A stretch of 47,272 nucleotides of DNA from the NCBI GenBank assembly GCA_913055645.1, contig CAJXLC010000014.1, positions 1-47,272 on the forward strand, written 5' to 3'. Positions 1 through 47,272 of this stretch are shown one piece after another; positions within the stretch are counted from its first letter, which is position 1, and each line of letters begins with the position of its first letter. Both the position numbers and the translations under genes were made by a program. Origin of the DNA: an uncultured Pseudomonadota bacterium. Its GTDB lineage: Bacteria; Pseudomonadota; Zetaproteobacteria; Mariprofundales; Mariprofundaceae. The notes under the pieces were generated by a model. It did not search any database. It saw only the letters and a program-made list of their open reading frames with translations, and was not told where the DNA came from.

Positions 1-425
1 AACGTTTTATTGCCGTATTAAAAGATCCACACATCGGAACTTTTGGTGTGCTTGGTTTGGTCTTTTTGGTTGCAAGTAAACTTGTTTTATTAAAGTTACT
101 GATTGATTTGGAAGCTTGGTGGGGTTTGTTGCTAATTCCTGTTTGGGCGAGATTAGGTGTGCTCTTTTGGTATCGCTTGCCTGCTTTAACAGAAGGCTTT
201 GGAGCGCTTCTGGCAGGTGTAGATATATCTTATCAGGCATATATTTGGCTGACTTGTTTGATGTTTCTAAGCCTTTTTCTGGGCACACACTTGTGGTTAG
301 CAATCGTAATCATTTATGCGTGGGACTGTTTTCTAAAATACCATGTTAAGGGAATGAATGGCGATTGTTTGGGTGCTGGCATTGAATGCACAGAAGTCGT
401 GTTATTAGGGCTGTTGTTGCTTTAG
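1..425 (+). CDS. cobS: Adenosylcobinamide-GDP ribazoletransferase, 3' part (5' end outside window)
   Basis: This is the C-terminal part of cobalamin synthase, the integral-membrane enzyme that joins adenosylcobinamide-GDP to alpha-ribazole in the last steps of vitamin B12 assembly. The reading frame is already open at base 3. It carries the family signature KDPHIGTFGV, followed by hydrophobic segments and, near the end, the conserved GDCLGAGIE stretch that matches the usual GD-x-LGA-x-E of CobS. The gene ends at TAG 423-425 and overlaps the 3' end of the convergent folC by 21 bases. The start and N-terminal half lie outside the window. Other cob genes probably sit upstream, which is inference. 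Confidence 0.88.
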   Translation, partial: RFIAVLKDPHIGTFGVLGLVFLVASKLVLLKLLIDLEAWWGLLLIPVWARLGVLFWYRLPALTEGFGALLAGVDISYQAYIWLTCLMFLSLFLGTHLWLAIVIIYAWDCFLKYHVKGMNGDCLGAGIECTEVVLLGLLLL

Positions 426-1535
426 CCATGTCAGTGCTGCGGCAACACTTATAAAGGAGCCTAGTAGTAATATCTGTGCTTCGGGTTGTTCTTCTAAAAT
501 ATGCTGTAATGCTTGTTCTGGCGAAGCTATGGTGGTCTGGTCGATAAGTTTTTTGGTGAAGGGATGCAATAGTTCTAACTCATTGCTTAAGCTTCTATCA
601 TCACGGGTATAAACCAAGATTGCATCAAATGGATTGGCTAAATCGGGCAAACTGGGCAATAAAGCCTCGATGGCATGGCGATTGTGTGCGGCATCAAGCC
701 AAATGTGTGATTGTTGGTATTGGATGTGTTGCAAACGACCAGGTGCAACGGCTTGGCTGACAGCCTGTTTTAGAGTGTTTTTATCTGCGTGAATAACATC
801 ATGCGCACATAATGTATTCAGAGCCATATATGCCAGAGCTGCATTGGTTTGCTGATGCTTTCCTGCCATTAGACATGGAAGATCAAACACTTCTGAAAAT
901 TGTAAGCTCTCGTGATGCTGTAATAAAATATTACGAACTTCAGATACTTGTGGTGCTGAAATACCCCAACGACAAGCATGTAAAGCATAAGCTTTTTCTT
1001 CGGCAACGCTGGAAATGTTATCGCCCAACCACGATTCATGATCCAAGCCAATTGGGGTAAGCAGTGCCATATCTGCAGGAACAGCGGTGGTTGCATCAAG
1101 TCTTGCCCCAACGCCTGCCTCGAGTATTTCTACATCGACATTGTTTTGGCTGAAATGGTACAGAGCCAAAGCAGTCGCGACTTCAAAGTAGGATGCCCCC
1201 ACTGCCAAAGCTATAGGCATGATTTTTTCTAAGTGCTGCCATAAATCAGTATCTGTTATGGGTCGCCCATTGACACGAATACGTTCATTGAAATGCAATA
1301 TATGTGGCGAAGTATATAAGCCGACCTTTAGACCTGCTGCTTGTAGGCCTGCGGCCAACATAAAAGCTGTGGAGCCCTTGCCATTGGTGCCAGCAATGCG
1401 AATGCGTAATGATGGTCGCTTGCAATGCAAAGGTTTGAGCAATGCCAGCATACGCTCATATCCAGGCTTGTAATCACGGTCAGCAGAGGGCTGACCAAGT
1501 TGATTCAGCCAATCATCAATATTTTGCGGTTTCAA
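405..1535 (-). CDS. folC: Bifunctional folylpolyglutamate synthase / dihydrofolate synthase
   Basis: FolC adds glutamate to dihydropteroate and to reduced folates, using ATP in the cytoplasm. The 376-residue protein has the Mur-ligase-type P-loop GTNGKGST at residues 49-56. It also has the second ATP-site block around PIGLDHESWLGD (161-172), and K181 sits where the family has its carbamylated lysine. It is shorter than the roughly 420-residue E. coli enzyme, with the loss in the C-terminal domain. The start appears to be TTG at 1535 with no clear ribosome-binding site, so the exact N-terminus is uncertain. It follows accD by 30 bases, the usual accD-folC order, and ends inside the convergent cobS. 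Confidence 0.93.
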   Translation of the reverse strand: MKPQNIDDWLNQLGQPSADRDYKPGYERMLALLKPLHCKRPSLRIRIAGTNGKGSTAFMLAAGLQAAGLKVGLYTSPHILHFNERIRVNGRPITDTDLWQHLEKIMPIALAVGASYFEVATALALYHFSQNNVDVEILEAGVGARLDATTAVPADMALLTPIGLDHESWLGDNISSVAEEKAYALHACRWGISAPQVSEVRNILLQHHESLQFSEVFDLPCLMAGKHQQTNAALAYMALNTLCAHDVIHADKNTLKQAVSQAVAPGRLQHIQYQQSHIWLDAAHNRHAIEALLPSLPDLANPFDAILVYTRDDRSLSNELELLHPFTKKLIDQTTIASPEQALQHILEEQPEAQILLLGSFISVAAALTWLKQQQP

Positions 1536-1565
1536 TGCGTGGGTTTAAGCTTGATAGAAGGCGGT

Positions 1566-2438
1566 TTAGCAGGCGGGACGGTATGCGCGGTGCATAAGAT
1601 GTTCGAATAATACTTTCAAATAATCACGCAATTCACGGCGGTCGACCACATCATCAATCAGACCATGTTCAAGCAAGAAATCAGAGCGTTGAAAGCCTTC
1701 TGGAAGTTTCTCACCTACAGTTTCTTGGATTACGCGAGGTCCAGCAAAGCCAATCAACGCATCAGGCTCGGCAATAATGACATCACCAAGCCATGCCACA
1801 GATGCGGAAACACCGCCCATAGTTGGATCGGTAAGTAAGCAAACAAATGGTAGCTTAGCTTCATTCAAGCGGTTTGCGGCAGAGGATGTTTTTGCCATTT
1901 GCATGAGTGACAACAGGCTTTCTTGCATGCGAGCGCCACCTGATGAAGTGACCAATAAATAAGGGCATTTACGTTCTACTGCGCGCTCCATACCGCGCAC
2001 GATTTTCTCGCCAACCACAGAGCCCATGCTGCCACCCATGTATTTGAATTCAAAGATGGATGCCGAGACTGTTTGCCCACAAATATCACCAATATAGTTG
2101 CGCATGGCATCTTGCTTACCGACTTTTTTGTTGGCATCTTTTAGGCGATCTTTGTAACGTTTTAAATCTTTAAATTCAACTGGGTCTATAGAGCGAAGCT
2201 CACCATCAAATTCTTCACAGCTATCTTTATCAAACAGGGTGTTCGCGCGTTCTTCAGCACTAATGCGCAAGTGCTGGTCGCAACGAGGGCATACCATTTG
2301 CGAGCGGGAAAGCTCTTTGTTATATAAGGTTTCCGAACAGCCAGGGCATTTAATCCACATGCCTTCAGGGGCACTCTTGTCGGGCTTGGATGACAAAATT
2401 GTTTTTGGGCTTTCAATTAAGCGTGTAATCCAGTTCAT
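1566..2438 (-). CDS. accD: Acetyl-CoA carboxylase carboxyltransferase subunit beta
   Basis: AccD is the beta half of the carboxyltransferase that makes malonyl-CoA for fatty-acid synthesis. The 290-residue protein has the N-terminal four-cysteine zinc ribbon (C31, C34, C50, C53), then the crotonase-like carboxyltransferase domain with the SSGGARMQE block. A slightly longer reading begins with TTG at 2444, but ATG at 2438 is preferred because AAGGA lies seven bases before it. It sits in a minus-strand run behind trpA and the metallo-hydrolase gene and ahead of folC. Length and motifs are normal for the family. Confidence 0.95.
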   Translation of the reverse strand: MNWITRLIESPKTILSSKPDKSAPEGMWIKCPGCSETLYNKELSRSQMVCPRCDQHLRISAEERANTLFDKDSCEEFDGELRSIDPVEFKDLKRYKDRLKDANKKVGKQDAMRNYIGDICGQTVSASIFEFKYMGGSMGSVVGEKIVRGMERAVERKCPYLLVTSSGGARMQESLLSLMQMAKTSSAANRLNEAKLPFVCLLTDPTMGGVSASVAWLGDVIIAEPDALIGFAGPRVIQETVGEKLPEGFQRSDFLLEHGLIDDVVDRRELRDYLKVLFEHLMHRAYRPAC

Positions 2439-2447
2439 GGTCAATCC

Positions 2448-3233
2448 TTATAATAAAAGTTCATCCACCTGCGTTAACATACGCAAGTGGGGAATATCTT
2501 CAGCTTCAACTTCAGCAGTCATAACATTTAGGGTTTCTGGCTTCATATGGAACAAATAAATAGGTATTTCACCGAGTGCACGAAGCTTTTTCAATTCGCT
2601 AGCCATTTGTTTGGGTGTTAAATGGCCACTGATTTCCGCCAAGTTTTGATAGGCATTCGGGAAAGAACAATCAATAATAAGCCCACGCAAATTAGGTTGC
2701 GCGTTGGCGACTTCCCATAGTGTGTCGGTTATGCCTGTATCAGCAGAATAAATAAACTGTTTGCCACCTTGATCCAATAAAAAACCAGTGCATGGTACGG
2801 GGTGGTTCATCGGTATGGGTGTAATGGTGACACGATCAACTGTGATGCTTTTTAAAGGTTCGATGGCGGATAGCGTTAAAATGGGGTCTTTAACGGAAGG
2901 TATTTGCGTGAAATCTGGCCATACGACATCATTTAGAAAGTGTGTTTTTATGGTATCTAAATTATCTTGTAGACTATGAATGGTAATGTGGCGATTTTCA
3001 TCAACACCACCCATACGCTTCAATGAACGGTTGTCTGCAAGAAATGCAATATCTTGAATATGATCCAAATGTGTGTGTGAAATAAACACATGACGAATAT
3101 GACGTTGCTCTTCTAATGTGAGCGCAACAGTAGGCGAACCCGCATCCAAAAGAATGGAGTCATTCACCAAAAATGAGCTTAGATGAAAGCCAAGAAGTTG
3201 GCCTCCATAACAGCCTAAAACTCTTATTTTCAC
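2448..3233 (-). CDS. Metallo-beta-lactamase-fold hydrolase, class II cyclic-nucleotide phosphodiesterase-like
   Basis: This 261-residue protein is a metallo-beta-lactamase-fold hydrolase. The metal motif HTHLDH is at residues 53-58, and later come a NHPVP histidine, an SADTG aspartate and an SGHLTP histidine. The N-terminal pattern and the ISHTHLDHI block resemble class II 3',5'-cyclic-nucleotide phosphodiesterases rather than RNase Z or glyoxalase II. Substrate is inferred from the fold only. Its ATG overlaps the trpA stop, and accD follows ten bases after its own stop, so it looks co-transcribed with trp and acc genes. There is no signal peptide, so it should be cytoplasmic. Confidence 0.72.
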   Translation of the reverse strand: MKIRVLGCYGGQLLGFHLSSFLVNDSILLDAGSPTVALTLEEQRHIRHVFISHTHLDHIQDIAFLADNRSLKRMGGVDENRHITIHSLQDNLDTIKTHFLNDVVWPDFTQIPSVKDPILTLSAIEPLKSITVDRVTITPIPMNHPVPCTGFLLDQGGKQFIYSADTGITDTLWEVANAQPNLRGLIIDCSFPNAYQNLAEISGHLTPKQMASELKKLRALGEIPIYLFHMKPETLNVMTAEVEAEDIPHLRMLTQVDELLL

Positions 3234-4030
3234 GCTTGAATCGCCGTTTTCATAGCTTGTGCAGCATGATTGATAGCTGATTGCATTGTCTTATATTTCT
3301 TTGCATAGGTAGGAATCTGCCCTACAAAATGGCTGCCAACAACCACGCCATCAGAAAATGCAGCGACTTCGGAGGCTTGTTGTGGGGTTTTTACACCAAA
3401 ACCGACACAGATGGGTAAATCTGTGTGTGTACGAATATTGTCAACTTTTTGTCTAATCGAAGCCATTTCACCTATATTAGCACCTGTAATCCCATTTAGC
3501 GATACATAGTAAATAAAGCCGCTTGCGTGCTTATTTGCAAGTTTTATGCGCTCATCTGTTGAAGTGGGGGATAAAAGAAGAATACGATCAAGCCCATATT
3601 GTTTGAAGGTAGCATCGCATATGTCCCCCTCCTCTGGGGGAATATCGACCAATAATACGGCATCAACACCTGCTGCAACAGCCTGTTTGGAAAAATTATC
3701 AAAGCCCAAGACAAAGGGTGTATTGGCATAACCCATGAGTACAATGCCAATATCAGGATTGGCTTCGCGCACAGTTTGAGCAAGCTTAAAGACATCAGAA
3801 ATATGTGTACCTGAAGCTAAAGCGCGTTCGCTTGCAGCTTGAATAACAGGCCCATCTGCCATGGGATCTGAAAAAGGCATGCCGATTTCGAGAATATCGA
3901 CTTGTTTTGCAAGTGTAAGCAATAGGTCTTTTGAGGTGTTTATATCGGGGTCACCGGCAGTTAAATAACCAATCAAGGCAGCGCGATTTTCTGCTTTACA
4001 GCGTTTAAAAACTTCGGGAATGCAGCTCAT
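3230..4030 (-). CDS. trpA: Tryptophan synthase alpha subunit
   Basis: TrpA cleaves indole-3-glycerol phosphate to indole and glyceraldehyde 3-phosphate, and passes the indole to TrpB. The 266-residue TIM barrel contains the signature [15 protein letters not shown], with catalytic E48 and D59. The phosphate-binding block [10 protein letters not shown] is also clear. The ATG overlaps the trpB stop as ATGA, the usual arrangement for a translationally coupled alpha-beta pair. Length is normal. Confidence 0.97.
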
Positions 4031-5292
4031 GAGGCTCCCCCTTGGGTGTCATCTTCAAAGCCCAATTTATCCATTACAGTGTTTAAATCTTTATCCCCAC
4101 GCCCAGATAAGTTAATCAATACGATTTGATTGGGTTGTATATTTGCTGCAATACGCATGCCCGCTGCCAATGCATGACTGGATTCCAAAGCTGGAATAAT
4201 GCCTTCAGCTTTGGTTAAAACTTGAAATGCTTGCAAAGCATCATCATCGGTTGCGCTATCAAGCTCCAAGCGTCCAGCTTCCATCATAGCTGCAAGCTCT
4301 GGCCCAACACCTGGATAATCCAAACCTGCAGAAATACTGTGCGTGCCTTGCACTTGCCCTTCTTTATCTTCCAGTAAATAACTTAAACTGCCATGAATAA
4401 TGCCTGGTTTGCCTTGTGCCAAAGCGGCTGCATGCTCACCCGATTCAAGTCCATGACCGGCGGCTTCAACAGCGACAAGCCGAATATCATCATCTTGTAA
4501 GGGTTGCAGTAAACCAATGGCATTGGAGCCGCCGCCAACACAAGCCACGGCAACATCAGGTAGTTTGCCTGCTTGCTCCAAGCATTGGGCGCGTGCTTCT
4601 TGTCCAATCACCGTATGAAACTGGCGCACCATCAATGGGAATGGATGTGGTCCTGCGGCTGTGCCAAAGATGTAATAGGTATCTTCACAATTAGCCACCC
4701 AAACGCGCAATGCTTCATTAACGGCATCTTTAAGTGTTGCCGTACCTGAATCGACAGGCACAACATTAGCGCCTAAGAGTTTCATGCGAAAAACATTCGG
4801 AGCTTGACGGCGAATATCTTCGCGCCCCATATAAATATCGCATTGCATATTAAACATCGCTGCAACGGTGGCAGTGGCAACGCCATGTTGCCCTGCACCT
4901 GTTTCCGCAATGACTTTCTTTTTGCCCATACGACGCGCCAATAAAGCCTGACCAATGGTATTGTTTATTTTATGTGCGCCAGTGTGATTTAAATCTTCAC
5001 GCTTTAAATAAATTTGCGCACCACCAACTTCATCAGTGAGATGTTTGGCATGATAAAGCGGTGTTGCACGACCGGCATAGTTTTTTAGTAAATCCAAGCG
5101 TTCAGTATGAAATTCAGGGTCTGCCCATGCTTCGATAAAGGCATGTTCAATTTCTTGTAGGGGTTGCATCAGTGTTTCTGCGGCAAAACAACCACCAAAC
5201 AATGTACCATTAGCCTCAAAGTGACCGCCTGCATCAGGGGCATGGGTGATGTTTAAATCGTATGTAAAATTGTATGAAGAATGGTTCGTCAT
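4027..5292 (-). CDS. trpB: Tryptophan synthase beta subunit
   Basis: TrpB is the PLP enzyme that condenses indole with serine. It carries the PLP lysine in HTGAHKINN (K108) and the phosphate-binding GGGSNAIG loop. At 421 residues it is a little longer than the typical ~400, because of an N-terminal segment before the usual PDAGGHF opening; an alternative start was not obvious. It lies five bases after trpF and overlaps trpA. No attenuator or leader peptide is seen upstream. Confidence 0.96.
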
Positions 5293-5297
5293 GCGCT

Positions 5298-5951
5298 CTA
5301 TATTCCCTTATTTGCCATATCTTTGTCGACTGTTTGCACAGCAGTTACAAAATCATGCATCTTAGCATCATCTTTAATGCCAGGCGCAGTTTCGACCCCC
5401 GAAGATACATCCAGTGCAAACCATTGGCGATGAGAAAGTGCATTTTTCACATTGGCAATGGTTAAGCCGCCAGCCAAGATTAATGGTTGCTTATGCCTAA
5501 AATCATGTAGTAATGACCAGTCAAAACTCTGACCTGTACCACCATAAACGCCTTTGGGCGCTTTGGTATCCAATAAAATGGGGCATGTATATTGTTTAGC
5601 TCGTTGTAAATCTTCTGCGGAGTTTACCGCAATCGCTTTAACCACCCGTCTGGCTTGTGCCTGACAAAACTCAGGGCTTTCATCACCATGCAGTTGCACA
5701 ACACCTAGAGGACAGCAGCTTAATACCTCATCAATGAATGATTGTTCAGGGTTCACAAAAAGTCCTACAGCAGATACAAAGGGTGGCAAGGCTCGAATAA
5801 TTGCAGCAGCTTTCATCGGCTCTATATAACGCGGTGATTTTTTATAAAAGACAAAGCCGACCGCATCCACACCCAAAGCTGATGCTGCAAGTGCATCCTC
5901 TAAACGGGTAATGCCACAAACCTTAATACGTGTGCGAATTGCTAAATTCAT
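5298..5951 (-). CDS. trpF: Phosphoribosylanthranilate isomerase
   Basis: TrpF catalyses the Amadori rearrangement of phosphoribosylanthranilate in tryptophan synthesis. The 217-residue barrel opens with the family motif KVCGIT (10-15), whose cysteine is the general base. It later has [15 protein letters not shown], holding the catalytic aspartate and phosphate-binding glycines, and LAGGLT. It is the first gene of trpF-trpB-trpA and is 41 bases from the end of folA, so transcription from the folate gene may continue into it. trpE, trpG, trpD and trpC are not in this window. Confidence 0.96.
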
Positions 5952-5992
5952 ATACGAATTCCATCATAAATAGTGATAAATGGCTACTTTTG

Positions 5993-6481
5993 CTATGGAT
6001 TTCGTTGCCAAACTTCAAAATGATAGTCGTAAGCATTTTTTTCATCGGCTTGATGGCTTTCATGTTGCGTACGATGCCAAAGTTTTAAATCATATGTAGG
6101 AAACCAAGCATCACCTTCAAAGCTTTCTTCAATATGGGTAATGTATAACTTATCAGCTTGTGGTAAAAGTAGCGTATAAATTTCAGCACCACCAATCACC
6201 ATAAGTTCGTCCGCATCAGGCACGGCAGCCTTGGCTTCATCCAGTGATTGTACAACGGTGCAGCCTTCAATCTTTAGATCTTTTTGTCGGCTTAATATGA
6301 TATTAGTGCGTTTGGGCAAAGGCTTGCCAATAGATTCAAAGGTTTTTCTTCCCATAAGAATGGGTTTGTTCATGGTGTGTTTACGAAACCATTGCATATC
6401 GGCAGGTAGTTTCCATGGTAGGGCATCGTGATTGCCAATTAAACGGTTGTTATCCATTGCCCAGATGAGTGATAGTTTCAT
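5993..6481 (-). CDS. folA: Dihydrofolate reductase
   Basis: FolA reduces dihydrofolate to tetrahydrofolate with NADPH and recycles the dihydrofolate made by ThyA. The 162-residue sequence matches the chromosomal DHFR family. It has MDNNRLIGNHDALPWKLPAD near the start with the substrate-binding acid D28, the NADPH block MGRKTFESIGKPLP, and VIGGAEIY near the centre. The ATG is preceded by AAGGACA about ten bases away. thyA lies upstream on the same strand, separated by about 200 bases filled by a nested palindrome, so the two may be transcribed together. Confidence 0.96.
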   Translation of the reverse strand: MKLSLIWAMDNNRLIGNHDALPWKLPADMQWFRKHTMNKPILMGRKTFESIGKPLPKRTNIILSRQKDLKIEGCTVVQSLDEAKAAVPDADELMVIGGAEIYTLLLPQADKLYITHIEESFEGDAWFPTYDLKLWHRTQHESHQADEKNAYDYHFEVWQRNP

Positions 6482-6564
6482 GTTGAATGTTGTCCTTTTT
6501 AGCCATGAGTATATTCATTTCTTTTCTGCAAAAGAAACGAATCAAAGAAAGGCACCCTGATTAT

Positions 6565-6678
6565 CTGCTTTTCCCTACACTTACAGCCAACAAAAGGGCG
6601 CGTGTTACTGCGCTTTATCCTTTTGATGGCTGACGTTTCGGCGCAGCTAGGATAGGGAAGATTCATACAGCTAAGCAG
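6565..6678. repeat. Nested imperfect palindrome between folA and thyA
   Basis: Several arm pairs close on the same centre. CTGCTT at 6565-6570 pairs with AAGCAG at 6673-6678. TTCCCTA at 6571-6577 pairs with TAGGGAA at 6653-6659. AGCCAACAAAAGG at 6585-6597 pairs with CCTTTTGATGGCT at 6619-6631 with one mismatch. Together they could fold as one long hairpin or cruciform of about 114 bases. Just outside it, at 6508-6550, is a run of short TTTCTTT/AAAGAAA-like words. It may be a degraded dispersed element or an operon-internal mRNA structure. Confidence 0.55.
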
Positions 6679-6689
6679 GCGCTATTTCT

Positions 6690-7523
6690 TTAAACGGCAA
6701 TAGGGGCGCGAATGCCTGGGTGGGATTCATAACCCTCTAAGGTGAAATCATCATAGCTGAAATCAAAGATATTTTTAATCTCAGGATTGAGTGTCATGTG
6801 AGGTAGTGAGTATGGCTCACGCGCTAGCTGTGTGTTTACTTGTTCTTTATGGTTATTATATAAATGTGCATCGCCCAAGGTATGAATAAATTCACCCGCT
6901 TCTAAGTCACAAACTTGTGCAATCATCATGGTCAGTAAGGCATAGGATGCGATATTAAATGGCACGCCTAGAAATATATCGGCTGAGCGTTGATAGAGCT
7001 GGCAAGATAGTTTGCCATCGGCAACGTAAAATTGGAAAAAAGCATGGCATGGCGGTAGCGCCATTTTATGGTTTTTTACGTTTTCTTGTGGTGCAATGGA
7101 TTCATTGGGCAAATCTGCCACATTCCATGCCGATACAATAAGTCTGCGGGAGTTTGGCTTGGATTTTATTTGGCTAATAAGCTCGGATATTTGATCGACT
7201 GTGCCGCCATTGGGTGTTGGCCAGTTGCGCCATTGATGGCCATATACAGGCCCAAGTTCGCCATCTTCGGTTGCCCACTCATCCCAAATTGTCACACCAT
7301 GTTCACGCAAGTAAGCGGTATTGGTATCACCTTTTAAAAACCATAATAATTCATGGATAATAGATTTAAGGTGCGTTTTCTTGGTGGTGACAAGCGGAAA
7401 TCCTTGTTGTAAATCAAAACGCATTTGATAACCAAATACAGATGTTGTGCCTGTGCCTGTGCGATCACTTTTTTTTGTGCCGCAATCAAGTACATATTGC
7501 ATTAAATCGAGATATGTTTTCAC
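6690..7523 (-). CDS. thyA: Thymidylate synthase (GTG start)
   Basis: ThyA makes dTMP from dUMP using methylenetetrahydrofolate. The frame is open to 7547, but the preferred start is GTG at 7523. It has GAGGGG five bases upstream and aligns exactly with the family start (VKTYLDLM against MKQYLELM of E. coli). This gives 277 residues. The catalytic cysteine is in [10 protein letters not shown] (about residue 159), and the DRTGTGT and YGHQWR blocks are present. Compared with the 264-residue E. coli enzyme, there is an insertion of about 13 residues (around [13 protein letters not shown]) just before the active-site loop. The divergent EF-hand gene starts 66 bases away. Confidence 0.95.
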
Positions 7524-7588
7524 CTTGCCCCTCGCCTGTATGTCCAAAATTGGATATGCTATCGCGGAATGATGCCACAGGAGTTCCC

Positions 7589-7894
7589 ATGCGCACAGTC
7601 ACGATACCATTGATGATGATTACAACGCTTGCATGCAGTAGTTGGGCATGGGCAGATGAGAAGGTTGGAAATGAGCCATTAACGGCAACAGATAAAATTG
7701 TTGACCGTTTTATGGAACTGGATACGGATGCCACGGAAAGCGTATCACTTGAAGAGTATTTGCTTATGGTGCAAGAGCGTGCTGAAGCCCGTTTTGCCTT
7801 GATGGATGAAAATAAAGATGGCGAAGTCAGTGCGGATGAATACCGCCAATTCTGGAAAACCCAAAAATCACAATATTATCGTTTGAAACGATAA
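7589..7894 (+). CDS. Small exported EF-hand protein
   Basis: This 101-residue protein has a Sec signal peptide (hydrophobic [15 protein letters not shown], likely cut after AWA). Two EF-hand-like loops follow: a canonical [12 protein letters not shown] and a weaker [12 protein letters not shown]. It is probably a small periplasmic Ca2+-binding protein. The ATG at 7589 was chosen over the longer open frame because CAGGAG lies five bases before it and the signal peptide starts there. It diverges from thyA and points towards cyc2, from which it is separated by repeats and a terminator. No function beyond likely calcium binding can be given. Confidence 0.85.
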
Positions 7895-7910
7895 ATAATG
7901 CCTATATCTC

Positions 7911-8072
7911 TGTCATCCTGAGCATAGCCGAGGGATATTTTACGTATGTTTCACTCATAAGATTGCTCGCAAGGTCGGAATGACATGCTAACACCCTTGT
8001 CATCCTGAGCGCAGTCAAGGGATATTTTACGCCTATAGCACGCTCAAGATTCTTGCACAAGATTGAAATGAT
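7911..8072. repeat. Cluster of family-1 hairpin repeats
   Basis: Three half-units of a dispersed repeat follow one another. TGTCATCCTGAGC...GAGGGAT is at 7911-7936. AAGATT...GGTCGGAATGACA, joined to a second GTCATCCTGAGC...AAGGGAT, spans about 7957-8023. A degenerate AAGATTCTTGCACAAGATTG begins near 8046. The middle pair is the reverse complement of the full unit at 9963-10031. The cluster fills most of the space between the EF-hand gene and the cyc2 terminator. Confidence 0.8.
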
Positions 8073-8090
8073 ATATGATATATTAGGAAT

Positions 8091-8115
8091 AAAAAAAGGG
8101 AGGCCGAAGCCTCCC
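8091..8115 (-). terminator. Rho-independent terminator of cyc2
   Basis: Read on the minus strand, a perfect 7-bp stem GGGAGGC-TTCG-GCCTCCC is followed directly by seven T residues. The UUCG tetraloop makes it a strong intrinsic terminator. It lies about 30 bases after the cyc2 stop codon. Confidence 0.93.
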
Positions 8116-8145
8116 TTTCTCAAGAATACCTTATATAAGGATATC

Positions 8146-9360
8146 TTACATCAAGAATTCAAAGCCCAAGGCTAAATCTGTAACTTTTGTATCCGCAGCA
8201 GGGACACCAGTAGATGTTTTAGCTGAACCGTAAGTCAAGTTAATACGAGCATTCTGATACAATGAATACCCAAGACCTGTTACAAATGTAGTAGTCTTAA
8301 CAGCACCAATTTTGTCACTACCAAAACCAATCATTGCAATAATGTTGCTAACAGGCTCAACAGTTGCACGCAAAGAGTAACCTGTACGGTTGTTTGTAGT
8401 GCTTAGCGGATTATATACGTTGATTTCTGTAGCAGATGAAGATTTCGCAGAAGCAACATCAGCATAGATACCATAAGACATATCACCAGCTTCACCTTGA
8501 AGCTGTGCGCTCAAACCATAACGTTTAGCAACCTGTTTAACACCAGCAATAGTTGGACTAGTAGTACCACTTACAACGATAGCACCAATACCTAATTCAG
8601 CACCACCAAGATCGAAGAAGCCTTGACCGCGAACCATAGGAGCCAAGTTCCAGTTAGTACCTAGCGTGGCATTATTGTTGATACCACCGATAGTGATTGC
8701 ACCCATATCATTAGCGTATGAAGCAGAAACACCTACTGTATTATATGGGCCTGCTGCATTAGTAGTCGCCATTGCGCCATTGATAGACACATCACCACCG
8801 TTTAACAAGCCACTATGTTGACCCCAAACACTCATCAACTGAAGACCAGCGTCTTCACCAAAACCAGTGTTGTAATAAGACAAGATAACTTTACCGTTAC
8901 CAACGTCTACAGAGTGTAACAATTGTTGGTTAGAGAAAGGACCACCAGTTGTACCATCATATTCAATAAATGCACCAGTATTAGAACCGATACGACCAGC
9001 AATCATCAACACTTGGTCAGCAGTAGTTGCGATTGATTTTGTTGTGGTAGTAATAGCACCAGTGGTAGTTTTTACATTGTGGAACTGAGGACGGAACATC
9101 GCTGTGATGTTCAAAACTGATGGGATAGAAAGATTGTCATCTTCAACCAATGCTTCTTCACCAACATCAGTGAATGCACCTTCTTTAAAAGCGCGACCGA
9201 AAGCAGCTAGTGTTGGGAATGATTGGAAATGGCAGCTCAAGCAAGCAGCACCAGTTTGACGTGCGAATGCTGGAACAGCTTCAGATGTTGTAGGTGCGAT
9301 AGAAACAGCAGAAACCGCAACAACAGCGAAAGCAGCAGCAGAAAGAAGAGTCTTCTTCAT
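8146..9360 (-). CDS. cyc2: Cyc2-type outer-membrane cytochrome-porin (iron oxidase)
   Basis: The 404-residue protein has a signal peptide (cut near SEA/VPAF). A single c-type heme motif CLSCH follows at residues 40-44, inside the Cyc2 signature PAFARQTGAAC...FGRAFK. The rest is a long beta-strand-rich region with alternating polar and hydrophobic residues, typical of an outer-membrane barrel. Cyc2 takes electrons from Fe(II) at the cell surface and passes them across the outer membrane. Size and order (heme at the N-terminus, porin after) fit the family. ATG 9360 is chosen over the longer frame because GAGG is nine bases upstream and the signal peptide begins there. It is a single-gene unit with its own terminator, flanked by family-1 repeats. 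Fe(II) oxidation is inferred from the family. Confidence 0.9.
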   Translation of the reverse strand: MKKTLLSAAAFAVVAVSAVSIAPTTSEAVPAFARQTGAACLSCHFQSFPTLAAFGRAFKEGAFTDVGEEALVEDDNLSIPSVLNITAMFRPQFHNVKTTTGAITTTTKSIATTADQVLMIAGRIGSNTGAFIEYDGTTGGPFSNQQLLHSVDVGNGKVILSYYNTGFGEDAGLQLMSVWGQHSGLLNGGDVSINGAMATTNAAGPYNTVGVSASYANDMGAITIGGINNNATLGTNWNLAPMVRGQGFFDLGGAELGIGAIVVSGTTSPTIAGVKQVAKRYGLSAQLQGEAGDMSYGIYADVASAKSSSATEINVYNPLSTTNNRTGYSLRATVEPVSNIIAMIGFGSDKIGAVKTTTFVTGLGYSLYQNARINLTYGSAKTSTGVPAADTKVTDLALGFEFLM

Positions 9361-9494
9361 GTGTAAAACCTCGTTATTATGTATTTGGCTCCGTAGAACC
9401 ATGTTGAAAAGCGTTGCTCTCAATAAGTGACCCAAGAGTCATTTAATCCAGCGAACGATGCGAACTGTGGCAAGCTTTGGGTGGTGGGTCAAGA

Positions 9495-9515
9495 TGATAC
9501 ACTTGCAGTGTGTCA
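9495..9515. promoter_or_regulatory. Palindrome upstream of cyc2, possible operator
   Basis: TGATACAC-TTGCA-GTGTGTCA is an imperfect dyad (7 of 8 arm positions pair) about 135 bases upstream of the cyc2 start. It lies between the promoter-proximal region and a family-1 repeat. Size and symmetry suit a dimeric regulator. No convincing -35/-10 pair could be assigned, so the role is a guess. Confidence 0.3.
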
Positions 9516-9537
9516 TTTTGCGACAGTGGATATTTGT

Positions 9538-9615
9538 AAGATCCCTCGGCTTCGCTCGGGATGACAGTGGTATAGGAGTGTTGGGATGTCATTCCGACCG
9601 AAGTGGAGAAATCTT
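9538..9615. repeat. Family-1 hairpin repeat, left flank of GIY-YIG gene
   Basis: The unit starts with AAGATCCCTCGG and continues through CGGGATGACA, a spacer of about 20 bases, TGTCATTCCGACC and GGAGAAATCTT. Outer and inner arms pair (AAGATC/ATCTT and GGGATGACA/TGTCATTCC), so the whole unit can fold on itself. Its first 29 bases are identical to the copy at 9963-10031 in the same orientation. Confidence 0.88.
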
Positions 9616-9638
9616 GTAGTCTACAGTTTTAAATAATA

Positions 9639-9950
9639 ATGGTCAGGCGGGAGTTTCTATTGGGTAATCGTCAATATTACGTTTATATTCTAACGAACTG
9701 GAATCATAGAGTGATGTATATTGGCATGACGAATAACTTGCATCGTCGCATATATGAGCATCAGCAACATATGGTTGAAGGGTTTACGGATAAGTATCAG
9801 GTTGGAAAGCTGGTTTACGTTGAATCGGCAACTGATGTGCATGCGGCAATTGCAAGAGAAAAACAGCTTAAGCGGTGGCGCAGGGAAAAGAAAAACAATC
9901 TTGTTGAATCAATGAACCCAGATTGGAATGATTTGAGTGCGCAGTGGTAA
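9639..9950 (+). CDS. GIY-YIG nuclease-domain protein (UPF0213/YhbQ-like)
   Basis: The 103-residue protein is a single GIY-YIG domain. It has YYVYILTN at 13-20, YIGMTNNLHRRIYEH with the conserved arginine, GFTDKYQVGKLVYVE, and AREKQLKRWRREKK with the expected catalytic glutamate, ending in NPDWNDL. These stand-alone domains are a large family that cut structured DNA; no partner domain is present. No ribosome-binding site is visible before ATG 9639. It is enclosed by two direct copies of a family-1 hairpin repeat (9538-9615 and 9963-10031), which suggests a mobile or repeat-linked unit. Confidence 0.92.
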   Translation: MVRREFLLGNRQYYVYILTNWNHRVMYIGMTNNLHRRIYEHQQHMVEGFTDKYQVGKLVYVESATDVHAAIAREKQLKRWRREKKNNLVESMNPDWNDLSAQW

Positions 9951-9962
9951 TGATAAGATTAA

Positions 9963-10031
9963 AAAGATCCCTCGGCTTCGCTCGGGATGACAAGGGCGTG
10001 AGTATGTCATTCCGACCTTGCGGAGGAATCT
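9963..10031. repeat. Family-1 hairpin repeat, right flank of GIY-YIG gene
   Basis: The copy opens with the same 29 bases as the one at 9538 and ends in TGTCATTCCGACC...GGAGGAATCTT, with a shorter spacer. It starts 12 bases after the GIY-YIG stop codon. The reverse complement of this unit matches 7957-8023. Confidence 0.88.
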
Positions 10032-10116
10032 TATGAGTATGGTCATGCTCGAAGGGTGATAGAATAAAAAAAAGCGTTGGTTGTGCCTTGGGTGTTTTAA
10101 GGTTAATTTTGCGGAC

Positions 10117-11451
10117 ATGCAGAAATCGTTATGTTTTGAACAATTAGTTCATACGTTTAGTCAGGGTTGTAAACCTCGTTCCGATTGGCGCATTGGCACA
10201 GAACATGAAAAATTTGGTTTTTATAAAGATTCATTAAAATCTTTATCCTTTGATGGCCCGTCAGGCATTGCACAAGTTTTGCAAGGATTGATGCAGTTTG
10301 GCTGGCAAGCTATTTATGAAAATAATTTGCCTATTGCACTTAGTAAGCAGGGAGCTTCGATTACGCTAGAACCAGGCGGGCAGTTCGAGCTTTCAGGTGC
10401 GCCGCTGTTCACTATTCATGATACTTATATAGAGACATCAAAACATTTTGAAGAATTGGCTATGATTAATGAGGCCTTAAATATTGATTTTCTTTGCATG
10501 GGCTTTCAACCCAAATGGGCGCGTGAAGATATGAATTGGATGCCCAAGGCACGTTATGCGGTGATGCGTGACTATATGCCCAAGGTTGGCAGCAAAGGTT
10601 TGGATATGATGTCGCGCACTTCAACGATTCAAGCCAATCTCGATTTTGAATCGGAAGAAGACATGGTGCGTAAGTTGCGCATTGGTTTTTGTTTGCAGCC
10701 TTTGGTGACGGCTCTTTATGCAGCCAGTCCATTTGAGCATGGTGAGCCTAGCCCTTATTTATCCAACCGTGGGGCGGCTTGGTTGGATACTGATGCCGAG
10801 AGGACGGGTATTCCAGCTTGTGTGTTTGAAGATGATTTCGGTTTTGAAGCATGGACTGAGTGGGTATTGGATGTGCCGATGTACTTTGTCATGCGTGATG
10901 GCAAATATATTGATTGTGCAGGCGAGAGCTTTCGAGCATTTTTAGATGGCAAGTTGCCGCAATTGATGGGTGAGTTGCCCACTATAGATGATTGGGAGCT
11001 GCATACATCTACCGTATTCCCAGATGTTCGACTCAAACACTATATTGAAATGCGCGGTGCAGCCGCAGGTGATACGGCATGGATTTGTGCATTGCCAGCC
11101 TTGTGGAAAGGGCTGCTTTATGATGCACAGGCAGAAGATGAAATATGGGATGTGGTGAAAGACTGGCAACGTGATGAATTGCTTGAATTGCGTGAAAATG
11201 TGACCAAAACAGCATTTAATACGAAGTTTCGAGATATGAAAGTGTTAGATTTGTGCAAAATCATGTTGGGTATATCGCAAGCAGGGCTTGAGCGCATAAA
11301 CGCATGCAATGCACAGGGTGAAAATGAAACAATGTATTTGCGACCATTGCAAGAAGCGGTTGTCTCTGAGAAAACACGGGCTGATATTTGGTTATATCAA
11401 TATCATCATGAGTGGCAGCAAAGTGTTGATCCGTTGTTTACTTTAAAGTAA
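10117..11451 (+). CDS. gshA: Glutamate-cysteine ligase (plant/alphaproteobacterial GCS2 type)
   Basis: This enzyme joins glutamate to cysteine, the first step of glutathione synthesis. The 444-residue sequence matches the plant-type glutamate-cysteine ligase family. It has RIGTEHEKFGF with the metal-binding acids near the start, LEPGGQFELSGAP in the ATP/metal region and MEMRGAAAGD-like residues (EMRGAAAGDT) further on. ATG 10117 is chosen because the open frame upstream begins only with TTG at 10081 and is not conserved in type. It is not the E. coli GshA type. The partner gshB is not in the window. It stands alone, with VOC convergent. Confidence 0.88.
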   Translation: MQKSLCFEQLVHTFSQGCKPRSDWRIGTEHEKFGFYKDSLKSLSFDGPSGIAQVLQGLMQFGWQAIYENNLPIALSKQGASITLEPGGQFELSGAPLFTIHDTYIETSKHFEELAMINEALNIDFLCMGFQPKWAREDMNWMPKARYAVMRDYMPKVGSKGLDMMSRTSTIQANLDFESEEDMVRKLRIGFCLQPLVTALYAASPFEHGEPSPYLSNRGAAWLDTDAERTGIPACVFEDDFGFEAWTEWVLDVPMYFVMRDGKYIDCAGESFRAFLDGKLPQLMGELPTIDDWELHTSTVFPDVRLKHYIEMRGAAAGDTAWICALPALWKGLLYDAQAEDEIWDVVKDWQRDELLELRENVTKTAFNTKFRDMKVLDLCKIMLGISQAGLERINACNAQGENETMYLRPLQEAVVSEKTRADIWLYQYHHEWQQSVDPLFTLK

Positions 11452-11459
11452 TCCTACAG

Positions 11460-11828
11460 TTAATGTTTAACTTCACATAATTCTACCGCATTGCCATCAG
11501 GATCGTGGCAGAATAATGCAGCGCGTCCTGACTTACTTAATGTGTAGGTGATATTTGCTTGTAGCATTTTATCACAGGTTTGTTGTAAATCATTCACTGC
11601 CAAGGCGATATGAAAGTCGCGCCCACCATGTGCTGGTTTGACACTTTCTTCGTAAGGATTATGCACACGCATCAAGTGCAATTGTTGATTGTTTCCAAGC
11701 TTATAAAACAACCCCTCAAAACCCAAGTTGGGGCGTATATCACGCTCTAAGCCCAATATATCTTCGTAAAAATGCGCTGATTTCTCTAAGTCGGATATAA
11801 TCATACTTACATGCAATAGTTTCAACAC
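11460..11828 (-). CDS. VOC/glyoxalase-fold protein
   Basis: This 122-residue protein has two vicinal-oxygen-chelate half-domains. The first contains LLHVSMIISDLEKSAHFYED and the second FHIALAVNDL, followed by CHDPDGNAVELCE. Histidine and glutamate occur at the metal-ligand positions of glyoxalase I relatives. Lactoylglutathione lyase is possible and would suit the neighbouring gshA, but substrate cannot be told from the fold. AGGAGG lies just before the start region; the start may be GTG 11828 or TTG 11825. It is convergent with gshA. Confidence 0.8.
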   Translation of the reverse strand: MLKLLHVSMIISDLEKSAHFYEDILGLERDIRPNLGFEGLFYKLGNNQQLHLMRVHNPYEESVKPAHGGRDFHIALAVNDLQQTCDKMLQANITYTLSKSGRAALFCHDPDGNAVELCEVKH

Positions 11829-11871
11829 AACCTCCTGCCCATTTGTGTTTTGTGTATCACGCGATACTCAA

Positions 11872-11960
11872 GAGCGACATATGTCGCGCTGTGAAAACTC
11901 AACGAATGAATACAAAATGATGAATGGTATCATTTTGTATTCAAGAGTTTTCATGTCGCC
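11872..11960. repeat. Family-2 hairpin repeat, copy 1
   Basis: This copy holds GCGACATATGTCGC and CGCTGTGAAAACTCAACG, then a near-perfect hairpin with arms GAATACAAAATGAT (from 11907) and ATCATTTTGTATTC. A GAAAACTC/GAGTTTTC pair lies outside it. It overlaps the 3' end of the hotdog-protein gene, whose TGA (11943-11941) is in the stem. Confidence 0.8.
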
Positions 11961-12438
11961 CTACATAATCCAAAGGACGAATAGCAATAGTATTACGGAT
12001 GGTTGTGCAAACCTTTCCATCTTCGCGTACATAGTGCATGTCAAAGCAAGGCGTTGAGCGTTGATGTTCGAGAAGTTCTTGTTTGATGGTGGTGACTTGT
12101 TCATCACTCAAATCAAAGTGTAGTATTAAATCGGAGTTGCCTACGCGCAAGAATTCCAGTTCCAAATGTTTGGTTGCTACACGATAGCCAGGAAAATTTT
12201 TCACGCATGCAATCGCAGGAATAGGGTCAGCAAGATTGGCTTGAGAGCCTCCAAACATATTACCTGCGGCATTTTTTGATGCCCATGTTAGCGGAAGTTT
12301 GATGCGAACATGGTTCCAGTGCTTGGAATGTTCGATAATTTTAGGGTGCATCATCCAAAAGGGTGGGTACCACGCAAAACGCCGTGCTTCTGAAAGAAAA
12401 CCAAGCTTGGTTAGTACGGGGGAGGGTTTGTCATCCAT
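11941..12438 (-). CDS. DUF4442-type hotdog-fold protein (thioesterase-like)
   Basis: The 165-residue protein resembles the DUF4442/PaaI-like hotdog family. There is a helix with FGGSQANLADPIPAIA, where thioesterases have their active-site region, then strands such as VATKHLELEFLRVG. It probably acts on an acyl-CoA or acyl-ACP, but neither substrate nor activity can be shown. The last few codons (HENS and the stop) lie inside the family-2 repeat, so the native C-terminus may have been replaced by repeat sequence. It is monocistronic, after the pdh terminator. Confidence 0.7.
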   Translation of the reverse strand: MDDKPSPVLTKLGFLSEARRFAWYPPFWMMHPKIIEHSKHWNHVRIKLPLTWASKNAAGNMFGGSQANLADPIPAIACVKNFPGYRVATKHLELEFLRVGNSDLILHFDLSDEQVTTIKQELLEHQRSTPCFDMHYVREDGKVCTTIRNTIAIRPLDYVGRHENS

Positions 12439-12488
12439 AGTGTTTTAAATGTGGTCGATATTTACATAAAGTCAAATAGTAAGCACAT

Positions 12489-12511
12489 AAAAAAAGGCTC
12501 CCGAAGGAGCC
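12489..12511 (-). terminator. Rho-independent terminator of the pdh operon
   Basis: On the minus strand, GGCTCC-TTCG-GGAGCC is followed by seven T residues, immediately after the lpd stop. Its UUCG loop and T-run are the same design as the cyc2 terminator. Confidence 0.92.
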
Positions 12512-12517
12512 TTTAGA

Positions 12518-14341
12518 TTAGATGTGTATCGCTTTATCATCCGAATCGAGGACTGATTCGTGAAGCATCTCTGATAATGTGGGATGCGGGAACATATGAT
12601 GCGCAAGTTCTTCTTCAGTTGTTTCCAATGTGCGTGCCAACTGCAAAGAAACGATTAACTCGGTGGCTTCTGCCCCAACGATATGCGCACCAAGCAACTC
12701 GCCTGTTTCAGCATCAAAAATGGTTTTCACCATGCCTTCGGTTTCTGCCAAGCCCATAGCTTTACCATTGGTGCCGTATGCCATGCGTCCAACTTTGATA
12801 TTAAGACCTTCATCTTTGCATTGTTGTTCGGTTTTACCACATGAACCCACTTGCGGCTGGCAGTAAGTGCAACCTGGTACATTGCCATAATCTACAGGAT
12901 GTGGATTGTCACCATGGATGGCTTCCACACATACAATGCCTTCATGACTTGCCACATGTGCCAAAGCAGGCGCGCCAACCACATCACCAATGGCATACAC
13001 ACCTTGATGATCGGTGCGGTAGTAGTCATCAACTTCAATTTGATTGCGCTCAACCTTCATGGCGGTGTTTTCAGCACCAATCGTGTCGGTATTGCCAATA
13101 ACGCCCACAGCCACGAGGCAAACATCACCTTCAATGCTTTGTGTTTTGTCTTTGACTGTGTATTCAACCACAGCTTTACCATCGACATTTTTCGCCGAAG
13201 AGACCATCGCACCTGTAATAATCTTAATGCCGTTCTTTTTAAAGGAACGATCCACCACTTTGGAAATTTCAGCATCCTCTAAGGGTAAGATCTGCGGCGC
13301 AGCTTCAATTACGGTTACTTCTGAACCCATGGCGTTATAAAAATACGCGAATTCCATGCCGATTGCACCAGAGCCAATGACCACCAATTTCTTGGGTAAT
13401 GACGTTGGTGCCAATGCCTGTTTGTAGGTAATGATAACTTTATTATCCACATCCATGCCTGGAAATGCACGCGCTCGCGCACCAGTTGCAACAATCACAT
13501 GTTTGGCAGTCACTTGCTTGCTGTTGCCATCGGCATCTTTGACCATGAGTTTGTTATCGGCTTCAAATGTTGCGAATCCTTCGATATGCTCAATTTTGTT
13601 TTTCTTGAATAAGAAACCAATACCACCATTTAATTTGGCTGAAATTTTACGTGAGCGCGCTACTGCCTTGACCAAGTCTGGTTTGGTTTCACTTATGCCC
13701 AAGCCCAACTCATCGCCACTGTGTTGAATGACGTTAATAATCTCGGCTGTGCGTAACAATGCTTTGGTCGGGATGCAGCCCCAATTCAGGCAAATGCCGC
13801 CCAAATGTGTGGATTCGATGCAGGCAACCTTGAAACCCAGTTGTGCAGCACGAATCGCCGCAACATAACCACCAGGCCCTGCTCCAATCACGACCACATC
13901 ATATTCACCATCGGCATTGAATACGCCAGCAGGTTTTAAATTCAATTCATGTTCATCATCCGATGTTGGAGCAGCACTTGCTGCCACGATATTTTCAACA
14001 ACATCAGCCGATGCGACCACGGGCGCAGCTTCTGGAGCAGCCTCTGTGCTTGCGCTAGGCTCGGCAATGCCTTCTGGCATATAATCATCAGGGACTTCTT
14101 CATCATCTTCGGCGATGACTGCAATCGCAGCACCAACCGGGATTAAATCGCCCTCAGCAGCAATGATTTTATGTAGCGTGCCTTCTTCAACGACTTCAAC
14201 TTCCATCGTGGCTTTGTCGGTTTCAATTTCCACCAAGACTTCACCAGAAACAAGTTCATCACCTTCTTTTTTAAGCCAGCGGGCAATTTTGCCTTCGGTC
14301 ATGGTTGGTGATAATTGGGTCATAAATACATCAATGGGCAT
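12518..14341 (-). CDS. lpd: Dihydrolipoyl dehydrogenase (E3) with N-terminal lipoyl domain
   Basis: E3 reoxidises dihydrolipoamide of the pyruvate dehydrogenase complex with NAD+. The 607-residue protein begins with a lipoyl domain (1-90, lipoyl lysine K43) and an Ala/Glu/Pro-rich linker, then the flavoprotein. FAD motif GAGPGG is at 153-158 and the redox-active disulfide C184/C189 is in GGICLNWGCIPTK. The NAD motif is GSGAIGME, and the C-terminal catalytic block is HPTLSE. The lipoyl domain is nearly identical to that of the adjacent aceF. The stretch after the central domain has extra cysteines (CTYC, SCGKTEQQC). AGAGGAA precedes the start; it is the last gene of pdhA-pdhB-aceF-lpd. Confidence 0.95.
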   Translation of the reverse strand: MPIDVFMTQLSPTMTEGKIARWLKKEGDELVSGEVLVEIETDKATMEVEVVEEGTLHKIIAAEGDLIPVGAAIAVIAEDDEEVPDDYMPEGIAEPSASTEAAPEAAPVVASADVVENIVAASAAPTSDDEHELNLKPAGVFNADGEYDVVVIGAGPGGYVAAIRAAQLGFKVACIESTHLGGICLNWGCIPTKALLRTAEIINVIQHSGDELGLGISETKPDLVKAVARSRKISAKLNGGIGFLFKKNKIEHIEGFATFEADNKLMVKDADGNSKQVTAKHVIVATGARARAFPGMDVDNKVIITYKQALAPTSLPKKLVVIGSGAIGMEFAYFYNAMGSEVTVIEAAPQILPLEDAEISKVVDRSFKKNGIKIITGAMVSSAKNVDGKAVVEYTVKDKTQSIEGDVCLVAVGVIGNTDTIGAENTAMKVERNQIEVDDYYRTDHQGVYAIGDVVGAPALAHVASHEGIVCVEAIHGDNPHPVDYGNVPGCTYCQPQVGSCGKTEQQCKDEGLNIKVGRMAYGTNGKAMGLAETEGMVKTIFDAETGELLGAHIVGAEATELIVSLQLARTLETTEEELAHHMFPHPTLSEMLHESVLDSDDKAIHI

Positions 14342-14377
14342 AATCGTTCCTCTTGATTCGGGCTTATATTCGTTTCA

Positions 14378-15703
14378 TTAAATAAGTACAGATGCTGGGC
14401 ATTCAATGTGTTTTTTCAGTGCGTTCAAATACTCTGCACCGACAGCGCCATCTACCACACGGTGATCACAAGAAAGGGTTAACGTCATCATTTTTTTCAC
14501 AACGACTTGCCCATTTTCTGCGACAGCACGTTCTTCTGTGCCACCAACTGCTAAAATCGCGCCTTCAGGTGGATTGACAATAGCATTGAATTGTTTGATG
14601 CCATACATGCCAAGGTTGGAAATGGAGAATGTACCACCTGTGTACTCTTCAGGCTTTAATGCGCCTTCACGTGCCTTACCTGCCAACTCTTTAATTTCAT
14701 TGGAAATTTCAACAATTGATTTTTGTTCTGAAAAACGCACAACGGGTGTAATCAAGCCGCCTTCAATGGCTACAGCAATAGAAATATGCGCATGTTTATG
14801 TTGGTAAGTATGGCTATCTGTCCATGATGCATTGGCAGCAGGAACATCGACCAAAGCCTTGGCAACAGCCTTTACGATAAAATCATTTACACTTAATTTG
14901 AATGCGCCATCGGCAGATTCATTAAGTTGCGCACGCAAATCCATCAACCTATCCATTTGCACATCCATGCTTAAATAGAAGTGAGGAACTTGTTGCTTGG
15001 ATTCGGTCAAACGGCGTGATATAGCTTTGCGCATCATGCTATTTTCAATCGCATCATACTCATCGGCATGGTAAGGCATGGGTCCTGTTGGTAATGGGCG
15101 TAGTGCAACAGGTGTGAATGATTGTCCACCCAAATTAATGCCACGTTTGGAGGCTTTTTCAATATCCGCTTTGACAATACGACCTTTCGGACCCGTGCCT
15201 GTAATTGCGGCGATGTTGATGCCTTTTTGTTTTGCCAAACGACGTGCCAAGGGTGATGCCTTGATGCGTTTATCGTTGGCAGCACGCACAACTTCTGCCA
15301 TATCCACTTCGACTGTTTGTGCCGTAACAGGGTCTGGTGCCGGTGTTGTAGCGATAGCTTGAGCGACGGGTTCTGGGCTTGCTGGAATATCTGCCGTTGC
15401 AGTGGTTTCCAATACAGGTGCTTCACCAGTGCTTTCAGGCATATAATCGGCTGGAACCTCTTCACCATCTTCGGCGATGACTGCAATAGCAGTACCTACA
15501 GGAATCAAAGTACCTTCTGCGGCAATAATCTTGTGCAGTGTACCTTCTTCAATGACTTCAACTTCCATGGTGGCTTTGTCGGTTTCAATTTCCACCAAGA
15601 CTTCACCAGAAACAAGTTCATCGCCTTCTTTTTTCAGCCAGCGAGCAATCTTGCCTTCGGTCATCGTAGGCGATAATTGGGTCATAAATACATCAATCGG
15701 CAT
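14378..15703 (-). CDS. aceF: Pyruvate dehydrogenase E2, dihydrolipoamide acetyltransferase
   Basis: E2 transfers the acetyl group from lipoamide to CoA and forms the core of the complex. The 441 residues run: one lipoyl domain (1-90, K43 in ETDKATME), a Pro/Ala/Thr-rich linker, a peripheral-subunit-binding domain (about 146-181, ASPLARRLAKQKG), and the catalytic domain ending in SCDHRVVDGAVG with the active-site histidine and aspartate. AGAGG precedes the ATG. Having one lipoyl domain per chain matches the alphaproteobacterial/mitochondrial form. An alternative 2-oxoacid substrate is unlikely given the E1 genes beside it. Confidence 0.95.
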   Translation of the reverse strand: MPIDVFMTQLSPTMTEGKIARWLKKEGDELVSGEVLVEIETDKATMEVEVIEEGTLHKIIAAEGTLIPVGTAIAVIAEDGEEVPADYMPESTGEAPVLETTATADIPASPEPVAQAIATTPAPDPVTAQTVEVDMAEVVRAANDKRIKASPLARRLAKQKGINIAAITGTGPKGRIVKADIEKASKRGINLGGQSFTPVALRPLPTGPMPYHADEYDAIENSMMRKAISRRLTESKQQVPHFYLSMDVQMDRLMDLRAQLNESADGAFKLSVNDFIVKAVAKALVDVPAANASWTDSHTYQHKHAHISIAVAIEGGLITPVVRFSEQKSIVEISNEIKELAGKAREGALKPEEYTGGTFSISNLGMYGIKQFNAIVNPPEGAILAVGGTEERAVAENGQVVVKKMMTLTLSCDHRVVDGAVGAEYLNALKKHIECPASVLI

Positions 15704-15779
15704 GGTTTACCTCTTTTAGTAGCGTGAGCCACGTAGTCTATGGTTCATATTCTTCGTAGCATGTTCATCATGATGTTGA

Positions 15780-16760
15780 TTAAGCACGGTTGCAAGTAAC
15801 ACGTGCAGCTTCCACAATCTCTGCGACAGATGGCAAAGCATAGCTTTCTAGATTCGCAGCATAAGGCATGGGCACATCTTTGCCGGTCACGCGTGCAACA
15901 GGCGCATCCAAATCATCAAAGCCTTTTTCCATGATACGGGCAGAAATCTCCGCGCCAATACCAGCAAAACGCCAGCCTTCTTCAATCACAACTGCGCGGT
16001 TAGTTTTAGCGACTGATGCAAGAATAGTCGCTTCGTCCAGTGGACGAATGGTGCGTGGGTCAACCACTTCAGCATCAATACCCATTTTTGCTAACTCTTC
16101 AGCTGCAGCCAGTGCATAACCTGTCATGCGCGAGTGGGCAACAAGGGTAATATCTTTACCGACACGTTTAATATCAGCCTTGCCTAAAGGAATGATATAT
16201 TCACCTTCAGGCACTTCACCAATATCACCATAGTTAATTTCATTTTCGATAAAAATAACCGTATCATTATCACGAATGGATGCTGCCAATAAACCTTTTG
16301 CATCAGCAGGATTGGATGGCATAACCACTTTAAGCCCTGGAATATTGGCGTACCAGTTTTCAAAAGCTTGGGAATGCTGTGAGCTTACCCTAGCGGCAGC
16401 GCCACCTGCACCACGTAAGACCATGGGGCAGCTGTATTGTCCAGCCGTCATATATTTCATTTTTGCTGCAGCATTAACGATTTGGTCGGTTGCTAAAACA
16501 GCAAAGTTCCAAGTCATAAATTCAATAATGGGTCGTAAGCCAGCCATGGCAGCACCCACACCCAAACCAGTAAATCCAAGTTCGGTAATGGGCGTATCAA
16601 TCACACGCCTAGGCCCAAATTTATCCAGCATACCTTGTGATACTTTGTATGCACCATTGTATTCAGCGACTTCTTCACCCATCAGAAATACGCGCTCATC
16701 ACGTTCCATTTCGTTGCACATTGCCTGATTTAGTGCTTCACGGTATGTTATTTTAGACAT
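15780..16760 (-). CDS. pdhB: Pyruvate dehydrogenase E1 component, beta subunit
   Basis: The beta chain of the heterotetrameric E1 helps bind thiamine diphosphate and pyruvate. The 326 residues show the conserved GEEVAEYNGAYKVSQGM block with the ThDP-contacting glutamate, the TPITELGFTGLGVGAAMAG block and, later, DPRTIRPLD. It starts one base after the pdhA stop codon, so the two subunits are translationally coupled. Length matches the 325-330 residues usual for the family. Confidence 0.95.
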   Translation of the reverse strand: MSKITYREALNQAMCNEMERDERVFLMGEEVAEYNGAYKVSQGMLDKFGPRRVIDTPITELGFTGLGVGAAMAGLRPIIEFMTWNFAVLATDQIVNAAAKMKYMTAGQYSCPMVLRGAGGAAARVSSQHSQAFENWYANIPGLKVVMPSNPADAKGLLAASIRDNDTVIFIENEINYGDIGEVPEGEYIIPLGKADIKRVGKDITLVAHSRMTGYALAAAEELAKMGIDAEVVDPRTIRPLDEATILASVAKTNRAVVIEEGWRFAGIGAEISARIMEKGFDDLDAPVARVTGKDVPMPYAANLESYALPSVAEIVEAARVTCNRA

Positions 16761-16761
16761 A

Positions 16762-17817
16762 TTAGCCTACCTGCCTTGGATATGGGTATGCGTTGGGAAT
16801 TTCATCAGTAATAACATCATCCCAGAGTACAGAAAGATCAGGCTCGGGCTGTGCTTCTGCTGCCTTGGCCATTGCACCAACGTCTTTTTTAATATCTCTA
16901 TCTTTTTGTTTAAAGTCGGCTTCTGTTGCCAAGCCCGCTTCAATCATTTGATTTTGCAAACGTACAATAGGGTCGCGACCTGAACGCCATTCATCCACTT
17001 CATCACGGGTACGGTATGTTGCAGGGTCAGACATGGAATGTCCGCGATAACGGTAAGTCATCATTTCAACAATCATTGGACCTTTGCCAGAGCGTGCATG
17101 CTCCAAAGCCTCGCCCATTTTGCGTTCGACTTCTAAAACATCCATGCCATCGACCTGAATACCAGGCACCTTAAATGAAATGCCACGTTTATAGAGATGC
17201 GTTTCAGCAGATGCGCGACTCAAGGATGTACCCATAGCGTATTGATTGTTTTCAATCACAAATACGACAGGAAGTTTCCATAATGCAGCCATGTTGAACG
17301 ACTCATAAACAGCGCCCTGATTGACACCGCCATCACCCATAATGGTAATGGATACACGTTTGTCATCGCGGTATTGACTTGCAAAACCAAAACCAATGCC
17401 AATAGGAACTTGCTCGCCAACAATACCATTGCCGCCAGCAAAGTTGTTTTTGACATCAAACATGTGCATGGAGCCGCCCTTGCCGCCTACAACGCCGCCA
17501 GCGCGCCCTAATAATTCTGCCATCACAGCCGTAGGCTCTGTACCACTTGCCAAAATATGCCCATGATCACGATAACTGGTCATCATATAATCTTTTGAAT
17601 CAGCAGCCTCTCTCATACCAACACAAACTGCTTCCTGACCATTGCATAAATGACAGAAGCCACCAATTTTCTTTAAGCCGTACATTTGCCCAGCTTTTTC
17701 TTCAAAACGGCGAATATAAAGCATCATATCATGCATGGCATGCAGACGCTCGGCACTATAAAAGCGCCCTTCGTGTGTAATTCCAGCCGTATTATCTTGT
17801 TTTTTCTTACCAGCCAT
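16762..17817 (-). CDS. pdhA: Pyruvate dehydrogenase E1 component, alpha subunit
   Basis: The alpha chain decarboxylates pyruvate with thiamine diphosphate. The ThDP motif GDGGVNQGAVYESFNMA and the phosphorylation-loop-like YRGHSMSDPATYR segment are clear. An open frame extends to a GTG at 17862, but ATG 17817 is preferred. It is preceded by a G-rich Shine-Dalgarno-like sequence and gives 351 residues, the family's usual size. It is first in the pdhA-pdhB-aceF-lpd operon; the two-gene E1 differs from the single-chain AceE of E. coli. Confidence 0.94.
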   Translation of the reverse strand: MAGKKKQDNTAGITHEGRFYSAERLHAMHDMMLYIRRFEEKAGQMYGLKKIGGFCHLCNGQEAVCVGMREAADSKDYMMTSYRDHGHILASGTEPTAVMAELLGRAGGVVGGKGGSMHMFDVKNNFAGGNGIVGEQVPIGIGFGFASQYRDDKRVSITIMGDGGVNQGAVYESFNMAALWKLPVVFVIENNQYAMGTSLSRASAETHLYKRGISFKVPGIQVDGMDVLEVERKMGEALEHARSGKGPMIVEMMTYRYRGHSMSDPATYRTRDEVDEWRSGRDPIVRLQNQMIEAGLATEADFKQKDRDIKKDVGAMAKAAEAQPEPDLSVLWDDVITDEIPNAYPYPRQVG

Positions 17818-18009
17818 GTGACCCCCAAAAGGTGTAGCGAAGGCGAATAATGCCTTGCTCACAGGAAGGCGGCAAGTTAAAGCATGAAATATTTAATTTC
17901 ACTATAAAAATAAACAAAATTTCCCTAAGCACGTAAAGGGCGTAAGCGTGAGTTTATTGGACGTAATTCGATATTATGCGCATACTTCATAGCAGCAAGG
18001 AGCAATACA

Positions 18010-18378
18010 ATGAGTCAAGGCAAACGGTTGGTTTATTCTACGGAAGATGGGCAGATTGGAAAAACGATGCAATCACCCAAGCGGAGCAAAAAGAAAGCAT
18101 CACAAAAAGCTTCGGGAATCGCGATTAAAAATCCTGCCAAACAAGGCGTAAGAATACGTAGAGAAAGCAAGGGGCGCGCGGGAAAAAATGTTTGCGTGAT
18201 TGTGGGTTTGCCTCTTAATAATACTGAACTAAAAGCCTTGCAGAAAAAACTTAAATCCCAGCTTGGTACTGGTGGGGCGGTGAAAGATGGAAACATTGAA
18301 ATTCAGGGAGACCATAGAGAAAAACTTTTGCAGTTGTTAGATAAAGAAGGGTTTAAGGCGAAACTTTCAGGTGGTTGA
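18010..18378 (+). CDS. yciH: SUI1/YciH-family translation factor
   Basis: The 122-residue protein has a basic, disordered N-terminal half. A SUI1 (eIF1-like) domain covers about 50-122: NVCVIVGLPLNNTELKAL, LGTGGAVKDG, IEIQGDHREKL. Bacterial YciH proteins act on initiation-complex fidelity. AAGGAG lies before the ATG. It has its own promoter region after the divergent pdhA start and is followed by a hairpin shared with the convergent RRM gene. Confidence 0.93.
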   Translation: MSQGKRLVYSTEDGQIGKTMQSPKRSKKKASQKASGIAIKNPAKQGVRIRRESKGRAGKNVCVIVGLPLNNTELKALQKKLKSQLGTGGAVKDGNIEIQGDHREKLLQLLDKEGFKAKLSGG

Positions 18379-18382
18379 AAGT

Positions 18383-18419
18383 ATCATCACCCTGTTGTTT
18401 GCACAATCAGGGTGATGAT
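18383..18419. terminator. Bidirectional hairpin terminator
   Basis: Perfect 12-bp arms ATCATCACCCTG (18383-18394) and CAGGGTGATGAT (18408-18419) are separated by 13 bases. They lie exactly between the convergent yciH and RRM genes. T-runs are weak on both sides, so efficiency is uncertain. Confidence 0.75.
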
Positions 18420-18424
18420 ATCAT

Positions 18425-18868
18425 TTAATGCGTTGCTTTGTTTTTCGCTGCGTTTACACGCAGTTTCCTGCCACCAAATTCTGAGCCATTGAGTGTTAAT
18501 GCTTCAATAGCACCAGCCTTGTCCATTTCAACAAAACCATAACCTTTTGGACGTTTGTTAGGACCGCCTGTCACCAAACGCACAGCTTTAACTGTGCCAT
18601 AAGCTTCGAACAAACGTTGAACCTCATCTTCACGGGCATTGAACGGAATATTTCCAACATAAAGAACATTAGCATTACTTTTCTTGCCCTTTGTTAAAGG
18701 ATTCAAAGCAACCAATAGACCACCAAACAATGTGCCAATAAGTAGGCCTGTTGCAAAGATTGAAGGCTCAGGAGAGCCATCCATAGGAAGGAAAGGCATG
18801 GCATAATAACCAGCAAGTGAAAATACTGCTGCAACAACGCATAGTTTTATAAAACAAGTGATGCTCAT
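18425..18868 (-). CDS. Membrane-anchored RNA-recognition-motif protein
   Basis: The 147-residue protein has two hydrophobic segments (about 7-26 and 37-57) followed by a cytoplasmic RRM (about 67-143). The RNP2 motif is LYVGNI and RNP1 is KGYGFVEM. The RRM resembles cyanobacterial/proteobacterial glycine-poor RRM proteins that bind single-stranded RNA. The membrane part is short and would place the RNA-binding domain at the inner face of the membrane. AGGAG sits 11 bases upstream. Function unknown; a role in RNA localisation or decay at the membrane is speculation. Confidence 0.85.
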   Translation of the reverse strand: MSITCFIKLCVVAAVFSLAGYYAMPFLPMDGSPEPSIFATGLLIGTLFGGLLVALNPLTKGKKSNANVLYVGNIPFNAREDEVQRLFEAYGTVKAVRLVTGGPNKRPKGYGFVEMDKAGAIEALTLNGSEFGGRKLRVNAAKNKATH

Positions 18869-18934
18869 ATTACATAAAACTCCTGTCGTCTTAAGATGGC
18901 GGCAAGACTGCCAAAGTTGGCTAGAAAATGAAAC

Positions 18935-19417
18935 TTATATCAATGGCTTATCTGAGATAAGAATGCCATCTTCATCACTGTAAACATAATGCCCAGATAT
19001 AAAATGGACATCAGCAAAGTGTACAGGAATATCCCGAACCCCTTGCTGGCGCTTGATTGTTTTGCGCGGAATGGTTGCCAAAGCTTTGACGCCAAATGCA
19101 AGCTTTCCAACATCCACAGAATCACGAATACAGCCAAAAATGATAATGCCTTCCCATCCATTTTTCTTGCCCAACGCGGCAACTTGATCGCCCATTATGG
19201 CACAGCGAAGTGAGCCAGCACCATCCACAACAAGCACCTTTCCTGTACCATCTTCTTCAAAAGCCGCTTTGATATACGTGTTGTCTTCAAAGGCTTTGAC
19301 TGTACGTATCTCACCATAGAATTTTTTACGTCCGCCAAAATCTTTAAAAATAGGTGCCGCAACCTGGATGTTCTCCAAGTGTTTATCATATAAATCATTG
19401 CTGTTAAATGGCATCAC
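18935..19417 (-). CDS. rraA: RraA-like protein (regulator of RNase E activity / HMG aldolase family)
   Basis: The 160-residue sequence matches RraA in length and motifs. The GDQVAALGKKNGWEGIIIFGCIRD block covers the conserved GD and R-D residues of the family. RraA of E. coli binds RNase E and inhibits it, while related proteins are HMG/oxaloacetate aldolases; the sequence does not settle which. A longer frame reaches 19462, but ATG 19417 has GGAGG five bases before it. It is next to the RRM gene on the same strand, giving two RNA-linked candidates side by side. Confidence 0.9.
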   Translation of the reverse strand: MMPFNSNDLYDKHLENIQVAAPIFKDFGGRKKFYGEIRTVKAFEDNTYIKAAFEEDGTGKVLVVDGAGSLRCAIMGDQVAALGKKNGWEGIIIFGCIRDSVDVGKLAFGVKALATIPRKTIKRQQGVRDIPVHFADVHFISGHYVYSDEDGILISDKPLI

Positions 19418-19535
19418 GCCTCCAAAAGGGGTAATCTTTGCATGGTGTTGCGTATTTTGCACAGTTGGCAGATAAAAGATATGTAGGCTAGTTTGCTGCG
19501 TAGGTAATTTTTATTGTGAATGTTGGAGAGTAAAC

Positions 19536-20210
19536 ATGGAACAGTTGGATCAAATAGCAGCAGTACTTTCTTTAAGTATGGGGGCGGCCTGGGCGAGTGG
19601 GCTAAACCTTTACGCAGCAATTTTTATGTTGGGCATGATGGGTGTGACTGGAAACATGGATTTGCCACCTGGTTTGGAAGTATTGCAAAACCCCTTGGTT
19701 TTGTTTGCGGCAGGAACGATGTATGTCGTAGAATTTTTTGCAGATAAAATACCTGGCGTAGACACTGGTTGGGATGTACTTCATACCTTTGTTCGTATTC
19801 CTGCAGGTGCGATGCTGGCAGCGGGGGCAGTTGGCAATGTTGACCCAGCCGTTGCTGTCGCTGCGGGCATTTTGGGAGGTAGTCTGACAGCAGCCACACA
19901 TGCGACCAAAGCAGGAACACGTGCAATCGTGAATACATCGCCAGAGCCTTTTTCAAATTGGGGCTTATCCATCTCCGAGGATGTAGCTGTGTTTGCAGGA
20001 TTGTGGACTTCATTGAACCACCCAACCTTATTTGTTGTGTTGATGTTGGTATTTATTGTATTATTAATTTGGTTGTTACCGAAGTTGTGGCGCGGCATCA
20101 AGCTGGTGTTTGGGAAAATACGTGGTTGGCTGGGTGGCAAGAAACCAGAGATTCAAGCAAGTGTTGAAAAGCCACTCGAGTCGCGTTGCAAAGACCCAAC
20201 GATTGAGTAA
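19536..20210 (+). CDS. DUF4126 membrane protein
   Basis: The 224-residue protein has about five hydrophobic segments and the DUF4126 features. These are an N-terminal GAAWASGLNLYAAIFMLG helix, FFADKIPGVDTGWD, and glycine/alanine-rich helices with AGTRAIVNTSPEP. Members are inner-membrane proteins of unknown function. GGAGAG lies before the ATG. The last codons (from about SRCKDPTIE) and the TAA come from a family-2 repeat that runs into the gene. A two-gene unit with the Dabb gene is likely. Confidence 0.85.
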   Translation: MEQLDQIAAVLSLSMGAAWASGLNLYAAIFMLGMMGVTGNMDLPPGLEVLQNPLVLFAAGTMYVVEFFADKIPGVDTGWDVLHTFVRIPAGAMLAAGAVGNVDPAVAVAAGILGGSLTAATHATKAGTRAIVNTSPEPFSNWGLSISEDVAVFAGLWTSLNHPTLFVVLMLVFIVLLIWLLPKLWRGIKLVFGKIRGWLGGKKPEIQASVEKPLESRCKDPTIE

Positions 20211-20246
20211 CAAAATGATAAACGCTATTATTTTGTTACTTAAGAG
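20173..20246. repeat. Family-2 hairpin repeat, copy 2
   Basis: It aligns with copies at 11872 and 30198 through CGCG-TG-AA-AC-CAACG-TGAGTAAC-AAATG. The hairpin arms are AGTAACAAAAT and ATTTTGTTACT. The DUF4126 gene's TAA (20208-20210) lies in the left arm. Confidence 0.8.
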
Positions 20247-20253
20247 GTGAAAC

Positions 20254-20541
20254 ATGATTAAACATATTGTGATGTGGAAGCTAAGAAATAAGGCGGATGC
20301 TGAAATTATTAAAGATAATTTGGAAGCCTTGGTGGGGAAAATACCGGGTCTGTTAAAGCTTGAAGTGGGCATTGATTTTAGCGATAGCGAACAGTCTGCG
20401 GATGTTGTGATGTATTCAGAGTTGGAAAATCGTGAGGCTTTAACTGCCTATCAAAAACACCCGGAACATCAAACTGTGATACCTTTGCTGAAGGCTGCGA
20501 CAGTAAGTCGTACAGTGGTAGATTATGAGGTTGGAGATTAA
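20254..20541 (+). CDS. Dabb (stress-responsive A/B barrel) protein
   Basis: The 95-residue protein is a single Dabb domain. It has MIKHIVMWKL at the start, LEALVGKIPGLLKLEVGIDF in the middle and VVMYSELENREALTAYQKHPEH with the conserved histidine. The fold forms dimeric alpha+beta barrels; members range from stress proteins to cyclases, and no substrate is evident. AGAGGTGAA precedes the ATG, and the gene starts just after the family-2 repeat. Confidence 0.88.
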   Translation: MIKHIVMWKLRNKADAEIIKDNLEALVGKIPGLLKLEVGIDFSDSEQSADVVMYSELENREALTAYQKHPEHQTVIPLLKAATVSRTVVDYEVGD

Positions 20542-20610
20542 ACATTCGTGACGCATGCTATCTTAGGGTTATAGTTCGCTTGTTGTTATATATTGGGTAA
20601 AGAGGTTCGT

Positions 20611-21531
20611 ATGTTTCATGGTGTGATGACGGCGTTGGTTACGCCTTTTAAAATAGGTGAAGATGGACGCAGCTGCATTGATAAAGATGCTTATTGTGCG
20701 CACTTGGATCGGCAAATTGAAGCAGGTATAGATGGTTTGATTCCTGCTGGAACTACAGGTGAAGCAGCAACGTTATCTTTTGACGAACATAAAAGTCTTA
20801 TCGCATTGACGGTTCAGCATGTGGCTGGGCGTGTACCAGTGATTGCAGGTACAGGAAGCAACAACACAGCCGAATCGATTGCTTTAACACAAGCGGCGAA
20901 AGATTTGGGTGCCGATGCGGCATTATTGATTTCCCCTTATTATAACAAGCCCATGCAGGAAGGCATTTATCAGCATTATAAAGCTGTTGCTGATGCTGTT
21001 TGCTTGCCGCAAATTTTATACAATGTGCCAGGGCGCACCAATTCAAATTTGTCGTCTGAAACAGTGGCTAGATTATCGCAGTGTAATAATGTTGTAGGCA
21101 TCAAAGATGCAACGGCGGATTTATCACAGTTTACTTGCACCATGATGGCATGCAGAGATGGCTTTGAGTTTTATTCGGGCGATGATACAACTGTATTGCC
21201 TTTTATGGCTTTGGGTGGTCACGGTGTGATTTCTGTGGTTTCGAATATCGCACCGAAAACCATGAAGGCACTCACCATCAGTATGGAAGCAGGTGATTTG
21301 GAGATGGCACGTAAAGCGCACTTTGCCTTGCAGCATTTGAGTGATGCGATGTTTGTGCAAAGTAACCCCATTCCTGTGAAAGCAGCATGTGAATTAATGG
21401 GCTGGATGGATGGCGCTTTACGTCTACCTTTGACCCCATTGTCAGGCGATGAGATACAAGCATTACGTGATACTATGACTGCTTTTGCATCACAGTGGGA
21501 AGTATTGGAGTTGACTGATTCCAACGGTTGA
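20611..21531 (+). CDS. dapA: 4-hydroxy-tetrahydrodipicolinate synthase
   Basis: DapA condenses pyruvate with aspartate semialdehyde, the first step unique to lysine and diaminopimelate synthesis. The 306 residues contain PAGTTGEAATLS, the catalytic tyrosine in ISPYYNKP and the Schiff-base lysine in VGIKDATADLS. ATG 20611 is chosen because GAGGT lies just upstream; the longer TTG frame from 20593 would place that site inside the gene. dapC lies 11 kb away, so the lysine genes are scattered. Confidence 0.95.
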   Translation: MFHGVMTALVTPFKIGEDGRSCIDKDAYCAHLDRQIEAGIDGLIPAGTTGEAATLSFDEHKSLIALTVQHVAGRVPVIAGTGSNNTAESIALTQAAKDLGADAALLISPYYNKPMQEGIYQHYKAVADAVCLPQILYNVPGRTNSNLSSETVARLSQCNNVVGIKDATADLSQFTCTMMACRDGFEFYSGDDTTVLPFMALGGHGVISVVSNIAPKTMKALTISMEAGDLEMARKAHFALQHLSDAMFVQSNPIPVKAACELMGWMDGALRLPLTPLSGDEIQALRDTMTAFASQWEVLELTDSNG

Positions 21532-21544
21532 TCATCCACTCTTA

Positions 21545-21573
21545 CGCCGCAAAATGTTTTTTTCATTGCGGCG
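21545..21573 (+). promoter_or_regulatory. Hairpin enclosing the sensor-kinase start codon
   Basis: CGCCGCAA (21545-21552) and TTGCGGCG (21566-21573) form a perfect 8-bp stem. ATG 21554 lies in the loop beside a run of T residues, and no Shine-Dalgarno sequence is visible. The hairpin could limit translation of the kinase, or act as a weak dapA terminator. Confidence 0.5.
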
Positions 21574-22867
21574 ATTACTACATTCGGCGGCATATTTTTT
21601 AGCCAGTCTTGCTGCTTTGTCGCTGTTTGTCGTGGTGTTGATGTTGGCGGAAGCACTGATTTATGGCTTAACAGGTAGGGCAGCGTCGATGTGGGCAATG
21701 GCATTGGCAGGTTTGGCAGCAGCAGTATTTTTCTCACCTATTGTGCAGCGCCTACAACACTGGGTTGATCAACTTCTTTTTCATCGACAATTGGATACTC
21801 TTGAAACCATACAGCAATTGGGTGCTGGCGATTTGGCAGAGCTTCCCCAAGAGCATGTGGAGCATGCTTTGTTGGAGCGTATTGCCACGATTTGTCACCG
21901 CAGCACTGTGGTTTTGGATGAGCGTGATGAAAAAGGTCACGGGGCAGTATTTTGTTATCCTACATCAGCGGTGTTACCGCCTGTTACGGGCATGAGTTGT
22001 CCTGATTATGAATTGGTGTTGCCGATTAGTCGCCGTGATAAAATGGTATGGTTGCATTTAAGTCCGCGCTTAGATGGTTGGGCGACTGACCATGATGAAT
22101 ATCAGAGTTTGAAACGTTTGGCACGATTTGCTGCCATGAGTTTGGAGCATGCACGTTTATCTCATCAGCAATCACAATTGGCGCGTCTTGATTCGATTAG
22201 TCGGGTGACAGGGCAATTGCATTCCCATGATATGAAAAATCGCTTGCATGATTTGGCTTTTTTGGCACACCATTTGGAAGCAGGAAAATTAGAAGACGAC
22301 GAGTTGGAAGCCTTGGTGGCTTCTATTCGCAAGGTTGTTGGGCGAATGCAAACAGTGATGCAGCGCATGGCAGACCCCAATGCACCGATTCATCCAAAAT
22401 TAAAAATATGCGATGTCACATCCTTGCTTCGGCAACATATTGATGAGCGACTTTGGCCTGAATCAGTGCATGTAAATGTGGATTTTCCCACATTACCTCT
22501 TGTATTGGCGGATATGCAGTTGTTGCAAGGTGTGTTTGATAACCTTTTTGACAATGCTGTGCAGGCAATGAATAAACAAGGCGAATTGGATATATCGGCA
22601 CGATTAAATGATGATTATTTGCAAATTGATGTGCGCGATTATGGCTATGGTATGAGCGCAAGTTTTATAGAGCATCGCTTGTTTCGTATGTTTGCAACCA
22701 GTAAAGATGATGGGCTGGGTATAGGGCTTTACTTGAGTCAACGTATTATAGAGGCTCATGGGGGGGTAATTTCCGCTCATAGCGATGGTGAGGGTAAGGG
22801 TTGCACATTCCATGTCACCTTGCCGCTATGCAAAGATATGCCTGAAACTAAAATTGGAGGTCAGTGA
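21554..22867 (+). CDS. Membrane sensor histidine kinase (PrsK-like)
   Basis: The 437-residue kinase has two transmembrane helices (about 11-38 and 44-64), a GAF-like region (about 95-200) and a kinase core. H225 in HSHDMKN is the likely phosphorylated residue. The ATP domain has an N box (DNLFDNAVQAM), G1 (DYGYGMS) and G2 (GLGIGLYLSQ). The HD-x-KN H-box and the arrangement recall PEP-CTERM system kinase PrsK, though PrsK is longer and has more membrane helices. The start codon lies in a hairpin without an evident ribosome-binding site. Its stop almost overlaps the regulator gene. Confidence 0.9.
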   Translation: MFFSLRRLLHSAAYFLASLAALSLFVVVLMLAEALIYGLTGRAASMWAMALAGLAAAVFFSPIVQRLQHWVDQLLFHRQLDTLETIQQLGAGDLAELPQEHVEHALLERIATICHRSTVVLDERDEKGHGAVFCYPTSAVLPPVTGMSCPDYELVLPISRRDKMVWLHLSPRLDGWATDHDEYQSLKRLARFAAMSLEHARLSHQQSQLARLDSISRVTGQLHSHDMKNRLHDLAFLAHHLEAGKLEDDELEALVASIRKVVGRMQTVMQRMADPNAPIHPKLKICDVTSLLRQHIDERLWPESVHVNVDFPTLPLVLADMQLLQGVFDNLFDNAVQAMNKQGELDISARLNDDYLQIDVRDYGYGMSASFIEHRLFRMFATSKDDGLGIGLYLSQRIIEAHGGVISAHSDGEGKGCTFHVTLPLCKDMPETKIGGQ

Positions 22868-24279
22868 TGGCAACACAACGTACCATTCTAGTTGTAGATG
22901 ATAATGATATTAATCGGTTAAATCTGCGTTTATTGCTGAAATCCGATTACTTTGTGTTGGAAGCCGGTGATATTGAAGGGGCTGAAAAGACATTGGCTGA
23001 AAACCGTGTGGATTTGGTAGTATTGGATTTGGCTTTGCCTCCAGAGCCCGATAATCCAGAAATTGGCATGGCATACTTGGCAAAATTAACTCTGGAAAGC
23101 CCTGATACACCTGTGGTGGTGATTACGGGGCATGACCAACATGATTTGACGGTGCGCGCTAAAAAAGATGGTGCGTTGGGTTTTTTTGGTAAGCCTTTTG
23201 ATCCAGATGAAGTGAAGGATACGATTGACCGTGCTATGGAGGTGCGCAATCAGGCGATTCGTGAGCAGGAATTACAACGCGCCTTGGATTCGCGTATGGG
23301 CTCAGATATTTTGGGCGATTCCGATGTAATACAAGATTTACGTAGCTTGATTGAACAGGTAGCTCCCATGCCATCAACGGTACTTATTCGTGGTGAAACA
23401 GGGGTGGGAAAAGAGCTTGTAGCACGTTGTCTACACGCGCAAAGTCCACGTGCTGATAAACCATTTATCGCTATTAATTGTGCTTCGATGAATGTGGAAC
23501 ACCTAGAATCAGAGTTGTTTGGTCATGAAAAGGGCGCTTTTGCAGGTGCTGGCAAACGTAAGCTAGGTTGGTTTGAAGGTGCCAATGGCGGCACATTATT
23601 CCTTGACGAAGTGGCAGGCATGCCATTATCAGTGCAAGCTAAATTATTGCGCGTATTAGAGCATGGAGAATTCTCACGCTTGGGTGGAGAATCCATGATT
23701 CATTCAGATGTACGCTTGCTATGCTCCAGTAAGATGGACTTGGAAGCCTTGGTGCAGCAAGGTGAATTTAGAGATGATTTATATTATCGCATCCATGTGG
23801 TGGAGATGACTGTGCCAGCACTGGTAGAACATTTGGATGATTTACCTTTATTGGCAGAGCATATTTTATTACAGAAATCAGCGTTATGCGGAAAAAATAT
23901 TGAAGGATTTAGTGATGCTGCAATGGCGCAAATGCAGCACTACCGTTGGCCTGGCAATGTTCGGGAGCTGGAAAATGTTATTGAGCGTTCGGTTGTGTTA
24001 TGTGATGGAAATCGCATCGAGGCTTTGCCCTCTTTGGTGGCAGAACTAGCGGGAGCATCTGAAGATTTGTTGGACCAATGGATGAAAGCATTGCCTGATA
24101 GCGGCATCAAGGGTGAAAAGGAAGTGGCATTATTTGAAGAAAAATTGCTTCTTATTGCTTTGGAGCGCCATGATTATATCAAAACACGTGCAGGTCGCTG
24201 GTTGGGTTTTGGAGATAGAGCCAAAGATAAAATGCGTTATTTGTGTGACAAATATGATGTGGCGTTTAAGGAAGAATGA
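22867..24279 (+). CDS. Sigma-54-type response regulator (PrsR-like) with GAFAGA loop
   Basis: The 470-residue protein has a receiver domain (1-125; phosphoacceptor aspartate near 54 in LDLALPPEPD). An AAA+ domain follows with Walker A GETGVGKE, and then a Fis-like C-terminal helix-turn-helix. The receiver resembles PrsR-type regulators, with PPEPDNPEIGMAYL. The sigma-54 contact loop reads GAFAGA instead of GAFTGA. ATG 22867 has GGAGG six bases upstream; the kinase stop overlaps this start. It is the obvious partner of the preceding kinase. Target genes are unknown. Confidence 0.92.
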   Translation: MATQRTILVVDDNDINRLNLRLLLKSDYFVLEAGDIEGAEKTLAENRVDLVVLDLALPPEPDNPEIGMAYLAKLTLESPDTPVVVITGHDQHDLTVRAKKDGALGFFGKPFDPDEVKDTIDRAMEVRNQAIREQELQRALDSRMGSDILGDSDVIQDLRSLIEQVAPMPSTVLIRGETGVGKELVARCLHAQSPRADKPFIAINCASMNVEHLESELFGHEKGAFAGAGKRKLGWFEGANGGTLFLDEVAGMPLSVQAKLLRVLEHGEFSRLGGESMIHSDVRLLCSSKMDLEALVQQGEFRDDLYYRIHVVEMTVPALVEHLDDLPLLAEHILLQKSALCGKNIEGFSDAAMAQMQHYRWPGNVRELENVIERSVVLCDGNRIEALPSLVAELAGASEDLLDQWMKALPDSGIKGEKEVALFEEKLLLIALERHDYIKTRAGRWLGFGDRAKDKMRYLCDKYDVAFKEE

Positions 24280-24677
24280 TGCGTTTATGGATCTTTTTAT
24301 TATTCACATTGTTGGCAATGCCTGCGATGGCGGCAGGTGAGCATAAAGAAGATTATTTATATTATCGTGAGGTCAATCTTGCGCCATACCAGCATCTTCG
24401 CGAATTCTTTGATATTCCCAACCGGGCTGGGGTTTATGAAGTTACATTGGTATCTGATTCATTGGGGCCATTGACCTTTGCTGTTTTACGCGTATCAAAA
24501 GAAGATGATGTTGAAATGTTGATGAAAAAGAAACGAAGTTACCATATCAATAATCATGAGTTTCATGCCACATTCAAAAATTTGAAAGATACCGATGACT
24601 TACTTGTGGAAATAACCAATTCAAATCCTTTATGGGGAGCGAAAGTATCGGTGATTGTCGTTGAAGCAACAGAATAG
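24276..24677 (+). CDS. Small exported protein of unknown function
   Basis: The 133-residue protein begins with a clear signal peptide (hydrophobic LWIFLLFTLLAMPAMA, cut before AGEHKED). The remainder is beta-rich with no cysteine and no recognised domain. ATG 24276 or 24279 overlaps the regulator stop, so it is co-translated with the two-component genes. It may be a periplasmic accessory or output of that system, which is inference from position only. Confidence 0.78.
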   Translation: MMRLWIFLLFTLLAMPAMAAGEHKEDYLYYREVNLAPYQHLREFFDIPNRAGVYEVTLVSDSLGPLTFAVLRVSKEDDVEMLMKKKRSYHINNHEFHATFKNLKDTDDLLVEITNSNPLWGAKVSVIVVEATE

Positions 24678-24686
24678 CACTTGAAT

Positions 24687-24717
24687 AAGGAGCCACTATG
24701 ACCCTATAAGAATAGGG
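24687..24717 (+). promoter_or_regulatory. clpB leader: three-codon mini-ORF plus hairpin
   Basis: AAGGAG (24687-24692) sits five bases before ATG ACC CTA TAA (24698-24709), an ideal start followed by an immediate stop. CCCTAT (24702-24707) pairs with ATAGGG (24712-24717). The true clpB start has its own AGAGG at 24721-24725. Confidence 0.5.
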
Positions 24718-24734
24718 CAGAGAGGTAAAACGCT

Positions 24735-27347
24735 ATGGATATCAATCGTATGACACAAAAAGTGCGCGAAGCATTGGCATCAGCGCAAACATTGGCAGCA
24801 CGTTTAGGGCATCAGGAAGTTGATGGTGAGCATGTGTTGGTGGAATTGCTTTCTCAACAATATGGCTTGGCTTCGCGGCTTATGGAAAAGCTGGATATTT
24901 CGGTTGATTTATTACAAGCCAAATTGCAACAGGCGCTAGCCAAACGCGTGAAAGTGTCAGGTGGTACATCAGAAGCAGATAAAGTATATATCACACAGCG
25001 ATTACAACAATTGTTTGCCAAAGCTGAAGACGAAATGCGCGCGCTTAAGGATGAGTATGTATCGGTTGAACATGTGCTATTGGGCTTGATTGCGGAAGCG
25101 GATAGCACAGATGCTGGCAAGATTTTCAAAGAACTGGCTGTGACGCGCGAGCGTTTTATGCAGGTTTTGGAAGCAGTGCGTGGACAGCAAAGGGTTACCA
25201 GTGAAGACCCAGAAGCAAGTTATGAGGCTTTATCCAAGTATGGCTCTGATTTGGTTGATATGGCGCGAGCAGGCAAGCTTGACCCTGTGATTGGGCGTGA
25301 TGCGGAAATTCGAGGCGTTATTCGTATTTTATCACGTAAAACCAAAAACAACCCTGTATTGATTGGTGAGCCTGGGGTGGGTAAAACTGCCATTGCCGAA
25401 GGCTTGGCACAGCGTATTTTATCGGGTGATGTGCCTGAAGGGTTAAAACAGCGCACAATCTTTTCATTGGATATGACATCATTGATGGCTGGAGCGAAGT
25501 ACCGTGGTGAATTTGAAGAACGTTTAAAAGCCGTACTTAAAGAAATTAAAGAAGCGGAAGGGCGCATTATTCTGTTTATTGATGAGCTGCATACCATTGT
25601 GGGTGCGGGTAAGACTGAAGGTTCATCCGATGCGGGTAATATGCTTAAACCGATGTTGGCACGTGGAGAGTTGCATTGCATTGGCGCGACCACGCTGAAT
25701 GAATATCGCCAATATATAGAAAAAGATGCGGCTTTGGAACGTCGTTTTCAGCCTGTGGTTGTCGATGCGCCCAATGTAGAAGATAGTATTTCTATTTTGC
25801 GCGGACTTAAAGAGCGTTTTGAATTGCATCATGCTGTACGCATTCAAGATGCGGCGATTGTGGCTGCGGCGACATTATCAGATAGATATATTTCAGATCG
25901 TTTCTTGCCTGATAAAGCCATTGATTTATTGGATGAAGCGTGTGCTTCGATTCGTACGGAAATTGACTCTGTACCCGCAGAGTTGGATGAAGTTGGTCGT
26001 AAAACTATGCGCTTGGAAATTGAAGAAACGGCGTTAAAGAAAGAGAAAGATAAAGCAAGTAAAGAGCGCTTAAAAGTATTGCAGCATGAGCTTGCCGATT
26101 TGAAGGAGCAACGTGATGCAATGCAAGCCCAATGGGATGCAGAAAAGACATCATTGGGGCAAGTGCAGTCCTTGCGTGAAAAAATTGAGCAGGTTCGTTT
26201 GGATATTGAAGCGGCAGAGCGCGCTTATGATTTGAATAAGGTAGCAGAGTTAAGACATGGCACCTTGCCAGCTTTGGAAAAAGAATTGGCAGATGCTGAA
26301 GGTATAGAGTCTTCCGCAAGCTCTATGGTGCAAGAAGAGGTAACAGAAGAAGAAATCGCACAAGTTGTAGCACGCTGGACAGGTATTCCAGTGACCCGTT
26401 TAATGGAAGGCGAACGTGAGAAACTTTTGCGCTTGGGTGATGCTTTGCATGCGCGCGTGATTGGGCAAGATGAGGCTGTGGAATCGGTTGCCGATGCTGT
26501 GTTGCGGGCAAGAGCTGGTATTAAAGACCCCAACCGCCCGATTGGTTCGTTTATCTTTTTAGGTCCAACAGGTGTGGGCAAGACAGAGTTAGCTCGAACT
26601 TTGGCGAATCAATTGTTTGATTCCGAAGATGCGTTGGTGCGTATTGATATGTCCGAATATATGGAAAAACATTCGGTTTCACGACTAGTTGGCGCACCTC
26701 CAGGCTATGTTGGTTTTGAAGAAGGCGGACAATTAACAGAAGCTGTGCGTCGTAAGCCTTATTGCGTGCTTCTTTTTGATGAAATTGAAAAAGCACATCC
26801 CGATGTATTTAATATATTATTGCAACTTCTTGATGATGGGCGCTTAACCGATAGCCAAGGACGCACGGTAAGCTTCAAAGAAACTGTAGTGATGATGACC
26901 AGCAATATGGGTAGTGATGCTTTGTTGGCGAGTGTGTCTGAACACGGAGAAATTACGCAAGCGTGCCGTGAACAGGTGATGGCTGGGTTGCGCTCAAATT
27001 TCCGACCTGAATTTTTAAATCGGGTCGATGATATTGTGTTATTTAAGCCGCTTTCTTTGCAAGAGGTTGAAAAAATCGCATCATTGTTCGTAAGTCAGTT
27101 GCAGCAGCGTTTAGCTAGTCAACAGGTTGATTTACAGTTAAGTGACGATGCTATGAGGTATTTGGCACAAGAGGGTTATGACCCTGTATATGGTGCAAGA
27201 CCTATGAAACGCTTTATTCAACAGGTCATGGAAACACCCTTGGCACGATTGCTCGTATCTGGAGAGGCAAGTGTTGGTTCCACTGTGAATGTTGATTGTG
27301 ATGGTCAGGCTCTAAAGCTGTCCGTGAATGTAGGTAGCGAGGATTGA
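24735..27347 (+). CDS. clpB: ATP-dependent disaggregase ClpB
   Basis: ClpB (Hsp100) extracts proteins from aggregates together with DnaK. The 870 residues comprise an N-terminal Clp repeat domain (1-145), the first AAA+ domain with GEPGVGKT, a coiled-coil middle domain (about 400-520), the second AAA+ domain with GPTGVGKT, and the C-terminal dimer region. It is slightly longer than the 857-residue E. coli protein. A three-codon leader ORF and small hairpin lie just upstream. No sigma-32-like promoter was identified. Confidence 0.97.
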
Positions 27348-27381
27348 TTCGCTCCTAAGGAAGTGCTGGTTAAAGGTGTTA

Positions 27382-27424
27382 TCTTGAGCGAAATGGAGAG
27401 AACTTATTTCGACTTCGCTCAAGA
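27382..27424. repeat. Hairpin after clpB, related to family 1
   Basis: Perfect 11-bp arms TCTTGAGCGAA (27382-27392) and TTCGCTCAAGA (27414-27424). The words GAGCGAA and TCAAGATGACC resemble family-1 arms. It could stop clpB transcription, but no T-run follows. Confidence 0.6.
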
Positions 27425-27530
27425 TGACCAATCGTGTCAAATAGTGTTAATCAGTAATTTCTCAGGAGTTCATTTTCTTTTGCGAATCATTTTAACTGAC
27501 GTGAAGCAAAGCAAAATATAGCATTGCGGT

Positions 27531-27971
27531 ATGGCTATTTTGAATCGCCGCGCGCGGCATGAATATCATATCTTAGATACCTATGAGGTGGGCATGGTTT
27601 TGACTGGCCCAGAGGTGAAATCTATTCGTTCGGGGCTGGCGAATTTGGCGGAAGCACATTGCCTGATTCGCGCAGATAAATTGCTGTTGATTGGCTGCCA
27701 TATTAGTCCATATAAACCTGCCTATATGAATAACCCCTCAGATCCAGCGCGTTCACGCCAATTGCTGATGCATAAAAAAGAACAAATGAAGCTGGTTGGC
27801 AAACTCAAAGAAAAAGGTTTAACGCTTGTGCCTTTAAAAATGTATTTTAATGAGCGTGGTTATGCCAAGTTGCAAGTAGGTCTTGCACGAGGCAAAAAAG
27901 ATTATGATAAACGCCAAGATAAGAAAGAGAAAGATATTAAACGCGATTTGCAGCGTCAGTATAAAATGTAA
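27531..27971 (+). CDS. smpB: SsrA-binding protein SmpB
   Basis: SmpB binds tmRNA and guides it into stalled ribosomes. The 146 residues carry NRRARHEYHI, GPEVKSIRSGLANL and the basic tail KKDYDKRQDKKEKDIKRD, all diagnostic. The N-terminus is shorter than in E. coli, and an in-frame stop just upstream of ATG 27531 confirms the start. The stop overlaps the next ATG. The ssrA gene itself is not found in the adjacent sequence. Confidence 0.97.
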   Translation: MAILNRRARHEYHILDTYEVGMVLTGPEVKSIRSGLANLAEAHCLIRADKLLLIGCHISPYKPAYMNNPSDPARSRQLLMHKKEQMKLVGKLKEKGLTLVPLKMYFNERGYAKLQVGLARGKKDYDKRQDKKEKDIKRDLQRQYKM

Positions 27972-28429
27972 TGGGTAATCACTGGCAAGAAGAAGTATTG
28001 CAACTGTTGCAGCAATGCCGCATTGGGTTTCTTGCTACACAAGGGGAGCATAGCCCTGAAACATCTATGGCACCCTTTGCGGTGTATCAAGGCAGCATTA
28101 TTTTACACCTCTCTACACTCGCGAGGCATACAAAAAACATTGCTAACGATCATCATGTGGGTTTTATGATATGTACGTCTGAAACAGAGGGGCGATCCCC
28201 GTTGGCACTGCCAAGGTTAAGCATACAAGGAAAGATTGAGTCTGTGTCTAATGAATTACTAAAGGTGTCAAAAGCGGCATACATAGAACATATCCCTGAT
28301 GCAGAACAATTATTCTCTTTTGCAGACTTCACTCTCTTTCACATCACCCCATCACATATTCAATGGGTGGGCGGTTTTGGTTCTGCTAGAAAAATAGATG
28401 TAGAAAGTTGGAGTGCATTGATTGTCTGA
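27971..28429 (+). CDS. HugZ-like FMN-binding split-barrel protein
   Basis: The 152-residue protein belongs to the pyridoxamine-phosphate-oxidase-like split-barrel family. It has IGFLATQGEHSPETSMAPFA, HLSTLARHTKNIANDHHVGF and the C-terminal GGFGSARKI. The latter matches HugZ/HutZ-type heme-utilisation proteins. A heme-degrading role is possible but the sequence is short of the long C-terminal HugZ extension. Its start overlaps the smpB stop by one base, so it lies in that operon. Confidence 0.8.
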   Translation: MGNHWQEEVLQLLQQCRIGFLATQGEHSPETSMAPFAVYQGSIILHLSTLARHTKNIANDHHVGFMICTSETEGRSPLALPRLSIQGKIESVSNELLKVSKAAYIEHIPDAEQLFSFADFTLFHITPSHIQWVGGFGSARKIDVESWSALIV

Positions 28430-28760
28430 AATAATATCTTACCACGCGCATATTTATTATGACGAAACGACTTATGAACAAGCATCTAAGCTTTGTGATG
28501 AGATAGGCAAAAAGTTTGGTGTGCCTGTTGGGCATAAGCATAAACAACCTGTGGGACCGCATCCCATGTGGAGTTGTCAGATTACGCTTGCATCAGAAGC
28601 CTTTGCCATAGTCATTCCGTGGCTGATGCTCAATCGAAACGATTTAACTGTGTTTGTTCATGCCAATACAGGTGATGATTTAAAAGATCATAGCGAACAT
28701 ACGATGTGGATGGGGCAAGTGCAAAAGCTTCATTTAGAGATGTTTAAGTCGGAGGGATAA
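28422..28760 (+). CDS. DOPA 4,5-dioxygenase-like protein
   Basis: The 112-residue protein matches the DOPA 4,5-dioxygenase family. It has SYHAHIYYD near the start, VGHKHKQPVGPHPMWSCQ in the middle and VHANTGDD...HTMWMG near the end, with conserved histidines suitable as iron ligands. In fungi the enzyme opens DOPA rings; in bacteria the role is mostly unknown. The start is probably TTG 28422, overlapping the preceding gene by eight bases. Confidence 0.85.
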   Translation: MSEIISYHAHIYYDETTYEQASKLCDEIGKKFGVPVGHKHKQPVGPHPMWSCQITLASEAFAIVIPWLMLNRNDLTVFVHANTGDDLKDHSEHTMWMGQVQKLHLEMFKSEG

Positions 28761-28762
28761 AT

Positions 28763-28954
28763 ATGGGAAGGTTATTATGTATGGTATCCATAGCTTTTTT
28801 GTTGGTTGCTTGTGAACAAGCAAAAGATGCAGGTGATGAAACAGCGAGGGAGCTCACTGGTAGCAATATGATTCAGCAGAGCAATGCCATGAAACAACAC
28901 ATAAAAGTTGTTGAACAACAGCAGCAAGAGCATTTAAAGCAACTGGACGAGTGA
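28763..28954 (+). CDS. Small lipoprotein
   Basis: The 63-residue protein has a short lipoprotein signal peptide with lipobox LVAC (C17). A charged, glutamine-rich helix follows (HIKVVEQQQQEH), likely a short coiled coil. No family was recognised. It starts two bases after the DOPA-dioxygenase-like stop and ends the smpB operon. Confidence 0.75.
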   Translation: MGRLLCMVSIAFLLVACEQAKDAGDETARELTGSNMIQQSNAMKQHIKVVEQQQQEHLKQLDE

Positions 28955-28970
28955 ACATCGTGTAGCCATA

Positions 28971-28998
28971 AAAAAAGGGGCTACCTTATGATAGCCCC
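28971..28998 (-). terminator. Rho-independent terminator of ilvC
   Basis: On the minus strand, GGGGCTA (28998-28992) and TAGCCCC (28983-28977) form the stem and a run of T residues follows (A-run at 28970-28976 on plus). The plus-strand side lacks a T-run, so it mainly serves ilvC. Confidence 0.88.
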
Positions 28999-29024
28999 CT
29001 AAGATTCGAGCAGTAAAAAAAGCC

Positions 29025-30053
<1,029 letters not shown>

Positions 30054-30197
30054 TTATGCAGGGTGAGCCTAGAGTAGGTTCTTCTGCTCATTAATTTACA
30101 TATTCACTGTTAAAAAACAAAAAATGATGGCGCAGCATAACGCTTACATAGTTTTTTGCACCCTACTTATGCACAAAGCTGCTTATTTAACGATGAA

Positions 30198-30274
30198 TAG
30201 CGACGAAGCTCGCGCTGTGAACACCCAACGAATGAGTAACGAAATGGTAAACCTACTATTTTCTTACTCAATAG
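30198..30274. repeat. Family-2 hairpin repeat, copy 3
   Basis: It aligns with copies at 11872 and 20173 through GCGAC, TCGCGCTGTGAACACCCAACG and AATGAGTAAC. Its stem is GAGTAA.../...TTACTC with two or three internal mismatches. It lies between the divergent ilvC and argH, so it does not act as a gene end here. Confidence 0.78.
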
Positions 30275-30330
30275 CTTATAAGCGGTTATAGTCCGCGCCG
30301 TATCTGTATGTTTGTGAATGGGAGAAGCTG

Positions 30331-31719
30331 ATGTCTGATAAACCGTGGGGCGGCCGTTTTGATGCCCCAACCAATGCTTTTGTAGAAGCCTTTAATGCCT
30401 CCACGCATGTGGATGCACGCATGTATGCCGAAGATATTGCGGGCTCTCGTGCCCATGCGAAGATGTTAACCCAACAGAATATTCTTTCAGAGGATGACCT
30501 TGCAGCCATTTTAGAAGGTTTGGATGATGTTGAAGCTGAAATTGAAGCTGGAACGTTTGAGTTTACCATTGCGTTAGAAGATGTGCATATGAACATTGAG
30601 AAACGCCTAACCGATAAGATTGGTGATGCGGGTAAACGATTACATACCGCACGCTCGCGCAATGATCAGGTAGCCACCGATACACGTTTGTATTTACGTA
30701 AACGTACCGATGAGTTGCTTACTCGTATTCGCTCTTTGCAATCGGTACTTGTGAGGTTGGCGGAAGAGCATGCTGATACCATTATGCCAGGTTTTACCCA
30801 TTTGCAGACGGCGCAACCAGTCACCCTTGGGCATCATTTGCTGGCGTATGTAGAAATGTTTGAACGTGATGCAGCGCGCTTTATGGATGCGCGTAATCGC
30901 ATGAATCAATGTCCCCTTGGTTCGGCAGCATTGGCAGGTACAACATTTGATATAGACCGAGCCTTTACTGCGAATGAACTGGGCTTTGATGCACCAACTG
31001 GCAATTCACTGGATTCGGTGTCAGACCGTGATTTTATTATGGAATTATTGGCGAGTGCTTCGATTTGTTCAGTGCATTTATCACGCTTCTCTGAAGAATT
31101 GATTTTATGGATGAGTGCGCAGTTTTCATTTATTGAGCTTCCTGATGCATTTTGCACAGGCTCATCTATTATGCCTCAGAAGAAAAACCCAGATATGCCT
31201 GAATTGGTGCGTGGAAAGGCGGGGCGTATTATCGGTGGTTTAATGTCGATTCTTACAACGATGAAATCACTGCCTTTGGCGTACAATAAAGATATGCAGG
31301 AAGACAAAGAAGCCATCTTTGATGCTTTCGATAATCTTGAAGGTTGTTTGCGCGTATTTGCTGATATGTTGCCTGATATGACTGTACATAAAGAAGAATT
31401 GCACAAGGCAGCATCATCAGGTTTTGCCACAGCAACTGATTTAGCAGATGCATTGGTACGAGCGAATGTGCCCTTTCGTGATGCGCATGAAATTGTGGGT
31501 AAATCTGTAGCATATTGTATTCGTGAGGGTATTGAGTTGCATCAAATGCCAGAAGCAGCTTGCTTAGATATTGATGCGCGTTTGGGTGTTGATATGGTGC
31601 AGGCTCTATCGGTTGAGGCCTGTGTTGCCGCACGTGATCATGTGGGTGGAACAGCGCCGAATCAGGTGCGTTTGCAATGTGAATTATGGAAAAAGAAATT
31701 GGAGTCTGAATATGCGTAA
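30331..31719 (+). CDS. argH: Argininosuccinate lyase
   Basis: ArgH splits argininosuccinate into arginine and fumarate. The 462 residues carry the fumarase/aspartase-superfamily signature GSSIMPQKKNPD, with the catalytic serine in the flexible loop, and TARSRNDQVATD. It opens with WGGRF as usual. The stop overlaps the start of the lipoprotein gene, and dapC and a decarboxylase gene follow, giving a four-gene unit. Confidence 0.97.
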   Translation: MSDKPWGGRFDAPTNAFVEAFNASTHVDARMYAEDIAGSRAHAKMLTQQNILSEDDLAAILEGLDDVEAEIEAGTFEFTIALEDVHMNIEKRLTDKIGDAGKRLHTARSRNDQVATDTRLYLRKRTDELLTRIRSLQSVLVRLAEEHADTIMPGFTHLQTAQPVTLGHHLLAYVEMFERDAARFMDARNRMNQCPLGSAALAGTTFDIDRAFTANELGFDAPTGNSLDSVSDRDFIMELLASASICSVHLSRFSEELILWMSAQFSFIELPDAFCTGSSIMPQKKNPDMPELVRGKAGRIIGGLMSILTTMKSLPLAYNKDMQEDKEAIFDAFDNLEGCLRVFADMLPDMTVHKEELHKAASSGFATATDLADALVRANVPFRDAHEIVGKSVAYCIREGIELHQMPEAACLDIDARLGVDMVQALSVEACVAARDHVGGTAPNQVRLQCELWKKKLESEYA

Positions 31720-32119
31720 GTGTTTATTATTGTGTTTAACCATTCTTGTCGTAGCCGGTTGTGGTCGAAAAGAGCCGACACAAGCCATTGTAGATGTAGG
31801 ACCTCCTGAAATTGCGACTTTAAATATTGTAGATGCAGATCCTAGTAAAAAGCTCGAAATCCAATTAGCTGGTGGTCAAGGTGGTGTGGGCTATCAGATG
31901 GATAGGGCTGAAATGGACCCCTATTGTAAGTGTCCTTCAACATGGTTTCGTTATTATGAAGAGCCGCCACTAGCAAGAAATAATACCAAGGTCTTGCAAA
32001 AAATGATTAGTTTGGAAGTGGCTGGGCATGATTATGTTTATCGGCTGCGTGCGATTGATGCGGCGGGTCGTTTGGGAGCATGGAAAAAACTATCATTGCA
32101 AAATACAGCGAAGGAATGA
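31712..32119 (+). CDS. Lipoprotein of unknown function between argH and dapC
   Basis: The 135-residue protein begins with a lipoprotein signal peptide (lipobox VAGC, C17). A beta-rich domain with a short CKC motif follows, and the end (VYRLRAIDAAGRLGAW) is reminiscent of a fibronectin type III strand pair. ATG 31712 has GGAG upstream and overlaps the argH stop, so it is translationally coupled. In many proteobacteria the short lipoprotein LptM sits after argH; this one is longer and not obviously homologous. Confidence 0.8.
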   Translation: MRKCLLLCLTILVVAGCGRKEPTQAIVDVGPPEIATLNIVDADPSKKLEIQLAGGQGGVGYQMDRAEMDPYCKCPSTWFRYYEEPPLARNNTKVLQKMISLEVAGHDYVYRLRAIDAAGRLGAWKKLSLQNTAKE

Positions 32120-33306
32120 TGGATAAATCCACACAAGTTCGTTTGGGAAAGCTTGGGGCATACCCATTTGAACGCTTGAAAAAGCTTTTTTCTGCATCGG
32201 TGCCCAATTCAGCATTGGCACATATCGATGCAGGTGCAGGTGAGCCTCGCTTGCCATTGCCTGAATTTGTACAAGATACATTAAATGCCAATATATCAGG
32301 CTTTTCAAAATATCCGGCAACACGTGGCAATGCGCCATTACCACAAGCGATTGCTGATTGGTTGAAACAACGGTATGGCTTAAGAGATATGAATCCTGCC
32401 ACACAGGTTTTGACTGCCAATGGCACACGTGAAGCTTTGTTTGCCATTGCTCATGCACTGGTGAACCCTGATGCAGAGAAAAAGCCTTATGTTATGATGC
32501 CCAATCCGATGTATCAGATTTATTATGGCGCAGCGGTAACCGCTGGCGCAGGGCCATATTTATTGCCATGTTTGGCAGAGCATGATTTTACGCCTATATT
32601 GGATGAAATCAGCGTAGACACATGGGAAAATACTGCTTTTGTGTATGTCTGTTCACCATCCAACCCGACAGGTTGGATTGCGGACCGTGATTATTATGCA
32701 CGTTTACTTGCATTGGCAGATAAGCATGATTTTTATATTGTTGCGGATGAATGTTATTCAGAGATTTATTGGCAAGATAAACCGCTTGGACTGCTTGAAG
32801 TAGCGCAAGACTTGGGGCGTGTTGATTATGCACGTTGTCTGGTGATGAACTCATTATCCAAACGCTCGGCATTGCCGGGGTTACGTTCTGGCTTGATTGC
32901 TGGTGATGCTGATTTGATTGCTCGTTTTGCCAAGTTACGTAGTTATACAGGTGCGGCAACACCCTTACCATTGCAACATGTTGCTGCAGCGGCTTGGTCA
33001 GATGAAGAGCATGTTGCGCGGCATTTACAAATTTACCGTGATAGCTTGAAAGCATTCTTTGATGTTTGGGGGCAAGGCGATATACCTGCGGGCTCATTTT
33101 TTGTTTGGTTGCCCGTTGAAAATGATGAGGCTTTTGCCATCGCTGCGTATGAGCAGCAAGCAGTGACATTATTGCCAGGCTCTTATTTGGGTGCTGAAGA
33201 TTCTCATGGTGAAAATGCGGGCTCAGGTTTTGTGCGCTTAGCGTTGGTGGATGGTGTAGAAAAAGCGGCTGAATTGGCAGCACGTTTGAAAAAGGTCAGG
33301 GTATAA
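32116..33306 (+). CDS. dapC: Succinyldiaminopimelate aminotransferase (DapC type)
   Basis: The class I/II PLP aminotransferase family member has the DapC-like opening LGKLGAYPFERLKKLF. Other features are PSNPTG with the substrate-contact asparagine, and the Schiff-base lysine in NSLSKRSALPGLRSG. Starts at 32116 or 32119 (MMDKS) fit best because AAGGA directly precedes them; the open frame back to 32080 has its G-rich site too close. It overlaps the lipoprotein stop. It serves the succinylase branch of lysine synthesis started by DapA. Confidence 0.87.
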   Translation: MMDKSTQVRLGKLGAYPFERLKKLFSASVPNSALAHIDAGAGEPRLPLPEFVQDTLNANISGFSKYPATRGNAPLPQAIADWLKQRYGLRDMNPATQVLTANGTREALFAIAHALVNPDAEKKPYVMMPNPMYQIYYGAAVTAGAGPYLLPCLAEHDFTPILDEISVDTWENTAFVYVCSPSNPTGWIADRDYYARLLALADKHDFYIVADECYSEIYWQDKPLGLLEVAQDLGRVDYARCLVMNSLSKRSALPGLRSGLIAGDADLIARFAKLRSYTGAATPLPLQHVAAAAWSDEEHVARHLQIYRDSLKAFFDVWGQGDIPAGSFFVWLPVENDEAFAIAAYEQQAVTLLPGSYLGAEDSHGENAGSGFVRLALVDGVEKAAELAARLKKVRV

Positions 33307-33309
33307 ATA

Positions 33310-34515
33310 ATGAAAGTTCCTGAACAGATTGAAGATAAAATTTGCGAGTTGGCGGCAACAGGCAATACATTAAATTGTTATATTTATAACACCAAACCCA
33401 TGGCTGAGAAGGTTGCAAATCTCACTGCTATCATGCCAGCAGGTGTTGAAATATTTTATGCCATGAAGGCGAATCCTCATGCTGCATTTTTGCAAACAGC
33501 AAAAGATTCAGGTGTGGAAGGCATTGAGATTGCCAGTTTGGGTGAGGCGAAAAAGGCTGTAGAGGCTGGCTTCTCACCCAATCAGCTGATTTATACAGGG
33601 CCTGGGAAATCACCTGAGGAATTGCGTTGGTGTGTGCAACAAGGCATTCGAACGGTTCATATTGAATCGCTGACCGAGGCGCATCGCCTGCATAAGATTT
33701 GTATCGAGTATAATAAATTCCAAGATGTGCTGTTACGGATTAATGCTGACTTTGATATTCACGAAGCGCAGACCACCTTTTCAGGTGGCTCAAAGAAATT
33801 TGGTGTTGATGAAGAAAAACTCGATGAAGTATTGCCGCAGATTTTAGAATTGGAACATCTAAACTTTCGCGGTTTACATGTGTATGCAGCGTCAGGTGTA
33901 TTGAATGTTGATGATTTGCTTAAGAATTGTGAGTTGGTATTTCAATTAACACAAAAAATTGAAACCAATTATGCCAATGTTCGATGTGATATTATTGATT
34001 TTGGTGGTGGCTTTGGCGTTGACTACTTAGAAGAAGGACATGATTTCAACCCACAAGCTTGGGCAGATGGTCTGCGCAACATGATTGCGAAATATCATTT
34101 TGATGGTCGGCATTTTGTTTTGGAATTAGGACGTTATTTAGCGGCAGATTCAGGTTTTTTCTGTACAGAAATTCTCGACATCAAAGAATCACGCGGAAAA
34201 AAACAAGTGATTTGTGCAGGTGGCATCAATCATTTTCGTCGCCCTGCTGCATTAGGAATTAATCACCCGATGGCAATCGTTTGGATGAATAAAGCAAGGC
34301 TTTATACCTATCAAGAAAAGGTGCGTACTGAAAAGGTTTATTTTGGCGGCCCTCTTTGCACGGGAGCGGATAAGCTTGCCAATGATATTTTCATTGAAGC
34401 TGCTGATGTTGGTGATATTGCAGTGTTTGGCTTGGCTGGGGCGTATGGTTTGACGATGTCCAACCAAGCATTTTTAAGTCATGCAAAACCTGATGAGATT
34501 GTGTTAAACAGCTAA
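33310..34515 (+). CDS. Fold type III PLP decarboxylase, LysA-like
   Basis: The 401-residue protein has the alanine-racemase-fold PLP domain: lysine in FYAMKANPH, GPGKSPEEL, and the phosphate loop DFGGGFGVDY. A C-terminal domain has the catalytic cysteine in GGPLCTGAD and ends GLAGAYG...FLSHAKPDE. The position after argH and dapC suggests diaminopimelate decarboxylase. But GPLCTGAD replaces the usual GPICESGD, and HVYAASG replaces the HIGSQ block. These features recall BtrK-type or exosortase-associated decarboxylases (TIGR03099). It starts 4 bases after dapC. Confidence 0.75.
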   Translation: MKVPEQIEDKICELAATGNTLNCYIYNTKPMAEKVANLTAIMPAGVEIFYAMKANPHAAFLQTAKDSGVEGIEIASLGEAKKAVEAGFSPNQLIYTGPGKSPEELRWCVQQGIRTVHIESLTEAHRLHKICIEYNKFQDVLLRINADFDIHEAQTTFSGGSKKFGVDEEKLDEVLPQILELEHLNFRGLHVYAASGVLNVDDLLKNCELVFQLTQKIETNYANVRCDIIDFGGGFGVDYLEEGHDFNPQAWADGLRNMIAKYHFDGRHFVLELGRYLAADSGFFCTEILDIKESRGKKQVICAGGINHFRRPAALGINHPMAIVWMNKARLYTYQEKVRTEKVYFGGPLCTGADKLANDIFIEAADVGDIAVFGLAGAYGLTMSNQAFLSHAKPDEIVLNS

Positions 34516-34583
34516 TTGCTCAAAATCTACATCTGCAAAAAATAGATGTTCCCTCGAAAGATTGAAAGCAACCAGATGTTTTT

Positions 34584-37484
34584 CTACTGTATCTTGGTCA
34601 TGCGAATGCGGTCGAGTAGGGGCTTTTCTTTGGCTTGCAATTCAAGGGCGCGTTGCATATCGGCTTTGACTTGGGCGCTGTGTCCTAGTGCCTGATGCGC
34701 CAGTGCGCGGTAGAAATAGGCTTTGCCGCTTTTTACTTGTGTGTTTTTAATATAGCTATTTATCGCATCCAATGCCTTTTGCGGTTGTCCAGCGCGTAAT
34801 TGTAGTCTACCGATGCGGTAATCGGTATCCACATCTTTTGGATTTACGGTTTTTTCCCTGTAGAAGGCTTGCAGTGCCTCGGTATCTTTGCCCAATTGTT
34901 CCAAAGAGCTACCTAGATTGTAATTGGCATTAGGATATTCCGGATTCATTTTTAGAACCTTGGCAAAGATGATGGTGGCCTCTTGATAGCGTTTGAGGCG
35001 CATCAATTGTGTGCCAACAGCATGATAGTGTTTTGCTGTTGGCATGATTTTGGCCTTGGTCTGACGTTTGTGCAAAACAGCTAGTTTCTTCTTGTTTGCA
35101 TAATCGGGTGTCGGTTCGACCAGTTTTTTCCATCTGCGAGTAATACTTGTGTTATGCAGACGATTTAATGCTTGGAAAATAAAATCAGCAGGAAAAGCTT
35201 CGCCTGTTTTACCCAGTGTCTGATGGATGTCTTTGATGTTAAAACTATTTCTCAAACGCTGTTTGAACTTCGGAATGCCGCTATCATGCAGGCGAGCCAT
35301 TTCAAATTCCAGTGCTGGGTAATCAGCTGTGTTGATTGGTCCGTCCGGGTCGTCAATAATAGGAAATACATCTGACATCATCAACTGATAGGGCAGCCAG
35401 TCGGCCATGACGCCGTATCTTTTTAGCATATCTTCGGAAAATTTTGAGTTTTGTGTAACAGTTTCCGCCTGCTGAACGTGTAATGGTTCGTTGGAGGCAA
35501 CAAGTAGGAAATAGGCGGATTTGATATACAGAATCGCGCAGTGTTTAAAGCTCTTTTGTAGGGTGCGCAAAATAATGTCGGCACCGACATCGCCGATGCG
35601 CGAATCCATCCATGTGATGTAAACGCCGTCAGGCGTCAGGCGTTTACCGATAGCATCGAAGAAATCACGGGTATAGAGCTTGGATGAACTGAAATACAGT
35701 GGCGTGGTAACAGTATTCAGAATCATCGAATATTTCTTATCGCCGGCTTTCACATAATGAATCGCATCATCGACAACGATATTGACTTTCGGATTCTGCT
35801 CGATGTCAAAATTCCACTGCTGCATACGAAACAGATTCTCGCGCACGACCGGGTTGATTTCGACAACATCGCTATGCTCGAAAAATAGCCCGACGGAAGA
35901 AGAAGTCGCGCCGCTACCCAAGCCAAGTATCAACGCGTCATCTAGTCGCGGTGAAAATAGCGAACCCATGGCGCCGACGATTTTTTCGGAAGGATTGTCC
36001 AGAGCAATACTGATGTAGCCATTGATGAAAAAATAGGGTCTTCCTTTCAGCCAGTTGATGGAAAATACATCCTGATAACCTTTGTAACGATCCGGAAAAC
36101 TGAAATTATCACGTGCATCCCGAAGTTTTTCGACATTGCGGAATTTGGTGTAGCTGAGGAATAACAAATCTTCGTCCCACTTGAATTGCTGAAAGCCAAT
36201 CAATGCGGCAACCACCATGCAGGCGGGAATCAAATGTTTGAATCGTCCCTTTTGATACACGACCAATGCCATTGCTGAAATAATGCCGATAATCAGTAGT
36301 TGTACGCCGTAATCAAGAAAACGATGCAATAAAAAGACCATCAGCAGAAAGCCGAGTACATTGGCCAACGAGGAAATAAACAGCAGTGAACCAGATTCGC
36401 GACTGACTTCCTGCTTCTGATTGAGAAGGGCGGGAATGGTTGCACCGAAGCTGATGGCAGGTAGCAGCATTAGGACGCTGAGCATTATCCACTTGAGCAA
36501 AATAATCAGCCAGAAATGCTTGCTGACCAGCCCATACAGCGCAGCATACACATAAATTGCCGCGCCTGCTGTACACATCAGCCACAGTAGCCCCGCTAGG
36601 TTTAGCCACATGACGGTGGTGAAGCTGAGTGAAAAGCGTTTGACCAGCCACGAACCGAGGGTGATACCGAGCAGAATTAGCGACAACACTAGCGCAAATG
36701 ATTCGCGGAATGGACCGAATATTAATTCAGAATATTTAACCATGAACAATTGAAAAATAGCCGAGGCGACACTTGCCAGTATGAGCGGTAGCCAACGACC
36801 GATGTCGATAGTTTGGAAAATACAACGGATGTTAAAACCCTTTGCATGATTTTCTGTATTCATATGGCGTAAATGTTCGAAACGGAACCGTAGACCGATG
36901 GCAATCAATGTATTGACGATAGCAAATAGGGTTACTGTGCCGCGAATGCCGAAAGTGCGAATGAAATAGAATTCAATAAGCAATGCTGTTAGTGCAGCAC
37001 CGAGATTATATATCATATACACCCAAGAAAATGAGTGCTTTTCGTGTTCGTTTTGTTGAGTTTGATTGCGGTTATGACTGAAGTAGCCAGCAAATAACGG
37101 CACGCTGCAACCGATAAGAAAAGCTGGAGTCGCTAGCAGTAAAACGCAAACAAGAATGCTGCCGCTTAGATTATCGGCAAACAGCGAAGAGCCAGCGTAA
37201 ATAAAACTATTGACCCACGGTTGGGAAAAGGCAATCAGTAGTCCGTAAATTCCGATACCCGCTTCAATCGCCCAAAGCCAACGCCATAAACGATGTGCAT
37301 ACGCCGAACCGAAGCCAATACCGAGCAGAAAAGTCATTAAAATGGCTGCGGAAACAGCGAATTGATCGCCGATCATATTCCCGAGAATACGTCCGTAGAG
37401 AATTTCGTAGGAAATACCGGCAAAACCAGAAAGCAGCATTAACAGTCCAAATAGCTTTGGTTGTGATTCTATTTTCATCTGCAT
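34584..37484 (-). CDS. Membrane protein with spermidine-synthase-like and TPR domains
   Basis: The 966-residue protein is a three-part fusion. About twelve hydrophobic segments (roughly 10-430) come first, then a cytoplasmic SAM-fold domain like spermidine synthase (about 440-740). A tetratricopeptide-repeat tail follows (about 815-960). In the SAM domain the usual GGGDG loop reads GLGSGA (about 521-526) and the catalytic aspartate region reads NTVTTP, so aminopropyl transfer is unlikely. Such fusions are often annotated as fused MFS/spermidine synthase and their substrates are unknown. ATG 37484 is chosen because GAGAGGT precedes it; a longer frame reaches 37562. Codon use looks more GC-rich than its neighbours, hinting at transfer. 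It is convergent with the decarboxylase gene. Confidence 0.83.
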   Translation of the reverse strand: MQMKIESQPKLFGLLMLLSGFAGISYEILYGRILGNMIGDQFAVSAAILMTFLLGIGFGSAYAHRLWRWLWAIEAGIGIYGLLIAFSQPWVNSFIYAGSSLFADNLSGSILVCVLLLATPAFLIGCSVPLFAGYFSHNRNQTQQNEHEKHSFSWVYMIYNLGAALTALLIEFYFIRTFGIRGTVTLFAIVNTLIAIGLRFRFEHLRHMNTENHAKGFNIRCIFQTIDIGRWLPLILASVASAIFQLFMVKYSELIFGPFRESFALVLSLILLGITLGSWLVKRFSLSFTTVMWLNLAGLLWLMCTAGAAIYVYAALYGLVSKHFWLIILLKWIMLSVLMLLPAISFGATIPALLNQKQEVSRESGSLLFISSLANVLGFLLMVFLLHRFLDYGVQLLIIGIISAMALVVYQKGRFKHLIPACMVVAALIGFQQFKWDEDLLFLSYTKFRNVEKLRDARDNFSFPDRYKGYQDVFSINWLKGRPYFFINGYISIALDNPSEKIVGAMGSLFSPRLDDALILGLGSGATSSSVGLFFEHSDVVEINPVVRENLFRMQQWNFDIEQNPKVNIVVDDAIHYVKAGDKKYSMILNTVTTPLYFSSSKLYTRDFFDAIGKRLTPDGVYITWMDSRIGDVGADIILRTLQKSFKHCAILYIKSAYFLLVASNEPLHVQQAETVTQNSKFSEDMLKRYGVMADWLPYQLMMSDVFPIIDDPDGPINTADYPALEFEMARLHDSGIPKFKQRLRNSFNIKDIHQTLGKTGEAFPADFIFQALNRLHNTSITRRWKKLVEPTPDYANKKKLAVLHKRQTKAKIMPTAKHYHAVGTQLMRLKRYQEATIIFAKVLKMNPEYPNANYNLGSSLEQLGKDTEALQAFYREKTVNPKDVDTDYRIGRLQLRAGQPQKALDAINSYIKNTQVKSGKAYFYRALAHQALGHSAQVKADMQRALELQAKEKPLLDRIRMTKIQ

Positions 37485-37603
37485 GTTGTACCTCTCATCA
37501 TTGTTAGTGCCACCTTTTTCTGCGAACCGTATTCCGAGTTCTTTGGAACTCTGGGGGGACACAATACATCATTCAATCTGTTCATAGTTTCATATTGCAT
37601 GAC

Positions 37604-39112
37604 TTAAACTTTATCACCACGGTATTGCAATGCTTCTGCAATATGTAGGCTTGAAATGGCATCTTCTTGTGCCAAATCAGCAATGGTTCGCGCGACTTTA
37701 AGAATGCGATGGTATGAGCGAGCTGAAAGTGCAAAGCGTGTCATGGCCGTATCGAGCAACTTGGCACCTGCTTGGTCGGGCTTGGCAAACTTTTCTAGTT
37801 CAGTGGGCTGTAAGCGTGCGTTTACAACGCCTTCACCCTGACGATGATACTGAATGCTCCGCGCATCTTGTACGCGTTGAGCTACAATATGTGAAGACTC
37901 GCCTATTTGCATACTCATCAAAGCTTCTTTTTCTACGGGCGGCACATGAATACGCAAATCAAAGCGATCCAGTAGTGGACCGGAAATGCGGTCTTTGTAA
38001 CGCCTGACTTGAGCATCATTACAGCGGCAAGGGTGTGTTGGATGCCCTAAATAACCGCATGGGCAAGGGTTCATGGCTGCCAATAATTGGAATTTTGCAG
38101 GAAAGGATAAGGTATCAGCAGCACGTGCAATACAAACCTCACCGTTTTCTAAAGGTTGACGCAATACCTCCAATACCTGACGTTTGTATTCGGGTAATTC
38201 ATCAAGAAATAACACGCCACAGTGAGATTTAGAAACTTCACCAGGTTTGGGTGTGCTGCCGCCACCAATCAGAGCGACATCAGAGGCTGAATGATGGGGG
38301 GTGCGAAAAGGCGGTGTTGAAGATACAGGTGAACGACCAGCTTCACCTGCCACACTATAAATACGCGCTACCTGTAAACGCTCTGACATACTTAATGCTG
38401 GTAGAATACTTGGTAAACGCGCAGCTAACATGCTTTTGCCCACGCCTGGCGGTCCACTCATAAGTAAATGATGGTTGCCTGCGGCGGCAATTTCTAATGC
38501 ACGTCTGGCTTGGTGTTGACCTCGAATATCAGCCATATCAGGTAATGGGGCTGTCTTTTTATTTGATAGTGGCGCCGTACTTGCTGTGTAAGGGGTGAGT
38601 TGTGTTTGTCCTGATAGGTGCTCCGCAACTTGTAATAATGATGTTGCTGCAAGTATTTGGATGCCATCAACAATAGAGGCTTCTTCAGCATTGCTGTGTG
38701 GGACAATGATTGTCTCAAAACCTTTTTGACGAGCAAAAATTGTCAATGGTAGTACACCAGAAATTGGGTTAAGCCGACCGTCCAATGCCAGCTCACCCAA
38801 TATAAATGGAGGCTGTTGGACTTCTGGAATTTGCCCCGATGCCCATAATAATCCAATTGCAACAGGCAAATCGAAATGCGAGCCATCTTTGCGCTTGTCT
38901 GCGGGTGCTAAGTTGACGGTAATATGACTTAAAGGAAATTCATAGTGTGAATTAAGTAAGGCTGAGCGTACGCGGTCACGTGCTTCTCGAACCGATGCAT
39001 CTGGCAAACCAACCATATTCCAACAAGGCAAACCGCGTGATAAATCAACTTCGACATCCACTGCTTCTGCATCCAAACCGCGCAGTGATGCTGAAGCAAG
39101 TCTGGCTAACAT
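37604..39112 (-). CDS. comM: YifB/ComM-family AAA+ ATPase (Mg-chelatase-like)
   Basis: The 502-residue protein has the N-terminal ChlI-like domain (GLPDASVREARDRVRSAL) and an AAA+ domain with Walker A GPPGVGKSMLA and Walker B LFLDELPE. A CPCGYLGHPTHPC zinc-like cluster comes next, and a C-terminal Mg-chelatase domain closes it. ComM is a hexameric helicase that aids branch migration during natural transformation. It follows the ubiK gene by two bases on the same strand. Presence of other competence genes cannot be judged here. Confidence 0.93.
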   Translation of the reverse strand: MLARLASASLRGLDAEAVDVEVDLSRGLPCWNMVGLPDASVREARDRVRSALLNSHYEFPLSHITVNLAPADKRKDGSHFDLPVAIGLLWASGQIPEVQQPPFILGELALDGRLNPISGVLPLTIFARQKGFETIIVPHSNAEEASIVDGIQILAATSLLQVAEHLSGQTQLTPYTASTAPLSNKKTAPLPDMADIRGQHQARRALEIAAAGNHHLLMSGPPGVGKSMLAARLPSILPALSMSERLQVARIYSVAGEAGRSPVSSTPPFRTPHHSASDVALIGGGSTPKPGEVSKSHCGVLFLDELPEYKRQVLEVLRQPLENGEVCIARAADTLSFPAKFQLLAAMNPCPCGYLGHPTHPCRCNDAQVRRYKDRISGPLLDRFDLRIHVPPVEKEALMSMQIGESSHIVAQRVQDARSIQYHRQGEGVVNARLQPTELEKFAKPDQAGAKLLDTAMTRFALSARSYHRILKVARTIADLAQEDAISSLHIAEALQYRGDKV

Positions 39113-39114
39113 GG

Positions 39115-39375
39115 TTAAGCTTTTGATTCCAAATCTTTCATATGCTCTTCCAATGTTTTAATGCGTTCGACTAAGTCTTGCATATCCTGTTGGGATTTTT
39201 TCAGCATCGCTTCTTGCACCAGCATACGTTCATCTGTGACGACATCGAGCTGCTGCAATGCACCTTCTACAATGGAGCGCACCTGTGATTCAGCCTCTTG
39301 CTTTGCCCCACCCAACAAACGTAGTCCACTCGCAATTTTTTCTGAAATATCGTCTAATACTTGGTTTGATGCCAT
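39115..39375 (-). CDS. ubiK: Ubiquinone biosynthesis accessory factor UbiK (BMFP/YqiC)
   Basis: The 86-residue protein is mostly helical with a C-terminal coiled coil (VERIKTLEEHMKDLE) typical of the BMFP/YqiC family. UbiK helps assemble the soluble Ubi complex under aerobic conditions. It lies between the SH3 lipoprotein gene and comM on the same strand, 21 bases after the lipoprotein stop. The nearby ubiX makes a ubiquinone link plausible. Confidence 0.85.
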   Translation of the reverse strand: MASNQVLDDISEKIASGLRLLGGAKQEAESQVRSIVEGALQQLDVVTDERMLVQEAMLKKSQQDMQDLVERIKTLEEHMKDLESKA

Positions 39376-39395
39376 ATAGATTTCCCCTTTAAGTC

Positions 39396-39971
39396 TTATT
39401 TATTCATGTGGCCTTTTAAAAAAGCTCGTTTACCAGATGGCATTTTAATTCTTAACCAGCCAGTTGTTTTTGATGGTGATACATCGAGTTTTGTTCCTGG
39501 CACAAACCATCCGACTTTGGGTGCTGTGACGGATGCTTTGGCACGAATATAGTGATACTTTTTGAAATTAAAGCGGTCATTGTTTTTTACGCCCAATGCG
39601 CTTGTTTGAATGCCTTCAAAAATAGCATCCTCTACAGATTTTTGTCTGCTCATGCCTTTGTATGCGCGCCCTGAAACTGTTGTTAGGCGGGTTGTTTCAC
39701 TTATGAGTTTCATGCTGCCTGTAAGCTTATTGTTGGAAAACTCTAAGATGTAGCCACTATCTACAGGTTCAATCAGGGTGGCTGATAAATCCATGCCATC
39801 CAATGTTTTTTGTGTAGCAATAAGAATTTTACGCATTGAAAATGGCAAACTTTTCTTCTCTGGTGAGAAAAGATATACCGCTCCATCTACAGCTGCACCA
39901 CCGGCTGCTGCAATCACGGTGCAGCCAGACAAGATGCTTAATGAAAGACAGAAAACAATTATTCGCCCCAT
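39396..39971 (-). CDS. Lipoprotein with SH3-like C-terminal domain
   Basis: The 191-residue protein has a lipoprotein signal peptide (lipobox LSGC, C16). A glycine/alanine segment follows, then a DUF3568-like middle region (TQKTLDGMDL). A C-terminal SH3b-like domain runs over roughly 130-188 (ASVTAPKVGWFVPGTKLDV...WLRIKMPSGKRAFLKGH), which may bind peptidoglycan. It overlaps the ubiX stop by 13 bases. Function is unknown. Confidence 0.75.
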   Translation of the reverse strand: MGRIIVFCLSLSILSGCTVIAAAGGAAVDGAVYLFSPEKKSLPFSMRKILIATQKTLDGMDLSATLIEPVDSGYILEFSNNKLTGSMKLISETTRLTTVSGRAYKGMSRQKSVEDAIFEGIQTSALGVKNNDRFNFKKYHYIRAKASVTAPKVGWFVPGTKLDVSPSKTTGWLRIKMPSGKRAFLKGHMNK

Positions 39972-40576
39972 CGTTTCGCCTCCATATTCGCTACATGTAA
40001 ATGGTCTAAAACACGTGATACCATGAAATCAACCAAATCTGAAATGCTTTCGGGACGATGGTAAAACCCAGGCATGGCTGGAATCAAATCCACACCCAAG
40101 CGTGATAGTTTTAACATATGTTCTAGATGAATGGCTGACAGTGGTGTTTCGCGCGGCATGAGAATGAGTTGTTTACGCTCTTTAATCATCACATCGGCAG
40201 CGCGTTCAATCAATTGCTCTGACATACCATTGGCAATGCCAGCAAGTGTGCCCATGGAGCATGGAATGACGACCATCTGCTGAATGTTGCTTGAGCCAGA
40301 TGCCGCAGGTGAAAACCAGTCGTATTTATCATAACAACGTAGATTGTTTGTATCACAACCCAAATGTTGAGCCAAAGCCGTAGCAGTTTCACTGGCGGAT
40401 TCCGGTAAGCGTAAATCACATTCTTGTTTTAAGACAATGCGTGCAGCATCTGAGAGTAGCACATGCAAGCATATATCAGCAGTTAGTAGTTTTTGGATGA
40501 GACGCAAGCCATAGGCAGCGCCCGATGCCCCAGTCATCGCAATGATGATTTGTTTTTGTTTGATAGAATCACCCAT
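39959..40576 (-). CDS. ubiX: Flavin prenyltransferase UbiX
   Basis: UbiX makes the prenylated FMN cofactor needed by UbiD decarboxylase in ubiquinone synthesis. The 205 residues contain AMTGASGAAYG near the start, VVIPCSMGTLAGIANG in the middle and the MPRETPLSAIHLEHMLKLS block. Its start shares a base with the lptB stop. ubiD is not in the window. Confidence 0.96.
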   Translation of the reverse strand: MGDSIKQKQIIIAMTGASGAAYGLRLIQKLLTADICLHVLLSDAARIVLKQECDLRLPESASETATALAQHLGCDTNNLRCYDKYDWFSPAASGSSNIQQMVVIPCSMGTLAGIANGMSEQLIERAADVMIKERKQLILMPRETPLSAIHLEHMLKLSRLGVDLIPAMPGFYHRPESISDLVDFMVSRVLDHLHVANMEAKRWGE

Positions 40577-41310
40577 TACATGCTAAAACTTTCACCCAAA
40601 TACAAACGTCGTGCATCAGGGTGTTCAATAATTTCATCTGCAGTGCCTTGCACTAAAATTTCGCCAGCACTCATCAAATAAGCGCGGTCACAAATCGATA
40701 AGGTATCACGCACATTATGGTCGGTGATTAAAATGCCAATACCTTTATCACGCAATTCAGCGATGATGCTTTGAATATCTTCAACAGCGATGGGGTCTAC
40801 ACCAGCAAAAGGTTCATCCAACAATAAAAAACGTGGTTTGGTAACCAAGGCGCGAGCAATTTCCGTGCGTCTGCGTTGACCACCCGAAAGGGTATAGGCT
40901 TTTTGATGTTGGACACCTTCAATGCCTAAGTCGATGAGTAAATTCTCAAGTTCTTCTTCGATTTGAATGCGAGGGAGGTCTAATGTTTCAAAAATAGCCA
41001 ATAGATTTTCGCGAACGGTTAACTTGCGAAAAATACTTGCCTCTTGGGGTAAATAGCCAATACCTCGGCGGGCGCGCAAGTGCATGGGCAATGAAGTAAC
41101 ATCTTCATTGTCGATAGTGACACGACCTTCATCAGCAGGCACAAGCCCACAGACCATGTAAAAACTGGTAGTTTTACCTGCGCCATTGGGTCCAAGAACA
41201 CCAATACACTCACCTGAATACACATCCAGACTTATTGAATGAACCACAGTTTTTCCGCCATAACGCTTGCATAAGTGTTCGGCTGAAAGGTGATGGACAC
41301 TTTGAGTCAT
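40576..41310 (-). CDS. lptB: LPS export ABC transporter ATPase LptB
   Basis: LptB powers LptFG to pull lipopolysaccharide from the inner membrane. The 244 residues have Walker A GPNGAGKTTS, the ABC signature LSGGQRRR, Walker B FLLLDEPFAG and the switch histidine in ILITDHNVRD. It overlaps lptA by ATGA and runs on into ubiX. lptF and lptG are not in the window. Confidence 0.97.
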   Translation of the reverse strand: MTQSVHHLSAEHLCKRYGGKTVVHSISLDVYSGECIGVLGPNGAGKTTSFYMVCGLVPADEGRVTIDNEDVTSLPMHLRARRGIGYLPQEASIFRKLTVRENLLAIFETLDLPRIQIEEELENLLIDLGIEGVQHQKAYTLSGGQRRRTEIARALVTKPRFLLLDEPFAGVDPIAVEDIQSIIAELRDKGIGILITDHNVRDTLSICDRAYLMSAGEILVQGTADEIIEHPDARRLYLGESFSM

Positions 41311-41765
41311 GGCTTTTTACCTACAGAGTCTTCTGATTCGATACGCATACGTACGCGTTCGCCATTACCTTGCATGACTTGTGTATGCTCTGTTTTTATA
41401 TTATGAATAATTTTTTCACCACGAATAACACCATCGGAATCTTCTACGCTGGCTTTACCAATAAGTGTTAAAATATTATCTTTTTTATTGTATTTTGCTT
41501 GCTTGGATGCACCGCGTTTATGCCCTTGTTGCATGCGTACGCGCCCAAATGCTTCGGCACGTTGCAATTCATTGTTTTGATAATAGGCAAGTAGGCGGTC
41601 ACAGCGTAAGTCGAAGTTTCCACGCACCAAATGTACGCCACCTTTGAATTGTGCTTGGCTACGCAAGTGGTTCACGATCATTTGTTCAGATTCAATGATG
41701 ACAGCATCTTCAGCCCATGCGATATTCACCATCAGGCATAGCCATAAGGTTAGTAAGAACTTCAT
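41307..41765 (-). CDS. lptA: LPS-transport periplasmic bridge protein LptA
   Basis: The 152-residue protein has a signal peptide (MKFLLTLWLCLMVNIAWA, cut before EDAV). It continues into an OstA-like beta-jellyroll: QMIVNHLRSQAQFKGGVHLVRG, FDLRCDRLLAYY. It forms the periplasmic bridge between LptC and LptDE. ATG 41765 is chosen over the longer frame because AGGAGG lies six bases upstream and the signal peptide starts there; the lptC stop overlaps as ATGA. Confidence 0.9.
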   Translation of the reverse strand: MKFLLTLWLCLMVNIAWAEDAVIIESEQMIVNHLRSQAQFKGGVHLVRGNFDLRCDRLLAYYQNNELQRAEAFGRVRMQQGHKRGASKQAKYNKKDNILTLIGKASVEDSDGVIRGEKIIHNIKTEHTQVMQGNGERVRMRIESEDSVGKKP

Positions 41766-42343
41766 TGTAAGCCTCCTAAGCGCTTTGGATGCGAATCTTT
41801 TACCCATACATCATGTGCAATATACAACATTTGGCTTTTGCGTTCTGCTTTTAAACCGCGCCCTTTGAATGTTGTATGCTGACCTTTGGCTGTAAATGCA
41901 TTGGGTACAATAACTTCATCACGCGTACTGTCAAAATACAATGCATTCGTAAGCAATAGCCAATCACGGTATGTTACGCTGACATTACCTTTAAAGTGAA
42001 TATTCCGTTTGAGCGGCTCAAACCATGCTTTATCACCATGCACTGTGATGACTTCATTGGTTTCTGTAAATAGTTCTAGAACGGGGGTTGTAAGTAACAT
42101 GGTGTTTTCATGTTGTTTGGCAGACTCAGCTTTTAATCGCCAAATAATGCGTTCACCTTTACGCTCAACAATCAATGGCTTTTCGACGCGTGTGGATGCC
42201 GCCTCACCTGTGTCAGTAGTTTCTTCTGGTAGTGCGACAGTATTGCTATGTGACCACATCAAACCCGCAGCAATAATCACGCTGCCAATAGATATGAGCA
42301 AACAACCCCACTTTAGGTAACGCCAGTGCCATGCACGCATCAA
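41762..42343 (-). CDS. lptC: LPS export protein LptC
   Basis: The 193-residue protein has one N-terminal transmembrane helix (about 11-31). A periplasmic OstA-like fold follows, with GDKAWFEPLKRNIHFKGNVSVTYRDW as its clearest part. LptC receives lipopolysaccharide from LptBFG and hands it to LptA. It lies between kdsC (4 bases upstream) and lptA, the conserved order. Confidence 0.88.
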   Translation of the reverse strand: MMRAWHWRYLKWGCLLISIGSVIIAAGLMWSHSNTVALPEETTDTGEAASTRVEKPLIVERKGERIIWRLKAESAKQHENTMLLTTPVLELFTETNEVITVHGDKAWFEPLKRNIHFKGNVSVTYRDWLLLTNALYFDSTRDEVIVPNAFTAKGQHTTFKGRGLKAERKSQMLYIAHDVWVKDSHPKRLGGLQ

Positions 42344-42347
42344 CTAT

Positions 42348-42911
42348 TTACCAACCGCTTTCTTGTGCTGATACGCCATACGGTGTCTGCATGATGTCAT
42401 CCCAAGCATGGTTGGCAACAATAAACCCTTCACAGGCTTGGCGCACGGCACCATTGCCGCCGGCATAACCAGAGACCCAGTCTACCTTGGATTGAACACC
42501 CTGATGGGCATCGGCAGGTGCCATGCTAAAGCGGCATACATCCATGGCTGGTAAATCAATCACATCGTCACCCATGTATGCACAGTCAGATGCTTGAATC
42601 CCTGCTTTTTTGCACAGTACCGCAATACCATCGGCTTTTCGTAAACTGCCTTGAATAAGATATTTGATACCCAGTTCTTGGGCGCGATGTTCAACAACTT
42701 TGGATGTGCGGCCTGTTAAAATAGCCACTTCTATACCCATACGTTGCAATAGTTTGATGCCATGACCATCGCGCACATTAAATGCTTTGATTTGTTCACA
42801 TTCATCCGTGAGGAAAATTTGCCCTGCCGTTAATACACCATCCACATCCAAAATAAGCATGCGAATATCTTTTGCTAAATTCATAGGGAATGATTGATAA
42901 CTATGGCTCAT
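42348..42911 (-). CDS. kdsC: 3-deoxy-D-manno-octulosonate 8-phosphate phosphatase
   Basis: KdsC removes the phosphate from Kdo-8-phosphate. The 187-residue HAD-superfamily protein has the nucleophile motif LDVDGVLTAG, the TGRTS threonine block, K in GSLRKADG and the DDVIDLPAM motif IV. It lacks a cap domain, as KdsC does. Its start overlaps the kdsD stop. Confidence 0.95.
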   Translation of the reverse strand: MSHSYQSFPMNLAKDIRMLILDVDGVLTAGQIFLTDECEQIKAFNVRDGHGIKLLQRMGIEVAILTGRTSKVVEHRAQELGIKYLIQGSLRKADGIAVLCKKAGIQASDCAYMGDDVIDLPAMDVCRFSMAPADAHQGVQSKVDWVSGYAGGNGAVRQACEGFIVANHAWDDIMQTPYGVSAQESGW

Positions 42912-43873
42912 GCGACACCTGCCTGTAAAAGGTCATGTAAATGTACAATGCCTTGCAACTCATCATTGTCCGTCACCACAAACAATGTTGTGAGTTTGTA
43001 TTTTTCCATGATGTGCACAGCTTCACTTGCTAGATGGTTTGGCGCTATACTTCTTGGTTTGGGGTGCGCTAAGGTTTTAACAGAAGCCTCTAAATCAACA
43101 TCACCCGACTGTAAAATACGGCGCAAATCACCATCGGTGATACAAGCAATCAGTTTCTCATTTTCTTGAACACCTGTCACACCTAAACGATGTTGAGACA
43201 TCTCTACGATAGCTTCTTTTAAGCTGGCAGATATATCTACCATAGGCAGTTCATCACCAGCATGCATGACATCAGCAACCGTCATTAATTTGCGCCCCAA
43301 GCTTCCTGCGGGATGCACGCGCGCAAAATCTTCTTCTTTAAAACCACGTTGTTTCAATATCACCACTGCTAAAGCATCACCCAGTGCCAATGTTGCGGTT
43401 GTTGATGCAGTAGGGGCTAAATTCATAGGGCAAGCCTCTTCACGAACAGGGACTTCTAACACCATATCTGCAAACTTTGCCAGTGTAGATGTTGGGTTTC
43501 CCGTCATGGCAATCACGGATGCACCCAAACGTTTGATGGTGGGCAGTAAGCCGCAGACTTCATCGGTTTCACCGCTATGTGATAATGCCAACACAGCATC
43601 ATCACTGGTAATCATGCCCAAGTCACCATGTTGGGCTTCTGCGGCATGGACGAAAAAAGCAGGTGTGCCTGTGGATGCAAAGGTTGCGGCAATTTTTCGC
43701 GCAATAATGCCTGATTTCCCCATGCCAACGACGACCAAACGACCTTTTAGATTTAAAATACAATCCGCAGCAGCGATAAAATCATGATTTAATGTTTGTT
43801 TTTGTGCCTGTAGGCCTTGAATTTCAATATCAAGAACGGTTTTGGCTTGTTCTAGCCATAATTCAGTATTCAT
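42908..43873 (-). CDS. kdsD: Arabinose-5-phosphate isomerase
   Basis: KdsD makes D-arabinose 5-phosphate for Kdo synthesis. The protein has a SIS domain (GMGKSGIIARKIAATFAST, SHSGETDEV) and a pair of C-terminal CBS domains (about 195-320). ATG 43873 is preferred because GGGG lies about six bases before it; a frame four codons longer reaches 43885 and would overlap the M23 gene. Confidence 0.93.
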   Translation of the reverse strand: MNTELWLEQAKTVLDIEIQGLQAQKQTLNHDFIAAADCILNLKGRLVVVGMGKSGIIARKIAATFASTGTPAFFVHAAEAQHGDLGMITSDDAVLALSHSGETDEVCGLLPTIKRLGASVIAMTGNPTSTLAKFADMVLEVPVREEACPMNLAPTASTTATLALGDALAVVILKQRGFKEEDFARVHPAGSLGRKLMTVADVMHAGDELPMVDISASLKEAIVEMSQHRLGVTGVQENEKLIACITDGDLRRILQSGDVDLEASVKTLAHPKPRSIAPNHLASEAVHIMEKYKLTTLFVVTDNDELQGIVHLHDLLQAGVA

Positions 43874-43875
43874 GG

Positions 43876-45246
43876 TTAACCCCATTCGGATTGCTGTGCA
43901 GAAAGTTTTAGGTTGTCTTGTAGCGCGTTAGCATGCTTCTTGAAGCTAGCCATTTCAGCTTTGGGCACAGGTTTTGCAGGTGTGTGTTTTACATGTAGTG
44001 GGTTCACGGCACGTCCACGGACACGAAATTCAAAGTGCAGATGAGGCCCAGTTGCCAGACCTGACATGCCGACATAACCAATGATTTGCCCTTGTTTGAC
44101 GCGCACACCTTTATGAATGCCCCGACCAAACTTACTCATATGCCCATAACGCGTACTGTGATTGCGATTGGTATGGCGAATTTGAACCAAACGCCCATAG
44201 CCGCCTTTCCAACCAGCAAAGGTAATGCGCCCATCGCCGAGTGCATGAATAGGTGTGCCGGTTCTTGCTGCATAATCCACACCTTTATGGGCGCGTGTAT
44301 AACCCAATATGGGGTGTTTGCGGGCTGTTCTAAAACGTGATGATATTCGGGAATATTTTACTGGGGCTTTCAAGTATGACTTGCGTAAGCTTTTCCCATC
44401 CAGTGAGTAGTAACCATCTTTGCCGTTTTTGAGTTGATAACGAATAGCATGGTAACTACGCCCTTGGTTGGTAAATACGGCATTTAAAATAGTAGTGCCA
44501 ATGACTTTTCCTGCATCATTGTATTCTTCTTGATACAACACTTGAAATGAGTCGCCTTTGCGCAAATCACGCGCAAAATCAATATCCCAGGCAAACACAT
44601 CAACCAAATTCATTGTGGTTCGATCATCCAGCCCAGCTTTGGATGCTGCGACAAACAAGCTATCTGAAATGGTTGCTTGAACATAAACTTGGCGATGTGA
44701 TGTGGTGTTTTGTTCCAAACTTGCTTGCCAGCCTTGTTCGCTATGCTTTAGGTGCAATTTTTGGCTTGCATCAATATCATAGTACACATGAATGATGCCA
44801 TCTATATCATGACGGCTAAAGGTATGCCCTGCTTGAATACGTTTGAGTGGATGGATATTTTTTGCAGCAGCTTGCATGGCGACAATATCGTTAAAGTTGA
44901 ATCCCAAAGTGCTTAATGATGAAATGGCAGAGTCGCCTGATTTCACAATAACCTTCTTTTGAATTTTGGCATGGTTTAACACGTTATTTCTTTCAGTCTT
45001 TAACCATTCTTCGTGTGTAAGTTGTACGCTTGCATCGACGCTCAAGCTCGATATGGTTGTTATCACCAATAGCAAAACAAGAGCTGATAAAATGGGGATG
45101 TACACCGCTTTTATAGAAAACAATTTTCTCAACAAGCGTTGCGTATGATGCACGATATTCTGTGAGCCAGAAGCGCGGCGTTTTTTGCGCGCAGGTGGCT
45201 GCGTAGCGGCTGAATAAGTTCGATTTGCAAAATCCTGTGCCAACAT
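43876..45246 (-). CDS. Membrane-anchored M23 peptidoglycan peptidase (MepM-like)
   Basis: The 456-residue protein has a basic cytoplasmic start, one transmembrane helix (about 45-70), an OapA/LysM-like periplasmic region and a C-terminal M23 domain. Zinc ligands are in HKGVDYAA and HLHFEFR, so it is probably active. It would cut cross-links in peptidoglycan and is most like MepM. It ends next to kdsD; lipopolysaccharide and wall genes are thus adjacent. Confidence 0.92.
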   Translation of the reverse strand: MLAQDFANRTYSAATQPPARKKRRASGSQNIVHHTQRLLRKLFSIKAVYIPILSALVLLLVITTISSLSVDASVQLTHEEWLKTERNNVLNHAKIQKKVIVKSGDSAISSLSTLGFNFNDIVAMQAAAKNIHPLKRIQAGHTFSRHDIDGIIHVYYDIDASQKLHLKHSEQGWQASLEQNTTSHRQVYVQATISDSLFVAASKAGLDDRTTMNLVDVFAWDIDFARDLRKGDSFQVLYQEEYNDAGKVIGTTILNAVFTNQGRSYHAIRYQLKNGKDGYYSLDGKSLRKSYLKAPVKYSRISSRFRTARKHPILGYTRAHKGVDYAARTGTPIHALGDGRITFAGWKGGYGRLVQIRHTNRNHSTRYGHMSKFGRGIHKGVRVKQGQIIGYVGMSGLATGPHLHFEFRVRGRAVNPLHVKHTPAKPVPKAEMASFKKHANALQDNLKLSAQQSEWG

Positions 45247-45329
45247 TAACTCCTATAAGGACTTATGAAGTGGCTCATAAGTTGGCGCATGGTGATGGGA
45301 TATTGAGTATTGTCAAAAAGCATAACTAT

Positions 45330-46241
45330 TTATTGCGAATCAACATTTTCTTTATCGTTTTCACTGACTGCAGTATCACTTTCAGTATCTATCATCAACT
45401 CTTGATGAACGAGTAGTGTCATGTGGGTAATCACAATGCATGGAACACTGGCGATAGCAGCCAATAATAAGCCCAGCATGATTAAAGCCAGTAGATGGGC
45501 AATGCTGCCCCAAAAGCCAATAGCATCGACGATACGTAAGAATGCTTCGTTGGCAGTATAATCGACCAAACTTAATGTAACTTGTGCCCCTAGCCATAAT
45601 GGAGAAAGAACCACAACTGCAATGACACAGCTAACCAGCACACCACCTAAGTTATAAAGCAATAAGGTTGGCAGGCGTTGTTTTATTAAATGCCACAAAT
45701 CTTCTTTTAGATGTTGAACATCCTCACTAACCAACACGACTCGTGCAGCAATATTGAATAGGGCTAACAGCAGAGCTACGGCGATCATACTGTTGAGAAG
45801 CAAAAGAGGCACTGCCAGAAGTGATAACCAAATCAAACCCAAAGCGGGGATGTTTGCGAGTGATAAAAGTAGCATTTCACCAAGTAACAAGACTAGCAGC
45901 AAGGCAGTTCCCCATGCGGGTAAAAGCATCAATGCACGGGTTTTCCCCCAAGCAAAACGAAATGCCTCCATGCTGTTGGGCATAGCCTCTGATTGTAAAT
46001 TTTGATGAAGCTGATGTGCCATGGCGGTTAAACCAAACAAGAACCAAAATAAGCTACCTAATACGCCGATAAAAGACATGAGAATGCCAGAAAAGGTATC
46101 ATGTTCACTAGGCATGAATAATAGGCCGAGAATTACCACTGCGCCCAAGATACTGAGCGACATGGTAAGCAGAAGCTTGGGTTTTAGAGCATTTTGAATA
46201 GCCAGCCACCATGGTTCAGCTTGCCAATGATGTGGTGTCAT
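45330..46241 (-). CDS. Integral membrane protein of unknown function
   Basis: The 303-residue protein has about six hydrophobic segments (roughly 25-45, 60-80, 105-150, 150-175, 200-225, 245-275) and an acidic C-terminal tail. No catalytic motif or known family was recognised. GGAGG precedes the start codon. It lies between the M23 peptidase and the cyclic-nucleotide-binding gene on the same strand with a hairpin (45261-45282) in the gap downstream. Confidence 0.7.
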   Translation of the reverse strand: MTPHHWQAEPWWLAIQNALKPKLLLTMSLSILGAVVILGLLFMPSEHDTFSGILMSFIGVLGSLFWFLFGLTAMAHQLHQNLQSEAMPNSMEAFRFAWGKTRALMLLPAWGTALLLVLLLGEMLLLSLANIPALGLIWLSLLAVPLLLLNSMIAVALLLALFNIAARVVLVSEDVQHLKEDLWHLIKQRLPTLLLYNLGGVLVSCVIAVVVLSPLWLGAQVTLSLVDYTANEAFLRIVDAIGFWGSIAHLLALIMLGLLLAAIASVPCIVITHMTLLVHQELMIDTESDTAVSENDKENVDSQ

Positions 46242-46336
46242 GATGCCTCCAGCAACAAAGCGAATGATTCAACAAGCAAGTTACAAAGGTTGCAATCATA
46301 CATGACTTTTGGCGATTGTTCCAAAGTCTTTATGGT

Positions 46337-46810
46337 TTAACGTGTGCCGCCTTGAATATACTGCTGTGCAAAGGCGTTAAAGCCATTCATATTTTTTAAT
46401 GCAGAACCTAGGTTGCGAATGGTGTTTAACATCAAGTCATGGCTAAGCTCTTTATGCTTCTGCATGAGGCAATCCATACTTTTTTCTGGTATGATATAAA
46501 CTTCACATGTTTCAAGTGCTTTAACAGTGGCGCTGGCAAGATCATGATTAAAAAATGCCATATCTCCCATCTGTGCGCCAGCTTCCAACTTGGCTATGCG
46601 TACAGCTTGACCATGTTTTTCATATTGTAGACTAACTGTGCCTGAATATAACAAAAATAGACCTTGAGATGCATCGCCTTCGGTAATGAGTTTGTCACTC
46701 TGTGTATAGCTTTTTACATCAATCATCTCAAGTAATATATCTTGTTCATGATTGGATAAAGTGCGAGAAAAAATATTTTCTTCTAACCATTTTATATCTA
46801 CATTAGCCAT
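46337..46810 (-). CDS. Cyclic-nucleotide-binding-domain protein
   Basis: The 157-residue protein is a single cyclic-nucleotide-binding-like beta roll: LITEGDASQGLFLLYSGTVSL, LEAGAQMGDMAFFNHDLASATVKA. The phosphate-binding region has MGDMAFFNHDLASATV instead of the FGE-ALL-RAA pattern, so cAMP binding is doubtful. There is no helix-turn-helix. ATG 46810 has GGAGG five bases upstream, better than the longer frame to 46882. The gene stands alone. Confidence 0.85.
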   Translation of the reverse strand: MANVDIKWLEENIFSRTLSNHEQDILLEMIDVKSYTQSDKLITEGDASQGLFLLYSGTVSLQYEKHGQAVRIAKLEAGAQMGDMAFFNHDLASATVKALETCEVYIIPEKSMDCLMQKHKELSHDLMLNTIRNLGSALKNMNGFNAFAQQYIQGGTR

Positions 46811-47070
46811 GCGAACCTCCAAAGTTGTTGCCTGCCACAGGATATATGGCAGTTGATGGGCATCCGTGACACACATCACCATGACATTATAGTCTATGTA
46901 ACATTCTTAAGCTTTATGCAGAATTCACATGCAGATTAAAAAAAGTATAGGGGAAACGAGGGGCGTTGAAACTGAAGTTATTACCAAGACTTCTCAAGAA
47001 AGCATCTGCCCCCCCCCTCCACGATTTAGCGAGGTCATAGCATCAACAATGACAACAGGGAACGCAACGG

Positions 47071-47272
47071 CTATTTCCCCCAGCTGCAAAAATGCGGCAA
47101 TACCCATCGGGATATCGCTGCATCTATCGACAGCTTGCCGGGACCAAACAGGATGATAGCCAGCAGCATCAAGCCCCATACCTTGTGGTCGATAAATCCA
47201 GCACCGATAAAATCAGTCCATAATCCATGCGGCCACAGAGCCGGATAAGAAATAACGGCCACGATATTGTAG
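47071..47272 (-). CDS. DoxX-family membrane protein, 3' end (rest outside window)
   Basis: About 66 residues are open to the right edge of the window. They have a hydrophobic helix (VWGLMLLAIILFG) followed by GPGKLSIDAAISRW. The G-P-G-[KR]-x-S-[IL]-D pattern at the end of a hydrophobic segment is typical of DoxX-type proteins. It ends at 47071. The frame has no ATG inside the window; a GTG at 47262 only reads as a possible start. Family assignment rests on this tail. Confidence 0.55.
   Translation of the reverse strand, partial: YNIVAVISYPALWPHGLWTDFIGAGFIDHKVWGLMLLAIILFGPGKLSIDAAISRWVLPHFCSWGK

Follow-up and report, generated by a model that had tools for sequence, protein, structure and literature searches.

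A probable Cluster 1-type cyc2 gene with a putative conserved control region and signs of barrel exchange in a Zetaproteobacterium

Results

An intact cyc2 gene forms its own transcription unit

The window, that is, the whole 47,272-nt stretch of DNA analysed here, is contig C14 of a 1.88-Mb Zetaproteobacterium genome that is 99.5% complete. On its minus strand lies a complete cyc2 gene, which runs as one open frame from the ATG at 9360 to the stop codon ending at 8146; the plus-strand translation of the same interval is closed by many stops. The initial annotation had reported a complete Cyc2 gene between these positions, and its coordinates hold, but it had left the strand unstated. The features of the gene and its 3′ flank are as follows.

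8146..9360, minus strand: cyc2 coding sequence including the stop codon, 404 aa (open reading frame and translation); single copy in the genome
9277..9360, minus strand: signal peptide, codons 1-28, with probable cleavage after TSEA (sequence; 98% DNA identity with the same-genus genomes G001 and G002)
9229..9243, minus strand: heme c motif CLSCH, residues 40-44, inside AVPAFARQT...CLSCH-FQSF-PTL (sequence; family consensus in PMC8406198)
8152..9117, minus strand: predicted 16-strand beta barrel, residues 82-403 (AlphaFold2; Foldseek matches to OprP, OprO, PorB and other porins)
8092..8121, minus strand: intrinsic terminator GGGAGGC-UUCG-GCCUCCC-U7 (-26.4 kcal/mol, z = -4.3)

The signal peptide, MKKTLLSAAAFAVVAVSAVSIAPTTSEA (residues 1-28), was recognised by inspection. 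The published Cyc2 consensus consists of AxPxFAR[Q/K][T/Y], CxxCH, and PxL four residues downstream (PMC8406198), and the window protein, which reads AVPAFARQT-GAA-CLSCH-FQSF-PTL, carries this defining motif; its 404 aa exceed the Cyc2 minimum of 365 aa, and it has the single CxxCH of the family. A match this close to the family motif, in an open frame of 404 aa, goes far beyond what chance would give. Neither Pfam nor NCBIfam had a real match to the protein.

Because its neighbours are convergent downstream (the EF-hand gene) and divergent upstream (the GIY-YIG gene), cyc2 constitutes a lone transcription unit. This agrees with the monocistronic arrangement in the initial annotation, whose strong terminator after the gene likewise corresponds to the stable hairpin listed above. 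An automatic promoter and terminator scan detected neither this terminator nor a cyc2 promoter, probably because base pairing of the terminator stem extends into the U tract and the -10 element is weak. The annotation had further stated that the window holds no other cytochrome, oxidase or carrier gene; consistently, no second CxxCH was found in any credible ORF of the window, and oxidase, cytochrome and carrier families were absent among the other window proteins scanned with Pfam, in which the short ORFs were covered in part.

Two kinds of repeat were also observed. Interspersed TCATCCTGAGCGAAGCGAGGGATCTT-type repeats (7898-8051, 9538-9620 and 9962-10022) lie in inverted orientation on either side of cyc2 and adjoin the small GIY-YIG nuclease gene (9639-9950), where they might aid local recombination. 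A 277-bp direct repeat, 87% identical (14065-14341 and 15427-15703), represents the lipoyl-domain ends of adjacent dihydrolipoamide dehydrogenase-like and E2 acyltransferase genes.

The product is a Cyc2 of a known type

The best relatives of the protein are 45-63% identical to it. Its Cyc2 relatives in named records belong to Zetaproteobacteria, including Mariprofundus EBB-1 and Ghiorsea, and family-level relatives of the window genome carry the same Cyc2 proteins; most of the relatives compared are metagenome-assembled genomes (MAGs). A Cyc2 profile was matched by 38 of 39 good genomes of the order. In a tree whose sequences bear no published cluster label, the window protein groups with 42 Zetaproteobacterial Cyc2s, those of Mariprofundus EBB-1 and Ghiorsea among them, and is separate from the FARKYG paralogues. 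From its motif and its named iron-oxidiser relatives, the protein would be of the Cluster 1 type and, by homology, probably an outer-membrane Fe(II) oxidase.

AlphaFold, run with five relatives, predicted exactly 16 strands over residues 82-403, with pLDDT mostly 70-90; for residues 1-80, where the heme would sit, pLDDT was below 50 and nothing in the model is reliable. The best Foldseek matches in the PDB were general porins, among them OprP (2o4v, E = 2.3e-10) and OprO (4rjw, E = 1.9e-9), both of which are reported templates for the Cyc2 of Mariprofundus PV-1. This fold comparison found porins where a phmmer sequence search of the protein against the PDB had given nothing real. The initial annotation had recognised Cyc2 by a signal peptide, one CLSCH and a porin-like barrel in a single chain, and had named phylogeny and structure prediction as checks; the inspected leader peptide, the single CxxCH, the 16-strand model with its porin matches, and the position inside the Zetaproteobacterial Cyc2 tree all bear this out. 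The cyc2 gene is ordinary and intact, and its protein is a Cyc2 of an already known type.

The electron acceptor, which had been supposed to lie outside the window, has plausible candidates elsewhere in the genome, which was read in targeted stretches: contig C4 carries cbb3-type oxidase subunits (COX1 and FixO) together with one monoheme and one diheme c cytochrome, contig C6 carries RuBisCO, and other contigs encode additional c-type cytochromes, whose heme motifs number from one to eight. A gene set of this kind has been proposed for the Cyc2 pathway in Zetaproteobacteria (PMC7029218). By homology and genome content, dissolved Fe(II) would give up an electron to the N-terminal heme of Cyc2 at the cell surface, and this electron would then pass to a periplasmic c cytochrome and on to the cbb3-type oxidase, both encoded on those other contigs. 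A weak match to a NiFe-hydrogenase in the genome covered the first 67 positions only and was not counted as a hydrogenase.

A palindrome and a hairpin precede cyc2 in most relatives

The promoter, operator and leader hairpin of cyc2 had gone unnoticed in the initial annotation. We aligned 44 cyc2 leaders, from which the following features of the window were assigned.

9509..9525, minus strand: putative operator site 1, palindrome TGTCGCAAAATGACACA, centred at about -60 (one mismatch to TGTGNCANNNTGNCACA; conserved in 41 leaders)
9485..9501, minus strand: putative operator site 2, weaker dyad TGTATCATCTTGACCCA overlapping the -35 element (leader comparison)
9487..9492, minus strand: -35 element TTGACC, with a 17-nt spacer to the -10 element (each TTGAC base in 40-41 of 41 aligned leaders)
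9464..9469, minus strand: -10-like element CACAGT, with transcription probably starting near 9457 (near-fixed spacing from the -35 element across leaders)
9386..9401, minus strand: leader hairpin TGGTTC-UACG-GAGCCA, ending 25 nt before the ATG (covariation; covariance-model matches all at cyc2)
9369..9375, minus strand: Shine-Dalgarno sequence AACGAGG (sequence)

The -10 element is poor, agreeing at three of six positions, and across leaders such an element usually lies 17-18 nt after the -35. The consensus palindrome, TGTG-N-CA-N3-TG-N-CACA, is located 16-17 bp upstream of the TTGAC -35 in 41 of the 42 leaders with enough flank, and two of the three exceptional leaders have too little flank to judge. 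A joint score of palindrome and -35 reached at least 13 of 17 in 41 of the 44 leaders, as against 0.3% of shuffles, always with a spacing of 16 or 17; in those 41 leaders, TGT...ACA is invariant. Genome-wide, the exact palindrome has 19 matches in 78 genomes, 13 of which are at cyc2, and the reversed control has three. The six matches away from cyc2, which fall within genes or at unrelated loci, seem to be chance occurrences or a toxin-antitoxin operator. The palindrome was not seen in front of the Cluster 3-type paralogues that were inspected, nor in front of the three homologues from outside the order. A CRP-type site was set aside because the spacing is TGT-N11-ACA rather than N10.

The hairpin ends 23-29 nt before the ATG in most leaders, and its loop is YNCG in 24 of the 44. 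Among 17 genomes, 99% of the pair cells are standard and four of the six pairs show compensatory changes on both sides, although the choice of sequences, made by eye for the 6-4-6 form, means that the counts favour that structure. None of 500 shuffles reached the pairing score, and registers slid along the leader pair at 7-56%. The G-U pairs common in the hairpin point to an RNA element and not to a DNA site for a protein. A covariance model returned 25 matches at E ≤ 0.006, all at cyc2 and five of them in genomes outside the model building; the match in G004 falls at a contig edge beside gshA, where cyc2 itself is cut off. In other genera a hairpin occupies this position but has a very different sequence (in G026, TAGCTTATC-GCT-GATAAGCTA), and the canonical small hairpin is absent from the same-genus G005, G006 and G010 and from some others, in which the operator is retained.

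Taken singly, the window hairpin folds no better than shuffles, only 10 of the 44 leaders rank above the 95th percentile of their shuffled counterparts, and Rfam gave no match for the cyc2 leader, sub-threshold small-RNA matches falling at the terminator; the case for the hairpin is made by its covariation and its genome-wide specificity for cyc2. Lying just upstream of the ribosome site, this short element probably stabilises the mRNA or tunes its translation. Separately, a conserved stretch, GCAGGTCGAAGA...GGAGGGGA, occurs between promoter and hairpin in G012, G014, G021, G029, G097 and others, is absent in the window, and may belong to a longer structured leader.

The barrel departs from the history of its surroundings

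On the Cyc2 tree (46 sequences), the window protein falls with those of the same-genus G005 and G006, near the Ghiorsea-type genus g8, and the Cyc2s of other members of the window genus fall in three other places; holding the genus together was rejected (AU test, p = 6e-66). Trees of the species markers gshA and trpB (a 992-aa gene was tried and proved unsuitable) split the genus into G005, G006, G008 and G010 on one side and the rest, including the window genome, on the other. DNA identity varies along the locus. The 130 nt upstream of cyc2 are 87% identical to G002 and 77% to G001, as against about 49% to G005 and G006, and the signal peptide is 98% identical to the former pair versus 87% to the latter, whereas the barrel is only 43-58% identical to these sister species, G001 and G002, and 58-67% to G005 and G006. 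Maximum chi-square analysis gave one best position.

9127, minus strand: best recombination breakpoint, at about codon 78, at the junction of cytochrome domain and barrel (2 of 2000 permutations for G002 versus G005; 0 of 2000 for G002 versus G006)

For the pairs G001/G005, G002/G005 and G002/G006, the best break lies at nt 233-235, codon 78, just before the first strand (0 to 5 of 2000 permutations); for other pairs the break was blunter or came later, and a control triple with G010 as query scored too, so that the exact position is uncertain. There are signs in the sequences that the barrel half was swapped in from another lineage. The simplest reading would be that homologous recombination replaced it in place with the barrel of another Zetaproteobacterial allele and left the promoter, leader and signal peptide as they were.

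The wider locus is nonetheless the same: G002 has thyA, the EF-hand gene, cyc2 and gshA in a row, and cyc2 is next to gshA in several further genomes. In L045 and L046, the loci of G005 and G006 with the closest Cyc2s, the gene has been relocated beside a homologue of the window gene at 33310-34515 (Orn/DAP/Arg decarboxylase family) rather than gshA. In L047 (G003), two identical 1361-bp tandem copies of cyc2 (4681-6041 and 6907-8267) enclose a GIY-YIG gene and have no palindrome upstream; both a real duplication and an assembly artefact are possible.

Discussion

How might this locus work? We consider it highly probable that it encodes a Cluster 1-type Cyc2 passing electrons from Fe(II) to a periplasmic c cytochrome and a cbb3-type oxidase, and that the gene forms its own transcription unit with a sigma70-type promoter, a tandem operator, a leader hairpin and a recombined barrel. 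The tandem operator, centred near -60 and again about 24 bp further downstream, where it overlaps the -35 element, would probably be bound by an activator dedicated to cyc2, a role suggested by its position. We lean slightly towards the further idea that such a cyc2-only activator, acting on the tandem palindrome, forms together with the conserved structured mRNA leader a cassette that stays fixed while the barrel is swapped between lineages.

The palindrome might instead be a part of the core promoter that serves no dedicated regulator, with the hairpin as a purely passive stabiliser of the mRNA. In favour of this, the hairpin follows a long leader and leaves the ribosome site unmasked; nevertheless, we think this account rather doubtful, because the invariance of TGT...ACA (41 of 41), its fixed distance to the -35 and the second, weaker copy about 24 bp away form the usual layout of activator sites, and the palindrome does not recur at other genes among the 78 genomes. 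We regard it as less probable still that the barrel exchange reflects a chimera of metagenome assembly, or fast evolution with a misleading tree placement. In its favour, several of the relatives are MAGs in many pieces, the G002 sequence is ambiguous at bases near the heme domain, and barrels evolve fast. Yet the barrel sits between flanks that both match the sister species (thyA at 86% and the EF-hand gene at 73% on one side, gshA at 85% on the other), so that a chimera would need two chimeric joins; the scatter of Cyc2 covers many genomes, and rate alone does not explain why the window barrel is closer to G005 and G006 than to the sisters.

The substrate may also be questioned, since Keffer et al. 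warn that proof as iron oxidases is lacking for some Cyc2 homologues (PMC8406198), and Mn(II), an electrode, reduced sulfur or an organic compound could be imagined in place of Fe(II). We judge this very improbable: the window protein lies among Zetaproteobacterial Cyc2s that include those of the isolate genus Mariprofundus, the Cluster 1 Cyc2 of PV-1 oxidises Fe(II) and cyc2 genes respond to Fe(II) in mats (PMC8406198, PMC7029218), and the RuBisCO and cbb3-type genes fit chemolithotrophic growth.

Cyc2 is the outer-membrane protein through which marine iron bacteria draw electrons from dissolved iron. It serves as a marker for environmental iron oxidisers, its gene often ranks with the most highly expressed in iron mats, and the authors of that work named its regulation as still to be tested (PMC7029218). 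The palindrome and hairpin make this question testable, and a sharply conserved operator tied to cyc2 offers a means of capturing the regulator and of recognising when iron oxidation is switched on. In the open-access literature on cyc2 with promoter, regulator or untranslated region, which was the scope of our search, neither element is described; a palindromic DNA switch and a leader RNA hairpin common to almost all relatives are apparently new to the literature. The transfer of whole Cyc2 genes has been published (PMC12442345), in a paper that nowhere uses the word "recombination". Specialists may find both the control region and the exchange of domains new, and this exchange is also a warning that Cyc2 trees, especially those driven by the barrel, depart from species history within Zetaproteobacteria.

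With the Cluster 1 Cyc2s, including that of Mariprofundus ferrooxydans PV-1 (PMC8406198, PMC7029218), the window protein shares the signal peptide, the single CxxCH within the Cyc2 consensus, the 16-strand barrel, a Zetaproteobacterial host, and a genome with a cbb3-type oxidase and a diheme c cytochrome; the protein differs only by sequence divergence, and the operator and leader hairpin are absent from the descriptions found. The Zetaproteobacterial paralogues at L059, L060 and L061, which by motif and host appear to be of Cluster 3, are likewise fused cytochrome-barrel proteins, but they have an AxPVFARKYGMACxSCH motif and about 450 aa, form a separate clade (100/100) and lack the palindrome upstream; this type was not found in the window genome, which has one cyc2 only. 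Several relatives of the same family also encode free-standing proteins of 77-98 aa that combine a signal peptide with a heme head resembling that of Cyc2 (ATPAFSRQTGADCRSCHF...GLNAFGRAFK) and have no barrel (L096:2453-2746, minus; L095:2075-2344, plus; L098:2025-2309, plus; L097:2359-2634, minus; L094:2254-2484, minus), in three relatives directly 3′ of a MerR-family regulator gene.

LysR-type activators bind sites of the form T-N11-A, with a strong site near -65 and a weak one near -35. The cyc2 control region resembles these in layout only, with a strong palindrome near -60 that contains an invariant T-N11-A and a weaker dyad overlapping the -35. In Acidithiobacillus ferrooxidans (PMC5506826), RegB/RegA likewise controls the transcription of rus and other iron-oxidation operons from a position upstream of their -35 elements. 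For RegA it was not possible to define a binding motif, whereas the cyc2 gene described here is preceded by a sharp palindrome tied to cyc2 alone.
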